Assembly: GCA_030374765.1 (NCBI GenBank)
Contig: JARGXX010000086.1
Location: 496,001 to 560,000 of the forward strand
Source of the DNA: Agarophyton chilense
Lineage: Eukaryota > Rhodophyta > Florideophyceae > Gracilariales > Gracilariaceae
Length of the DNA: 64,000 nt
Direction: 5' to 3'
Every line of letters starts with the position of its first letter. Position 1 is the stretch's first letter. This document shows, piece after piece, positions 1 to 64,000 of this stretch. The notes beneath the pieces were generated by a model. That model was not told where the DNA came from, made no database searches, and worked only from the letters and a program-made list of their open reading frames with translations. The translations under genes were made by a program, and so were the position numbers.

Positions 1-219
1 CCACGGAGCTCTCCGGAGAATCGTCACATTTGGACGCGGGTCTAACCCGAAGAGTTCGTCGTAACTGGGCCAGGTGTCCTCCGCAGGAATGATGTGGCTT
101 GAAGCTTCAACGGGACCCCGGGATCGGCTCGGCGCGGTTGACGAGGCACTCCCTCGCGGAAGAGGAGCCGAATGGAAACCGGAGAAGTAACCCCGGCGGG
201 GATTGTTACCACCGTTCAT
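1..219 (-). CDS. Antisense accessory ORF of element A (N-terminal part)
   Basis: An open minus-strand frame runs from an ATG at 217-219 to the window edge (73 codons). It is nearly the same as the start of the antisense ORF in element B, sharing MNGGNNPRRGYFSGFHSAPL and later AEDTWPSYDELFGL. Transcription would oppose the element's gag-pol. Its position just inside the 3' LTR matches the copies in B, D and F2. Function is unknown; no named domain is recognised. The C-terminus lies outside the window, so its state cannot be judged. Confidence 0.7.
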   Translation of the reverse strand, partial: MNGGNNPRRGYFSGFHSAPLPRGSASSTAPSRSRGPVEASSHIIPAEDTWPSYDELFGLDPRPNVTILRRAPW

Positions 220-458
220 CGGGAGTACTGGTCGCCGAGATATCGGAATGCAATCGCTAGAGGTTAGTGTACGATGCAGAAGCGCGCTCGAAGTTCGAGG
301 AGTGGTTACCGCGTTAGTGCGTTTGTCGTTCGGTTGTGCAGCTCTGCCTTCGATAGTCGAGTGGTCGCTGGACGCGCTACGCGGCTCGCTTTTATGCCGG
401 TTAGAACGTTGCCTCCCCCCCATGTAGACGGCGTGTTTGTCACCTAATGAGGGGGATA

Positions 459-1349
459 TGAAGGACAATGCCCTTCAAGGGGATTTCTTCGCAGGACGTA
501 CAGAGTTCGCTTCGTTGAGGACTAGCTTGGTCTATGACAAGCTATACCGCTATTGCGTGCTGACGGCCGGTTAGGACCGGAAGTGCACACGGGTGGAACA
601 CGTGGACTGCACTGCACGGATGCCAACGCTCGAGTACGAGGCATGCCACACGTGGCCCGGATTCTACCTAATGGTTAGTATTATTTAGTATTTCTTAGTA
701 TTTATTTGGCTACGCTATCGTTATTTCGTGTCTATTTGTCGGGTGCGCGCCCACTGTCAGGGGCCACGCGCCACACTACTTAGGAGAATGAGCACTGCTC
801 CCCAATAAAGACCCTCTTGGGAGACCAAGGAGGGAGTCTTGGCTCTGAACTCTTCGCCTTCGGCGCGTCTTCACCGCAGACTGCGTGAGCGCCCGTCGCA
901 CGTTAGTTCATCCACCCCTCTGTCTACCAGAGTGCTACCACCACCGTGGGTTCATATTTATTCGCCGACACTTGTCGTAGTCTCGCCCCTGTATAGGGTT
1001 TCGCCCCCGTTTTCCTCTGGTTCTCCGTTTTGGCTCTCGTGAGTGGCCGCACCACTCACCCCGCTCTTCCACCTCATACGAGTGTTTCCTCGCTCCTTTT
1101 CCGACAATCGCCGTGGTACCGCTCCGCATAGGATTGGTCACACCCCGGACTGTGCCGTGCTCACCTAAACACTCTAGGTATATCCCGCCGGATTGGCCTC
1201 GGTCTTACGCCCGACTCCGTCGTGCCTTTCCAGAGTGGCTCTGTTTCTGTGCTCCGCTGGGACGCGTCTCCTCCGCCTGAGGCGTGTCTCTCAAGAGAGG
1301 AAGATCCCGAACATCTTCGTGGTGTCTCCGCTCCAAGCGTTGTCCTACA
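459..1349 (+). repeat. 3' LTR of element A (B-family LTR)
   Basis: The 891-bp LTR begins TGAAGGACA and ends TGTCCTACA, giving TG...CA ends with a short imperfect inverted repeat. It matches the two element B LTRs in inverted orientation. A purine tract (GAGGGGGATA) lies directly before it, which fits a 3' LTR of a plus-strand element. An AATAAA at 804-809 is a plausible polyadenylation signal near the R/U5 region. Confidence 0.88.
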
Positions 1350-1859
1350 CACATCGTCGGAGGTTGTGCCTAAAACGATCCTGTAACCAAGCGGGATCCG
1401 AACCCTTTCATCTATATCGAAGGTCCCCGGATCATCGAGGTTGTAGATGCGGCTACTAAGCTTGTCTGCTGTCTATCAATCCCATCGGAACTGCTGTTAT
1501 TGGATCCAGAGCCTTTCTTCCATAGTTATGGCATGACCTGCGGCCACGCTTTGTTGGTATTAGTCATCTGGAACCGTTCTACGTAGTCGATGGAAGAGGG
1601 CTTCTCCACTTGTGAAACCACATCGTCCACAAGTCGAACCTCATCATTGAGTAAAACTTGCTAGTTATATCGAAAGCAGTTGGTGAATTGTCGAAATAAG
1701 CTCTTCACCTTCCCAACTACTCGTCTCTTCTCCCTGAAAACCTGGAAAACGTCTTAGGTACTCGGCTTCTGGTTTTGTCCTTCCACGAATCGTCTATCAG
1801 GTATTTCTTTGCTTCGCAACCAACAATCTCCAGTAGACGAATTGCAAGCTTCGCCCAAA
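1350..1859. other. Stretch with no recognisable gene
   Basis: About 500 bases right of LTR A. Short broken frames occur on both strands, but I see no motif, repeat end or RNA structure I can defend. It may belong to the same old retroelement debris as the next segment. Confidence 0.5.
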
Positions 1860-3051
1860 AAGAAGTTCTCGGATGGAAACTGAGCCAGAAAGTTTGCTTC
1901 TAAGCCTCATGGCTACACGCACTGGAATTTGTACCACATCTTTGGGCTCTATCGTCGCCTGGAATACTTATTCCTGTACTGAAACAAGCACTCCAGGTCG
2001 CGATAAACAAGAGCACCGGGTATCAGATCACTGGGCGTCCATTCTCATCTCGAAAGATTTCGTTACAAAGGCTGTTAATTTCCTTAAACAATCAGGTTCA
2101 GCTCGACTTCATGTTCATTAACGAAATGGTCTATCTGCCATTGTTGCACATGGTCGATCTTTTACCTGGATTTTTCTTCATCACGATCATGAATACTAGG
2201 GAAATGAAAGCTTTAAAAAATATTTCGAAGGAGACTGGATTAATGTGAAAGGTCCACCTAATGTCGTCTCCGTGGACCCCGACTTTGATACCAATGTCTT
2301 CAGTGGACTCTTGGGGGCCCATTCTATCAGGTTTGAACCTTGCCCAGCCCGCTATCATAACAAAACAGTGGTTGTGAAAGCTAAGTATGGCGTTGTCAGG
2401 CTGTTTGCGCTCCGGCTTTCACAGGACACAAACTACTTTTTAGTCATTTAGAATACTGAATACGATTTCAAAGAATTAATATCCCGTGTGACGTACTTCA
2501 GTAATATCATCTACGGAGGAAAGGAGCTCAGCAGCTTTGAAATGGCTCGCGGATACACTCCTTCAGTCACTGGACTTCCACAGCAACAAGTTCCGCTCCA
2601 GCTCGTGCAGGCATACCAGTAACAAGCTGCTCATTGTGCAAAAAAAACTGTTCACATAACAAGGAGTCCACATTTTATCCCTTAGTTCCATATAAAGAGG
2701 GGAACTCAAGTATATTATTTCAAGAAGGGGGAAAAATCCGGTACATGAACCCTGGCCTACGTTCGAGAAGTAAAGGATCATTTGCTTTTCCTCTCTTCTT
2801 ATGAAGATCATCGTGGTGCACCGATCCATGCCGCTTACGAAAATATCACATTGGTCCCGAAATCGTCACTATTTTTCGAATTAGACCAGATGGGACACCG
2901 ATATCCCCTGTCCCATTGCAATCTTGAAGAAAACGAAGAAAAAAATGTAGACGACGAGAGAGTTCAAGATATTGCTTCAACTCTACCACCTCTTGGCGAA
3001 TCATTGTATCCTGATTTAGGGAGTACACTTAGAACGCGAATAACTTCGTGA
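1860..3051 (+). mobile_element. Old LTR-retrotransposon pol remnant (integrase end)
   Basis: Plus-strand reading at about 2460-3050 shows peptides typical of the downstream end of a retroelement integrase. One segment around 2540-2620 contains FEMARGYTPSVTGLP, and a later one at about 2800-2870 reads GAPIHAAYENITLVPKS, followed by an acidic tail. The stretch is broken many times and has no visible ends. I assign it to retroelement pol from general resemblance only; family and boundaries are uncertain. A copia LTR seems to begin where it stops. Confidence 0.4.
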
Positions 3052-3240
3052 TGTGTAGATTTGAGTTCGTTTTTCGAGACTCAGTCTTTTTTCCCCTATT
3101 CTTTTACAGTGCTCTAAAGCACTTCTACTTTGTTCTAGAAGCACAGCATTTCTTCTAAGATAGTTCTTAAAGATTCTACAATAAACTTTCTATGGAAGCT
3201 TCTAGATTTTTCTTAAGACCTTCTAGAGGTTTCTACAACA
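3052..3240 (-). repeat. Copia-type LTR, about 190 bp
   Basis: On the minus strand it starts TGTTGTAGAAACC right after the polypurine tract and probably ends TCTACACA at 3052. Inside are several TTCTAGAAG-like palindromes (for example at about 3137-3146 and 3199-3205), the pattern of heat-shock-element-like TTC/GAA arrays known from some copia promoters. The left end is inferred from the TG...CA rule and is not confirmed by a second LTR. Confidence 0.5.
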
Positions 3241-3404
3241 TCCTCCCTCACCTTGACAACTGCCATAACCCAAGCATATTCATGAAATCCCAGTGCTTAA
3301 TTCTGTTCAGTGACTTCGTAAAAATATCAACTGCCAGATCTTCTATTCCACAATACTCAAGAACCAGCTCTCCATTCTTCAAGCATTCTTGAGCATAAAA
3401 TATC

Positions 3405-3704
3405 TTATAGATATGTATTTGGTCTTTCCATGACTTTCTTCGTTTTTAGATATCGCATTCGTAGACTGATTCTCAACAAGATTTTGAATGGGGTGATAAT
3501 TTTAGATGTTAAGTCAAACAATAATTTTGAAATCCATTGTCCTTCTTTTACTGTCTCATACAGAGCTAATAGTTCGGCTTCAGTGGATGACAGAACAACA
3601 GTATTCTGCTTTTTACTGTTCCATGATAGAAGGCATTTTCCATAGTAGATGTGAAGGAGCAACGATAACGGTTGAGCCCTGTAAGCCGCCGCACCCTGAG
3701 GCAT
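3405..3704 (-). pseudogene. Copia RNase H C-terminal fragment
   Basis: The minus-strand frame contains LLSWNSKKQNTVVLSSTEAE followed by LLALYETVKEGQWISKLLFDL. This is the hallmark C-terminal RNase H block of Ty1/copia polyproteins. It is a fragment of a dead element; the frame past this block is not copia-like throughout. It supports the copia call for the neighbouring LTR. Confidence 0.82.
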
Positions 3705-3740
3705 CTTACAGACGCCACGTGGACTGGTCGACCTCAGGTG

Positions 3741-4094
3741 GACTCATGTAGATTATTGTTTTATTTTAATTAGTGTAATTGATTAGCCTTACCGTGCCAG
3801 GGAGATCCTAGCGCCTCGCCAGTACTATTTACTTGGCTCGAGTGACGCTTCTCATTAGAGTAAGGTAGGCACAGTTAGGATTCTAAACAACCCCCTTTGG
3901 TATATGATTTCCACCCTTTGTTCTTCCAGTCATCGTTTCAGTAGCTCCAACCTGTAGGACGACGGAGTAAATGCCAGCCCATTGCAACAAGTACTCTGGG
4001 AGTGCCGCCGTCAAGGATTCGAACCTTAGGACCGGCTCTACCACGCTACCATCGGTTGAGACCCGTACGCTGACCCAACACTCATTGCGGTACA
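3741..4094 (+). repeat. Worn, probably truncated 5' LTR end of element F1
   Basis: Just before a PBS-like site at 4098, the sequence ends GCGGTACA, giving the CA end expected of an LTR. The last bases (CATTGCGGTACA) resemble the end of the F 3' LTR (CATTGCTCTACA at 17066-17077). No convincing TG start is seen and the copia fragment lies close on the left, so this LTR is probably incomplete. The minus strand at about 4015-4030 also carries a perfect tRNA B-box word, GGTTCGAATCC. Confidence 0.35.
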
Positions 4095-4097
4095 TTT

Positions 4098-4115
4098 TGG
4101 TACCCTGACTTAGAA
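4098..4115 (+). other. Primer-binding site of F1 (diverged)
   Basis: TGGTACCCTGACTTAGAA differs at three positions from the TGGTCTCCCGACTTAGAA site shared by elements B, D and E, and lies 3 bases after a CA-ended LTR-like edge. The resemblance supports the same primer tRNA. Confidence 0.55.
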
Positions 4116-4539
4116 TCCCTTTGGAATAATTGAAAGGACCACTGGAACGAAGAATTATCCGGATTCTAACCTTTGGTTTAATTCCCCAGCGGACCAGACG
4201 TACACAAGCAACCGCCATTATGGATGCAGGAAACACACCCAACCGACACGACTACTAACGCCAATGGCCGACCCTTAAAGGATTCCGCGAGAACCCACGG
4301 TAGCAGCGCGTTTACGAGAACGACTCACCAGGGCAACATGTAGGCCAGGAACACCACAAGGAGAACCCCTTGAGACCAAAGGAATTAGAGAGAGTATTCC
4401 CGCCGGACTTCCCGACATTCTCTGGCCCCGTCTCCGTGAGCTCTGCTCAGCCCATGTGGATTCCGTTGTGGACATGTGACTCGCAACAACGATCGCTGGC
4501 CATACGGATTACCTCGTTACCCAAATCGTCCCTAAAGTC

Positions 4540-5640
4540 ATGGAGTCGGAGCTATTCTTAGACTCACTCATTCAGGCCGTTCAAGGAGCAGTCTCCAGCC
4601 AGACAGGCAATACAGTCCCTAGAACCACTCCACAAGTTAACCATTCGGCTTCCATATGGCAATCCTCTACGGAACCCCCAGGAGTGGCAGTTTTACCCGC
4701 CCCTGGCCGGGAACACCATCAAAAAAATCCATTGGAAAGACAATCTAGGAGCAGAAAAGAGGCTTTGCGTCTAGAAGAGAGACACATTGACCTACCCAAA
4801 GGACAATATGAGGTACAGAAACCTCTGTACTCTATCGGATCTGATAGAGAGATCGATCCTTTAGGTCCCTACTCCACTGGAAAGAAAAAAAGTAACGGCA
4901 GAAGAAAGAAGAACAGAAGGAGTAACAGAAGACACCGTTCGGATACGAGTGATTCCCAATCGGCCTCGACCGAAAGGACCAACTCGGAAGTGGATGAGGC
5001 TGCCGTTCGAGGCCTCAAACCACTCCCAACAACCAAAGAACTTTTCCTTAAGGTTCTAAACTACCGGAAGTATCGACTGGCTGACAGGTCCCGGAAATAT
5101 TCTCGGTCCGTGGCTCGAAGAGTCGCCAAGTGGGCCAAACGGATGCAACAAACCATTACGGACAAATTCTCGGTTTCCGATCCCATTGCTGTCCTTTGGT
5201 TTCTCAATTTGTTCCGTACGGCCTGTAATCAGAACGGTGTCCACGAGGGCGCCGCTTTGTACCTTTTCCAATTCTTCCTTACAGGACAGGCTCGTGCCCC
5301 AGTGGTTTCGAAAATATATTGCACATCTGACCTAGTGGATGCTCGAGACCGTGAGCTCCTCAGGTCATACCCTCAGGTTGTTCATTACCCCTTGGAAACT
5401 TATGCCACGGATGACGTTATAATAAATGTCCACCAGGAAGTAACATCCTTTAGGCAGAGCTCTAACATGACCGAATCGGCTTTCGCGGACGACCTATGGA
5501 AGAAGGCTTACCGATGTGAAAACGTGTTCTCCGAAAGACGACTCAAACTTCACTTCATCACGAGACTACTCCCTGCCATTCGGACACATGTGCGCAATCA
5601 CCACACGAAAACCCCACAATACCCCTTCTGAAGGCTCGTT
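4540..5640 (+). pseudogene. gag region of F1 (element-D type)
   Basis: A long open stretch codes for a lysine/arginine/serine-rich N-terminal half (about residues 100-150) and a capsid-like half. The capsid-like half has the motif LNYRKYRLADRS followed by RRVAKWAKRMQ. The equivalent part of element D's gag reads LSYKTYRLDNRA with RRVASMVKRF, so F1 belongs to the D type rather than the B type. The region passes directly into a second gag-like domain with no LTR between them. Fossil copy. Confidence 0.7.
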
Positions 5641-5766
5641 ACTTACGCCGAGGGCTATAGCAAAACCTACAGGACTCCCAGGCGCCATGCTGAGATATCC
5701 AGAGGACACGCAACTCCATTGCGTAAACCAAACCAGGCCCATTTGGTTAGCTCAGTGGAATAGGAC

Positions 5767-7020
5767 ATGGATTCATCACTCCATTATGCCGACTCGGGAG
5801 ATGTCCTCGCGGTTAATTTCAGTGCTCCTCCGTCCGAGCCCCCACCATATATCTCCCAGGGAACTACAGCGACCACTAGACCACCAACACCAAAGTATTC
5901 TCCCTTTCCGCCCCTCAAGGAAGTTTTTGTTCGAGCCCCACCGAGGGTGTGGATACTCGTTATAAGGCTTTGAAGAAGATGTTCCAACGTTTGAATAGTC
6001 GCCTTCTGGCGATTGAAGCCACGTTTCGCGCTGACGAGGAATTAACCCACTGTAGCGGAAGAACATTCCCTTCCAAGAAATATTGTCCATCGTTCTTCGA
6101 TGACGACTCGTCCGAAACACCAAAATCGGTTTGATACCAATTTGGATTGGACTGATTCAAATTCTGATAGTTCCTTGTCATCGTCGTCTGCTTCGTCCCA
6201 CGCGAAATTTGGTGGTCGTTGCGATAAATCTACTAGGTCTTAAGTGAGATATCATACTCATGGAGCTATTATTTGCCGTTAGAAGGGCACGAAACACAAT
6301 GGGCTCAAAGAGCCGAAGGATACGAATCAGATTTATCGGAAACTTTTGTCATATCGATACTATCGACTCGGCGATTCATCGTTGGATCGTACTCTGCATG
6401 GGACAGGTCTCGTAAAAGATTGAATTAAGCGACTGGACCTCTCTCTGAAGAAACACCTTTCAGTGATGAAGACCCAAACTTGGTGCTAGAATTCTTGGCG
6501 CGTTTCGTGACGGAGGCCGATATACTCGGTATGAGTGAAGCGCAGGCTTTCATGGCCCTAGGATATTTTTCTAAGAAAATTGGCTGAAGATCATTTCACT
6601 GCTGTCCGAGGCATTTTGCGAGCCTCGGACGGAAGAGTAACATGTTAGCCCGAAGCGGGTAATTACCTACTTAGGTCATTTGGTAATGAAAATGCTATAC
6701 AGGATGCCGTACTGGCTTTTTGTGATACGAAACAGAAGACCTGAGAATCGGAAACCCTGTATTTAACTCGTCTTAAAAAGGCTTTCTACCGTTGTGGTAA
6801 AGTTTTTTCCTTTTTGGAACGATGCACTATGTTTTGTGATGGCTTAAACCCCCCACACGGTCCCTCGTGGCCTGTCAACAAGAATTAAGTCGAAAGATCT
6901 CCCTCTTGGAGCTTTTCCAATTCTTTCAAACTGAAGGAGAAGCCCTTAGGGCCAGACAAGGTTAAAGTGGACAGACCCCTAAGGCACTCCACATGAATAG
7001 TTCACTATCACTTTACTTGG
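5767..7020 (+). pseudogene. gag region of F2 (element-B type)
   Basis: Shattered plus-strand frames spell peptides found in element B's gag. There is a proline-rich start (PPYISQGTTATTRPPTPKYS), then LLSYRYYRLGDSSLDRT, RASDGRVTC, LLRSF and FYRCGKVF. In B the matching words are LLSYRYYRLEDSSLDRT and RASEGRVTC. The order is conserved and the number of breaks is large. It lies just after the F1 gag. Confidence 0.72.
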
Positions 7021-7619
7021 TACGCCGTTTCTCGTAAGAACCCCACGCGGATAATATGAATTTGGCACAGAGCGATGGTCGCCATTCTTGGCCAACTACG
7101 GAGTTTCCGTCTACCTCAGTATCCTTTGAGAAAGATCTGACACTGTACGCTACCAGAACTCACGTTCAGGCAGCGAAGCTCTCCCATGCGAATGGACACA
7201 CGCTTTTTAATCGATCCGGATGGCTGGATAACAACCCGCAAAGTCGAACGGACAGCCGTCTACCGATCAGTTGGTCCTAAATGATATGCAATATTTGCTA
7301 CCATTGTGCTCATCTTTCAACGAGCTGTACATTCTCGGTGAAAGATATGTCGAAGATTATCGATGCATATGAGTCCTTGACGGATGAAGAACGCGCTCGT
7401 GTGCCGAGTTTGACCTATCAGTAAGTTAAGTCACTCTTCTTACGGGTTCCGGTTTCTCAAACCCCTACAGTGGTAACGGCTTCAAGACCGTCTTCGGTGA
7501 ACCGCGGATCTCATGAAACTGAGGTATCAGATACCTCAGACAGAAAAAATTCGGCTCCAGCGGATAGCCCTTCAAAAAAAGCTTTGGGAGTCTCCCCCAC
7601 GGGAGGGGCGTCGTAAAAG

Positions 7620-8684
7620 TTGAGGCATTCGGCGCCCAAGGCGCTACCACCTTCCTCCCCAGTTACAGTCCTGTCGAGGAAGGTTGCTGACTCAGACGCG
7701 AGCCCTACACACTTCGCTGTAATGCAGCGTCCATGGATACGATACTGCAATAGGCGTATCCCAAATCAGGCTGTAGTCATGGCGAAGCGTAACTATAAGG
7801 TTTACGCTGATCTTGAAGTGTCTGGAAAATTCATGGTTCATCAATTATCTGTTCTCGACACAGGAGCTAACCCCAACGTCGTGCTTATATCCATTTTGTA
7901 ATCGTCGATTCGGTCGTTGATTCGTCTGATTCCACCTTTGGATATCGCTGACGCGAACAACAATCCGTTGACAACGGCTGGCTTCATTGAACTCGTAGTA
8001 AGGTTAGGTAAACGATTAGTCCACTTGGATATTGTGATATGTGAGTCACTCGACGCCTTATTGATACATGGGTTTGATGTCTGCAATCGATTCGTCGAAG
8101 CCATTCGCCCTTGGTCCTGAATTGTGGAATTAAAAGAGGGTTCTACCGTTCCAATTGTTCGGAAGCCGTTACAATGGGCGTTACGTAAGCAGGTTCCCCT
8201 GCCTGTCGCCCGGGAAACCCCAAACATGGACGCTGTTTCTAATCGCTTACGATGTGAACGGTCTATGAAGATCCCGGCTGAGTCCAAAGTGTGGGTCGAA
8301 GTTACATCAGACCAACATGGTATTCTAGTCATTGAACCACTTCAGTCGTTGTACAATACGCGCCAGTTGCCTTTGGCTAACGGTGTTGTCCATGTGTAAC
8401 CGAAGCGACAGTCTAAGGTATTGATAGCCAATCTGGGCTCTACTCCGCAGATTTTGGTGAAGATACAAGTGATTAGTACAGTATTTCCCCACTTGGCTGC
8501 AATTACACCTACGAAGGTCACCTTCGCTGAGTTTATCTGTTTCAACTACCATAAGGAGAGGGAGAGTAATGAAATCGTTGCGACAATGTCAAATGATAAC
8601 GAGGTCGTTTCCACGACTACAAATTCCAATTCGCCAGACGATGGCAAATCACCTGATTGGAAGGTTGTTTCCGCTGGAAATTAA
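7620..8684 (+). pseudogene. Aspartic protease and linker of F2
   Basis: The frame at about 7800-7900 reads LSVLDTGANPNVV, the D-T-G-A signature of retropepsins. After it comes a linker with CESLDALLIHGFDVCNRFVEAI, split here as CESLDALLIHGFD and CNRFVEAI. Elements B and E carry the same linker words (CRKLAAPVILGCD, CNRFVEAI-like). The segment lies between gag and RT, as in other Ty3/gypsy elements. Broken copy. Confidence 0.72.
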
Positions 8685-8714
8685 CAGAAGGATCCTGTTA
8701 AGGAACCGAAAGAT

Positions 8715-10150
8715 TTGGACTTGAAACATGTTCCAGAATCGCACCGCGAACGGTTAAGAGATATGTTAAGAGAATTCACCCATATATGGGATGGTTCGCT
8801 TGGGAAGATCGCCATTGCGGAACACAAACTTGATTTTCTTCCGGATACTCGGCCAATATCGCGGTACTCTTACAGATCTTGGCAGACCACTCGACAGGAA
8901 GAAAAAGCTCAAGTTGAGAAGATGCTCCGAGCTGGAGTCATGAAACAGGCGCAGTCCCCATGGGCTTCTGCAGTTGTGCTGGCTCTTAAGAAGAACGGTC
9001 GGTGGCGTTTTTATATTGATTACCCCCGAATGAACTCAGTCACCGTGAAGGATGTATATTCTGTTCCACGCATGGACGAGTACTTCGACTTTCTTGGGAG
9101 CACAAAAGTGTTCACTGCCCTTAACGCTCATTGGGGTTATGGGCAGGTCCCGATACGAGAAGGCGACCAGGCCAAAACAGCATTTGTTTTACACCAGGGT
9201 GTTTACCGTCTCAAACAGATGCCCTTTGGGTTACCTAATGAGCAGGCCACTTTCCAGCGAGCCATCGATATCCTCTTAGAGCCATTCAAATGAAAGACCT
9301 GTTTGGTATATCTCTACGACATCATTGTCTTTTCCAATAACACGGACGGTCATCTGTCTCATGTTCGGGAAGTAATGAAGGTTCCCTGCGATGCGGGCGT
9401 GATGTTGAAGTTCAAGAAGTGTGAGTTCTTTACCGACTCGGTCAAGTATCTCAGTAAAGTGATCCATCTTGGACAGATTTTGGTGGAGGATCTACGACTG
9501 AAATACTTGAAGGAAGAACAACATTCGAATGATCAAACGCAACTAAGATCCTTTTTAGGCTTGTGTAATGTCTATCGCAGATTCGTGCCAAACTCCGCAA
9601 AAAACTCTGCACCGCTCAATGAGCTCCTGAAGAAAGGGAAACCAGTCAAACTGGAGCCTATTCAGGAAGTGGAAGCTTCTGAATTTAATTCCCTCGTGGA
9701 CACCGCCACATCACCACCAGTTTTAGCACGACGTACTCCGGAATTACAGTATTCATTTGATACTGATCCTAGTGCGTTCCAAGTTGCATGGGAATTATTC
9801 CAGACCTCTTAAGATGGCATTCGTCGTTCGGTTGGATATTGGTCAAGGACATTGAACGTTCACGAAAAGACCTACTCAGTGTCTGAGAAACAGTGTTTAG
9901 CCGTTATATCGGCAGTATCGACACTTCGAACTTATCGTAGGGGCAGCCATTTTGTGGTGCATACCGACCATTCGGCTTTACGTTGGCTCATGGAGATTAA
10001 TAAACCTTCAGGTCGCTGAATGTGATGGAGATAAAGACTCGTTGAGTTCGAATTTGACAAACAGTACAGAAAGGGTAAGCAAAACTGCCAGGTAGACGCC
10101 TTGTTCCGTCTGAGTAACATTACCAACGCCGATACCTCTAACGAATCAGA
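8715..10150 (+). pseudogene. Reverse transcriptase and RNase H of F2
   Basis: RT words are clear: a thumb-side AGVMKQAQSPWASAVVLALK, then MNSVTVKDVYSVPRMDEY and LKQMPFGLPNEQATFQ. The region around the catalytic YxDD loop lies near 9305-9330. RNase H follows, with HTDHSALRWLMEI near 9960-9995 and a chromovirus-style end around 10060-10120. The nearest relative in the window is element B. Broken copy with several breaks. Confidence 0.8.
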
Positions 10151-10199
10151 TACCCCATGCTTTATTGCGTACCCTGAGGATGGTGATTTCCAATTCTTG

Positions 10200-12098
10200 G
10201 ATGCTGATGCCTGTGACCATTTCTTAGTTGCAGAACCCTTCGGAACCCTTGGAGGGTTTCTTTGTCCCGACTACTCTAGAGGAGATGATATCCGAGCAGC
10301 AGACAGACCCATTCTGTGCGCAGATCAGTTCTCGTTTGAACGGAGGACTTCAGATTCCCTTCCCGGAAAGCGACCAAGGCTACTTGGTTCGGTTTGTCAA
10401 CGAGTAGGCACAGGTTCTGGTGCCCCCTTTGCTGCAACGCGAAGCACTTCATTTGTCACAATAGGTGAAAGTTGGAGCCCACCCCGGTGGATGGAAACTG
10501 TATTTGGCTCTACACAGAGACTGTTATTGGCCTGCTATGGAATTTGACTGCTATACAGTACGCCGTGGATAAACAGAATGTGCTAAGAACAATGTCCGAC
10601 TCCGGAAGTATTCTAAGAAATTAACACTGTTTCTGGCACGGGCTCCCTTTGAATTTATCGCAATCAACATTATTGGCCCCCTTCTCCGTACCGCTCACGG
10701 TCACAGGTTTCTACTAGTTATCACCGACAGGTTCTCCAAACTGGTTCGTACTGTTCTACTTCGAACGACTACCGCTGCCTCATTGGCTACAGCTTTTGTC
10801 CAACATCGGATATTAATGTACGGTCCCCCCATGGAAGTTCTGTCCGATAACGAAGGTCAATTCGCATCCAAGTTCTTTCAGGATGTCTGTCAAATTATCG
10901 ATGTTCGAAATCTCTTTACGGCAACATATCATCCCCAGAGTAATGGGCAAGTTAAACGTTTCAACCGTATTATACTCAACGAGCTGCGTGCGTATATCTC
11001 GGATCAACCCAAGAAGTGGGATTTCTTTACAGACGCTATCACGTTTGCCTACAATACTCAGGTTCATTATGTTACGGGTCTCTCCCTTTTTAACTGGTGC
11101 TTTCGAGAATCCTACCACCTGTGGCTGTCGAAGCGCGACCTAGTTTAGGTATATTCCCGTTACACCGATTATATCGGGAACCTTGGAAGGTATGGCTACA
11201 GAAGATGGTACTGGTACTGATTGCTAGGATAGCAATGAACAAAGCGCAAGCGGTGTACAAGAAAAAGTTCGACGTTCACATTCGTGCTCCCTTACCAAAT
11301 GCTATCAGCGCTGGTGACTAGGTTTTCCTACATAAGGAATACTATAATTTTAAAAAAGAGCGGCGTCACAAGTTATCGCCTATGGCTGAAAGACTTTTCA
11401 AGGTGGTCGCTACGAACACCGACAATATCGTTCTGGATATCAATTGCCTTCACGAAAGGGTTTCCCGCAATTGCGTCACTGTTGCTCCGAATCTTAAGAC
11501 AGAAATTGATATTTCCCCTCAGAAAGGTGACCGAATTTGTAAGCAGCTCAATCGACCAGCTGTGTTACCACACCCGTATTGAACGTTAACCGATTTGCCA
11601 AATGTAGCGGCATTATCTTGTAAGTTTTCTATGGAGCAAACCGTCACAGTTCCACAAACCCGTGTATCGCCACCACCCGGTATTGTCGCGCACCCCGCGT
11701 CTCCGACGAAGCAGGCGGAAGAGATTGGTCGCCGTAGCCATAGCTATGCTACTTTTTCATCGTCAACTTCGAGCTGCGTACATTACGCCCGAGATACACC
11801 ACATCGTGAAATTGTTAGAGAAGTTTACCTAATGGTTTTCCCATCCGGTAGCTACCGTACGAGGACTAAATATGTTTCTGGAAACCCAGGGCTATCGCTG
11901 GTTGCAAAACCTCGCAAGTTCGAAGTTTCGAACGCACTGCGTCTCGCAACGCCAGATACTGGATTGTCGATTGCGCCGCTTCAATACCGTTCGCCATTGC
12001 AGGGATACACAGGAATGAATGGTCTTAGTACGACTGGTGACTCTGAACAGAAGCGTGGAGTTGTTACTTGCCTTTGCGACACACATCAACTTTGGTGA
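10200..12098 (+). pseudogene. Integrase and C-terminal tail of F2
   Basis: The catalytic core is visible as LSDNEGQFASKFF, TYHPQSNGQVKRFN and FAYNTQVH between about 10840 and 11070. A tail near 11385-11480 (DINCLHERVSRNCV) matches element B's DLAGNHERISRDRV. Beyond this is a low-complexity stretch to about 12098. The chromodomain that should follow is not reached until about 13.83 kb because other sequence has come between. Broken copy. Confidence 0.78.
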
Positions 12099-13720
12099 TG
12101 GTGGTCCTGTTGAGATATTTGTCGTGATCTCAGGTTGAGATTCTGTGGGTCTCGTAATGCGTACAGTGTTCCAGCATTACCGGAACACACGTTTATGGAG
12201 TGCCAGCAGGACGTTCACTCTGTATTGCACCGCTGGCGTCCAAAGCCATAAAGGCGCATTAGGAAAAATAATATAGTTGTTATAATTCTATTGGTTAGTG
12301 TGCTGCCTTAATCGCTGCTAGCAGCAATTAGAGTAACCTAGAAGCACATAGTAGTAACTATCGAGTAGTAATGCGTTTTAGCTCCTTTTTCGAGGTTCTA
12401 GATCTCTATAAAAAGGGCTCTGATGTCTCCGAGTTCTTTCTCGGACGACTTCAACGAACAATGAATACCCAACAACATTATTTTCCTTTGGCTTCGAGCC
12501 CTTCAACTTTATCAAAAGGTGAGGCGTTTGCCGCCTAGGGTCCAGTGAGGCGACTGCCGCTGGAAGAGCAACCCCATACATTATAAAAAATCTATGAGGC
12601 GTTGGCCCCAGTACAGGGGTCCAGGGAGGAGTTTTCCGCTGGGCGGATCATCCCCCTGTCAGCCCACTGCACCGTTTAAAGCGCCCTCGGCGTGGAAAGG
12701 AGACGGTCTGTATGTACCAACGGTACTGGGTCTGTCTAAAGAGCCCCCGCAGAGTGAAAAGCCTGTGACGGTCGTAAAGATTTGGTGGCGATCTGGGATC
12801 TAGTACTGGACGGGAAGCTGCCGCAAGTAGTGCCGCGTAACCTTTCCCGCATAAGGCCAGCTTCGGGTATAGAGTGAAAACATATCCTTTTGTTATTACC
12901 TCTCCTCTGGAAGCCTTGTAGGGATTGTACACGCCTGCTTCTGGATAAAGCAGAAGTGGGAAGGCTGAATAAATCGTTACACATCCGGAGTGTCTGATTG
13001 GAAGCCAGGGTGTCTGACCCCTAGTGACTATCGAAATAAGTCTTTGGTTGCGTTGGTTTAAGAAGTTTAAGAAGATCATTTCAAAATATTTGTATCTCAT
13101 TTCATCTATCTGGGCAGTTCAGTAACGGAAAAGGCTTTATTACGCCGAAGTGTACTGTAACGTCAAGCCCACAGCATCACACCAATGATGGCGCCCACAG
13201 ATTATATGTGAGGGCTGCTGCCCGTTATTGGAAAATATCCGCATTTGCTGGCGTAAAACAACGGCTGTGTTGCATATGCCACAATGCGTTGTGTGCACAC
13301 TCTCGGGAATTTCGGATTTTTCGTCTTGCCACGACGCATCTCTTTGCGCCCCGCAACATGCGCACCCACCACTCGGAACTGGGCCCACCAATGAGAGTGG
13401 TTTCGACAAGTCCATGTGTCAGAACTACCAACCAATAAAGACGAAGCGAACTCTTGCGAGTTCCTTCACGGCGCACGGAGCGTAACCATCATGCTCCACC
13501 GTCACAATGGTCAACATGTGTGTTTTTGTCAAGAAGCTCCTGTTCGAGAAGCCATATCTTGGCACTGTGACACGCAATTTTCGCGGACCGAAGCTTGATT
13601 TATTCAAATTGTTAGGCTCTTTTTAGATATAGCTTTTGGTACTAGTTCGCACTCAAGTTAAGTGTGCCTTGCGCCTGTGAACACAACGGAGCAAAGAAAG
13701 ATATGAATACCGTCTTTGTT
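12099..13720. other. Foreign segment inside F2 pol, origin unclear
   Basis: Pol sequence stops near 12.1 kb and resumes with the chromodomain at about 13.83 kb, so roughly 1.6 kb has come between. The segment contains a TATA-box-like TCTATAAAAAGGG at about 12405-12417 with a following start-site-like region, and a two-copy GC-rich repeat. No open frame resembles a known protein. It could be a solo LTR plus flanking sequence or a non-autonomous element. I could not find matching ends or a target duplication. Confidence 0.4.
12511..12660 (+). repeat. Two-copy imperfect GC-rich repeat
   Basis: Two related units of about 60-65 bp follow each other. Each has GAGGCGTTxGCC, then GGGTCCAG or GGGGTCCAG, then TGCCGCTGG or TTCCGCTGG, then a run of Cs. 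They lie about 100 bp downstream of a TATA-like box. The units differ by small insertions and substitutions. Confidence 0.5.
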
Positions 13721-13799
13721 CAATCACTCGTCTTTTGCACTGCTAAGAAGTATAACAACACTGTTGGAACCTGACAAACCCCAAGAGAAGACCGGAACA

Positions 13800-13990
13800 C
13801 CGGGGTCGCGCGACATATACTGGAGCGAATTCGTAGTAGAACGACTTTTGAATCAAGTTGTGGCTGCCAATAGAGAATGGCTCTATCGCGTCCGATCGTA
13901 CGCAATTACCTCTCTTGAGGATGCAGACGAACCGGTTAAGCACCTTTCGAGGTCGTTAATTGTACAGTAACACCGCCGCACGTCAACAGA
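13800..13990 (+). pseudogene. Chromodomain of F2
   Basis: The plus frame reads EFVVERLLNQVV, then NREWLYRVRSY, then EDADEPVKHLSRSLIVQ. In element B the matching domain reads EFVVERILEH, GYLQYLVRWYGY and DADERIEHLPRSKVVQ. Chromodomains at the integrase C-terminus are a known feature of Ty3/gypsy chromoviruses and target integration to marked chromatin. It is separated from the F2 integrase by the foreign segment. Confidence 0.78.
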
Positions 13991-14097
13991 GTTACCTTTG
14001 AAATGGGCGATGCTCAAGTGGTATAACCGCACTGCCATCGGTAATTCGATCGACCCGATAAGAAGCTACGCATCAGCGTCAATAAATGGACTCGACG

Positions 14098-14297
14098 AAG
14101 AGAAGAAGAAGAAGAACAGGAACGCTCGAGAAGAGAAGAAAGAGAAGAAAAGAGATTTAAAGTCTAAATTCTATTTTAATGGTTCCAGGAAACCGGCGAG
14201 CGAAATAATAACCGTAATCGGTCCAATATGAAGTAATTAAGTTGCCTTGGAAAGTAACACGAAGAAAAAGAAGAAGAAGAAGAAGAAGAAGAAGAAA
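14098..14297 (+). repeat. GAA-rich simple repeats
   Basis: Two purine runs, at about 14098-14155 (degenerate GAGAAGAA) and 14261-14297 (nearly pure GAA triplets), lie in the untranslated space of F2 between the chromodomain and the antisense ORF remnant. On the minus strand they are TTC runs directly downstream of the antisense ORF. Confidence 0.8.
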
Positions 14298-14476
14298 ACT
14301 CAAGAAGTTTACTCAAGAAGTGACATCAAATTATTCAGTCTCCATGAGGATGGAACCTAACCAGAGTTGACCTACTTCAAATGTTGCGCCAATATGGCGC
14401 GCAATCGCCCAATACTGGTAACTCCCTCTGGGATAAGAATACCCTTAAAGGTCAAGAAGTGACCAATATCTATAGC

Positions 14477-16172
14477 TCACGGATCCGCCGTTGCGACAAT
14501 GCCCTCTTCCATGGACCGATACGCAAGTGCGTTACCTGATTCCAGAGCTTCGACCACCTCTTCTCCCTGAGCTGACGGGTCCATCTCCTCATCATTTTCC
14601 AACATGAGATGATCCAGATCAACTCGAGGTATGTAATCGTCAACTTTGATGTAGCCTCCGGGGTGATTCGCGGGAATTACACGCGGAGCGCCTCGAATAC
14701 TCTCAGCCTGAGCTCGGGAACATAACACGCCTTCGTAAGGATCCTAATACACGAATTCACCTGCGTGAGCACTTCGGCGGCCTGGCGCACGATCAGTTCG
14801 GCTATGCTGACATCCAGCTCGCTGTTCATATGGAACGCCGTCCCACTTCACGCTGTCAAGAATTTCGAGAATGTACTGGAACTCTTGTTGGTTACAAGCA
14901 TTCTATAGGGGGATGGTAAGGTCCAATTCCTGGATGTGTGCTCGCATTCTCTATGGGATATACAGTATCGTACATTGGCCGTATGCCCCCTTTACTAGAA
15001 AGGCCGCAATACGGGCTACCCACTCAGTGGCAAACACCCACTAATACTAACTATAAGGGGTTGCGATCATTCTGGAACCTATTTAGGTCAAGCACGAAGG
15101 GAGTTCTACGTAGAACCCTCCTGGGACTTTGCATAGGCGCCACCACCGGGGAATGGGAACATAACGTCCTTGATGAAATTGCGCACTGATGCGCTCTGCT
15201 TCTAAGTTTTGGTAGAGTATCAGATGCCCGAAAGACAAAAGCGCTTTCCGTTCAAATCAGACCATTGGCAGGACGCTCTGCCTTGGGGGACGCAGTAAGT
15301 CACGGAATTCTGCGTGCAGAAGAGGTCTCTCCCAACACAGTGGTTCGTTGGCAACGACCGGTCGGAACATGCCGTCGAACCTCGCTACATTCCCTGTTAG
15401 CGCAGCCAAGTTGGCACCGTATGACTCATGGCGCGCGTGCGGAAATGCGCAACATCAAAGCCGTAGAACACGGGAATTGAAGTTTGCACTGAAGTGTTCA
15501 ACATGCGTTCGTAAGCGCGACGCGCCATCCCGCTCCAGGCTTGGTCCATCGTTTCAGGGAATGCAACCCGCAGATGTCCCGACGGGATCGCCACGCTGTT
15601 ACGCCAGTCCCAGGATTAGATTATCGTCACAGTGATATCTTCCGAGGGCCATCCGTCTTCGGCACATGCGTTAAATAGTTCGGTATCATTCACCGCCACT
15701 GGGTGGAACCATGGTGCACGAGAATTTTAGACGCAAGTCCTGAGAAGGATCGCGCTCGACCAACACATCGCGCGGAACCCAAAAGGGTATAGATGTGATC
15801 TCACGGATTGGTACGGACATGTTACAAGCACTGCCGTCCATTGAGGAAGACCAACTTTGGGTAGGTTGCTGCTGTGGTAACAGCACGGACCGAAAACCGG
15901 TAAAGAGCTATGCACCCGCGGATGAGGATGCAGCACCCACAGTGTTTCTCGCACCGGAGATAGACGGTTGTGTATGGTTACTCTTGTCGGGGAATTGGAG
16001 GTTGATTGACGTGATGATTGTCCGACATCGAAATATCCGTAGTCGGAACACTTTGAAGACTTGGAGAGTTGAGAAAAGGATATATTGGTAAGCTCGCCTT
16101 GGAGAAAGGTAAGGACTCGAGGGAAATCTCGGATGGAAGGTCACTCGAGATAGAACGCTCGGACCCTACCAT
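14477..16172 (-). pseudogene. Antisense accessory ORF remnant of F2
   Basis: The minus strand between chromodomain and 3' LTR holds pieces matching the antisense ORF of element B in the same order. Examples are APWFHPVAVNDTEL (B: APWFHPTAIFDEEL), PVFYGFDVAHFRTR (B: PDEFGFDLWMHRTQ), GRYVPIPRWW (B: GRYVPLPGWW) and YVELPS (B: YVELPP). It is broken many times and is the third family member in the window. Function is unknown. That the match survives in such an old copy shows the gene is ancient in this lineage. Confidence 0.68.
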
Positions 16173-16243
16173 GGGTATTTACGTTGTTCAGACGTTCTAA
16201 TGCGCTTGTCATACTACGTGGTTTTCCTTTAAGGAGGGGGGTA

Positions 16244-17077
16244 TGTAATTCAATGCACTTTGGTTGCTCTGATAGAGTTAATGCATTTCATGACTTAGGA
16301 TTATCTTCTAACGAGAAGTGGCTCGCAATATGAGTATGGCGTGTACTGTGGACCTGGAATACTTGGCCTCTTAATTGCAGAATATTTTATAAGAGTCAGG
16401 ACCCAATTGGATAGGCTTACAGTGCCAGGAATGGCACAGCCCACGTGTGGGAATCTAGATGTTTATAGATAGTTTCACACAGCCACTCTGTAGTACAGTA
16501 CATAGTAGAGACAAGCTCACGCTTACCTCCTACTTCGTAAAGTCAACCCGTGTTCGGCACTGACTTGGTTCGGTTGCACGACAGCTTTACCTCCTTGTTG
16601 GAGAAACTTCCATGAGTACGGCTTATTATCCAACTGGTGGCATTCAGGAGAGTACTCCGGTGCATACCAACTATTAGTCTTTACGTTTTTTTTGTTTTTC
16701 TATTTATCATATTTCTTTCCCCGACCAGGTACAACCTCCGCCCCAGTATTGGGTATTTCTTGCGTGTTGTACTCCTCGCTCGTTAACGCGAGTCTTATGC
16801 ATTTTTTCTAATTTGTATCTTTCCACTTTTCCCCTTCTGTTTACCGGATCTACTGACACGGGTTCACTCGCTGTACGGCTCGGTACGGATACACTGCTTC
16901 CATTCTTGGACGACTTGCTAGCCTGTTACTTTAACATCATAAGATTACCTAACTCTCCCGTGGAGTTACGCCCACACCTGTGTATTCACTATAGCTCTTA
17001 CCTCTGTGCTGCTTCTCTTTGAGAGTGAGTTTCGAACGTCCCATGGGGCACTTCCCGTCGCCGGGCATTGCTCTACA
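16244..17077 (+). repeat. 3' LTR of element F
   Basis: It starts TGTAATTCAATGC directly after the purine tract AAGGAGGGGGGTA (16231-16243) and ends GGGCATTGCTCTACA. The tract is nearly the same as element B's. The end resembles the solo LTR's end (GGGCATTGTCCTACA). Length is 834 bp. No intact partner LTR is present, so age cannot be estimated from the pair. Confidence 0.7.
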
Positions 17078-17407
17078 CCTTTCAGTGCCACATGACAACT
17101 GTTAGAGTTCAAGACACCTACAGTACGCAACTTACTACAATAAACTTTCTTTTGATCCCCTCTTTGCACCATTTCAAAACTGCTGACAAGGAACATCAAG
17201 AACTGAATAACGCTTCAAACTCTTTTTCTTTACGATATTCACGATTTTCTGGCACTTTCGAGACACTACTGACACATTTCTTCCATCTTTTACCTCTTTA
17301 TCACGTTGCAAGATGGTATCAGCCTTACAAGAGTCGTACCATTTTTTGCACTCACTGTTCGCGGCACCTATTTTCTCATGTGACATAGATTTTTCTTCAG
17401 ATTTTTC
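17078..17407. other. Stretch between LTR F and the Harbinger remnant
   Basis: About 330 bases of AT-richer host-like sequence. A minus-strand frame at 17174-17386 is rich in lysine and cysteine and could be part of the second (Myb/SANT-like) gene that Harbinger elements carry, but no motif supports that. Confidence 0.35.
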
Positions 17408-18164
17408 TTATGAGATGGAGAGGTTGTGTAGCTTCATACAAAGAGCTATAATTATAGAAGTGATGTACACTGAGTACTCCAGACCAGATTGTACAATTCT
17501 CCATCGCGCCAAAAGAATTTCAAAAGCCTGCTGAACGTGCGTCCGCAAAGAAGAATGTAAGCAGTTCAACGCATCATCTGAACTGTCACAAATCTGTGAT
17601 ACGGGAATCGGGGTTATCGAATTTTCCGTACATGAGTAAACTTCATCCCCAGTGATCCAAAACTCGACTTGGAGCTCTTCATTACATAAATATTTTCCTA
17701 GATTAAGGAGAGAATGGGCGAAGTAATCGTTTGCAGAACCCACGCTACGCACTGAAACAGAACGAAAAGGGTATCGGGAGTCACCCAAATCCTGACAAGA
17801 CAAAGCGTAGTATCCCTTACGACAGTAGTACGATGCAGGAGTTAAATAAGGTTTCGGTTTCTTGATTTTGACCGAGATTCCGTTTAATGTACCGATACAT
17901 CCCAAAAATCGGCTTAATGGGTTTCTATAGTTTTTAAATTCGAATGAGACCTTATACGGCTCTTCGAAGTTTTTGGGAAGCCCGAGGAGCGGTAACGCTT
18001 GATTTAGTATTAAGAACATATCTTGAATTACCTAATAAGCTGTAGAAGAAGCTATTGATTTTTTTCATCATAAGATTTATATGGCTTTCGCCAGCAAGCA
18101 TTCGGAGTGTCACAGATAGTCTTATACTAGGCGAAATAATATGATGACCGGAGCTCCGTTTCAT
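17408..18164 (-). pseudogene. PIF/Harbinger-type DDE transposase (broken)
   Basis: The minus-strand frame shows the DDE_Tnp_4 order: FLGCIGTLNGISVKI, YYCRKGYYALSCQ, GSANDYFAHSLL, TGDEVYSCTENSITPIP, RTHVQQAFEILLARWRI. The upstream part (RLSVTLRMLAGESHINLMMKK, 17952-18164) is in another frame, so there is one frameshift near 18.05 kb, plus an in-frame stop in the downstream frame just before it. The first catalytic Asp of the usual DG pair is Asn here (LNG), and the usual Glu before AFG is Gln (VQQAF). The second Asp (GDEVY) is kept. With these changes it cannot be an active transposase. I saw no terminal inverted repeats. Confidence 0.82.
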
Positions 18165-19276
18165 TTCATTGTTTCGTCAAACTGATTTAAAGAGAATTGT
18201 AATTAGTGTATGAAAAGCAGTATGGTTAAGACAAAATGTTTGCACGAGTTTTTTTGTCACTAACACCAAATTTTAGGCTTAAAAAAGATGCGTTTTGCCG
18301 GTGATCGTGCTTACGTCGATTTATCTCTCCTTTGGATATGGCCTTCGTCAGCGTCATGCGTTATGCTACGGGTATAATCTTGGTAGCTACATCAATTTCG
18401 ATTTTGTCAATGTTTTTTTTCGATGAGAGCATCGTTCAACATCCTGAGTGGCCAGAAGACGGTGGTGGAACTGTCGGTTGAGATCGGGTGATGGAAGGTG
18501 GAAAAAGGCCTGAACCAGTGGTAGCATGATGGTCCTCTCTTGCTATTTGGGCCTTCAAAACATGTTCATTTAGAGTAATTATTCATTTTATTCAGAAAAT
18601 ATAACCTTAGACCACTGAGCAATCGAAAAACTGTGAAATTTCCGGGCCCACTCTAGCCTTCTCTGAACATGTCTCGGCATCAATTACTGTACTTTTATTT
18701 ATCTTCATGTACTTCATAGTTGTAGATTAATTCAATACCTGTTTAAAGCAATCCCAGATGGGGAAATACCTCTCGGGTGTTCGAGTCCCGCTCTCTTGAA
18801 GAAGGGTAACTCAGCGAACGAGCCTTCGTGCCACCGATACGTGGGTGTAAGACCACGGCGGTTCAAGAAATACCTACGAAGGTGATGAACCTAGAAAAAA
18901 GGGATAGAATCAAAAAGGGATCCAAGGAAAAGGAAATTAGGCGGACAACGGCAAAATTTAGGGAGAAATGGAGGGAGAAATAGGACCCACGACCAAGCGT
19001 ACAGACCTATGAAAGGGGTATCAACTTTAGATAAGCGAAATAAAGACGGGTAAAAGCAACTCTATACAGGGACGGTGCACTGAATTATACACAGTAAAAC
19101 CAACGAAAGAAAAAAATACACCAATAACGATGGTACAGTGACGCCTGAGCTTCCCAAGGGAATAGATTAGCCAAACCGGTCGCGGTTCTTCCCGTTAAGA
19201 GAGGAAGACTCGCGTAGGCAACATAATCTAGAACCAAGCACTCGATCACCATTTACTTGGTGATAGCGATGGCGGT
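18165..19276. other. Intergenic stretch, nothing recognised
   Basis: About 1.1 kb of host sequence with a poly-T run near 18412-18420 and a purine-rich block near 18890-19000. A T-arm-like word, GTGTTCGAGTCCC, occurs near 18777-18789 but has no matching A box. No gene is supported. Confidence 0.5.
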
Positions 19277-19281
19277 AAAGC

Positions 19282-20167
19282 TGTAGGACAACGCTTGGAG
19301 CGGAGACACCACGAAGATGTTCGAGATCTTCCTCTCTTGAGAGACACGCCTCAGGCGGAGGAAACGCCTCCCAGCGGAGCACAGAAACAGAGCCACTCTG
19401 GAAAGGCACGACGAAGTCGAGTGTAAGACCGAGGCCAATCCGGCGGGATATACCTAGAGTGTTTAGGTGAGCATGGCACAGTCCGGGGTGTGACCAATCC
19501 TATGCGGAGCGGTACCACGGCGATTGTCGGAAAAGGAGCGAGGAAACACTCGTATGAGGTGGACGAGCGGGGTGAGTGGTGCAGCCACTCACGAGAGCCA
19601 AAAAGGAGAACCAGAGGAAAACGGGGGCGAAACCCTATACACAGGCGAGACTACGACAAGTGTCGGCGAATAAATATGAACCCACGGTGGTGGTAGCACT
19701 CTGATCGACATAGGGGTGGATGAACTAACGTGCGACGGGCGCTCACGCAGTCTGCGGTGAAGACGCGCTGAAGGCGAAGAGTTCAGAGCCAAGACTCCCT
19801 TCTAGGTCTCCCAAGAGGGTCTTTACTGGGGAGCAGTGCTCAACCTCCTAAGTAGTGTGGCGCGCGGCCCCTGACAGTGGGCGCGCGCCCGAAAAATAGA
19901 CACGAAATAACGATAGCGTAGCCAAATAAATACTAAGAATTACTAAATAATACTAACCATTAGGTAGAATCCGGGCCACGTGTGGCACGCCTCGTATTCG
20001 AGCGTTGGCATCCGTGCATTCCACGTGTTCCATCCGTGTGCACTTCCGGTCCTAACCGGCCGTCAGCACGCAATAGCGGTATAGCTTGTCATAAACCAAG
20101 CTAGTCCTCAAGAAAGCGAACTCTGTAAGTCCTGCGAAGAAATCTCCTTGAAGGGCATTGTCTTTCA
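19282..20167 (-). repeat. 3' LTR of element B
   Basis: 886 bp. In plus coordinates it runs from TGTAGGACAACG to GTCTTTCA. On the element's strand it starts TGAAAGACA, right after the purine tract at 20168-20180 (AAGGAGGGGGATA). Flanked on the left by target duplication AAAGC. Confidence 0.92.
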
Positions 20168-20406
20168 TATCCCCCTCCTTAGGTGGCGAACACGCCGTCT
20201 ACATGGGGGGGAGGCAACGTTCTAACCGGCATAAAAGCGAGCCGCGTAACGCGTCCAGCGAGCACTCGACTATCGAAGGCAGAGCTGCACAACCGAACGA
20301 CAAACGCACTAACGCGGTAACCACTCTTTGAACTTCGAGCGCGCTTTTGCATCGTACACTAACCTCTAGCAATTGCATTCCGATACCTCAGCGACCAGTA
20401 CTCCCG

Positions 20407-22092
20407 ATGAACGGTGGTAACAATCCCCGACGGGGTTACTTCTCCGGTTTCCATTCGGCTCCTCTTCCGCGGGGGAGTGCCTCGTCAATCTCGCCGAGGC
20501 GATCCCGGGGTCCCGTTGAAGCTTCAAGCCACATCATTCCTGCGGAGGACACCTGGCCCAGTTACGACGAACTCTTTGGGTTAAACCCGCGTCAACATGC
20601 GACGATTCTCCGGAGAGCTCCGTGGTTCCATCCGACAGCGATCTTCGACGAAGAACTCGTGGAGTCGTATGCTGATGGCAATGCGTGTCTCCCGGGCGAG
20701 CTTGCGGCTTTGATCACCACTTCGTGGAACTGGCGACGCCGTGTGGCGGTTCCCATTCACGCGACTATGCGGCGAAGACGCAAGTCGGCGGAAGAGGCGC
20801 ATTGTACCTTCGTCCGCATCGGCTACTCACGGATGAACCGGGCGAACTTCCAATACCCCATCCCCGACGAATTCGGCTTCGACCTATGGATGCACCGGAC
20901 TCAAGTTGAGATCGGCTTTTGTGACCGCCTTGCGGTGTTGGAAACTTACGCATGGTGCGGTCAACCGCGAGCGCGTCAAGAACCGATCTGCTGGGTCCGT
21001 CCGATCCTTCGTGCCGAGTTCCGTCACCTTCGTCGTGAGTCCCGATATCGGTGGTTACAGAACTTCATCCGCGAGGAGCGTCAGGGCAGATCCCGCTTTG
21101 GGTTCCTTGTCTCTTATCAGAACACGGAGATAAACCGGATTAGTCCCTTCTACCAGTTCGGGCGATACGTTCCCCTGCCTGGGTGGTGGTTCTCCGTCGA
21201 CGTGTGCCGGGGATGTTACGTGGAGTTGCCTCCAGTCGTCTCCTATCTGGGCTCGTACCTCATCAAGGATCCGCACTCCGGCTTATGGTTCGTGGTCCTA
21301 ACCGAATGGGCAGTCCGCGCCGCGGCGTACATCTTGTGAGAAGCCTACAACCAGTATCAACTGTGGTATCTTCCTCCGCGTTTGCGTGGTTACATCCGGC
21401 AGCTGGACCTTCAACTCTTCGTTGGAGGTGTCAATAACGCTGATGAAGCTCAGGAGCTCATCGACATCATTGGGCGTGTCGATTGGGCTGTCGTGCCTGT
21501 CCGGCAGAGCGGCCGTGGTCAAGAAGGCGGTGGGGCTGATCGGTCTCCGGGGCGTTGCAAGCTGTTGGCTGGAGATTTAATCTTCTTTAACGCATGGGAG
21601 CAGCAAGAGATCTCCGAGGCGAAGGTGTCGGCACTCTGGATGGCTCCACGAGGCATACCATACGGGCATTCCGTGGGGTTTGTCAACTCGGATGACTTCT
21701 ACTACGCTTATGGCGGTGATAATCTCCCGGAGGAGGCGGGCGAATACCGTGGCGACGAGGTCATGGAAGACGTGGGAGACCCCAATGGTGCCGATACTAC
21801 GGCGCGGCGGGCGCAGGGAGCGACTCACGCAGGTGCGGTGGTCGATCCAGTGGCGGCGGCGTTGCCGGGCGACGCGGAATTCATTGATGTTCCCATACGC
21901 CCAGAGGCGGTCGTGATCTCCAAATTCCGTCGGGGTGTTGGACTGAACGCGCAAGCGGCGAGCGGCGACATCGGTGCGATGAGAGACGCCCTCGCGGCAC
22001 GCCTGGCCGGCGGGAGTAACCACTCTAGCGATTCGGGGTGGCGCGCACGGCAATCCGGGTTCTTCCAACTAACCCCTTGTGATCTTGGTTAG
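20407..22092 (+). pseudogene. Antisense accessory ORF of element B
   Basis: It runs against gag-pol, in the gap between chromodomain and 3' LTR. The first ATG is at 20407; a TTG further upstream also keeps the frame. The N-terminal third is charged, with RRRRKSAEEA. The core has GRYVPLPGWW, YVELPPVVSYLGSY and VVLTEWAVRAAAYIL, and matches element D's PLPSWW, EIPPVVVYRGSY and VLRTEWACSMARHLI. The C-terminal part is acidic and then Ala/Gly-rich. The region is open over two long stretches with about one break. Its 3' end lies 192 bp from the convergent chromodomain end. Function is unknown; no membrane segment or known domain is seen. Confidence 0.72.
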
Positions 22093-22284
22093 TATGTCTC
22101 GCTGTGCGGTAGTGTGTGCAGCAACTTCGAAAATAGTAAACTGATTCTGTCTATGACGTATTTGTTTTCTTTCTTCTCTTCCACTTCTTCTGAGTGTCCT
22201 TCTCCAGGTCCTCTGTGCATGTTCTCCTTCTTCCAAGGGCCCTTATCCAGATCTTCTGTTCCTTTATCCCCATCGGGTGTCTTC

Positions 22285-22497
22285 TTATCCCACTTGGGCT
22301 TGGTCTATGGTAGCCGGCAAAGCCGTGACAGTACGACGGTGATACTGTACCACCTTTGACCGAGGTAGGTGCTCTATCCGTTCGTCTGCATCCCATTCGG
22401 GGCCGTACCCGTACCAACGGACCAAGTATTGGAGGTACCCCTTTGGGTGGTAGGAGTGCTCCAGAATGCGTTCGACTACGAACTCTTGTCGGTACAC
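22285..22497 (-). pseudogene. Chromodomain of element B
   Basis: The frame reads QEFVVERILEHSYH, YLQYLVRWYGYGPEWDADE and IEHLPRSKVVQYH. The aromatic-rich VRWYGY...W block is the usual chromodomain core. In chromoviruses this domain closes the integrase and directs insertion to particular chromatin. It is separated from the integrase by a proline/serine/arginine-rich linker read from about 23247 to 22549. Confidence 0.85.
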
Positions 22498-22548
22498 TTT
22501 CCTGCCATCCTGTATGACGGTGTCGCTATTTCCGGGTGGTACCCGTCC

Positions 22549-25009
22549 TCAGCCAGGGGGTACCGAAGTGATCACGCGTCGGGCGGCTTCGCTCCGGTCG
22601 GACCGTGTAGCGCGCGAGGCAGTCCTCGGCTGAGTAGGATGTCGACCCGACTTCGGCGGTTCATTTTCTCCAAGTGCCGGATTTGTTTCCGCGCTTCCCA
22701 CTCCGGTTGGAGGGCCGACACCAGCGGGTAACCCGGATGGTCGTTTCGCTAATCGGCGTGGTGAAGCTCGCTTCGGCGGTGAGATTCGCTGGGGCGGTGG
22801 CGCATTGTCGCACCTCTCTGTCCCACGGCGAGATTCCGTGTAGTCACGTGAGCGTTCCAATGGCTGGCTGTCCGGCGTCGGCGCGATGGATGTATCCGCC
22901 TCCCTGTGCGGGGTACTTCGCGGTGCGTCGTCCACTCGTACTGTATCAGGCTGCGGTGCGTCGAGCGCATTGGCATTCCGTATTGCACGTGTGGTGACAC
23001 CTCGGCGAGTGTTGGTGGCGTTATCCGGAGCTGCGTTCTGAGGCTTGGATAGCGAGTGCTTCAGGCATTGCCGGACTTCGGTATCAGGCACCCTTGATGG
23101 GCGAAGAATGACACGCGACGTTGCGGCGTTTCCAGCAACGGTATCGACCGGATTACGACGGCTATCGGGCGCCTCGCCCTCCTTAGACGATGAACCGGAG
23201 TTGGTGTCCGTCAGGTGGACTGGGGAGGAGCGACGAATGCGCGACATGATTCCTTTCGGGGTTGGGCGCCGCGGGTAGCGGAAGGTCAGACAAACCCCGA
23301 GATGGGTGTGGTAACGCGTAGGGACGCGGGTGGACCTGGGGTAAGGGGGTCGATGAATCCGTTTCTACAGGAGCAGTCACACCAGTAGGTTGGGATGTTA
23401 ACGGCGGAGGAGCCGATACCACGCGATCGCGGGAGATGCGTTCGTGATTACCAGCGAGGTCAACAACAACAGTGTCGGGAGCCACCGAAATAACCCGAAA
23501 GGGGGCGTCGGCAACAGGTGACAGCTTGCGGTGTTTCTCCTTCTCTGGGTTCCAATACTCCTTGCGGATGAATACATAACCGTCGGGGGCGAGACGTGGC
23601 GGCGAGCGAGGGGCTTCGGTATCAAAGTCACGCTTGTAAGCGGCCTGGGCTCGGCCCATTGAACGCCGTGCGGCGGGAACGAGCTTCGTGAGCCAAGTTT
23701 TCCACGCTTCGCGGTAAGCAGTCGGTGACGGAAAGGTATCCAGCGTGGGCTGTGGCTCCAGCGCCACGGGCGGTGGGGTACGGGACAATACCAGCTCGAA
23801 GGGCGTTAATCCAGTTTTCCTGTGCACCTGCGTATTGTACGCAAAGGTGAGCGCATCAGTGAACAAGTCCCAATCTTTGGGGTGGTCTGCAACGTATGAA
23901 CGGAGTGCCGCAAGTAATGTCTGGTTGACCCGTTCGGCCTGTCTATTTGTTTGGGGGTGGTAAGTGGTCGTGAACAGGTTCTTAATGTCCAAGATGCGAC
24001 AAACATCCTCGAAGAAACGAGAGGCGAACTGTCTCCCGTTATCGGAGAGGAGGTTGGCCGGTGGGCCGTAGACGAAGACCCAGTGTAGGACGAAGGCTTG
24101 AGCCACGCTCAAAGCGGAGATCTTCCGTAATGGTACGATCCGGACCAGCTTGGATAAGCGATCCGTTATTACGAGTAAGAACTTGTAATTCCGCCTAGTG
24201 GTAAGGAAGGGACCGAGTATATCGATGGCCACAAACTCCAATGGAGTGCGAGCTGGAAACAGATTCAACTTCGTCGCATGACGGCGGAGTTTGACACGGT
24301 TCCGAGCGCAATCGGTACAAAACCGCACCGTTGCGTAGCAGTCCACTGCCATGGCAGGCCAGTAAAAGTTACGGCGTAGGGTGAGGTAGAGTTTCCGTCC
24401 CCCGACGTGGCCACTCAGTTTGGAGTAGTGCGACAACCGCAAGACTCTCAACTGGAGGTTATGTGGTACCACGATTTGTGGGTGCGATCCAACGGTCCGT
24501 ACAAGGTATCCGGCGTCATTCACCTGAAAGGGGAGAGTACCTCCTCCATTGAATTGAGCGCGGACCTTCGCGCAGAACGGGTCAGCGTATTGCTCCCGTA
24601 TCATCTCCTCTGGAGTAATAGGCATGAAGTTCCCTGGTAAGGGTTTCTCGGAATCTTCCGAGAGAAGAAATTCGTCCAAGTCGGAACCGGAATCTGAAGA
24701 GTCCGTGTCTCGTTCCTCGTCCTCGATGGTAGCGTCGTCGCCATTCACTTCAAAGCAGGGTATTTCGTCGTCTTTGACGGGTAGTGCTTCGCCAGTATTG
24801 ACCAGGCGGGAGAGAGCATCGGCTTGGGTGTTGCACGATCCTTTTCGGTACTGCACGTCAAAGTCAAATTCCACTAGACGGAGACGCCAACGCATCAAGT
24901 GGCCTGAAGGCTCCGAGATGGAGAATAGCCATCGAAGTGATGCGTGGTCCGTAAAAACTGTGAAATGATTACCCATGAGATAGGGGCGCAACGTTTGTAA
25001 TGCCCACAC
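22549..25009 (-). pseudogene. RNase H, integrase and linker of element B
   Basis: The long open part (23183-25009, 608 aa) begins in RNase H (TDHASLRWLFSISEPSGHLM, ADALSRLV) and has an acidic spacer at about residues 95-115. The integrase zinc finger is H...H (LSHYSKLSGHVGG) with C-x2-C (CTDCARN), about residues 190-240. The catalytic core has AIDILGPF, LLSDNGRQFAS and QAERVNQT, giving D, D and E. The tail has HERISRDRV. A low-complexity linker continues in another frame toward the chromodomain. Integrase inserts the cDNA into host DNA. Large parts look whole. Confidence 0.87.
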
Positions 25010-25111
25010 TACTGCAAGGCATTCCTTCTCCGAGACGGAGTAATTCTTCTCGTGGACGTTTAGCGATCGGGAACAGTACCCTACGGGGCGTCTTTCCCCA
25101 TTGGGTGCAGT

Positions 25112-26158
25112 TTAAAACAGTGCACAACCTACTTGGTAGTCGCTGGCGTCCGTATCTACGGTGAAGGGCTTCCCAGGCTTGGGCAACGAGAGGATCGGGG
25201 CAGAGACGACAGAATCCTTAAAAGAGTTGAAAGATTCCGTTTGAACGGGGGTTAAGGGGCCCAGTTTTGGTGGTTGGCCTTTCCGCAAAAGCGTGTTTAA
25301 CGGTGCAGCATTGTCCGCAAAGTGCGGGATGAATCGTCGGTAGACGTTCGCGAGTCCCTGAAAGGGACAAAGCTCGGTTTGCGTCCGCGGTTCTTTAGCC
25401 TCTTTGAGTGACTTAACACGAGTCTCCTCGATTGTAACACGTCCTGGACGGATAAAATGGCCGAGATACTTCACGGTGTCCGTGAAGAAGTCAAATTTCT
25501 TCAACTTAAGTATGACACCCGCATCTCGAAGCGTGGTCCTGATATCCGTCACATGAGTGAGATGTTTGTCCAGATTATCTGAGAAGACGATTATATCATC
25601 CAGGTAGACAAGGCAGGTACGCCATTTGAAGCGGGCCAATAGGATTTCGATGGCTCGCTGGAAAGAGGGCGCGTTGCTAAGACCAAAAGGCATCCGTTTG
25701 AAACGGTAGAGACCGGAGTGACACGCGAAAGCGGTTTTATCCTGGTCTTGCTTCCTTACCGGAACTTGCCGGTATCTCTAATTGGCGTCCAGGGTTGTAA
25801 AGAAGGTGGCGGTGCCCAGAGAGTCAATGTACTCGTCCATTCTTGAGATTGGGTACATGTCCTTGACGGTGACGGCATTCAACCGACGGTAGTCGACGCA
25901 AAACCTCCAGGAACCATCCTGCTTTGGAGCCAGTACTACTAGAGAAGCCCACGGCGACTGAGCCGGTTCAATGACTCCCGCTCGAAGCATTTTATCCAGT
26001 TGTGCCTTTTCCTCCGCGCGTGCGGCGGGTCCGGCACGGTATGGGTGCTGAGAGATGGTTCGGGTGTCCGGTAGCAAATCAATCCGGTGTTCCGTAGTGG
26101 AAATCTCACCAAGGGAGCCGTCCCACATAGTGGTGAAGTCCCTCAACAGTTCTTGCAA
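25112..26158 (-). pseudogene. Reverse transcriptase of element B
   Basis: The upstream half (25778-26158) has YRAGPAARAEEKAQ, AGVIEPAQSPWASLVVLAPK and CVDYRRLNAVTVKD. The downstream half (25112-25693) starts MPFGLSNAPSFQRAI and carries the catalytic LVYLDDIIVFS, then GLANVYRRFIPHF and TVDTDASDYQVGCALF, the RNase H start. Order and spacing are standard for Ty3/gypsy RT. The enzyme copies element RNA into cDNA. It lies in a few open stretches. Confidence 0.87.
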
Positions 26159-26262
26159 TCGATGGCGGTATGACTCCGGGACATGGCTGAGATCCAGGTC
26201 CCCGAGTTCTTGGACTGGATCGGGGCGATCAACACTCGTTGAAACGGGCTGCGTCCCTGATG

Positions 26263-27806
26263 TTACAGGTTGAACCCCGGGTACCGGTGATGAAAGAGTT
26301 CCGGGCTTTCCCCTTCCTTATAGTGAACGAGTCCGAGAACGTCAGCTGCGGTCAGCTTTGTCGGCACCATAGCGATGTGGTGCGGCATGAAGGACCCTAT
26401 CACTTGGTTCTTCACTAGATACTGGGGTGCAGTCCCTAGATTGGCGATCAGCACGTGAAAAGGTTGGTTTGGCTCCACATGGACGATTCCATTCGCAATT
26501 GCGAGTCTTTGCCTGTCATACAGTGACGACAATGGTTGCAAGACCCGGAGTCCATGTTGACGGGAGGTTACTTTTACCATCATTTGGGACACAGGAGGGA
26601 CGCACAACGACGCTGCGACGCGGAGCTGATTAGATTCACGGTTGTCCGGTCCAGGTTCCTGTGCTGCCAGTAGCGGGACATGCTTCTTCGTGGCACGCCT
26701 AGGCGGGTGCCGAACGGTCGGAGTGGACGATCCATCCTCCATCTCGAGACGCCGTTGGCGGGGGAAGATTGCTTCGACGAAGCGGTCGCAAGAGTCGCAA
26801 CCCAAGATGACTGGGGCGGCTAATTTCCGACATGCGACGAAGTCGAGTTTCACCACGCGAGCGCCAACGCGGACTACCAGTTCTATGAACCCCACCGTAT
26901 CCAACGGTTTGTTGTTCGCGTCAGCGACCTCCGGGATGTGGTCGCGGCGGATTCTAGACTGCTATGCAGGTGGTAACACTTCCTCCACGATAAAGTTCGG
27001 ACCGGCACCGGTGTCTAAGACGGTAAGGTGTCGCACCATAAACTGGGGTGAAAGGCCAAGGTCAGCATAGACCTTTTAATTTCTCTTGGCCATCACCAGA
27101 ACTCTATCCGGGAACCGGTTATGGGAAACACGTTTCCACGGACGACGCAGAACACGAAAGTGTTCCGAGTTCACGTCATTAACGGCCTCTTTCCTTGAAA
27201 GGATTTTGACCGGGGAGCGAGGCTTGGACGCCTCGGGCGCCGTCGACCTCGACTCTGAGGGCGCCCCTCCTTGAGAGGAGACTCCCACATTTAGTTTTTC
27301 TGGGCCTGCTCCGCCGGAGGCGACTGCTCAGGACGTCGAGCAAGCAAGGCCGGGGCATCAGGTCCAGAAGGTACCGCAGAAGCGGTGGGGTGACCGACCA
27401 CGTCGGTGACACGGGATTCCGGTGCAGATACCACCCGAGCTCGGGAAAGCGACACGGGACGTGGAACATCCGTTCGAGCACGGATATACGATGCAATCGG
27501 AACAGCTGTTTTGTCCTCCGGGGATAGGGCCTCGTAATTGACTACGACTTATGCCCATTCTCGGAGAAACAGCACACATTGTGTAGAAGTATGGCCTGGT
27601 TTTTAGCAGAGATGACAAATCAGACCAGACGCCGGTGTTGGGTGGCGAAGCTCGGCGAACTTCACCGCGGGGCGGGTATCTCTCCAACCAGGACGCGAAA
27701 AGCGGACATTACCACTCTTGTGTGGGTCGCGTGGCGCACGGACGCGACATTATCCGCATAGAGTAGCGTGTCATCCTCAATCACGTATTGTGACTCGTCC
27801 AAGGTT
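26263..27806 (-). pseudogene. Protease region and gag-pol linker of element B
   Basis: Around 26990-27030 the minus strand reads LTVLDTGAGPNFIVEE, a retropepsin active-site motif. Downstream, 26263-26904 has CRKLAAPVILGCDSCDRFVE and repeated PxLSSLYDRQRLAIANGIVHVEP-type words (written here as SLYDRQRLAIANGIVHVEP), which recur in F2 (SLYNTRQLPLANGVVHV), D and E. Upstream, 27076-27288 is a basic linker. The gag end of the open region is cut by element C at 27812. Confidence 0.75.
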
Positions 27807-27811
27807 GAGGG

Positions 27812-28153
27812 TGTTAAAACACTGGTCAGTGGTTGAAAAGGTGAATCCTCGTGACGGCCGAGGTGAGAGTCGGCCGGTCGACCAGGGTTTATATAGACTA
27901 TTGAACCTTCGAAGAAGAGTTCATACAGAGTGTTTTCTAATGTACCATTCTAATTGGGTGCCGTGTGAAACATGGTTGCTTCCACGAGGTTCAATCGTGC
28001 ATGCGTGTCCCATGCCTCGTTGTCACTTGTTCGATGATGCTGACAGTGACAGCTTTGTTGATTGTGACAAGAATGGCATTTAAAGCATAGTACAACTAAA
28101 TCATAACATAAATGCATAACATAATTGATTAAAAATCATCTGAATTCCTAACA
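27812..28153 (-). repeat. 3' LTR of element C
   Basis: 342 bp, from TGTTAAAACACTGG to GAATTCCTAACA in plus coordinates. This is the uninterrupted copy; its CGTGACGGCCGAGG shows the single GACGG that was duplicated in the other LTR by element D. The element's purine tract (GGGGGAAGTGA on the minus strand) abuts it at 28154. Confidence 0.93.
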
Positions 28154-28804
28154 TCACTTCCCCCATGAAAGAGAGTCGTCCCGACTCGTCAGTGGTTCAG
28201 TGTTCCATTGGGGACGGCGTTCAGTTCTGGTATACCAGGAGGATTTCGGGAAAATCAACATATCAGACCTTGGTTCGAATTCCATTGAAAAGACTACATC
28301 AGGATTATCCTCGATTTGTAGTATAGATGATTCAACGGCATTGAGAAACGTATCTTCAGGATCGGCACTTAAATGTCCATATTGCGAGACTATAAATGTG
28401 AATAGGAAGAGAATGAACTGCTCGTCTATGGACTCCAGAATCCCATTGTCGTAAACCTTGAACAACTTTTGGAGTATATCGGCCTTTTCTTCGGTTAGGA
28501 ACGGGCAACGAAGTTGAAGAAACGCGTAGCAAATATGACAAGAAACCCAAGCTAAACAGAACTTCACTAGAATTTCATCAGATATATCTTCAAACCAAAG
28601 AAGCATGCGCCTTCCGCCAAGCCAAATTCGGCTGTAGAAAGAAGATGCGGCATCAGTCTGAAGAGCTTGAGTCGGATTTGGAACATGATTATCGGTCATA
28701 TTGGTAGGGGTTTGATGACGGTAGAACGGAATGGAACGGGGGTACGGTGAAGTTCGGCAAGGGTGTGGTGTGGATGTGGTGAGAGTGTGGTGACTGGGCC
28801 CCAA
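28154..28804 (-). CDS. Extra ORF downstream of pol in element C
   Basis: A 216-codon frame in the same direction as pol starts 6 bases beyond the pol stop side and ends with its stop codon at the LTR border, so it codes through the polypurine tract (its last residues are SLSWGK). A better start may be the Met of MTDNHVPN, about residue 36. The middle has a hydrophobic/Cys block (FCLAWVSCHICYAFLQLRC, about residues 81-99) and an Asp/Glu-rich C-terminal half. No known domain, signal peptide or clear membrane span. An env-like position alone is not evidence of envelope function. It looks whole. Confidence 0.6.
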   Translation of the reverse strand: MGPSHHTLTTSTPHPCRTSPYPRSIPFYRHQTPTNMTDNHVPNPTQALQTDAASSFYSRIWLGGRRMLLWFEDISDEILVKFCLAWVSCHICYAFLQLRCPFLTEEKADILQKLFKVYDNGILESIDEQFILFLFTFIVSQYGHLSADPEDTFLNAVESSILQIEDNPDVVFSMEFEPRSDMLIFPKSSWYTRTERRPQWNTEPLTSRDDSLSWGK

Positions 28805-28809
28805 AGGTT

Positions 28810-30480
28810 TCAGTGGTTTTGACTCTTTTTATACTGCTTTAGTATGTCTGAGAAGTTTGCCAAGGCGGATTCTTTGAGCCAAGTGTTTTCATGATCTGGA
28901 TAGCCAAGCCATTTGACAAGATACTCGTTTCTATTTCTTCTTCGCCGGTGATTTAATATGGCTTGTACTTCATACTCTTCAGATCCATCCGAGAGTTTAA
29001 TTGGCGTTGGATTTGGAGCTTTATTTCGGGTGAAGGTGTCTTCGTAATACCTTTTTAGCAGCTGGCAATGAAACACATCATGGATACGACGTTGCTTCAT
29101 GGCGATACCAAGATCGAGTCGAAAGGTCACAGGGCTGACTTGTTCAACTATCTTGAATGGTCCACAGTATTTGATGCCAAGTTTGCTTTTGGGTCCTGTT
29201 TCATCCATATTTAGATTTTTGGTTGAAAGCATTACTGGTTCTCCAACTTTTAAGTCGCAAGGCACTCTTTTTTTGTTGTAGTACTTTTCAGAGTACTTGT
29301 TACTTTTGATGATTTGGTCTCTTGCGGTCTTCGTGGCATCCATGACACTAGTCAGAAAGTCGGATGCGGATTGATTTTGAGAAACGAAGCTTTCCAAAGG
29401 TGCGGTTCTTGGCTCTTCTCCATATGTTAAGAAAAATGGTGTGAAAGTCGTTGTCGCATGGACCGATGAGTTGTAGGCTACTTCGAATTCTACCAAGTGT
29501 TCATCCCAGTTTGTTTGAAGATGGTTGACAAAGCATCTAATCATTTCTTCAATCTTCTTATTCACAATTTCTGGTTGTCCATCTGTCTGAGGATGATATG
29601 CTGACGAAGGTCACAGCGTTGTTTTAAGAACTCGAAAGACTTCCTTCCAGAATCTGCTCATAAAGATAGAATTTCTGTCTGAGATAATTACATCAGACAA
29701 ACCATGATGACGATAAACGTTGTCAATATAAAGTTTCGCAGTTTCCACGGCTGTGACAGTCTTTGTTGTTGGTATAATGCGAACTAATTTGGACAGACGA
29801 TCTACAACCACGTAAAGGGCACTATTTCCTTTTTTAGTTCGTGGCAGCGGTGTGATGAAATCCATCGTTATTTGAGACCATTTTTTCGTTGGTGGTTCTA
29901 GAGGTTGGAGAAAGCCTTGCGGCTTTTGTATCTTTGGTTTTGTCTCCTGAAATCTTTGACAGGTTCTTGTGAAATGAGACACATCTCTCCTGAGTGTATT
30001 CCAATAATAAGACTTCTGAATTCTTCGAAGAGTCTTCTTGAAAGCCATATGGCCTGCAGTTGGTAAATCATGATTTTCTCTCAAAACCTTCATTCGGAGT
30101 TCGCCTGATGGTATGCAAAGTTTGTTTTCTCGAAATAAGAGATCATTCTTTCTTCAAAATGGTAAAATCGGTGTTCCATATAGAGGACCAAATTCTGGAT
30201 CTGCTCTATACCCATCGACGAACGATTGTTGGTCTTTCTTTGATAGTTTGTTGAGAAAATAAATTGAATTCAGTGGTCGGGTCTTTGACAATGCCTCTCG
30301 TAGTAAGGAACGGTTACTAATTTGAGTGTCTCCTGCACAGTTTGGGTACCTCGAAAGAGCATCAGCCAAAATATTGGACTTTCCTTTGATAGGAACGAAC
30401 CTGAAGTCAAATTCTACGATTTTTTCTAGCCACCGAACTTGACGTTGTGATAGATTTGGCTGTGTTTCTAGATACTTCAA
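28810..30480 (-). pseudogene. RNase H end, integrase and chromodomain of element C
   Basis: Minus-strand reading gives an RNase H end (RQVRWLEKIVEFDFRF, ADALSRYPN), integrase zinc-finger region (AGHMAFKKTLRRIQKSYYWN), catalytic core (MDFITPLPRT, VIISDRNSIFMSRFWKEVF) and tail. It closes with a classic chromodomain, EYEVQAILNHRRRRNRNEYL then VKWLGYPDHENTW. The YLVKWLGY...TW pattern is that of fungal/plant-type chromoviruses. It lies in about three open stretches. Confidence 0.87.
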
Positions 30481-30654
30481 AGGGAAATGATCTGCGTAAA
30501 TGGTAAATGATTGACCATGAAGGTATACTCGCTAAACTCTTAAAGCATCAATCAAACCAAGAAGTTCTCTTTCGTGGGCTGCATAATTTTGTTCCGCGGG
30601 GTTAAGTGTTCGAGAATGAAATGCAACCGGTCGTGCGACAGAGTTTTCAATCTG

Positions 30655-32385
30655 TTACATAACAGCTCCTAAAGCGTACTGAGATGCATCAGTGGTAATT
30701 GAAATGGGTAGATTCGGATCAAAGTGGCGGAGTACGGGGGTTTTGGTTATAACGGACTTGAGATTTTGAAAAGCGAAATTCTGCTCCCTTCCCCACTGAA
30801 ATTGGTTCTTCCCACAAAGCGTTGTAAGGGGCTTCGATATTTGAGAGCAGTTTTTGATAAATCTCCTGTAATAATTTACAAGACCTAAAAATGCTTGAAC
30901 ATCGGTCTTGTTTTTAGGCGTTTCCCAGTTGACAAGAGCTTTCACGTTATGATTTTCAACAGATATTCCATCAGAGCTAACCATGTGGCCGAGATATTCA
31001 ACCTTGCTTCGTAAAAATTCACACTTTGAGAGCTTCCCATACAGCTTGTGTGCACGAAGTTGGTCGAATACATGCCTTATGTGTTGAACGTGATCATCTA
31101 TAGTTTTGCTGTAAATGAGAATATCATCCAGATAAACAAGGACATATTTGTCCAGATAATCTTTCAGGACATTGTTCATCAGGCTCATAAAGCTTGCTGG
31201 CGCGTTGGTTAGACCGAAGGGGAGTACTAAGAATTCAAAGTGTCCATATCGAGTTCTGAACGCAGTAAGCGGGATAGATTCGTCTGAGAGGCGTATCTGA
31301 TGATATCCCCAGCGGAGGTCAATTTTCGTGAAAATTTTTGATCCTCTAAGTTGATCGAATATGTCATCAATTCTGGGAATGGGATAGCTGTTTTTGATTG
31401 TGAGTCTGTTGAGCGCTCGAAAATCAATACAAAGTCTCAAGCTTCCGTCTTTTTTTGCTGCAAATAGTACTGGGGCTCCCCAAGGGCTCGTACTTGGGCG
31501 AATAAATCCTTGTTCGATCAGTTCGTTCAATTGAATACGAAGTTCTTTTAGATCTTTATCAGACATTCGGTAAACTGCTGTTTTCTGAGGTGTTGCTCCT
31601 GGGGTTAGTTCAATATGAAAGTCTTGATCTCGGTGCGGTGGGAGTCCTTTTGGTAACTTGTCAGGAAACAAGTCATTGTATTCTTCCAGAAGCTTAGACA
31701 ACCTGGAATCTTTAACAATTTCATGAGATTCGGACTTCAATGAACGAGTGGAGATAGCAAAAACGGGAAGCTTTTTCCGTAAAGATTTCTTGATAGCGTT
31801 CACAGTGATTAGTTTCTCGGGTTTTTTGATATCGGCTTTCATACGTATTATGTGAAAATTGTATTTGAATGTAATCTCATTGGTTCTGTGGTTGATGTAA
31901 GGGTTGTAATCATAAAGCCAATTTTTTCCTAAAATAACGTCATATCCATATAGTGCGCAAATTGCGAAGCGTGGTTGTTCTTGGAATTTTCCTATTTCGA
32001 TGGTTACTCCAGCACTGTTGGTTTCCTGTAATACTGTTACGGAGCCGTTGGCCATTTCGGCTTCGTAATTTGTCTTAATGGTTGAAAGTTTTAGCTGTTT
32101 GCTCGTGGCTTTTGACAAAAAGCTAATTTCGGAGCCATTGTCAATGAGCGCAATACACTTCCTGCCATTAACACGTATCCTGGCTAGAAGTAGTCCGACT
32201 GATGGTATTTCAAATGGTGACGCTATATGAGACATGAGAAGTCTATAAATGCCTTGGTTCGGTGGGTTTCTGTGTGGGTCTCGGGTATCTGCAGATTCGA
32301 TGGTTCTTTGGGTAGTTGGTTGGTTTATGACGTGTTTGGTGTTTGGTGTTTCAATCGTGTTCGTTGGTATCCTAAGGAGGTTCAA
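30655..32385 (-). CDS. Protease and reverse transcriptase of element C
   Basis: This open stretch of 576 codons has a retropepsin segment (CIALIDNGSEISFLS, about residues 77-91). A long linker follows, then RT with YRMSDKDLKELRIQLNELIE, GFIRPSTSPWGAPVLFAAKK, CIDFRALNRLTIKNSYPIPR, the catalytic VLVYLDDILIYS and GLVNYYRRFIKN. It ends in the RNase H start (ITTDASQYALGAVM). Residue order matches Ty3/gypsy pol. This is the best preserved long pol stretch of element C. Confidence 0.9.
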   Translation of the reverse strand: MNLLRIPTNTIETPNTKHVINQPTTQRTIESADTRDPHRNPPNQGIYRLLMSHIASPFEIPSVGLLLARIRVNGRKCIALIDNGSEISFLSKATSKQLKLSTIKTNYEAEMANGSVTVLQETNSAGVTIEIGKFQEQPRFAICALYGYDVILGKNWLYDYNPYINHRTNEITFKYNFHIIRMKADIKKPEKLITVNAIKKSLRKKLPVFAISTRSLKSESHEIVKDSRLSKLLEEYNDLFPDKLPKGLPPHRDQDFHIELTPGATPQKTAVYRMSDKDLKELRIQLNELIEQGFIRPSTSPWGAPVLFAAKKDGSLRLCIDFRALNRLTIKNSYPIPRIDDIFDQLRGSKIFTKIDLRWGYHQIRLSDESIPLTAFRTRYGHFEFLVLPFGLTNAPASFMSLMNNVLKDYLDKYVLVYLDDILIYSKTIDDHVQHIRHVFDQLRAHKLYGKLSKCEFLRSKVEYLGHMVSSDGISVENHNVKALVNWETPKNKTDVQAFLGLVNYYRRFIKNCSQISKPLTTLCGKNQFQWGREQNFAFQNLKSVITKTPVLRHFDPNLPISITTDASQYALGAVM

Positions 32386-32459
32386 TGGTGGATTAAGGGG
32401 ATGCGATGGTTTTCTAGTGGTGTCGCGTGGAACTGACGCTGGTACTGATCGTACATTGG

Positions 32460-33332
32460 TCAGTTCCTTTGAGAGTTTTTTGAGCAGCGCGCATCACGCG
32501 CCATATGTCCGGGTTGTCGACAGCGATAGCAAAGTCCTTTCTTTCGACACATTTCTCGTTCTTCTTTGGTCAATTTCTTTAACTTCATGTTTCCAATATC
32601 CATCGGTACAGGTCCTTGAGATGATCCTGAGGTGCTCGCTTGCCTGCCAAACCGTGCCTGTCCACCCCGACGGAAAGCTGACTCAACACGTTCTGCATCT
32701 TTCATGGCTTCAATTAAGGACTTGTAATCATTGGTGCAGAGTTCTTTCTAAATGAAGCTCTTCAATCCTCTGGTATATCGATCGAGCTGTTCTTCCATAC
32801 TGATATTGGGAATATCAAGAACAAATTTTAAGAAGTCCTCATTATACTGCTGAACATCTTTGTACTGTTTCCACTTACTTAGCTTATCCCTTACAAGCTT
32901 TTCTTTGTTCACAGTAGTAAATCTCTTTTTCAGATGCTCGAAGAGGTCATGGAGAGAAGTCAACTCCAGTCCATTGCGTTGTTGGGCTAGATACCACTCA
33001 TGCGATGCGCCACTAATGTAACTGAGCGCAATTGGTATGGCTTTTTCGTCAGGGGTTCCTTCAAGGTAATTACGGACATGAGTTATCCAACTTTCAATAT
33101 TCTGCTTGCCAGAAAAGGTTGCTGGTTTATTAATCTTCGGAGCGGACGAGGAGCTTCCAGAACTCGCCAGTACGGCCATTGAAGATTCCAACGCTGATAT
33201 CTTGGTCTGAGCTTCCAACTCTAATCTTTCCATTTTTCCGCGAGTTTCTTCCAAGGCGCGAGCCATACTTTGCATAATCTGGTTTGCACGGACTTGGGGG
33301 GTTGTGCCAGGAATGCCCGGGGTCGATGCCAT
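32460..33332 (-). pseudogene. gag of element C with zinc knuckle
   Basis: The N-terminal 194 codons have a coiled-coil-prone start (MARALEETRGKMERLELEAQ) and the Retrotrans_gag core (ATFSGKQNIESWITHVRNYL, ASHEWYLAQQ). The downstream stretch carries a CCHC-type zinc knuckle, CYRCRQPGHMARDARC, and ends near the protease. Gag forms the virus-like particle and the knuckle binds element RNA. About one break lies between the stretches. Confidence 0.85.
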
Positions 33333-33430
33333 TGCGTAAACTGTTTGAGTGAGAAAACCTTCGAAATTGGTCCGAAATCGAGGGTCCGACCAAATAAATT
33401 AGAGAATTTTTTGATCCTATACCAGATCGG

Positions 33431-33505
33431 GCAGCGCGTGTGGCCTAGTTGGTATGGGCCGCGGTCTGCAACTAAAATGTTCTGAGTTCAATTTCCCTTC
33501 GCTGC
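33431..33505 (+). other. tRNA-like segment in element C leader
   Basis: The segment has a perfect A-box word, TGGCCTAGTTGG, at 33441-33452 and a B-box-like GAGTTCAATTTCC at 33485-33497. Its ends GCAGCG and CGCTGC can pair. A CTGCAAC run in the middle would give anticodon GCA. The anticodon and T stems pair poorly, so this is at best a degenerate tRNA or the head of a tRNA-derived SINE. It lies between the zinc-finger ORF and gag of element C, on the opposite strand. Confidence 0.35.
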
Positions 33506-33869
33506 AAGGTTCGGAATGGTTCAATTAAAGTTTCTTCAGTTCAATTGCGTAGCGTCAAGAGTTTGGGAAGATGGTAAGCCCTGTACGGCAACTTGTCCCT
33601 TGGCAATGCTAAGTAATATGAACGCAGCCGAAACTGGAAGACAACCACAAACGGTAGCTTAAAAGGTTGAATGACCTATTCTTATAAATCTTTGATTTTT
33701 CGATGGTTTCTGCAACCTCAAATTCAGATGTCCGAGAGCGGGGTTTTGAACCCTACTCCTGGATTTGTGGCAAAAATGAGCAGTTTGCAAGAAATAGTGT
33801 GGGTAGTACTTGGGCAACAACTTCGTTGGTATTTACTTGAAATAAGCTTGTTCACAGCGGTTTTCTCTC

Positions 33870-34445
33870 CTAACTGCGGCTCGATGCTTTCTTCCACCAT
33901 TTGTGATCTTCGTAGTGCTTCCAGTTGTTGAAAGATCGAATACCACAATTGTAGCAACCTGGAGCGGACTTCTGATTCAGTACTTTGTTCCTGTGTCGGC
34001 TGCCAGAGAGATGTTCACCAAGTTGAACGCGGCTATTGAAACGTAAATCACACGTGTCGCAACGAGGGGTTTTGAGGCGACGACGGAGAGTGCGTTTACG
34101 TTGCCGCCTGATACGGTCGGATGCTACACGAAAGATGTGGAAGTTGGCACTGTCGTCGACTGGGAGTAAGCGACGGCTTTGGGCCTTGTTATCCCTAGTT
34201 GCACTTGGTCTCGGTTCGAAAGTTGACAACAGTTCACGAAGAGGAGACGACTGCGAAGACGGTTCGTACGGTGGTGGAGTACGCGGTTCCAGGGATCTGA
34301 AATGGTTACAATCAGCAGGGTCGATCTGTGGTGGCGGTGGTGGCGGCGGCGATGACGGTGGTTCGGAGGAGATATCCGTGTTCGTATAGAACGACGGCGA
34401 AGACGCCGGTACCTGAGATCGGTTTATTGAGCTCACTGGAAACAC
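33870..34445 (-). CDS. C2H2 zinc-finger ORF upstream of gag in element C
   Basis: A 191-codon frame lies between the 5' LTR and gag, in the same direction as both. The N-terminal half is Ser/Pro-rich with a run of about eight prolines, the middle is strongly basic (RIRRQRKRTLRRRLK), and the C-terminal third has two zinc-finger-like units. The first is CDTCDLRFNSRVQLGEH followed by H five residues on (C-x2-C-x12-H-x5-H, U1/JAZ-like). The second is CYNCGIRSFNNWKHYEDH. Nucleic-acid binding is likely; a role in RNA handling or regulation is inference. It could have been captured from the host. It looks whole. Confidence 0.65.
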   Translation of the reverse strand: MFPVSSINRSQVPASSPSFYTNTDISSEPPSSPPPPPPPQIDPADCNHFRSLEPRTPPPYEPSSQSSPLRELLSTFEPRPSATRDNKAQSRRLLPVDDSANFHIFRVASDRIRRQRKRTLRRRLKTPRCDTCDLRFNSRVQLGEHLSGSRHRNKVLNQKSAPGCYNCGIRSFNNWKHYEDHKWWKKASSRS

Positions 34446-34574
34446 GCAAAAACGCGGCAGAAATCGACAGTCAGTAAAGAGCTGGATTCCTGTGGCTCAT
34501 TCAAACCTGGGGAATTTTGTATAGCAAAATCCACCAGGGCTAGATGGTCATCAGTTTCAAGTGCGTGCAATACT

Positions 34575-34592
34575 TACTTGCGATGGCTACCA
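34575..34592 (-). other. Primer-binding site of element C
   Basis: On the minus strand, TGGTAGCCATCGCAAGTA starts one base inside the 5' LTR end. The TGGTAGC start is the same as in Ty1-type sites primed by initiator Met tRNA, which is the likely primer. It is clearly unlike the site of elements B, D and E. Confidence 0.6.
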
Positions 34593-34593
34593 A

Positions 34594-34639
34594 TGTTAGA
34601 ACACTGGTCAGTGGTTGAAAAGGTGAATCCTCGTGACGG
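34594..34639 (-). repeat. 5' LTR of element C, left piece
   Basis: 46 bp from TGTTAGAACACTGG to GTGACGG, split from the rest of the LTR by element D. Its last five bases GACGG are the target duplication. Together with 45285-45580 it makes 342 bp, exactly the length of the other C LTR. Confidence 0.93.
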
Positions 34640-35818
34640 TGTGACGCAACGCGCCGGGCCCTTATTGAGGACAAGTAGCCACCCTCCTCCGACCTCCTTA
34701 CACTAAGCAGTGACGACGCCGTAATAACTGGCACACTGCCAGGATGGAATACCGTGCATGGCGCCAGGTGTCATACGTGTGGCAATGGCCGGCAGCTAGT
34801 TCGTGTGGTTGGCACCACACAGTGCTCTGCACTGCGGCCTTGTAATTTTTAATTGTATTTATTAGTTGTAATCTATCGTAATGGCTAACTGCTAAGCGGC
34901 CGGCGGTACTTGAGCGCCGGGTCGCCGAGGGCTAGACCGAAGTAAAGTCGAGGACAGGAGAGACGCCTCCGAACTACTAGTTCGTGTCTTGAGACTATAG
35001 GGTTATCAGACCTTCGTTCCCAGTCGACGCTGACAAGACAGGCAGCAGTCTGATCAACTGCTGCAGAGGTATCTCTCGCATTTTAGCCTATCGAGAATTC
35101 CCCGTCCAGTCCTTGCCCTCACGGCCATCGGTCGCCGCGTGGCGCATTGCACTTTCGCTCGGTCTATTGGACCGCTGGCAGTTCTACTGCCCGAGCAGAT
35201 TGTAGACCCGTATCCGTTGGATACCGAGGTGGGGATCGGGAGCCTCGGATAAGTGAGTATCACTTCCAGGTGCAGCTGGTAAAGCCAGGCAGGCGCATTC
35301 GTCTGGGCGCTGGTTCAATCCCAGGGCTTGCCCTGCTTTGCTATCGTCACCCGTTGGGTGTGAGTGATTACCACTTTGTGGCGCCAGTCGGCATAGCCAA
35401 GCAGACGCTCTCGTCTGAGCGCTGATATAATCTCAGGGCTTGCCCTGCTTTGTTATCGCCACCCGTTGGGGGAAGTGGTTGGTGCGTTGTTGCCGACGTT
35501 AGGGTCGTGGCGCTCGTCCGGGCTCTGGTACAATCCCGGGGCTCGCCCCGGCTACTCGTCATACGCGGCGTATATCCAGGCCGATCACTTCGGTTCGTGT
35601 CGTATCGACACCACTCCGAGCACGTCTTCCGGACGCCAAGAGCTCCTGTGGAACGATAGGAGTCTGTGTCTAGTCGACACTCCTCGCCTGTGAGACGACG
35701 CCTCTCTTGAGTCGTTGCGGACTCTAGAGCGAGATAGCCGACCCCGGCTTTCCAGGCTCTGCCTGTGCGTAGCTCTCGCCGCCCACGGCTGGTCTTCCGA
35801 GTAGCGCATTGCGTTACA
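34640..35818 (+). repeat. 5' LTR of element D
   Basis: 1179 bp, TGTGACGCAACG...GCATTGCGTTACA. The ends form a near-perfect inverted repeat (TGTGACGCA against TGCGTTACA). The downstream half contains a triplicated unit, listed separately. Confidence 0.95.
35283..35565 (+). repeat. Three related units inside the D LTR
   Basis: Units start at about 35283, 35395 and 35500 (112, about 105 and at least 65 bp). Each has GCGCTGGTTCAATCCCAGG or a close variant, followed by GCTTGCCCTGC or GCTCGCCCCGGC. The first two are longer and share a TTATCG/CTATCG CCACCCGTTGGG block. The word GGTTCAATCCC looks like a tRNA B box. The other LTR (about 44744-45026) has the same three. Confidence 0.7.
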
Positions 35819-35822
35819 TTTC

Positions 35823-35840
35823 TGGTCTCCCGACTTAGAA
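35823..35840 (+). other. Primer-binding site of element D
   Basis: TGGTCTCCCGACTTAGAA starts 5 bases after the LTR. It pairs with a tRNA 3' end reading TTCTAAGTCGGGAGACCA, including the CCA. The G72-A73 pattern and GGGAGACCA end fit tRNA-Tyr. The same 18 bases occur in B and E. Confidence 0.8.
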
Positions 35841-35922
35841 ACACAAGAGACTAGGCAGTCTCACTTCTTCAAATTCAAGGAGATACTCCTCCTTTTGCCC
35901 AGGTCGTCACCCGGACCCAGTC

Positions 35923-38241
35923 ATGAGCACCCGATCAGGTGCTTCCTTCAGGCGTTCGACTTCGAACGACAATCAGTCCGTTTCGGTCAATGGTCGAGAG
36001 GCTAGTTCTATAAAGAACAACGCCTCAGCACTCAGCGGAAGTCAACCCCCGAAACTTTTCCGAGTTGCCCAGTTAGCCCACGGCCCGAAGCCCGGGGAGG
36101 CGCAGTCAGCGAATGCGAGAGATGCTGCCTCCTCACCCTCCCCAGTCGTGGAAGAACCTTCTTCCTCCGGACCTGCAGGTCCTAGTGTGCCAGTGAACAC
36201 ACCATCGGTAGCTCTTGCTACCTCGCCTAGGGTGGAGTTCACTCCCCTTCCCTTACCGAGGCTGGACTCCCCAGTGAAACAGTCTACGACGACTGATACC
36301 GTTCGTCCCAGTAAGGTGTTTCCCCCTGAAAAAGGTCTTCATGCCCCACCCTCGGGAGGAATTCCCATCAACGTGGATGAAACTCCATTCCCAAGACTTC
36401 CAATGGACGTAGTACCGGTGCAAGTCCGACAGCTCGTCGTTGCAGAGGTCGTAGACCTCGTGCCCAGGCTCGTGACCCAGCAGATTAACGAGGCTGAGCG
36501 GAGTTGAAGGGAATCCCTCGAAGCTCGACTCGCCGAACTAACTGTAAAGGTTGTAGGTGAAGTGCAAGCTGCGCTGCAACAACGCCTTCAATCTTTTCTT
36601 GCGGTCGAAATTCCCCGCCAGGTGTTGCATGCCACACAACGAGGAGGTTTCACTTCTAATGGACAGGAGCTCCAGGGGCTGGAGACTCGAATTGTCAACC
36701 TGGACAAGAAGGTCGAGGACCTAGAGTTCCAACGAGCTGCCCTGCAAGGCCAGGTGGCATTCCTTATGAAGCATGGTACTTCTCCATCAGAAGGTGAGGT
36801 TCCCTCACACAAGCCCAGGGCTTCCAGAGCCAAGCAAGAGCGCAAACGATCTAAGGTGAAGCGCAAATCCGGTTCGGAATTTTCGTCCACGGATGATATA
36901 TCATCCTCGAGCTCAGAGTCCGGTGTGGACTTGCGGAAGCATAATCTCGCAGAGATTAACCCTGCTAATAGCCGATTCAAGAAAGTCTTGTCGTACAAGA
37001 CATATCGGTTAGATAATCGGGCAACAAGCGAGAGCTCGAAAGTTAAGCGACGTGTCGCTTCTATGGTCAAGCGGTTCAATACCACCATGGCGAACCGTCG
37101 GTTCGACGGAGCAGATCCTATGTCAGTCCTGACCTTTTTATCGGCGTTCAAACGCGAGGCCAATAACAACGGAATCTCCGAAGGTATGGCAAAGTTAGTA
37201 CTCCCGTACTTCCTGACGGGTAATGCCCGTATAGCGTACGACAGTGCTTTGCACGTGGACGCGATTGACGATTCCTCCACGGGAATCAAGTCATGGCCAG
37301 AGGCTATCCAATGGCTGCTACGCAGCTACGCGAAGGATGAGTATATCCAGGATCTAGTACGTGATCTCCGATTACTACGCCAGAGGGCTGGTGAGACTGA
37401 GCAGTCTTTCGGACAGCGTGTCCGCCTGAAGTTCTCGAGACTTGGTGGAATTTATTCACAGGAAGAGCAAATTGCTTCCTTTATCGAAGGGCTCTTGCCC
37501 AGCGTCGCTTCGTGTGTGACACGAGACCGCCAGCTCCACCGCGATCGATTTACGACCTTGGACGCTGTGGTTGAACTGGCTATGTCTCATGGACATACGT
37601 CACGGCTGACGAGACCGCTCAGGCATCCGTTGAATGTTAAGCCGTATCAGGCTAAGGCACCGGTGATGTCACTGGAGGGTACGACCCTTTCCACCGATAC
37701 GGCTCTGAATGGCCGTAATCTTGGCGACGACGCCATACTGCATATCGGCACCGATGTAGAGGGTCCGCCTACGGACCCAAGCTACAGCTGTAGCACAACA
37801 GAGGCGGAAACCCTTCTGCAATCTGACCCGTTGGGACAGAGTGACCCCGCGCTTCCGGTAGTGTCAAACTATAACACCCGTATGGAGGAGTGGGCGCAGC
37901 CCAAGCGCGTTGGGTGGGTTGATCGAAGGCTCCAGCGGAGCCAGCATGCAACGCGACGCGAAGCTTATGGAGCTTGTTACTTATGCGCCAATCCCGACCA
38001 CGTGCTCGCTGATTGCGAGTGGATCACTCCGGCCATGCGAGCGCAGGCTCGACAGCGTATAATGGAGGCCTCTCCAGAGATAGCGGCAAGGATGCCAGCG
38101 ATGGTGTACTTCGTGGCAGGACTCACGCCTCCACGAAGAGGATACCAGGCCCTACGACCCAGCGCGGTGTCCGCGCAACCCCAGGTCCTTCGCAAGGACA
38201 ACGCGGAGCCCCAATCTGAGGGAAACGTCCCCCGGACTTAG
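35923..38241 (+). pseudogene. gag of element D
   Basis: It starts with MSTRSGASFRRSTSND, followed by a Pro/Ser-rich part, a predicted coiled coil (LETRIVNLDKKVEDLEFQRA), a basic Ser-rich stretch and a capsid-like half. That half has LSYKTYRLDNRA, LPYFLTGNARIAYDS, WPEAIQWLLRSYA and EEQIASFIEGLLP. The C-terminus has a canonical C-x2-C-x4-H-x4-C knuckle, CYLCANPDHVLADC. It builds the particle and packages RNA. Nearly whole, about one break. Confidence 0.88.
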
Positions 38242-38336
38242 AGGCCCAAGTCTCCTCTTCTAAGACTCCGGATATCAGAGACGAAGGTGACGAAATCGTT
38301 GCCAAGTGTCTATTAGACAAGTTTGCGGAAGTTGTT

Positions 38337-39125
38337 TTGCCGCAACAGGACCCCGTCCTCAAAATAGGACGCTTCAACTACAAAGTTGTAGCCCGTGTGG
38401 CCTTTACCAAAGACGATGAAATGGAGGTTTTATCCGTATTGGGTACAGGGGACGCTCCCAACCTCATACACCAGGATGCAGTTCCGGGGTTGAGGATAAC
38501 CCCATTGGCACCCGCTCAAAAGACCCTCGGACTTAACGACGCAGGAGGGCATGCCCTCAAAATACTCGGCACCACCGTGCTAACCGTCTGCATTGCGGAT
38601 TATCTGGCACGCGTGCCATTCCTGGTCGCCGAACGTCTGAGTACAGACGTGACCCTAGGATGTGGTTTCATCGATAAGCATGGTGACGCTATCCACCCTA
38701 AGAGGGGGACCCTATATATGAGTAACTACTCATCTGTTCCGATATACCGACGACCGGCATCTGATTGGCGTCACACGCCACCGAAGGGTGAGGGAAAGAA
38801 GCTAAAGAAGGACCCCTTCTACCATTGCAGACGTATTAACGTTGCACGAAAGATAGCCCTTTCTCCTATCTCTGAAACCATAGTCTTGGCGAGGTGCGCC
38901 GATGGAGGAAGTTTCTTCCTCCAGCCAGAAGAGAAGCTCTTCAACAAATATCGCGTTCGTCTGGCGAATGGCGTCGCGAACGTTCGCAGCAACAGACCGT
39001 TCAGAGTTATTGTCGCCAACTTCGCTCGTCACGAAATGACGCTTTGTAAAGGACAAGTCCTTGGTCGTGCTGTTCCGCAGCGCCCGTCAGACATCTACGC
39101 AATCCTGCACGATCGACAACCCTAG
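38337..39125 (+). pseudogene. Protease region of element D
   Basis: This 262-codon stretch follows gag by about 95 bp. The retropepsin segment lies near the start, around LSVLGTGDAPNLIHQD. Further on is the linker shared with B, E and F2: VPFLVAERLSTDVTLGCGFI, FLQPEEKLFNKYRVRLANGV and NRPFRVIVANF. It processes the polyprotein in related elements. The gag-pol arrangement suggests read-through or frameshifting as in the family, but that cannot be read from this copy. Confidence 0.75.
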
Positions 39126-39206
39126 GAACCGGAACCCGGAAACCTCAGGCCACACCCGGCATGTGACACTAGAGAGTCGAGGACGACCGAGCCTCCAACG
39201 AGCCTC

Positions 39207-40340
39207 TTGGACTCGACAGATCTCTCGGAGATCTCGCCAAAGATGCAGCGTGCCGTGAAAGAGATACTTGGTAAGCATGAAGACGTGTGGAGCGGTAAGC
39301 TTGGAGAGATTCGAGGACCTCCTCATCGGATCAAGTTGATGCCAGGGGCAACCCCTGTTCACTCGCAGCCTTATCGAGCTGGACCGAAGATTAGAGAACA
39401 CGAGTTCGCCGAAGTTAAGCGTATGCTTGATGCAGGTGTCATCGAACCAGCCAGGTCAGAGTGGGCAAGCCCAGTTGTCTTTGTTCCGAAACCCGACGGA
39501 AGCCTACGCTTCTGCGTAGATTATAGGCGCCTCAACGCCTTTACCGTGAAGGATACCTATCCCCTACCCCATATAGACGAATGTCTTGACAGCTTGGGCG
39601 AGGCCCAGTTCTTTACCACGCTAGATTGCAATAGCGGGTATTGGCAACTGTCCGTCGCGCCTGAAGATCCGGACAAAACCACGTTCACGTGTCACGCAGG
39701 GACCTATAGGTTCACTCGTATGCCCTTTGGGCTTTGCAACGCCCCAGCAACGTTCCAGAGAATCGTGGATATCCTGCAAGCAGGATTCAAATGGCAATGT
39801 CGCCTGGTGTACATTGATGATGTCATCATCTTCTCCAAAAATGCGGACGAGCACATACGACATGTGGACGAGATACTCACTGTTCTCAGAAAGGCAGGGT
39901 TAACCCTGAAGTTGAAGAAGTGTCACTTCTTTTGGAGGTCAGTAGATTAGTTTGGCCACGTAATCAAACCGGGCCTGTTGGAAGTTGCCACGAAGAACCT
40001 TGAGGCTCTCCAGAAGGCGCGACCACCTGCGACGCAGACTGAAGTTCGATCCTTTCTCGGAATGTGCAACGTCTACCGACGTTTTGTGCGAAATTTCGCG
40101 AAAGTTGCTGCACCGCTGACGGAGCTTACGAAGAAAGAGTTTTCACCTCGATTGCCGCAGCTCACAGCTGAGCAGTTAGAAGCGTTCGAAATGCTTAAGC
40201 AAGCACTGACGCACGCGCCATTGTTAAAGCTACCAAGGGCAGACCGCCCGTTTACGGTGGAGACCGATGCCAGTGCTGGCCAGATTGGTTGCGTCTTGAC
40301 GCAAGTTCATAACGAAATCGGTACGCCTCGCAGAGTATGA
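39207..40340 (+). pseudogene. Reverse transcriptase and RNase H start of element D
   Basis: RT signatures occur in order: HSQPYRAGPKIREHEFAEVK, AGVIEPARSEWASPVVFVPK, CVDYRRLNAFTVKDTYPLPH, MPFGLCNAPATFQRI and the catalytic RLVYIDDVIIFS. Then follow SFLGMCNVYRRFVRNFAKVA and the RNase H start VETDASAGQIGCVLTQ. All motifs are typical of Ty3/gypsy. The region is nearly whole, with about one or two breaks including a short RNase H. Confidence 0.88.
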
Positions 40341-40389
40341 TTACGAAGTCATTTACAAGAAGGGCTCGGAAAACCAAGCGGCTGATGCG

Positions 40390-42069
40390 TTGTCGCGCAT
40401 GCCCACAGATGGTGAGACCGCTATGAGACCTTCAGAGGACATACCCTGTTTTGTGTGTGAGCGGGAGGCTACAGGCCCGAGCATCACGTTCTGCAATGCC
40501 TCGCATCCTTGGGATGCCGCCCTCGACGTTGAAGAACATGAGCTGACGGCGGTTTCGCTAGAAGAATTGCTCGCCCAGCAAGCCACGGACTCGTTCTGTG
40601 AGGACATGAGAGAAGGATCTCTCCATGACCCCAAATGCCGTGTGTACACGGACCACGATGGACTATTAGTCTGCAAAGCTAGAATAGATCAAAGCGAGCA
40701 GATGCTCACACCAAAATCGCTAAGGGAGCGCGTGATGCATATGCATCATTACCCCCGTGTCGCAGGACACCTGGGAGGACGAAGGATGTACGCCACGATG
40801 CGTCGACGCTACTACTGGCCAAGCATGGCCGCCGATGTGTACCGTTTGGTCAACGAGTGTGACTCGTGTGTGAAGGAGAGGATTTCTCTTGTGAGAAAAA
40901 GCTCCCGATTGAAGCTGTTCCCGGCGACCGCACCGCTGGAAAGTGTCGCGATCGACATCCTGGGGCCACTTCAGACTACGAGTAGAGGTAATCGTTACTT
41001 GCTGGTGATCTGTGACCGCTTCACAAAGTTGACGAAGACCATCCCTTTGTCGAACACTGATGCGTTCGCAATTGCAAGGGCGTTCTGCACCCATTGGGTG
41101 TTTGTCTACGGACCACCCGTCACTGTCCTGTCGGACAATGGATCTAACTTCGCCTCGAAGTTCTTTCAGAGCGCTTGCCAAATCCTTGGCATCAAGAACC
41201 TCTTCACGTCCCTGTACCATCTGCAGACCAACGGTCAAGTCGAGAGGTTCAACCGAACCATGTTGTCTGCCTTGAGGCATTATGTTGCTGAGCATCAGCA
41301 CAACTGGGACCTTTACAGCGATGCGCTGACCTTTGGGTACAATACACAAGTCCATTCTAGCACCGTCCATTCCCCGTTCGAGTTGGTATTCGCTAACGCC
41401 CCGGAGCCGCTGGCTCTACAGAGACTCGGAACCCTAAAGGGGAAGGCTCCTCGCGAGATTAAGATGCAGTTTTTGACACAGCTGCGTCAACTGCTCTCGC
41501 GCGCGACCGGTGCCTTAACGAAAGCGCAGCAACGCTACAAGCAGCGGTACGATGCTCGCGTCGTTGAGAAGCGAATGCCGGAACCCGATACGTATGTGTA
41601 CCTGCGGATGCACTTAGACCCTAGGGAGCCAGAGGTTCCAGGTGAGAAGATCTCCCGTAAATTGAGACGAAAGATCGTTGGATCTTACAAGGTCATCAGC
41701 GGTGACGAGGAAAACCACACGGTTCTTATTGAGAACGAAGGAATCGAGGAGCGTCATAACTTGGACCACGTGGTCATTGGGGCGTCTAAGCCGCCAGCGG
41801 TGACGGGAGATGACGAAAGCGTCATAGACAAGATATTGGGTCATAACCAGGGAGCGGCGGAGAACCGCGAGTACAAAGTTCGGTGGCTCGGATATACAGC
41901 AGAGGAAGACACCTTCCACATCGCTGATAGCCGGCCGTGGAACCTCGTGGCTCGCTACTGCCGACGACGGAAGATCAGCGTCCCCGACCGGGATGAGATA
42001 CTTCTGCGAGCTAACCATGGCTCCACTCATGACCTAGTGGAACCCGCTGAGGCAAACTCGCAAGTGTAA
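40390..42069 (+). CDS. Integrase with chromodomain of element D
   Basis: The long open stretch of 559 codons starts in the spacer after RNase H. The zinc finger is at about residues 118-160 (HHYPRVAGHLGG ... CDSCVKER). The catalytic core is at about residues 175-300, with AIDILGPL, LSDNGSNFASKFF and QVERFNRT giving D, D and E. The C-terminus has a chromodomain-like block, DKILGHNQ, EYKVRWLGYTAEEDTFHI. It ends 107 bp short of the convergent antisense ORF. This part looks whole. Confidence 0.9.
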   Translation: MSRMPTDGETAMRPSEDIPCFVCEREATGPSITFCNASHPWDAALDVEEHELTAVSLEELLAQQATDSFCEDMREGSLHDPKCRVYTDHDGLLVCKARIDQSEQMLTPKSLRERVMHMHHYPRVAGHLGGRRMYATMRRRYYWPSMAADVYRLVNECDSCVKERISLVRKSSRLKLFPATAPLESVAIDILGPLQTTSRGNRYLLVICDRFTKLTKTIPLSNTDAFAIARAFCTHWVFVYGPPVTVLSDNGSNFASKFFQSACQILGIKNLFTSLYHLQTNGQVERFNRTMLSALRHYVAEHQHNWDLYSDALTFGYNTQVHSSTVHSPFELVFANAPEPLALQRLGTLKGKAPREIKMQFLTQLRQLLSRATGALTKAQQRYKQRYDARVVEKRMPEPDTYVYLRMHLDPREPEVPGEKISRKLRRKIVGSYKVISGDEENHTVLIENEGIEERHNLDHVVIGASKPPAVTGDDESVIDKILGHNQGAAENREYKVRWLGYTAEEDTFHIADSRPWNLVARYCRRRKISVPDRDEILLRANHGSTHDLVEPAEANSQV

Positions 42070-42175
42070 ACACAACACATTCGCTAGATGGCTAACCTGC
42101 TGGAATGGTAGAACAAAGGAGGCAAGCAGGTGTTCAAGGGAATGCATTTGTTTTATGAAAAGAAGGTTTGGACAG

Positions 42176-43996
42176 CTACACTTGAGATAATTCCTCCTCA
42201 CTATCTAGGAGTTCGTCCCCAGGGGCCATCGACGGCCCTGCAGGCACGGCAGTACTGCTGATATCAGGGATAGCCCCCGTAGTCGAAGTGGTTGGTGCGG
42301 CTACTGCAGCAGGTCCCGGCGTTGACGAAGGATTTTTGGCCATCCTGGCCTGGAGTTGAGCAAGGCTCGTCACTCCGTAGGCCTTGAGGGCATCCAGTAG
42401 AGCTGCAGCGGAGTTCTCTTTTGCAAGCTCACTTGGCGGTGCGGGCACCAATCGAAGTTCTGGCCGTTTAACCAACGGTTGGTCGACCATGTCGACATCC
42501 TTCGGTTCGGAGGCTAGCTTCGCTAGTTGTTGGCGACGCCATTCTGCAAGGCGTTCCGAGTTCGTCGAGTTCGACGAAGTATATACCCGGCCTACAGAGA
42601 GAGAAGCGATGAAGTCCGCCCGCGGATTCTCCACAACGAGGTTGCCTCCTTGGTCATGGATGACTAGGTATTGTTCTGGAATGTCCAAAGTCCAAAGGAT
42701 TGGGTTGAAGACAACCCAATCACAGCCGCGATGCACTGGAGTTGCTCCACCGTTGTGGGCAGGGCGCATTGCGCCACACATTCGGACGCGTGGCGTCGCA
42801 GGGAAGTCAGGAAACACCCCGTCTTTTGGAAGAGAAGACCACCAGGTCTTGTCGATAAATTCGAGTAGAGTCTCCAGACGCTTCGCTTCGGCGTTGCATC
42901 GCTCGTCATCAGCCAGATCGGGCTCGACGCCAGTGAGATTAAGATTTCTTATGTCCTTGCGTACCGGTGGAGGGATCCACCATAAGCGACCCGCGCGGGC
43001 CTCATAGATGAGATGGCGTGCCATCGAGCAGGCCCATTCAGTGCGGAGCACTGTTTGGTATCCAGGATACGTGGTGAAGTATGAGCCACGGTAGACGACT
43101 ACCGGCGGAATTTCGTTGAAGAACCCGTAGGGGACTTCAACTTCCTTCCACCACGATGGCAAAGGCCATGATATGTCGCGGATGACATCTTTCTGGAAGC
43201 AGTCGACCTCGACTCGGTGGTAGGCTACCAGAACCTGGTATTTATGGCGGCGCATGCGCTCGAATTCTCGCCAAGAATGTGGCGTGTACATCATGATTTG
43301 GTCGAGCCAAGCGTCCATCGGAGGTAGTACCCTTGCGACAAAGTCGCCTGACGCATCGCGCCTACAGGGGCCGAGGACCCAATTGGCTCCGTTGTCACGG
43401 ATGACAGTCGGAGGCAGCACCCGGAGTATTTTCGGATTCCGTAGGATGCGCTCAATCTCCTCGGCACCCATGCCGTTGTGGACTTCCTCGAAGGTGGTCA
43501 GCCAGGGAATCCCCTCAGCATCCTCGCAGAGGTACGGGAAAGGCAAGCAAAGCTTGTGAACCAGAGGGCGGTCGTCCGCCCAACTTTCAACCCTGTTCAG
43601 GAAGCTTTCGCGTAGCGTCCTCGCTACGTACGGCTCATCCGCAGGACATCGGTAGAACTCGATGTCTACCCGGCCGATGAAGTCATCGGAAATTAAGCGG
43701 CGGAACGCGGCAAGACGCGCTCGTCGTTCGATTAGCAGCTGCAAGAAGTGACGGCGACCCCACACGGTCAGCTCTGATGAAGGATGGCTAGCCATCTCTC
43801 TGAAGGTGTATGAGCGGAAGCACTCTTCGATGTCTGCGACATCTCGTAGCCATGTGGCTACTTTCGCCAGTCCTATTGGGACTTCAGGACGAGCCAAGGT
43901 TGTCTCTGAGGCCCAGCGAACCCGTTGAAGCGATCGATCGAAGAGCGGTTCACGGTGGCCATCGCGGCGGCGCTTGCAGGAATCCGTTCTTATCAT
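42176..43996 (-). CDS. Antisense accessory ORF of element D, 606 aa
   Basis: The longest continuous frame of the family runs against gag-pol from near the 3' LTR (start 92 bp before the purine tract) to 107 bp from the integrase stop. The N-terminus is basic (KRRRDG). Trp/Arg-rich blocks fill residues 60-400, including LPSWWKEVEVPYGFF, EIPPVVVYRGSY, VLRTEWACSMARHLIYEA and LWWIPPPVRKDI. Around residues 430-480 is WVVFNPILWTLDIPEQYLVI. A Pro/Ala/Thr-rich tail ends in an acidic LLDSEEELSQV. Matching motifs in elements B and F2 show it is not a chance frame. I recognise no known fold, signal peptide or membrane segment. It looks whole. Confidence 0.8.
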   Translation of the reverse strand: MIRTDSCKRRRDGHREPLFDRSLQRVRWASETTLARPEVPIGLAKVATWLRDVADIEECFRSYTFREMASHPSSELTVWGRRHFLQLLIERRARLAAFRRLISDDFIGRVDIEFYRCPADEPYVARTLRESFLNRVESWADDRPLVHKLCLPFPYLCEDAEGIPWLTTFEEVHNGMGAEEIERILRNPKILRVLPPTVIRDNGANWVLGPCRRDASGDFVARVLPPMDAWLDQIMMYTPHSWREFERMRRHKYQVLVAYHRVEVDCFQKDVIRDISWPLPSWWKEVEVPYGFFNEIPPVVVYRGSYFTTYPGYQTVLRTEWACSMARHLIYEARAGRLWWIPPPVRKDIRNLNLTGVEPDLADDERCNAEAKRLETLLEFIDKTWWSSLPKDGVFPDFPATPRVRMCGAMRPAHNGGATPVHRGCDWVVFNPILWTLDIPEQYLVIHDQGGNLVVENPRADFIASLSVGRVYTSSNSTNSERLAEWRRQQLAKLASEPKDVDMVDQPLVKRPELRLVPAPPSELAKENSAAALLDALKAYGVTSLAQLQARMAKNPSSTPGPAAVAAPTTSTTGAIPDISSTAVPAGPSMAPGDELLDSEEELSQV

Positions 43997-44087
43997 ACTG
44001 TGCGTGGCACAGTTGGAGAAATATCAGCGATGCTGTGCTGTCTTGTGATCGGGATCACTCTTGGCTGTAGCCGGGACGCTACAAGCT

Positions 44088-44100
44088 GAGAAGGGGGTGA
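44088..44100 (+). other. Polypurine tract of element D
   Basis: GAGAAGGGGGTGA directly precedes the 3' LTR, the normal plus-strand primer site. It also lies in the 5' untranslated region of the antisense ORF. Confidence 0.8.
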
Positions 44101-45279
44101 TGTGACGCAACGCGCCGGGCCCTTATTCAGGACAAGTAGCCACCCTCCTCCGACCTCCTTACACTAAGCAGTGACGACGCCGTAATAACTGGCACACTGC
44201 CAGGATGGAATACCGTGCATGGCGCCAGGTGTCATACGTGTGGCAATGGCCGGCAGCTAGTTCGTGTGGTTGGCACCATACAGTGCTCTGCACTGCGGCC
44301 TTGTAATTTTTAATTGTATTTATTAGTTGTAATCTATCGTAATGGCTAACTGCTAAGCGGCCGGCGGTACTTGAGCGCCGGGTCGCCGAGGGCTAGACCG
44401 AAGTAAAGTCGAGGACGGGAGAAACGCCTCCGAACTACTAGTTCGTGTCTTGAGACTATAAGGTTACCAGACCTTCGTTCCCAGTCGACGCCGACAAGAC
44501 AGGCAGCAGTCTGATCAACTGCTGCAGAGGTATCTCTCGCATTTTAGCCTATCGAGAATTCCCCGTCCAGTCCTTGCCCTCACGGCCATCGGTCGCCGCG
44601 TGGCGCATTGCACTTTCGCTCGGTCTATTGGACCGCTGGCACGTCTACTGCCCGAGCAGATTGTAGACCAGTATCCGTTGGATACCAAGGTGTGGATCGG
44701 GAGCCTCAGATAAGTGAGTATCACTTCCAGGTGCAGCTGGTAAAGCCAGGCAGGCGCATTCGTCTGGGCGCTGGTTCAATCCCAGGGCTTGCCCTGCTTT
44801 GCTATCGTCACCCGTTGGGTGTGAGTGATTACCACTTTGTGGCGCCAGTCGGCATAGCCAAGCAGACGCTCTCGTATGAGCGCTGGTACAATCTCAGGGC
44901 TTGCCCTGCTTTGTTATCGCCACCCGTTGGGGGAAGAGGTTGGTGCGTCGTTGCCGACGTTAGGGTCGTGGCGCTCGTCCGGGCTCTGGTACAATCCCGG
45001 GGCTCGCCCCGGCTACTCGTCATACGCGGCGTATATCCAGGCCGATCACTTCGGTTCGTGTCGTATCGACACCACTCCGAGCACGTCTTCCGGACGCCAA
45101 GAGCTCCTGTGGAACGATAGGAGTCTGTGTCTAGTCGACACTCCTCGCCTGTGAGACGACGCCTCTCTTGAGTCGTTGTGGACTCTAGGGCCAGATAGCC
45201 GACCCCGGCTTTCCAGGCTCTGCCTGTGCGTAGCTCTCGCCGCCCGCGGCTGGTCTCCCGAGTAGCGCATTGAGTAACA
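44101..45279 (+). repeat. 3' LTR of element D
   Basis: 1179 bp, the same length as its partner, differing at about 25 sites by eye. Followed by target duplication GACGG at 45280-45284. Any promoter of the antisense ORF would have to lie here or in the 100 bp inside it. Confidence 0.95.
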
Positions 45280-45284
45280 GACGG

Positions 45285-45580
45285 CCGAGGTGAGAGTCGA
45301 CCGGTCGACCAGGGTTTATATAGACTATTGAACCTTCGAAGAAGAGGTCATAAAGAGTGTTTTCTAATGTACCATTCTAATTGGGTGCCGTGTGAAACAT
45401 GGTTGCTTCCACGAGATTCAATCGTGCATGCGTGTCCCATGCCTCGTTGTCATTTGCTCGATGATGCTGACAGTGACAGCTTTGTTGATTGTGACAAGAA
45501 TGTCATTTAAAGCATAGTATAACTAAATCATAACATAAATGCATAACATAATTGATTTAAAATCATCGGAATTCCTTACA
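45285..45580 (-). repeat. 5' LTR of element C, right piece
   Basis: 296 bp from CCGAGGTGAGAG to GGAATTCCTTACA. It continues the 46-bp piece at 34594 across element D. Right of it is C's target duplication GAGGG. Confidence 0.93.
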
Positions 45581-47124
45581 GAGGGTAACTCCGTTGTCGG
45601 GATGGAATGGACGTCGATATGGGCTAGCTGCACGTTATCATAATCCCTTCGAGAGGCCTGTTCGTCGATCATCGAAGCTGACAGGGTACCCTGTTGTAAC
45701 ATCAACGCTTTTGCGGACCTGAGCCTGGATCCAGGAGTGCGTGCGCGCAGGGCTTCACCTTCTGCGCGAGCGAACTGCACTAGTTCCAAATACGTGGCTT
45801 TAGGTCTATCTTCTCGACGTCGAGCAACAAGAGTCCGGATCGCCGGGTCCAAACCATCTACAAACATGGTACAACGCTCTTCAGCGGGGTAAAAATTGCC
45901 ACAGCGGTGGAAGGCCTTGTTAAGGCGCGACGAATAATCGGTTTCCGACTCGCCTGGACCTTGGCGAGTGTCCCGCAGGGCTAGTATAGCCTGTTGAATG
46001 GCGAAGTTCGTAGCATACGACCTCAGGAGGTACTGAACTGCTTCAGGCCAGCAGGTTACCCTTCCTTCGGACGCGCGTGATGTACCTCTGACAGAGTGAT
46101 ACTGGTCTTCTGCAAACCCACGTAAGAAGTACGGTAAGGCAATGTAGGCCTGTCCCTCGTTCATTCCAAGGATGTCAGCTTCCGCGACAAAGCGTGCCAA
46201 GAAATCCAACACCAATATTGGGTATTCTCCAGTAAACAACTGGTTGCGAAGTGAGAGCTGCATTCGCTTAATGCAGTCCTTAACTATTTCCGTACAACGG
46301 GGTGTACGATCCAAAGAGGAGTCCTCCAAACGGTAGTACCGGTATGATAAGAGCTTCTTAAAGAGCGAATTGGTCCGTTTCAGCTCCTTCAAACCTGTGT
46401 GCTTCCTTCCCTTCGTGCGGGCGCGGATCGCACCATGGGTGGCTGTTGACCGCTTAGAGCGTGAGGAACGCTCACGGCGAGCTACTTCCACCGATGAATC
46501 GGAAGAGTCTGACTCCGAGGATGATGAGTCCGACGGTTCGGGATCCGTGTTCCTTTGCTTCTTTCGAGCCTGGCGGTTCTCTTTCTTACATCCCTTGTGG
46601 GATACTGCAACCGGCTCGGCCGGATCATCCCCCGACATTAGGGTTTGTTCCAACGTCTCGAAACGGCTTCGGACGCGCGAGAACTTGTCGGCGACGTCCT
46701 TGACAAAGGCCGAGGGTCCACCAGGGGACTCTAGAATCGAGTTCAGATACGCACGGAGGACACGGAGGTGCTCAGAAAAATCCTGCGTAGCAGTGTCGTT
46801 TACCTTCTTGCAAAGGGAATCGAACTCCTCTGCAAGAATGACTTGAGCTTCCCTCATAGAGCGGAGTTGCTCTTCCACAGCTGAAAGGCTGGGATGGGGG
46901 GTGACATCCCTAGCAGGGGAGAGAATCAGGGCGGCGGCAGACGCCGGTCCTGCTCCACTTGCTGGGGGTGTCGAATCAGAGACAAGAGGTCTCGAGGTCC
47001 TTCCACCTGGCACGCCAGTCGATCCACCGGTATGAGACTGTGAACGGACCGGAATACGGGATGGTTGCGAGGGTTCCGGTGCACCGGTTTGACTCCGCGT
47101 CCTCGGACGGTCTTTGGACGACAT
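45581..47124 (-). pseudogene. gag of element B
   Basis: Minus-strand frame from MSSKDRPRTRSQTG. A Pro/Ser/Thr-rich start is followed by a helical stretch with coiled-coil look (EEQLRSMREAQVILAEEFDS) and an acidic Ser/Asp run with basic residues (about residues 200-260). The capsid half has LLSYRYYRLEDSSLDRT, LPYFLRGFAEDQYHS, RASEGRVTCWPEAVQYLLRS and FYPAEERCTMFVDGLDP. The downstream end is cut by element C, so frame beyond 45581 belongs to C's LTR. The remaining part looks open. Confidence 0.85.
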
Positions 47125-47268
47125 GAGATCAGAGTCCGTTACACGTGAGTATCCAAACCCGACCGGCTAGTGGGGCCAAGAAACTTCCTCAAAGAGGATA
47201 ACTGAGATCAACCTCAATTTGTCAGTTCTCTTTCCGATTAATCGTGACTGAGTGTGCCCGACTCAAAC

Positions 47269-47286
47269 TTCTAAGTCGGGAGACCA
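47269..47286 (-). other. Primer-binding site of element B
   Basis: On the minus strand TGGTCTCCCGACTTAGAA lies 3 bases from the 5' LTR edge. It is the same 18-base site as in D and E. Confidence 0.85.
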
Positions 47287-47289
47287 GTT

Positions 47290-48166
47290 TGTAGGACAAC
47301 GCTTGGAGCGGAGACACCACGAAGATGTTCGGGATCTTCCTCTCTTGGGAGACACGCCTCAGGCGTAGGAAACGCGTCCCAGCGGAGCATAGAAACAGAG
47401 CCACTCTGGAAAGGCACGACGAAGTCGGGTGTAAGACCGAGGCCAATCCGGCGGGATATACCTAGAGTGTTTAGGTGAGCACGGCACAGTCCGGGGTGTG
47501 ACCAATCCTATGCGGAGCGGTACCACGGCGATTGTCGGAAAAGGAGCGAGGAAACACTCGTATGAGGTGGACGAGCGGGGTGAGTAAGGCGGCTACTCAC
47601 GAGAGCCAAAAAGGAGAACCGGAGGAAAACGGGGGCGAAACCCTATACAGGGGCGAGACTACGACAAGTGTCGGCGAATAAATATGAACCCACGGTGGTG
47701 GTAGCACTCTGGTCGACAGAGGGATGGATGAACTAACGTGCAACGGGCGCTCACGCAGTATGCGGTGAAGACGCGCGGAAGGCGAAAATTTCAGGGCCAA
47801 GACCCCCCTTTCCTCCGATCCCCCATGAGGGTGTTTACTGTGGAGCAGTGCTCAACCTTCTATGTAGTGTGGCGCCCGGCCCCTGACAGTGGGCGCGCGC
47901 CCGAAAAATAGACACTAAATAGCGATAGCGTAGCCAAATGAATACTAAATAATACTAACCATTAGGTAGAATCAGGGCCACGTGTGGCACGCCTCGTACT
48001 CGAGCGTTGGCATCCGTGCAGTCCACGTGTTCCACCCGTGTGCACTTCCGGTCCTAACTGGCCGTCTGCACGCAATAGCGGTATAGCTTGTCATAGACCA
48101 AGCTAGTCCTCAAGCGAGCAAACTTCCTAAGTCCTGCAAAGAAACCCCCTTGAAGATTGTCCTTCA
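47290..48166 (-). repeat. 5' LTR of element B
   Basis: 877 bp, from TGTAGGACAACG to TTGTCCTTCA in plus coordinates. About 7% different from the other B LTR by eye, including small deletions. The right flank AAAGC is the target duplication. Confidence 0.92.
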
Positions 48167-48341
48167 AAAGCCATCGCTTGAGTCTATTCTAGACAGTGAA
48201 CTACACGTGTAGACTATAGTAATGCAAACAAATCCTGGTCCATAAACATATCATACGTGTAACCCCAGCTTTGTACGGCCATCCGTCCACTACGGTGCTA
48301 CTGTAGAGACTTAACTAACATACCTTCTAAGGTGTCTAAAA

Positions 48342-49227
48342 TGAAGAGCAACGTCCTCCAGGGAGGTTTTATGGGACTTAAGTTTTTTCCGGAGCCTCCG
48401 GCGTGCAACCTCGTTATGAGTAGGAGTAATCCGTTTTCACGGCGATGGCCGGAACGCCGGTGATGCACCGGCGGGACTGGGTGCCATACACGTGGCCGCA
48501 GCGCCCGCGCGACACGTGGCCGCCAGATTGGCCCCTTTGTAGACGGACATTTAGCTTTTTAGGATAGACTTTATTTATTCTATTCTACGGTGACTACAGT
48601 ACTTAGGACGCCGGCCTCGCGGCCGCCGGTCCAGTAAAGTCTCCCCAACAAGGGTGATCTTGGTCTTCCAGATCTTGGCTCTGGGTCGAACCGCCTGCGC
48701 GGATATACAACTCCTTACGGAGGGATTTCCCGTGGTGCACGGCTTCCCAACCACCTTGGACGTTCAAGCAGCCTTCGTGTGTTGGGTATCTATTCCCACT
48801 TCGTGGCTCCGCCCGTGTATACGGTTTGCTACACCTGGCAGTGCCGGCTATTCCCGACTCCCCTCTTGCGACTCGTGGTCAACCTCGCCCTCTTGCCTCC
48901 GTTCCCATTTCCCTTCCCATTTTCCTTCCCATTTTCCTTCCCTTTTCCTCCCCTTCATTGGGCAATTCCCGCTCTTGCGGCTCGCACTGACACCTGTCGT
49001 GCTCGCCACTCTCGTGGGTTTTGCCTCCTCAGAGGATACGCAAGCACCGCTTCGGCGGATATTCTCGGCTTCTTTCAGCCTCCCTGCGCCCGTCGCGACG
49101 GTTCGGCTCCGGCTTACACCCGGCATTGCGCGCCGATCCCTGGGAGGGCTCTACCGCGCCGGTTACCTCGTGAGAGGAAGATCCGGACGTCTTCGTAGGT
49201 TTTCCTCCTTGGGGGCATTGTCCTACA
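48342..49227 (+). repeat. Solo LTR of a B-related family
   Basis: 886 bp, TGAAGAGCAACGTCC...GGGCATTGTCCTACA, with a perfect 5-bp target duplication TAAAA on both sides (48337-48341 and 49228-49232). The ends resemble those of LTRs A and B. It includes a pyrimidine-rich block (about 48890-48955, CCCATTTTCCTT repeats). There is no internal element sequence, so it arose by LTR-LTR recombination. Confidence 0.88.
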
Positions 49228-51182
49228 TAAAATACTAAAAACTAATATTAATCATAAATTCGTTGACGTGGTCCTCGATATATCGGGCGCCATATGAATG
49301 GTGCCCCCGACCGGTTATACGCGCACGCGTTTTTCTACAATCTGTTGCACACGCCGAGTAGGCACAGGTTAATTGAGATAAATTTTTAGTTTTGATGCTG
49401 AATACCGTTTTCTTGTTGCTTCACGGAGAAGAAAACGGTGAGATGTTTTCGGTAACTTACCATTTTTTGTGTTTTAATTATTTCCGTATTATTTTATATT
49501 CTTGAGAAAAGCTGCAACAACTTTTTGGCTAAGTTTTATCTTCTTAGAGCTTTTGCTGAAAAAAAAATTCTGTAAAAAGGAACTCAATGGCACTATTTTT
49601 TTCGGGAGCCAAGCACGGTTTTCTACGCATTATAGGCTGCGTGGAGAATTAAAAGTTAAAAAAGATGAAAACTATGCTTTTAAATTAGTTTGTTTCTCTA
49701 TTGACAGAGCATTTGATTGTATCTGTAATAAAAACTTTTTTTTCTATTATTCTTTTGTGGTATGAGTGACTTTACTAGCTGCATAGCTGTCATCCATGAC
49801 ATATTTCAAACGAGAAGGCTGTGGGAGTGAATTAGGTCATTTATTGTTTGGAAACAATCAGGCGACGGAATACGGAATAACCTGGAAAAGTCAAACTTCA
49901 CAGCGGTCATTTTACGATGTTTTTTTGCGTGGCGTGTTCCCGGAAAAGATTCTTATCTGTTCCTCACCCAGTGTTTCGCACATTGTTTTTTTGAGCGGAT
50001 TAAAGAGCAGTTGTTTTTTCCGCTTTACAATCTTCCGTCCGATTTTGCTATCTGTTTCTTTTACTTTTTAATTGCATTGTTCATTGGCTTTTTTCCAATT
50101 TTAGTAGTAATATGTTTTTCAGCCTGTTTGCAGTCGTATTTTCATTTCTGATAAACCTACTCTTACCCTTTAAATGCACTGTGTGTATTTGGTGACCCCT
50201 CTCCTTTGTCAATATGAGTTTTTACTCCTCGTGTCCTTTTGCTGTCATGTGTTACGCGTTGTCCAACAACCGTTTCTCATTCACTTGGGTTAAAAAAACG
50301 TCTCGCTTGGTTTCTTTTTTTTCCGTTTATGCGTGATACAGTACAGTAGCGTGTGGCTAAATATGAATGGATCAAGCTCCAAACTGACCGAGAACATGGA
50401 AAAACATGGGGGTGTTCAATTCTAATTTCGGTCATTGCACAGGAACATGAGCACGCTTGTTAAGAAAGCTGAGGACAGGGTTTCCTTTCGTTGACTTTTG
50501 CGGACTGTAACCCGTAAAGCCAGTCAACTTTGGGCTGTGCACTATTTCGAGAAATTTTACTGGAAATCGAAATGGTCGTTCGCAATCTATTCTCTGTCCC
50601 GGGATCACCTCCGAATGACTGACTCCGAGCAATAGAAGGGTACAATATGAATATGAAAAGCAATCAGTTTTTCTGTGAAGAGAACTAGTTAGTTATTTAA
50701 CTCTCCTGTGAATAGTTTGCGCATGAATCGAAGGACTTTTCCAAACATGGATACTATGTGGAAAGTGGAGGGGCATTGGCCATATCATTCTAAGGTATGA
50801 CCGGCTGAGGTGAAAGAGCGCCATGCAAGAAAAGCGAATTCAAAACTGGCAACCTTTTCGTGTGTTGATTAATGTTCGTCGCGAACAAGGGGTTGCGATC
50901 ATTTCATATCTGACCCGAGTTCTTGCTCAGATCACAATCGCCATGAGGTGTTTCTGGTTTCCAGATTCAGCTCACAATTGTTAGCCAGCATGTCAACGAA
51001 TTCTCCTGCGAACAATGAGTTTAAGACAAGAAAACAAACATGTAATACGGTTCACATGTCAGAATCAGAGAGTCGAAGCGCCCTCATTGTGGTGCAGGAT
51101 TCGGGTGGTGCGGAAAGGAGAGCGCGAAAGTAAAAAATCATCGCCGCGTAGCCCCTCTGCCTGAAGTGCGGCAACATCGCCG
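49228..51182. other. AT-rich intergenic stretch
   Basis: About 1.95 kb left of the membrane-protein gene, with many T runs and only short, unconvincing frames. At about 50468-50535 there is a short segment similar to 54950-55010 (both have TTCCTTTCGTTGAC, then TTTGCG). A 61-codon frame at 50948-51133 (MFLVSRFSSQLL...) lies just upstream of the next gene, but in another frame and with no support. Confidence 0.5.
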
Positions 51183-52835
51183 ATGATCCTTACTAGAGCG
51201 AAACTCCAGGAGCAACGTACGACTTTCCTATGTACTCCCATTACCGAAAAGCAACGTTTGCTTCATCGACTTCCATGTGTTCGTGGAGTAGAGTGTTTCT
51301 CAGATGCTTACTTGGCCCCATATGCCTCACATTCCAATCGTGCTTTTCTCATGAACGCTCTCACGCCTCCTATTGGGTTTGTGAACATCACTGCTGATAC
51401 GCCTGGAAAATATGTTTTCGGCGCTGGCAGATTTAAACCAAACCTACAATTCTTAAGACCCAAATGGTTTGAAAGGCGGATCTGCTCCAAACGATGTGAT
51501 GAAGTGATACTTGGCTATGTCTCAATTCTTTTAATCACAGTCTTGACAGAAATTGTGTTGAACTTTCTCAAGTCTCTAGTCCCCGATGTATGCTTTTTTG
51601 TTAATCCAAGCCAGAAGCATGATAGGCGCGACTGGGAAGAAATTGCAGATGGCGTACAGACACTGCTCAGTTATCGTTTTTTAAACCTTTGGAGCCGATA
51701 CAGATCAGGACAGAAGTTTCGGTTTAGAACAGTGTTGATGGTTGTTCTTGCTCTTTCCATTTTCCTACTCGATGGTTCACTAATAATCTTGACTCAACCG
51801 AATCAGTATCCGAGCGAGCAATACGAATACAATTTGTTGGGAAGCCACCCCATCGGAGCTGACGATGGCTTGGGAAAGTTTTTGCGTAGGAATGCTCGAG
51901 AGCGCCCGTGCATCACGCCCGTGTTTTACGAATCAAACCCCATTCGAAACTACTCTCTCAGCACGTGTCATACTTTTGACCTCCGAGAAGCCCATCAGCA
52001 AGCGGAAGACAGTGTGAACTATGTGAAAATAGGATCATGGTTTCACAAAGGTGGCAGCGATCACCATATATCATTCGGAAATGCTAGCATTAAAATTAAG
52101 GCGCGTGCGATCATTTACGGTGCGGAAGGTGGGACATGGAGACTGCTCTTTCCCATCCTGTACAATAACCATATACGCATCACGCATTACCTGCATCAGC
52201 GAGTTATTGGAAAGATCCTGAAAGACAGCTGCAGGGCTGAGCGCAGTCCCAGAAGCTGTTCTGAATTGATCGTCGGGCATCGAATCGATCTGAAGCTGGT
52301 CACCAAAGAAATTTTACTGTGGGTACCTAGAAACCGTGGGATCAATAGGAAAGAGCATGTGCGAGGGTTGGAAACTACTGTAAGAGCTGGAATTAAGCAG
52401 CCATGGGAAACAGTATTTCAGAGCTTGGGACCCTTAATGACAACAGAGCTTATTCAGGAAGTTAAAGGACCTAGTTCTTACGCCCATATAGCTACAGAGG
52501 AAGAAAGACAAGGGATTCCAGGTCTCCTTTATCTAGAACGAAGAAAAGTCAGTGCAGTTCTGCTGCTTTTATGTTTCCCTATTGCTGCACTAGTCCTCTG
52601 CTGTGTGAAATTATTCTGGAGAAAAGCATATCACTCATCGGATCACAGCAAAAGCGATCTCGGCGTTGTTAGTAGCGATCAGGTGTCGCTCAACAATTTC
52701 TCGGAGAGCGTTGGTTCCGACAAGGAAGCAACGGACCCTATCTCTTCGGAACTTCATTCGGTTTTTTGCTCTCAAGATGATGTTACACGAAAGATAGAAC
52801 AAGAAACGACTTCTTCCCTGAACTCGGGCGGGTGA
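51183..52835 (+). CDS. Three-pass membrane protein of unknown function, 550 aa
   Basis: A single open frame of 550 codons; the first ATG follows an in-frame stop 21 bases upstream. Three hydrophobic spans are visible: about residues 108-129 (VILGYVSILLITVLTEIVLN), 182-204 (TVLMVVLALSIFLLDGSLII) and 456-478 (VSAVLLLLCFPIAALVLCCV). Between spans two and three is a 250-residue domain, likely on the outside, with possible N-glycosylation sites (NYS at 256, NAS at 300) and several Cys. The last 70 residues are Ser/Asp/Glu-rich and likely cytoplasmic. Family not recognised. A receptor or surface protein is only a guess. No intron signs. Confidence 0.75.
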   Translation: MILTRAKLQEQRTTFLCTPITEKQRLLHRLPCVRGVECFSDAYLAPYASHSNRAFLMNALTPPIGFVNITADTPGKYVFGAGRFKPNLQFLRPKWFERRICSKRCDEVILGYVSILLITVLTEIVLNFLKSLVPDVCFFVNPSQKHDRRDWEEIADGVQTLLSYRFLNLWSRYRSGQKFRFRTVLMVVLALSIFLLDGSLIILTQPNQYPSEQYEYNLLGSHPIGADDGLGKFLRRNARERPCITPVFYESNPIRNYSLSTCHTFDLREAHQQAEDSVNYVKIGSWFHKGGSDHHISFGNASIKIKARAIIYGAEGGTWRLLFPILYNNHIRITHYLHQRVIGKILKDSCRAERSPRSCSELIVGHRIDLKLVTKEILLWVPRNRGINRKEHVRGLETTVRAGIKQPWETVFQSLGPLMTTELIQEVKGPSSYAHIATEEERQGIPGLLYLERRKVSAVLLLLCFPIAALVLCCVKLFWRKAYHSSDHSKSDLGVVSSDQVSLNNFSESVGSDKEATDPISSELHSVFCSQDDVTRKIEQETTSSLNSGG

Positions 52836-53250
52836 CACGTACGTCGTTGGTCAAGAAGCTAACAGGAAAGGACCCAGCTCGACCGAATGTCTAATGAACG
52901 ATCTTGTATGACGATGGCATTCCTCAAAGGATATTTACGGACCTTTTCTGTCAAAGCGGCCAATACTAACTAGCAAACTACTAAAGCGATGAACACCGCA
53001 TGAAACTTATAACTCTGCCAATGTTTGACTGTCCTCTATGTTCATCGTGTAGTGCGTCTTGATTAGGTAATCACAAGTTTTCGTGTCTGTCGATCGATTG
53101 CACGACGAAAGGTCTCACATGCATCCGTCACGTTTCGTCGCAAGAGTACCGGTCCACTATCACTGTTCAATACATTTGGGTTTGTCTCTTCACGGTTTGC
53201 ATCAAGACAGACAGACAATGTCCTTGCCACAGATGTATGCCTTCCTTTGC
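52836..53250. other. Intergenic between convergent genes
   Basis: About 415 bases between the convergent ends of the membrane-protein gene and the carbohydrate-binding-like ORF. I see no gene, RNA or repeat in it. Confidence 0.5.
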
Positions 53251-53835
53251 TTACTTGCAGATAGAGTCAATTAAGTACTTCATGGATCTTCTTAACCAAG
53301 TGTCCCATCTATTGCACGATCCATTTCCCAGCCAGCATCTCACAAACACAAGTTTGTAGAAAGTAAACTTCGAACTTCGACCGGAAACACAGACTTGCTG
53401 CGTTTCATTGCTGAGCATGTTTTCGGATATGAAGTAATGGGGGTCGTGATCCACAGATGATAAAATGTCATTGACTTGGTCTTTTCCTTTGTTCTGATAG
53501 GCTTTAATGTACACCTTCGTTGTATACCTAAACGCCTGTGTCTTTCCTCGATATAGTCGAATACCGGATGATAGCTTCACCCACATATCATTGTGGTCCG
53601 TGGGGTGCGGAGCAGAAGTAAGTCCAGTAAAATAGTAATTACCATTGTTGGGAACTCGGAAGGAAAAACACATTTGACCACTTCCAGGTCGGTCTATCCC
53701 CGAAAGCCTATCTTTCTTCCATTCCAAACCATGACCGTTACGCGTCCACGACCCTCGAGGAGGGATGTAGTTCACTTCATTTATTAAAGCAGTCTTATCT
53801 TTCAACGCGACCTTGGAAATGGGGCAAGGTCCCAT
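53251..53835 (-). CDS. Carbohydrate-binding-like beta-sandwich protein, probably a gene fragment
   Basis: The 194-codon frame has a region at about residues 24-166 with the look of a secreted beta-sandwich domain. It contains SWTRNGHGLEW, GQMCFSFRVPNNGNYYFTGL, SAPHPTDHNDMWVKLSSG, AYQNKGKDQVNDILSSVDH, HYFISENML and VCVSGRSSKFTFYKLVFV. I associate this pattern with carbohydrate-binding-type modules of algae and marine bacteria, by general resemblance only. There is no signal peptide, and the first residues come from inside an inverted repeat at the 5' end, so the true N-terminus has probably been lost. The C-terminus has a Cys/Trp-rich extension. Only ATG in frame is at 53835. Confidence 0.6.
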   Translation of the reverse strand: MGPCPISKVALKDKTALINEVNYIPPRGSWTRNGHGLEWKKDRLSGIDRPGSGQMCFSFRVPNNGNYYFTGLTSAPHPTDHNDMWVKLSSGIRLYRGKTQAFRYTTKVYIKAYQNKGKDQVNDILSSVDHDPHYFISENMLSNETQQVCVSGRSSKFTFYKLVFVRCWLGNGSCNRWDTWLRRSMKYLIDSICK

Positions 53836-53871
53836 TTCTAAGATTGCGTTGAAAGATAAGACTGCATTAAT
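53783..53871. repeat. 41-bp inverted repeat at the 5' end of the 53.2-kb gene
   Basis: Arms 53783-53823 and 53831-53871 match at 37 of 41 positions, with a 7-base loop GCAAGGT. The left arm is codons near the N-terminus of the carbohydrate-binding-like ORF. The right arm is a backward copy of it, and supplies the ATG at 53833-53835. Confidence 0.9.
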
Positions 53872-53930
53872 AGAGGCAATGTATTAGTGTTGGGTAATGA
53901 CAGCGAGGAAGTCGTAGACCGATCTACTCG

Positions 53931-54614
53931 TTACTTTATGTATGTTTCGAGGTTTTTTTCTTTGTACATAGCCACGATCCCATCGAGTTGAGGATCAAAC
54001 ACGTTGAGGAACTCCTTCATCGGTGCGTCGACAATAGAAACGTCCTCTGCCCCACCTGCGAGGTTTTTATAAAAAGATTCGCGAGAGGGTGCAAATCTTA
54101 AACCTGTGTCAAAGACGCCGCGAGTGACAAAGTTGTGACAATATCGCAATGACTCAGAGTATGACTTTCGACTCGCATTCGACAGCGAAATAGACGAGTC
54201 TTGAACAAGGTAACGCAGCAGACCGATGACAAACTGCATCGTACGCTTCATCCACAGCAAACCAACAGTTGCAGTTTCTGAGCCTTCACCAGACTCCTTC
54301 ACAATCAGCTTCTTCAGTTTCGGATCCGAACATTCTGCATCGATAACGCCTTCGATCGTTGCGCACTTGGTCTTCTTTGCTCCTGCACGAAGTTTGTCGA
54401 TGTTTCCCTTCACATCCTTCTTGACAAAATCTGAGAAGAAGGGATTTGCGAATGCGTCAAAAATGCGAAGGAACATGGTCATAGCTTCCACGAACTTGCT
54501 CACGTTCATGTTCTTGAAGTCCCCATCAGGAGCGCTGGTAGCTGATACTTTGAATGCTTCCACAATTTCCAGAAAGAACTGAAAGTCGCGTTGGGGTGCT
54601 GTTGATGAAGACAT
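53931..54614 (-). CDS. Glycolipid transfer protein (GLTP) family
   Basis: A complete 227-codon frame, close to the usual 200-230 aa. GLTP proteins carry single glycolipids or ceramide-1-phosphate between membranes in the cytosol. The lipid headgroup residues known from human GLTP are recognisable: Asp67, Asn71 and Lys74 in SDFVKKDVKGNIDKL (human Asp48, Asn52, Lys55), Trp121 in LLWMKR (Trp96) and His160 in LRYCHNF (His140). Following VFDTGLRFAPSRESFYKNLA matches the family's C-terminal helices. No signal peptide or membrane span, as expected. No intron. Whether it binds a sphingolipid or a glycosylated lipid cannot be told from this. Confidence 0.9.
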   Translation of the reverse strand: MSSSTAPQRDFQFFLEIVEAFKVSATSAPDGDFKNMNVSKFVEAMTMFLRIFDAFANPFFSDFVKKDVKGNIDKLRAGAKKTKCATIEGVIDAECSDPKLKKLIVKESGEGSETATVGLLWMKRTMQFVIGLLRYLVQDSSISLSNASRKSYSESLRYCHNFVTRGVFDTGLRFAPSRESFYKNLAGGAEDVSIVDAPMKEFLNVFDPQLDGIVAMYKEKNLETYIK

Positions 54615-55185
54615 GATGAGTACAACAACTGCGAAAAAAATTCGCCTTAAAGCGTCTAACGGTGCGTTTTGCGTTCAACTCGTCGAACCCCGAGAATTCC
54701 CGCAAGTTGAAGAGCAACGCAGACAGTGAAATCGATCAAGCACCGCGGGAAGCTATAGCACAACTGGGGACCTGTGAATCGGTGGTCCAACCATGCTGCC
54801 ACAAATGTAAGTGCGCCTTACAAAACACTGCAGGATGCTGGCGTTGTGGGATTGGTGGTCTAAATTCGTGGCCGTCCCAAAAAACGGAAAAATCCAGGCT
54901 GACACTGTGTTTAAAGACCTCCCGAACCTCCGTAGCACTTTGAGCACAGAGGGTTGCTTCCTTTCGTTGACCTTTGCGCAAGCCTAACCAGTCCGTGAGC
55001 TTCCCAAAAAATTCGGAAATGGGGGTTCTCATACCAGGAATACAGTGCTGTTCCATCCGTTCTTGAAATGTGCCATTTCGAGCATCCCCGCCGCGATATT
55101 GCCACCCATCTGCCAGCCTCCCCATGTTCAACCATCCGTTTCTTGTCCGTCCTTTGGACGACCTCTTTTGCACACCACGTGCAGG
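54615..55185. other. Upstream region of the GLTP gene
   Basis: Divergent space between the GLTP start and a possible plus-strand small ORF. A 166-codon minus-strand frame (54736-55236) overlaps it. I see no domain in it, but part of it (KLTDWLGLRKGQRKEATLCA) resembles a minus-strand reading at about 50460-50535 (VDWLYGLQSAKVNERKPC). The two may be copies of one dispersed repeat. Confidence 0.4.
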
Positions 55186-55401
55186 ATGAAAAAGTGTGTT
55201 ACGAATCTCCATGAGGATTTCCAGATGTCTCAACACCCAGAGGTAATTGCGGGGATAGACAAGGCTGCAAAGATTGTCAGAAAAGACCCGTGCTACATCT
55301 CTAGAAACGGTCTTTGCCAGTCATGTGGTCAAGATAACCGACGGCGGCACACTAACCAAGTATTTCTTTTGAAGGAACAACTTCAAAAAGCTGTAATGTA
55401 G
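55186..55401 (+). CDS. Small hypothetical ORF, 71 codons
   Basis: From MKKCVTNLHEDF to the stop at 55399-55401. The frame is open further upstream to 55045 but less protein-like there. The sequence MSQHPEVIAGIDKAAKIVRK with CQSCGQDNRRRH looks like a soluble basic protein with a CxxC pair. No family recognised. It could equally be a chance frame. Confidence 0.25.
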   Translation: MKKCVTNLHEDFQMSQHPEVIAGIDKAAKIVRKDPCYISRNGLCQSCGQDNRRRHTNQVFLLKEQLQKAVM

Positions 55402-56495
55402 ATACGTCGCCATTAACAAACCCTTTTGCGGGCAAAAAATTGGGTCCAGTCCTATTGTGTTCCGATTGCAGAACGAGTGAAAACAGCTAAAATTTCATCT
55501 ACAACCCACAAAAGATTCGCAAGAAATCTGCTGCAGCTCTAAAGAAAGGAAAAACAGCCCATCTCCAACTGCAAAAGCATCTATTCGTTATATATGCGAA
55601 GGCTTAAAAAAAGGAAAGGATTGCCTGCTATCATCAGATTAGCAGCTCCAGAAACGACCTTTTCTCAACCTTCAATTGTTTAATGTATTTCTTTATAGTA
55701 GCACTAGTCAAACCGCGTTTCATGAAGAGCTTTCATAGAGGTACGGACTCTCAATGGCTGATGAGCGATTCCTACTGTTGAGAATTGCTGAATCCTGAAT
55801 GTTCTCCCTCCATCATAATCAGACTAGGCATTATAGCAATTTTGCGGTCTGTAGAGAGCCTTCTCTAAAGTTAAATAGGCATGGTTTTTGTTTCTTCAAG
55901 GATCATGGTTGTACAAATTTGAATTCTGTTCCCTGACCTTTACCAAACCCAAACAATGGCACATTCGACGACACCGAAAAGTATTATGATTATGAGGAGG
56001 CTATTTTCGTTCATTCCGGAGATGTGTTTACCACTACGGATGTCTCCGAAAAACAGGCATGTGCTTGGTGCAGGTACGTTGTCTTGAAGGGCTCTGAAGG
56101 ACTAAGACCTAAACTGGACTCTGGATTATTGTAAGAGGCTGTAGACATTTGCTTGGTTTGGTGCATTCTTTTTGCGCTAAATGCAGGAAATGAAGGTTCA
56201 ATAGTTTATGAGAAGAAATTCAATGGCTCAAAAGGAATGCCAAAAACTCAAATTGGTTGTTATCACACCGTTACCGGACGTTCTTCAATCTTGTTTTGTT
56301 CCTGTAGGAGATGTACTTGCGACGAGGGTGGCCGTTTTGGAGGGAATTTGTGGTTCGAACTCCGCAGTCTGTGACAGAACTGTGAAATATAGAATAGGAT
56401 CTGTTCTGGCTTCGCAAAACGTCCAGCTCTACCCTCTATCTCGGAAAATCCGCTGATATGATCTGGACCGATCTCTTTCTGTTACTTTTCAAAGC
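55402..56495. other. Possible exon debris upstream of a membrane ORF
   Basis: Short plus-strand frames at about 55965-56130 (acidic: FDDTEKYYDYEEAIFVHSGD) and 56153-56456 (GICGSNSAVCDRTVKYRIG) look more protein-like than the rest and run in the direction of the 56496 ORF. A GTACGT and a TGCAG could be splice sites, but joining them does not give a clean frame. I leave this as debris or an unresolved gene. Confidence 0.3.
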
Positions 56496-57065
56496 GTGAT
56501 CTCTCTCTTTAGTTCAGATCATGTCAGTATTCTTCCCAAAGAGACACGAACGATTCTTTCTGCCGTGGGCCAGCGCTTCTTAAATATGAAGGATACGTAC
56601 AAGAGAGGAAACTGGTTGTTGTCGGAAGATATTGATGTCATACCACCAAAATTGTGGTCTTCATTTGTAATGGATATAGCAACCAACAAACAGCTTCTTT
56701 TTTGGAAGGTTTCTTCGGTTGTCTGCAAAACCAGCGTTGTTGAGATGTTTCCAGTCTCCAATGCACGGATGGTACAACCCTCGGAAAAATTAGATAACTT
56801 TGCTAAACAATCTTTATGCAAAGATTATCAGACACACCGTCTTCACAGGGGTGAGTTATTGCTCTGCCTCCGAGCATTGAAAGTAATTGAACAGGTCGTA
56901 TTTTCCAGGTCTCGTGTATCTGTCGAACCACTGAAGATGACACTTTTTGTAGCCGTTATTGTTAAATTCACAGCATCTTTGACAATTGTACTGCACGCCC
57001 TTGGGCTGATTGTGTCGTACGACAGTACAGAGGTTTACCGAAAAAGACTCATAGAAGAAAGGTAA
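56496..57065 (+). CDS. Hypothetical membrane-protein fragment, 189 codons
   Basis: The frame has one clear hydrophobic span at about residues 148-174 (MTLFVAVIVKFTASLTIVLH), followed by a short basic tail (YRKRLIEER). A GTAAGA, a possible splice donor, sits at the stop side. The layout (large soluble part, one span near the end) recalls the last part of the 51183 protein, but I see no clear sequence match. It is likely the end of a gene with introns or a decayed gene. Element E begins 118 bp downstream. Confidence 0.35.
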   Translation: MISLFSSDHVSILPKETRTILSAVGQRFLNMKDTYKRGNWLLSEDIDVIPPKLWSSFVMDIATNKQLLFWKVSSVVCKTSVVEMFPVSNARMVQPSEKLDNFAKQSLCKDYQTHRLHRGELLLCLRALKVIEQVVFSRSRVSVEPLKMTLFVAVIVKFTASLTIVLHALGLIVSYDSTEVYRKRLIEER

Positions 57066-57182
57066 GAGGCCAGTTATGGGGCATTTGAAGGGTGCCAACT
57101 TGAGAATAGGGTTATCAATGTGCAGATATACAACTGCGACATCTTGCCTTTTCACACCGTGAAGGCTGACGAGAAGGCGCTT

Positions 57183-57800
57183 TGTAGTATTCTGCAATGT
57201 CGGAATGCCGATGGAAGATCGTTTTGGCTAAGTTTAAAGATACTCATAAGTGAGTGCAACGGCTAGGATAAAGTTATGAAGCGGAACCCCTCAGATAGTC
57301 CGTGAGGTGGTATGTTACATGTGGGACCTCGGTCTGCCACGGCGCATCCGATTCGACCCTTTGTAGGGAAATACCGGACTGGCAACAGAGCATATACAGT
57401 AGTGAGTGGCCATGTGGCAACCATTATCCCGTACTGTAGAGGGGTTAATCGGCTAGTCAAGTTTATATCTAGATATTATTATGTGCGGCGCTCACCTCTG
57501 TGCACTGTACTTATGGCAAAGAAGGGAGCGCCGACTCCAAGGTAAAGGAGACAACAAACGGGTTCACAACTCACTTTTTTCTTGTTCAGGATTCCTTAAC
57601 AGGAGATCCAGACAAGCTACAACAAGTAGTTGTCCGTTCAATAGTACCAACCACTTTCATTGGCGAGTGGGGCCTTACAACCCCTATTCTAGCTCACTGG
57701 CGTTGTGCTCTACCACACCTTTTCCTCAGCCGCAAGCACCCATTCAGCAGTCCCGAACACTGTTATAAGTGTTTTCTCTTTCCGTAGAGCGGATACTACA
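57183..57800 (+). repeat. 5' LTR of element E
   Basis: 618 bp, from TGTAGTATTCTGC to GCGGATACTACA. The ends form an inverted repeat (TGTAGTAT against ATACTACA). The PBS begins two bases further on. It is shorter than the B and D LTRs. Confidence 0.8.
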
Positions 57801-57802
57801 AG

Positions 57803-57820
57803 TGGTCTCCCGACTTAGAA
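57803..57820 (+). other. Primer-binding site of element E
   Basis: TGGTCTCCCGACTTAGAA, the same 18 bases as in elements B and D. Confidence 0.85.
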
Positions 57821-57824
57821 CACT

Positions 57825-60082
57825 GTGGTTAGCTACTCCAAATATTTCGCACCTGGAACGTGGAATCGATACCGATCTTTAATTCGAATGGAATACGATC
57901 TCGGGAGAGGTTTCCCACCGCGTCCAGCTATTACGGAGTTCCGTAGTTTGCTACGCTGTCGTATTCAATTGAAGACCTCAATTTTTTCGTCGCCGAACAT
58001 TGGAATCGTTCGGAATGCCGAAAAAGAAAACCCAGTCTAGTACTGGTGCCCCGGGTCCTTCAGACTCACGCCCACGACCGAGGCTCGCCTCATTCACAGA
58101 AGCCGGAGAGCGACTATACCGTCAGGCGATGATGCGCTCTCGTTCGGTGACCGATAGATGAGATCTCTCGGACGTACCCATGCCCGTGGAGTTGGCTATT
58201 GAACCAATTACGGAGGCCGATTGTTCCCATAATGAACCTAGAGACCAACAGGTCGTAACCCCTGCTGGAGAAATTGATTTACGCGCTCAGGTGCTTAGTC
58301 TCAAATTTTTGTCAAACCCCTATCGTGAGCGAATCATTGGATTGGAATCGCAGATGGCGATCATTACCGAAGAACTCGAGCGCTTGCGCCGAGAACAAGG
58401 CGTACTTGCTCGTCGAGAAGAAAGGGACCCGATGCCCGCGGTTGTGAGAACCCTTCGAGAGGACTTGAACCAAGTAATGGAAAGGCATGGTAATGCTCCG
58501 GAGGCTTTACCAGGCCTGAACGTTGACGTGGAGGAAATCCTCACTCGAGTTAACCCTCGTCTGGAACGCCTGGAGGCAGTAGTGAATGCGCAGACTACTG
58601 CTACCAAAGTCGTGAAAGACGAAAACTAAGTCCCCTTGAGGGAGGAGCGTTCGAAGAAATCGAAGTCGAGACGTCGCAAGAAGCGAAGGTCCGAGCCGGA
58701 CACGAGTGATGATTCATCAGGATCGGAAAATGAGGACTCCAGTTCTGAGGAATCTGACTCATCGAATACCTCCACGGACGATGCCAGTGATGATTATCAT
58801 CGAAGTTCCCGTTCAAGGAAGAGAACCAAGTCTTTTTGGCTATTAAGGAAGAAAGGTTCTAAATACAAGCGTCTCAGGCCACTTCCTTGTATTGTACCGG
58901 AAAGTCCTGGACTATAGGTATAATCGCTTAAAGAAAGGAGGAAAGAAGCGATCGGGTCCCGAAACCGCAAAGGTTAAGGACCACATTAGGCAGTTGAAGA
59001 TTGCACTGAATGATATAGTCTTTGATGGAAAAACGACCATTCTCGATATCGAGTTCCTTACTCGTTTTGTTGTAGAGGCGGACACCTTAGAAATGAATGA
59101 ACCTCAAGCTTGGGTTTCATTACCACATTTCTTGACGGGTCTGCGTCCGAGCAATATCATTCCGTTTGCTGATCCCTGACCGCTGACAAAGGAGTTGTGA
59201 CATCCTGGCCGGGGGCAGTACAGTACTTACTGCGCAGCTATGCGACATGGAACGCAATCCGACAGGCTATCCTGGATCTTCGTGATGTAACCAAGAAACA
59301 TGGTGAGGGAGAAGCAGAATACAGTTCGAGGCTTAACAGAATGGCCACGCGCTGTGGAATCGTTCACTCAACGGAGGAGCAGAGTACCTTGTTCATCGAT
59401 GGACTCGATCCCAACATCATATGTCTAGTGGCTCGATTTCGAGAAAAGCATGAAAGAACCCCGTTTCTGGAGTTCGTTCAGTTTGCCCAAGCTGAAGGAG
59501 GAGCGGTAAGAGCTTGCGGAGTTACGCGGAACACCTGAACGCTCGGCGCATTCAAAGCAGAGGAAAGACACAAACAAGCCGCGAAGTCCACTCGAAAGTT
59601 GTTCCACCTGGAATCTCCAGTTGAGTCTCGAGAGTCGTCGTTCGCTAGACATGATAACCATGCAACACGATGCTGTTAACCTTATGGATTATTGGCACTC
59701 ATCGGTGCCCACAGAGGATTTACCTCACTCAGAATCCCAAGATGAAGAAGCTCTAATGGCTATGGAGGGCAAACGCCCAGTACCCCGTGCATACATGAAA
59801 CCCCCGGAAGGAGGATTCAAGAATGAAAAACCTCGATAGGTGGACCCGCGAATAGCGTCTCGATCAAAACCGACGTCGGTAGCACGCCGTGAAGCGTTAA
59901 TACGCTATCTGTGCTGTGGCCGTCATCCTTTCTCTTCAGAATGTACCCTTCCTGCAAAGGATTTAGTTCGCGTCCTCACGAATTACGAGACTCACTCAGA
60001 GGAGGGAAGAACCAGAGTGCCGGCTGGTACCTACTGGAAGGTAAAAGAATGGCTTAGCTACCATCCTGGACGTCAAGCTTGA
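57825..60082 (+). pseudogene. gag region of element E
   Basis: A coiled-coil-prone N-terminal part (MAIITEELERLRREQGVLAR) is followed by a Ser/Asp/Glu-rich run. The capsid-like words correspond to element B: VLDYRYNRLKKGGKKRSG, SWPGAVQYLLRSYATWNAIR, GEAEYSSRLNRMATRCG and TLFIDGLDPNIICLVARFRE. Near 59907-59945 is a Cys/His block (CCGRHPFSSEC) where D has its zinc knuckle. Many breaks. Confidence 0.8.
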
Positions 60083-60236
60083 GCTCCAGTAATTGAGAAC
60101 ACTGAAGCACAACAGGCTAATCCGCAAGTTGGAAGCAACGCCCCAAGGGCGAACGACCCGCCTCAGTCGGGAAAATAAGTGAGGGAACCCCTAGGGGTCG
60201 GCTCTATCCCATCGCGTAGAGCCGACCAGGGAGTAC

Positions 60237-61361
60237 TTGCCTCCTTGTTCCCACGCTTGGAGACCAAAGGTCCTGATGAGGACTCATCATGTTCCGTGGA
60301 GCGGATTGGATCCGTCCGTTGGAAAGCGAGGACAGTTTGACTGTGAACTCAAACGTCCTTGGAGACGTTATACTTGTCCGTCGAAACGGGAAAACTTTAT
60401 TATGATAATGCAGAAGAAGAACAATAATTTTATGCCGACATCAGGCCTGGACAAGGGTTTATTGACCCACCGCCTGACGGTTCTTGGCACAGGCGCCGGA
60501 CCCAACTTTATTCGGATTTCTGAACTAAGACCCACCGATCAGGAACGATTTGGTTACGGTCCGGTGCCGGATAACCGAGATGCTAATAGGAATACAGTGA
60601 GAACACTGGAAACAGTGAAGTTGCTCGTTCGACTCGGACACTTTTTGGTGAAAGTGATTTTTATTGTCTGCGAGTCACTGGCCGCACCAGTTGTTCTGGG
60701 ATGTGATTATTGTGATAGATTTGTCGAAGCAATCCGCCCTCGGAGTCGACTAATAACGTTAGACGATGGCCCGACAGTGCCAATAGTGAGAAGTCCCCTA
60801 CGAAGAGTACCTACAGCTGCTCCACTTCCACCCTCAATGGAATACGAGTTGGCTCGTGTTCGTACATCACCAAAGATTCGTGTGTCGAAACCTACAGTGT
60901 TAAAGGCTAGATCCCAAACCTGGGTACAAATGATAACACAACGACAAGGTCTCGTGGTAATCCAGCCTAATTCCGCGATGTACGAACATCGAGGACTTCT
61001 CGCAGCGAATGGAATCGCCCAAGTTGAACCGGACCAAACCTTCCGAATACTCATTAGTAACTTTATCGATAATGATTATCATTTTCCGAAAAATCAGTTG
61101 GTTGAAGCTGCTCTGCCGCACCCAATAGCAGTGGTTCGGACTCATGTCTCTACCGCAGAAGTGCTAGGGTTTTTCCATGTGTCAGACAAATCAGCTGGCA
61201 CATATGAAGGTCCCAGAGAGCAGTCGCAACCCACAGAAGAAGAGAAGGACCCAGGCCACCTGGTAGAAGAACTAGTTCTCGAGAATGTTCCCAAAGGATA
61301 TAAGGAAAGAATCAAACAAATGTTGAAAAAGTATGCCTCTACGTGGACTGGCAAATTATGA
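60237..61361 (+). pseudogene. Protease region and linker of element E
   Basis: Long open stretch of 374 codons. The retropepsin segment is at LTVLGTGAGPNFIRI (about residues 80-95). After it come VIFIVCESLAAPVVLGCDYC and DRFVEAIRPRSRLITLDDG, the same linker as in B and F2. The repeated-word region AMYEHRGLLAANGIAQVEPD matches B's SLYDRQRLAIANGIVHVEP. The end (NVPKGYKERIKQMLKKYAST) leads into RT. Confidence 0.8.
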
Positions 61362-61385
61362 GAGATCTCCGCCATAGAACATCAC

Positions 61386-62690
61386 ATGGATGTTAGTTTG
61401 GGATCTCGTCCCATTTTTCAGCCACCTTACAGAGCAGGACCGCTAAATCGTCAGATTGAGGAGGACAATGCTGCCAAGATGCTCGAAACAGGAGTAATAG
61501 AAGCAGCACAATCTTCTTGGGCTTCACCTGTGGTGTTAGTCCCAAAACCTGATGGTTTTTTGCAATTCTGTGTCGACTATCGGAAACTCAACTCAGTTAG
61601 CATACGGGATACCTATCCACTGCCTCGCATGGACGAGTGTATAGACAGCTGAGGCAATGCGACCGTGTTCACCATGCTTGACGCCAACACTGGCGATTGT
61701 CAGGTCCCGGTAGCCGAAAAAGATCAGGATAAGACTGAATTTGTGTCACAGGCTGGACTATACCGTTTCAAGCGGATGCCCTTTGGACTTACCAATGCGC
61801 CGGCAACTTTTTAGCGCGCACTGGACATATTACTCTCGAAGTATAAATGGAAAACATGTCTGGTCTATTTGGACGATGTCATTGTCTTCTCTCAAGATAC
61901 TGAAAGTCATATGCGACATGTGGAAGAGATCCTCAGAGCGTTGCAGACTATAACTTTGAATTTCAAGAAATGGCAATGGTTCGCTAACACTGTGAAGAAT
62001 TTGTGCCACATAATTAGGCCTGGTCAGCTGGCAATTTGTGAAGCTCAGACACCCGCAGTCCACGAATCGCAACCACCTTCCACGCAGACTTAATTGCGAT
62101 CCTTCCTTGCATTATGTAACGTCTACAGACGATTCATACCGAGCAACTCGCACATTGCAGCTCCATTGAACGCATTGTTGCGTAAAGGACAGCCTGTTAA
62201 GCTCGAGGAATTTGGACTCGCCTAATACGAAGCCTTCGACACTTTGAAGACAAAACTCGTCACAGCACCAATCTTGGTCTTGCCCAAACTTAACCTACCC
62301 TAATCCTTGGCCACCGACTCCAGTGCGTACCAGGTAGGGTGTGCCCTTTCTCAGACCCATCCGGACGGTCAGAGGAAACCAATTGGTTACTGGTCACGAA
62401 CGCTGAACGCGGCAGGGAAGAATTAGTCCGTATCCGAAAACAAATGCCTTGCGGTAGTGTGAGCGCTGACTACTTTACGACCCTTTCTTCATAGGGAAAC
62501 GTTTACCATCCATACGGATCATTCGTCCCTACAATGTTTATTATCAATAACAGACCCCTCCAGGAGATTACCACGCTGGCGCTTACGACTATCTGAATTC
62601 GATTTCGAAGTTAAATATAAGAAGTGACTGGCTAACATACAGGCCCGCGCTTCATTGAGATTGGAAACTTTAGGAGAAACCCAAGGAGAA
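61386..62690 (+). pseudogene. Reverse transcriptase and RNase H of element E
   Basis: RT words in order: PPYRAGPLNRQIEEDNAAKM, TGVIEAAQSSWASPVVLVPK, CVDYRKLNSVSIRDTYPLPR, then MPFGLTNAPATF and LVYLDDVIVFS around the catalytic loop. RNase H follows with HTDHSSLQCLLSI-like sequence near 62512-62550. Broken copy, many breaks. Confidence 0.82.
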
Positions 62691-62792
62691 ATCGATGACG
62701 ATTTACCGTGTCTCTCAATGGAAATGCACAACGATGAAACGAAACTTGAAGATCAAGAAGATTAAGGGGATTACTCGCAATGGGACCCTCTC

Positions 62793-64000
62793 ATGGCAAC
62801 CCGTGGAACTGAATCTCCTGATCAACTCGAGCGTATTTCGATTACTGAGCTCCTCAATGATCAACTCACAGATAACTTCTACACAGCAATACGCTCTCGT
62901 CTTAACGGGGGGGAGGAGTTGCCCTTTTCGCTCGATTCACGAGGTATATTGCTCAGACATGTCGAGAAGCATGATCAGATCGTTGTTCCGCACGCGTTGA
63001 AGAGTTTTGTACTCTACTTCGCCCATTATGTGAAGCTACCTGGACACTCAGGAGGAACAAAGTTGTTTATAACACTAAGAAAGGACTTCTAACGGCCAAC
63101 TTTGGCAATCGACTGCCATGCTACGGTAAAGCTATGCCGAACGTGTGCGATGAATCCCGTGAAACTATATAAAAAGACGAAGAAGATGACTATATTCCGG
63201 GCGAAGGCGCCTCTAGAATTAGTCAGCATCGACATACCTTGAGAGCTAATTCGTTCCAACCAAGGATATCGCTACCTACTGGTAATTACGGATCGATTCT
63301 CGAAGCTTTAACGGACTGTACCGTTGAAGAAGTTAACCGCCTCGGTATTAGCTCAGGCTTTCATCAAACACTGGGAGTGTGTGTACGGACCGCTGGAAGT
63401 ACTGCTATCAGATAATGGAAAAAAGATTGTCGCTAAATTCTTTCAGAACATATGCCAAATAATAGGCATCAGGAACGTGTTTACCACGACCTACCATCCA
63501 TAGTTTAATGGTCAGGTGGAACGCTACCACCGTAAGGTATAAGCCGCTCTTTGGCATTATATCGCAGATCACCCTAAGGAGTGGGACATGTACAAAGACA
63601 CACTCTGCTATGCGTACAACACGCTAGTGCATACGTCTACCAAGGCGGCTCCTTTTGATCCCGTGAAATTACGTAGCCCACCGTCACTGCCTATGAGTTT
63701 GGATGAAGTCGAGGAAGACAAAACGACACCGGCGAAGAACCATCTGTGGTGAAGAAACGATCTGAGGTTGAGAACAGAGCAGGCGGCTCTAGAATTGGCA
63801 AAAACGCAAGCGCGTTACAAACGTAATTCGGACGCCCAACGTCGAAGACAGTTGTAAGATCTCAGGGTCGGAGGAAACGCCTTTGTTCGCGTGGAACAGC
63901 TTGAGAAGCAGGATGGATCACGTCACAAAATGCTACCGGTAGCATCCGGACCTTTCAAGGTAGTGGAGCTCACCGATGACACGATCGTCCTGAAGACAGG
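62793..64000 (+). pseudogene. Integrase of element E (runs off the window)
   Basis: Opens with an RNase H-integrase spacer (ESPDQLERISITELLNDQLT), then FAHYVKLPGHSGGTKLFITL for the zinc-finger region. Core words follow near 63390-63530 (LLSDNGKKIVAKFF, VEVERY-like helix) and a tail near 63890-64000. Many breaks. The chromodomain and anything after it lie outside the window. Confidence 0.75.

What the first reader, a model, noticed from the sequence alone, without database searches (positions are those of the whole stretch)
42176..43996. Conserved antisense accessory gene between pol and the 3' LTR
In element D a 606-codon frame runs opposite to gag-pol and ends convergently 107 bp from the integrase stop. 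Element B (20407-22092), F2 (14477-16172) and A (1-219) carry relatives at the same place and strand. D and B share EIPPVVVYRGSY/ELPPVVSYLGSY, VLRTEWA/VLTEWA and PSWW/PGWW although much of the rest has diverged, so the protein, not just the DNA, has been kept. Antisense ORFs at this site are known in plant Tat/Grande-type elements and, elsewhere, in HTLV-1 (HBZ). I recognise no domain match here, so this may be an undescribed gene family. Function is unknown. The Trp/Arg-rich core and acidic tail suggest an intracellular protein, not an envelope.
Basis: partly seen in the sequence, partly recalled or inferred. Interest (0 to 1): 0.9.

Follow-up and report, generated by a model that had tools for sequence, protein, structure and literature searches.

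The report
Antisense gene in seaweed retrotransposons
Several families of retrotransposons in a red alga (a seaweed relative) carry, on the opposite strand from their usual genes and just before the right-hand end repeat, a conserved gene for an unknown protein, which looks like an extra tool of the element that other lineages have evolved separately.

Summary
In element D (LTRs 34640-35818/44101-45279, target duplication GACGG) a 606-codon ORF (42176-43996, minus) converges on integrase with a 106-bp gap and starts 104 bp from the 3' LTR. The layout recurs in 30 of 30 D copies read, 6 of 6 copies of a second family (L039) and window element B. F2 carries a decayed version; element E, whose flank outside the window was fetched as a forward test, has a broken one. 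Outgroup element C shows none. Between families the protein is kept (27-44% identity) with silent sites saturated, though less strongly than integrase. Within families the changing/silent ratio is near 1; integrase there is not significantly lower, so copies simply decay. The host is a red alga: phycobilisome-linker genes, red-algal-looking rRNA, and a homologue in Gracilariopsis chorda named only 'hypothetical protein'. No Pfam or PDB relative passed chance level; the plant antisense domain TRP28 was not found, nor a membrane-strength segment. Best reading: an element-encoded intracellular regulatory protein, read from an antisense promoter in or beside the 3' LTR of red-algal chromoviruses. 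That it is an inherited gene is well supported; the regulatory role is inference.

The parts
42176..43996 (-). D antisense gene, 606 codons, intact in this copy
   Evidence: 34 genomic places; 30 of 30 fetched copies convergent with integrase
34640..35818 (+). D 5' LTR, 1179 bp
   Evidence: 97.9% identical to the 3' LTR
44101..45279 (+). D 3' LTR; its edge lies 104 bp upstream of the antisense ATG, so the antisense promoter should be in it or in the 104 bp
   Evidence: promoter is inference
34635..34639 (.). target-site duplication GACGG, left
   Evidence: read; agrees with the split LTR of element C
45280..45284 (.). target-site duplication GACGG, right
   Evidence: read
36562..38241 (+). D gag ORF (Retrotrans_gag, 24.8 bits, cut-off 24.1)
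39207..39950 (+). D reverse transcriptase piece (RVT_1 1e-31); D pol is split over several ORFs
40390..42069 (+). D integrase ORF (H2C2, rve), weak chromodomain match (18.1 bits, cut-off 25.1)
20407..22092 (+). B antisense gene, copy broken by an in-frame stop
14381..15723 (-). F2 antisense gene remains, many stops
1..219 (-). start of the antisense gene of a B-family copy (A) running off the window
28154..28804 (-). last pol-strand ORF of element C, reaching its own LTR (27812-28153): outgroup with no antisense match
   Evidence: RT 31-40% to the others

Best explanation
SHOWN: an old accessory gene, inherited with the pol of one clade of Ty3/Gypsy chromoviruses in a red alga, antisense to and convergent with pol in each family where it was found, its first ATG about 80-240 bp from the 3' LTR where this could be measured (D, L039, B), and under protein-level constraint between element families. 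INFERRED: it is transcribed as its own mRNA from an antisense promoter in or next to the 3' LTR. Its product is a soluble intracellular protein with a conserved Trp/Arg core, a poorly conserved linker and a short C-terminal motif, and it acts for the element in trans as a regulator, either tuning sense transcription from the LTRs or countering host silencing. It works in the manner of HBZ of HTLV-1 or, as proposed, the TRP28 proteins of plant Retand elements, but is unrelated to either in sequence as far as tested.
For: Same place and strand in 30 of 30 D copies, 6 of 6 L039-family loci, B, F2 and E. E's pol was seen first and its flank outside the window then fetched as a test; L039 and B proteins match it. 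Between-family conservation: L039 vs B 38% over 531 columns, E 1.4e-120; a codon model prefers constraint over ratio 1 by 2dlnL 121; D vs L039 41.9, D vs B 35.1; integrase D vs L042 201.5. Only the antisense frame is open in D, L039 and L047. RT similarities order the families much as the antisense protein does: L039-B-F2 closest, D further off. Elsewhere: P0002, source ENA, organism not named, 33% over 68% of D; P0005, Gracilariopsis chorda, 46% over 97% of B, and P0004, 52% over 84%. No membrane-strength segment: best 19-residue hydropathy 1.19 in four proteins.
Against: No transcript, promoter or protein was tested. The fold is unknown: both AlphaFold models are unusable (mean pLDDT 31.8 and 34.0). 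Nothing in the sequence shows nucleic-acid binding; the only Pfam hits are below cut-off (a phage zinc-binding family, 0.04, over D's C-terminal motif; DUF3905, 0.061). The gene is less constrained than integrase: D vs L039 aligns over only 308 columns at 27%, while D-L042 integrase aligns over 493 at 42%. The D protein and P0002 did not find E's gene at E <= 0.01. In F2 the integrase match ends about 3 kb from the gene, unexplained. Within families changes look neutral, and D antisense copies hold, if anything, more stops than integrase (30 in 18176 codons against 12 in 13134), so there is no sign that the host keeps the gene. dS is saturated, so ratios between families mean only 'far below 1'. 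The alignment is protein-guided, and a weaker mirror signal exists in one reverse frame (4.5e-45 against 2.4e-113).
Confidence: 0.5

Rival explanations
1. A structural, packaging or movement protein of the element (an accessory particle protein or a non-classical envelope substitute) that happens to be encoded antisense.
For: Same slot as env in retroviruses (established knowledge); 554-723 aa in the four full-length proteins compared; conserved core plus C-terminal motif.
Against: No hydrophobic segment strong enough for a membrane span in 4 of 4 proteins tested; an antisense gene needs a separate mRNA, which is unusual for structural proteins (established knowledge).
Confidence: 0.17
2. A captured host gene or a gene of another mobile element that was inserted once in an ancestor and is now only a passenger.
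For: Reverse orientation suits a foreign insertion; three protein searches recognised no relative of named function.
Against: Protein-level constraint between families, though weaker than that of integrase, and conservation to another algal genus argue against a mere passenger. All 36 genomic loci read with flanks (30 D, 6 L039) sit beside pol, so no free host copy was seen; the search was not exhaustive.
Confidence: 0.15
3. The antisense transcript, not the protein, is the active part (double-stranded RNA with the sense RNA, or read-through control at convergent 3' ends).
For: Convergent layout with a 106-bp gap in D.
Against: Constraint is on amino acids: third codon positions differ at 66-69%, first and second at 41-50%; the frame stays open while the other five hold 7-27 stops in three copies.
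Confidence: 0.08
4. No gene: a long open frame by chance or a mirror of a sense-strand gene.
For: GC-rich sequence opens frames; a mirror-frame signal exists.
Against: 606 codons against a maximum of 396 in 200 simulated windows; the mirror frame holds 11, 23 and 27 stops in D, L039 and L047.
Confidence: 0.02

Closest known systems
Antisense TRP28 (PF04195) ORFs of plant Retand/Grande/RIRE2 Gypsy elements (PMC11963269: abstract, discussion section and search passages read)
   Same: Ty3/Gypsy element, extra ORF between pol and the 3' LTR, antisense to gag-pol, common across the active families, no transmembrane features, function unknown.
   Different: Retand is a non-chromovirus lineage found in flowering plants; here the host is a red alga and the L039 family has a chromodomain above Pfam's cut-off. 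No PF04195 match among the 10 members of A3 at E <= 1, nor in four proteins at E <= 10, within HMMER's filters.
HBZ of HTLV-1 and APH-2 of HTLV-2 (from a passage in PMC11963269 and recall)
   Same: Antisense gene at the 3' end of an LTR element, start near the 3' LTR.
   Different: No bZIP or other Pfam match; about 3 times longer than HBZ (recalled); transcription from the 3' LTR not shown here.
BWQ96_03215, hypothetical protein of Gracilariopsis chorda (P0005)
   Same: 46% identity over 97% of the B-family protein; same C-terminal motif.
   Different: Named only as hypothetical; its position relative to a retrotransposon could not be read here.
ORF3 genes of bdelloid rotifer LTR elements (PMC5408684: start of abstract in the listing and three passages seen)
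   Same: Extra ORF downstream of pol, captured more than once.
   Different: The passages name types such as env, DEDDy and GDSL; no such domain here.

Membership tests
Ty3/Gypsy chromovirus (the carrier element) | LTRs with target-site duplication, gag, RT before integrase | tested here: met
   D: LTRs 97.9% identical, GACGG duplication, gag, RVT_1, H2C2 and rve in Gypsy order
Ty3/Gypsy chromovirus (the carrier element) | chromodomain at the end of integrase | tested here: met
   L039 family 4 of 4 pieces over the cut-off, 35.0-36.5 bits against 25.1; D only below it, 18.1 bits; B, F2 and E not tested
Plant Retand antisense TRP28 gene | PF04195 domain in the antisense protein | tested here: not met
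Plant Retand antisense TRP28 gene | non-chromovirus Gypsy lineage of flowering plants | tested here: not met
   chromodomain; red-algal host
HBZ-type antisense regulator | antisense gene beginning at the 3' LTR | tested here: met
   first ATG 104 bp (D), 78 bp (L039) and 239 bp (B) from the aligned LTR edge
HBZ-type antisense regulator | bZIP domain | tested here: not met
   no such Pfam match
HBZ-type antisense regulator | transcription from the 3' LTR and an effect on the 5' LTR | not testable with these tools
   needs RNA and reporter data
Envelope-like ORF3 | signal peptide or transmembrane segment | tested here: not met
   best 19-residue Kyte-Doolittle mean 0.80-1.19 in four proteins, below the usual 1.6 (recalled); no signal-peptide predictor was run

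The most novel reading that the evidence does not exclude
Red-algal chromoviruses have independently evolved an antisense regulatory gene, a third case beside deltaretroviruses and plant Retand elements, encoding a new protein family that controls the element's own expression or blocks host silencing. The slot between pol and the 3' LTR, read backwards from the LTR, would then be a recurrent evolutionary solution for LTR elements.
Probability: 0.4. Interest if true: 0.75.

Novelty: new variant of a known kind. Interest (0 to 1): 0.6.

Why it matters
It would show that an antisense accessory gene beside the 3' LTR arises in unrelated LTR elements of distant hosts, which suggests a common need (self-control or escape from silencing). 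It names a protein family that now sits in databases as 'hypothetical protein', would explain part of the repeats of such genomes, and gives two multi-copy, recent-looking families (D and L039) in which the question can be tested.

Tried and rejected
Within-family selection tests: D and B are close to neutral; integrase in the same D copies is also not significantly constrained, so this test cannot decide; between-family comparison was used instead. Structure: two AlphaFold jobs gave mean pLDDT 31.8 and 34.0, so no fold search was run. Remote homology: Pfam, NCBIfam and PDB gave only weak hits below cut-off, none shared across the family. Viral contigs: none of 140 pattern matches encodes a relative. 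Plasmids: no match. Metagenome, phage, PHROGs and PADLOC collections were not searched. A fungal host was my first assumption and was dropped: Fungal_trans and hydrophobin gave no hits, though the controls were silent; rRNA and phycobilisome-linker genes point to a red alga. Literature: ten searches, seen as listings, showed no title or abstract start on antisense genes in red-algal or fungal Gypsy elements; the library is open-licence only. PMC3248453 (passages seen) holds no occurrence of 'antisense'.

Full report
What is there. Element D runs from LTR 34640-35818 to LTR 44101-45279 (1179 bp, 97.9% identical), flanked by GACGG on both sides. It carries gag (36562-38241), a reverse-transcriptase piece (39207-39950) and an integrase ORF (40390-42069) on the plus strand. 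On the minus strand, 42176-43996 is an open frame of 606 codons from ATG to stop. It ends 106 bp from the integrase stop and starts 104 bp from the 3' LTR. In 200 simulated windows the longest stop-free frame was 396 codons.

Copies. The D gene has 34 places in the genome by DNA, 94-100% identical. Six of the 34 hold a full-length frame without a stop. A second family (L039, 618 aa) gave 71 scored matches out of 1889 first-look candidates; 42 of the 71 have no stop (my count; only the best candidates are scored, so this is biased to intact copies). The B family gave 128 scored matches of 1656 candidates (query its first 310 residues). F2 has 5 places, some partial. These counts are lower bounds.

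Place and strand. In 30 of 30 fetched D loci the gene and integrase are convergent (4 of the 34 D places were not fetched whole). In 6 of 6 L039-family loci pol lies on the opposite strand, downstream of the gene's end. In the window, B and F2 show the same, although F2's integrase match ends about 3 kb from the gene. Element E has its pol at 61-64 kb and its end outside the window. I fetched that flank as a forward test. A broken antisense gene is there, matching L039 at 33-44% in three pieces and B at 30%; the D protein and P0002 did not find it at E <= 0.01. Element C has an RT only 31-40% identical to the others. Its pol-strand ORF 28154-28804 runs up to its LTR (27812-28153), and none of four antisense proteins matches there.

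Selection. Within families changes look neutral: D 0.92 (N 288, S 129; p 0.45) and 0.68 for changes shared by two or more copies (p 0.07), 27 distinct of 30 copies; B 0.94 (p 0.49) and 0.87 (p 0.39), in 20 copies taken at every sixth of 128 rows plus the window copy. Integrase in the same D copies gives 0.82 (p 0.12) and 0.59 (p 0.10), so young copies decay and the test is weak. Between families the picture reverses. L039 against a B copy (L047) aligns over 531 columns at 38% (E 1.4e-120), dN 0.66 with silent sites saturated, and a pairwise codon model prefers a ratio far below 1 by 2dlnL 121. D against L039 gives 41.9 (266 codons, 27%) and D against B 35.1 (163 codons, 30%). Integrase between D and L042 gives 201.5 (467 codons, 42%), so the antisense protein is constrained but evolves faster than integrase and aligns only in its core. 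A mirror signal exists in one reverse frame (4.5e-45 against 2.4e-113), as expected when first and second codon positions are kept. That frame has 11, 23 and 27 stops in D, L039 and L047 (allowing for the different stretch length used), so the antisense frame is the coding one.

Ancestry. RT identities put L039, B and F2 together (61-75%) with D (43-62%) and E (46-60%) outside. The antisense proteins behave likewise: L039-B 38-42%, L039-F2 37-42%, B-F2 38-41%, D to L039, B and F2 27-32%. This fits descent together with pol, although five families are too few for a strong test and no tree was built.

Host and relatives elsewhere. The genome (79.8 Mb, 135 contigs) holds phycobilisome-linker genes on contigs that also carry these elements (C88, C10, C68, C16, C1, C80) and on C39, which I take for the plastid. 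Such genes mark red algae or glaucophytes; the rRNA looks red-algal to me by recall. The third protein search found P0005, 'hypothetical protein BWQ96_03215 [Gracilariopsis chorda]', 46% identical over 97% of the B protein, and P0004, 52% over 84%, source not named. Gracilariopsis chorda is a florideophyte red alga. P0002 (723 aa, ENA, organism not named) is a D-type relative, 33% over 68%; the full-length D copies of this genome are only 32-35% identical to it, so it comes from elsewhere. Only about 8000 candidates are scored per search, so further relatives may exist.

Protein. In the six-sequence alignment 35 columns are invariant, clustered around LP.WW...E...G...E.P....Y.G and a W-A pair further on. 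A poorly conserved linker leads to a short C-terminal motif seen in all six (a hydrophobic stretch, an invariant glycine, then a second hydrophobic stretch; my reading). In L039 this pair of helices is the only stretch of the model near pLDDT 68. No membrane-strength segment was found in four proteins. Pfam and PDB gave only weak hits below cut-off.

Mechanism. An antisense gene whose first ATG is 78-239 bp from the 3' LTR has little room for a promoter outside the LTR, so I infer an antisense LTR promoter, as in HTLV-1. A conserved, apparently soluble extra protein that is kept between element families but not after insertion serves the element's spread. Regulation of LTR transcription or escape from silencing are the most likely tasks. 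I put about 0.95 on 'inherited accessory gene of the element' and about 0.4 on 'regulator'.

Known and new. Plant Retand elements carry antisense TRP28 genes in the same slot, and their author also suggests regulation (PMC11963269: abstract, discussion and passages read). The present gene fails both defining tests of that group. I found no description of it in ten searches of an open-licence library. It is a new protein family of a known kind of gene, in a host lineage where this was not reported in what I could search.

Noticed in passing
G000 contigs C5 (10303-51059), C78 (14311-25865), C7 (631157-642721): D-family genes lie in head-to-tail arrays at an exact 9734-bp spacing (5 copies on C5, 2 on C78) and 9745 bp (2 on C7), as if elements share LTRs in tandem; they could come from circular forms, from recombination, or from assembly.
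   Followed up: no
window 19282-48166: Apparent triple nesting: D sits in the LTR of element C (27812-28153 matches 34594-34639 plus 45280-45580), which lies between the LTRs of element B (19282-20167 and 47290-48166, 92% identical).
   Followed up: partly
window just after 35818; L065 just below 3742 (minus strand): D and the L039 family share the same primer-binding-site-like sequence TGGTCTCCCGACTTAGAA just after the 5' LTR; the matching tRNA was not looked for.
   Followed up: no
L041:5857-6106; L044:5064-5164: Near-exact 50-bp tandem repeats between integrase and the chromodomain in L039-family elements.
   Followed up: no
window 34640-44101: The window's D copy has an LTR-to-LTR period of 9461 bp, 273 bp shorter than the tandem copies, and a split pol, so it may carry a deletion while its antisense ORF is intact.
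   Followed up: no
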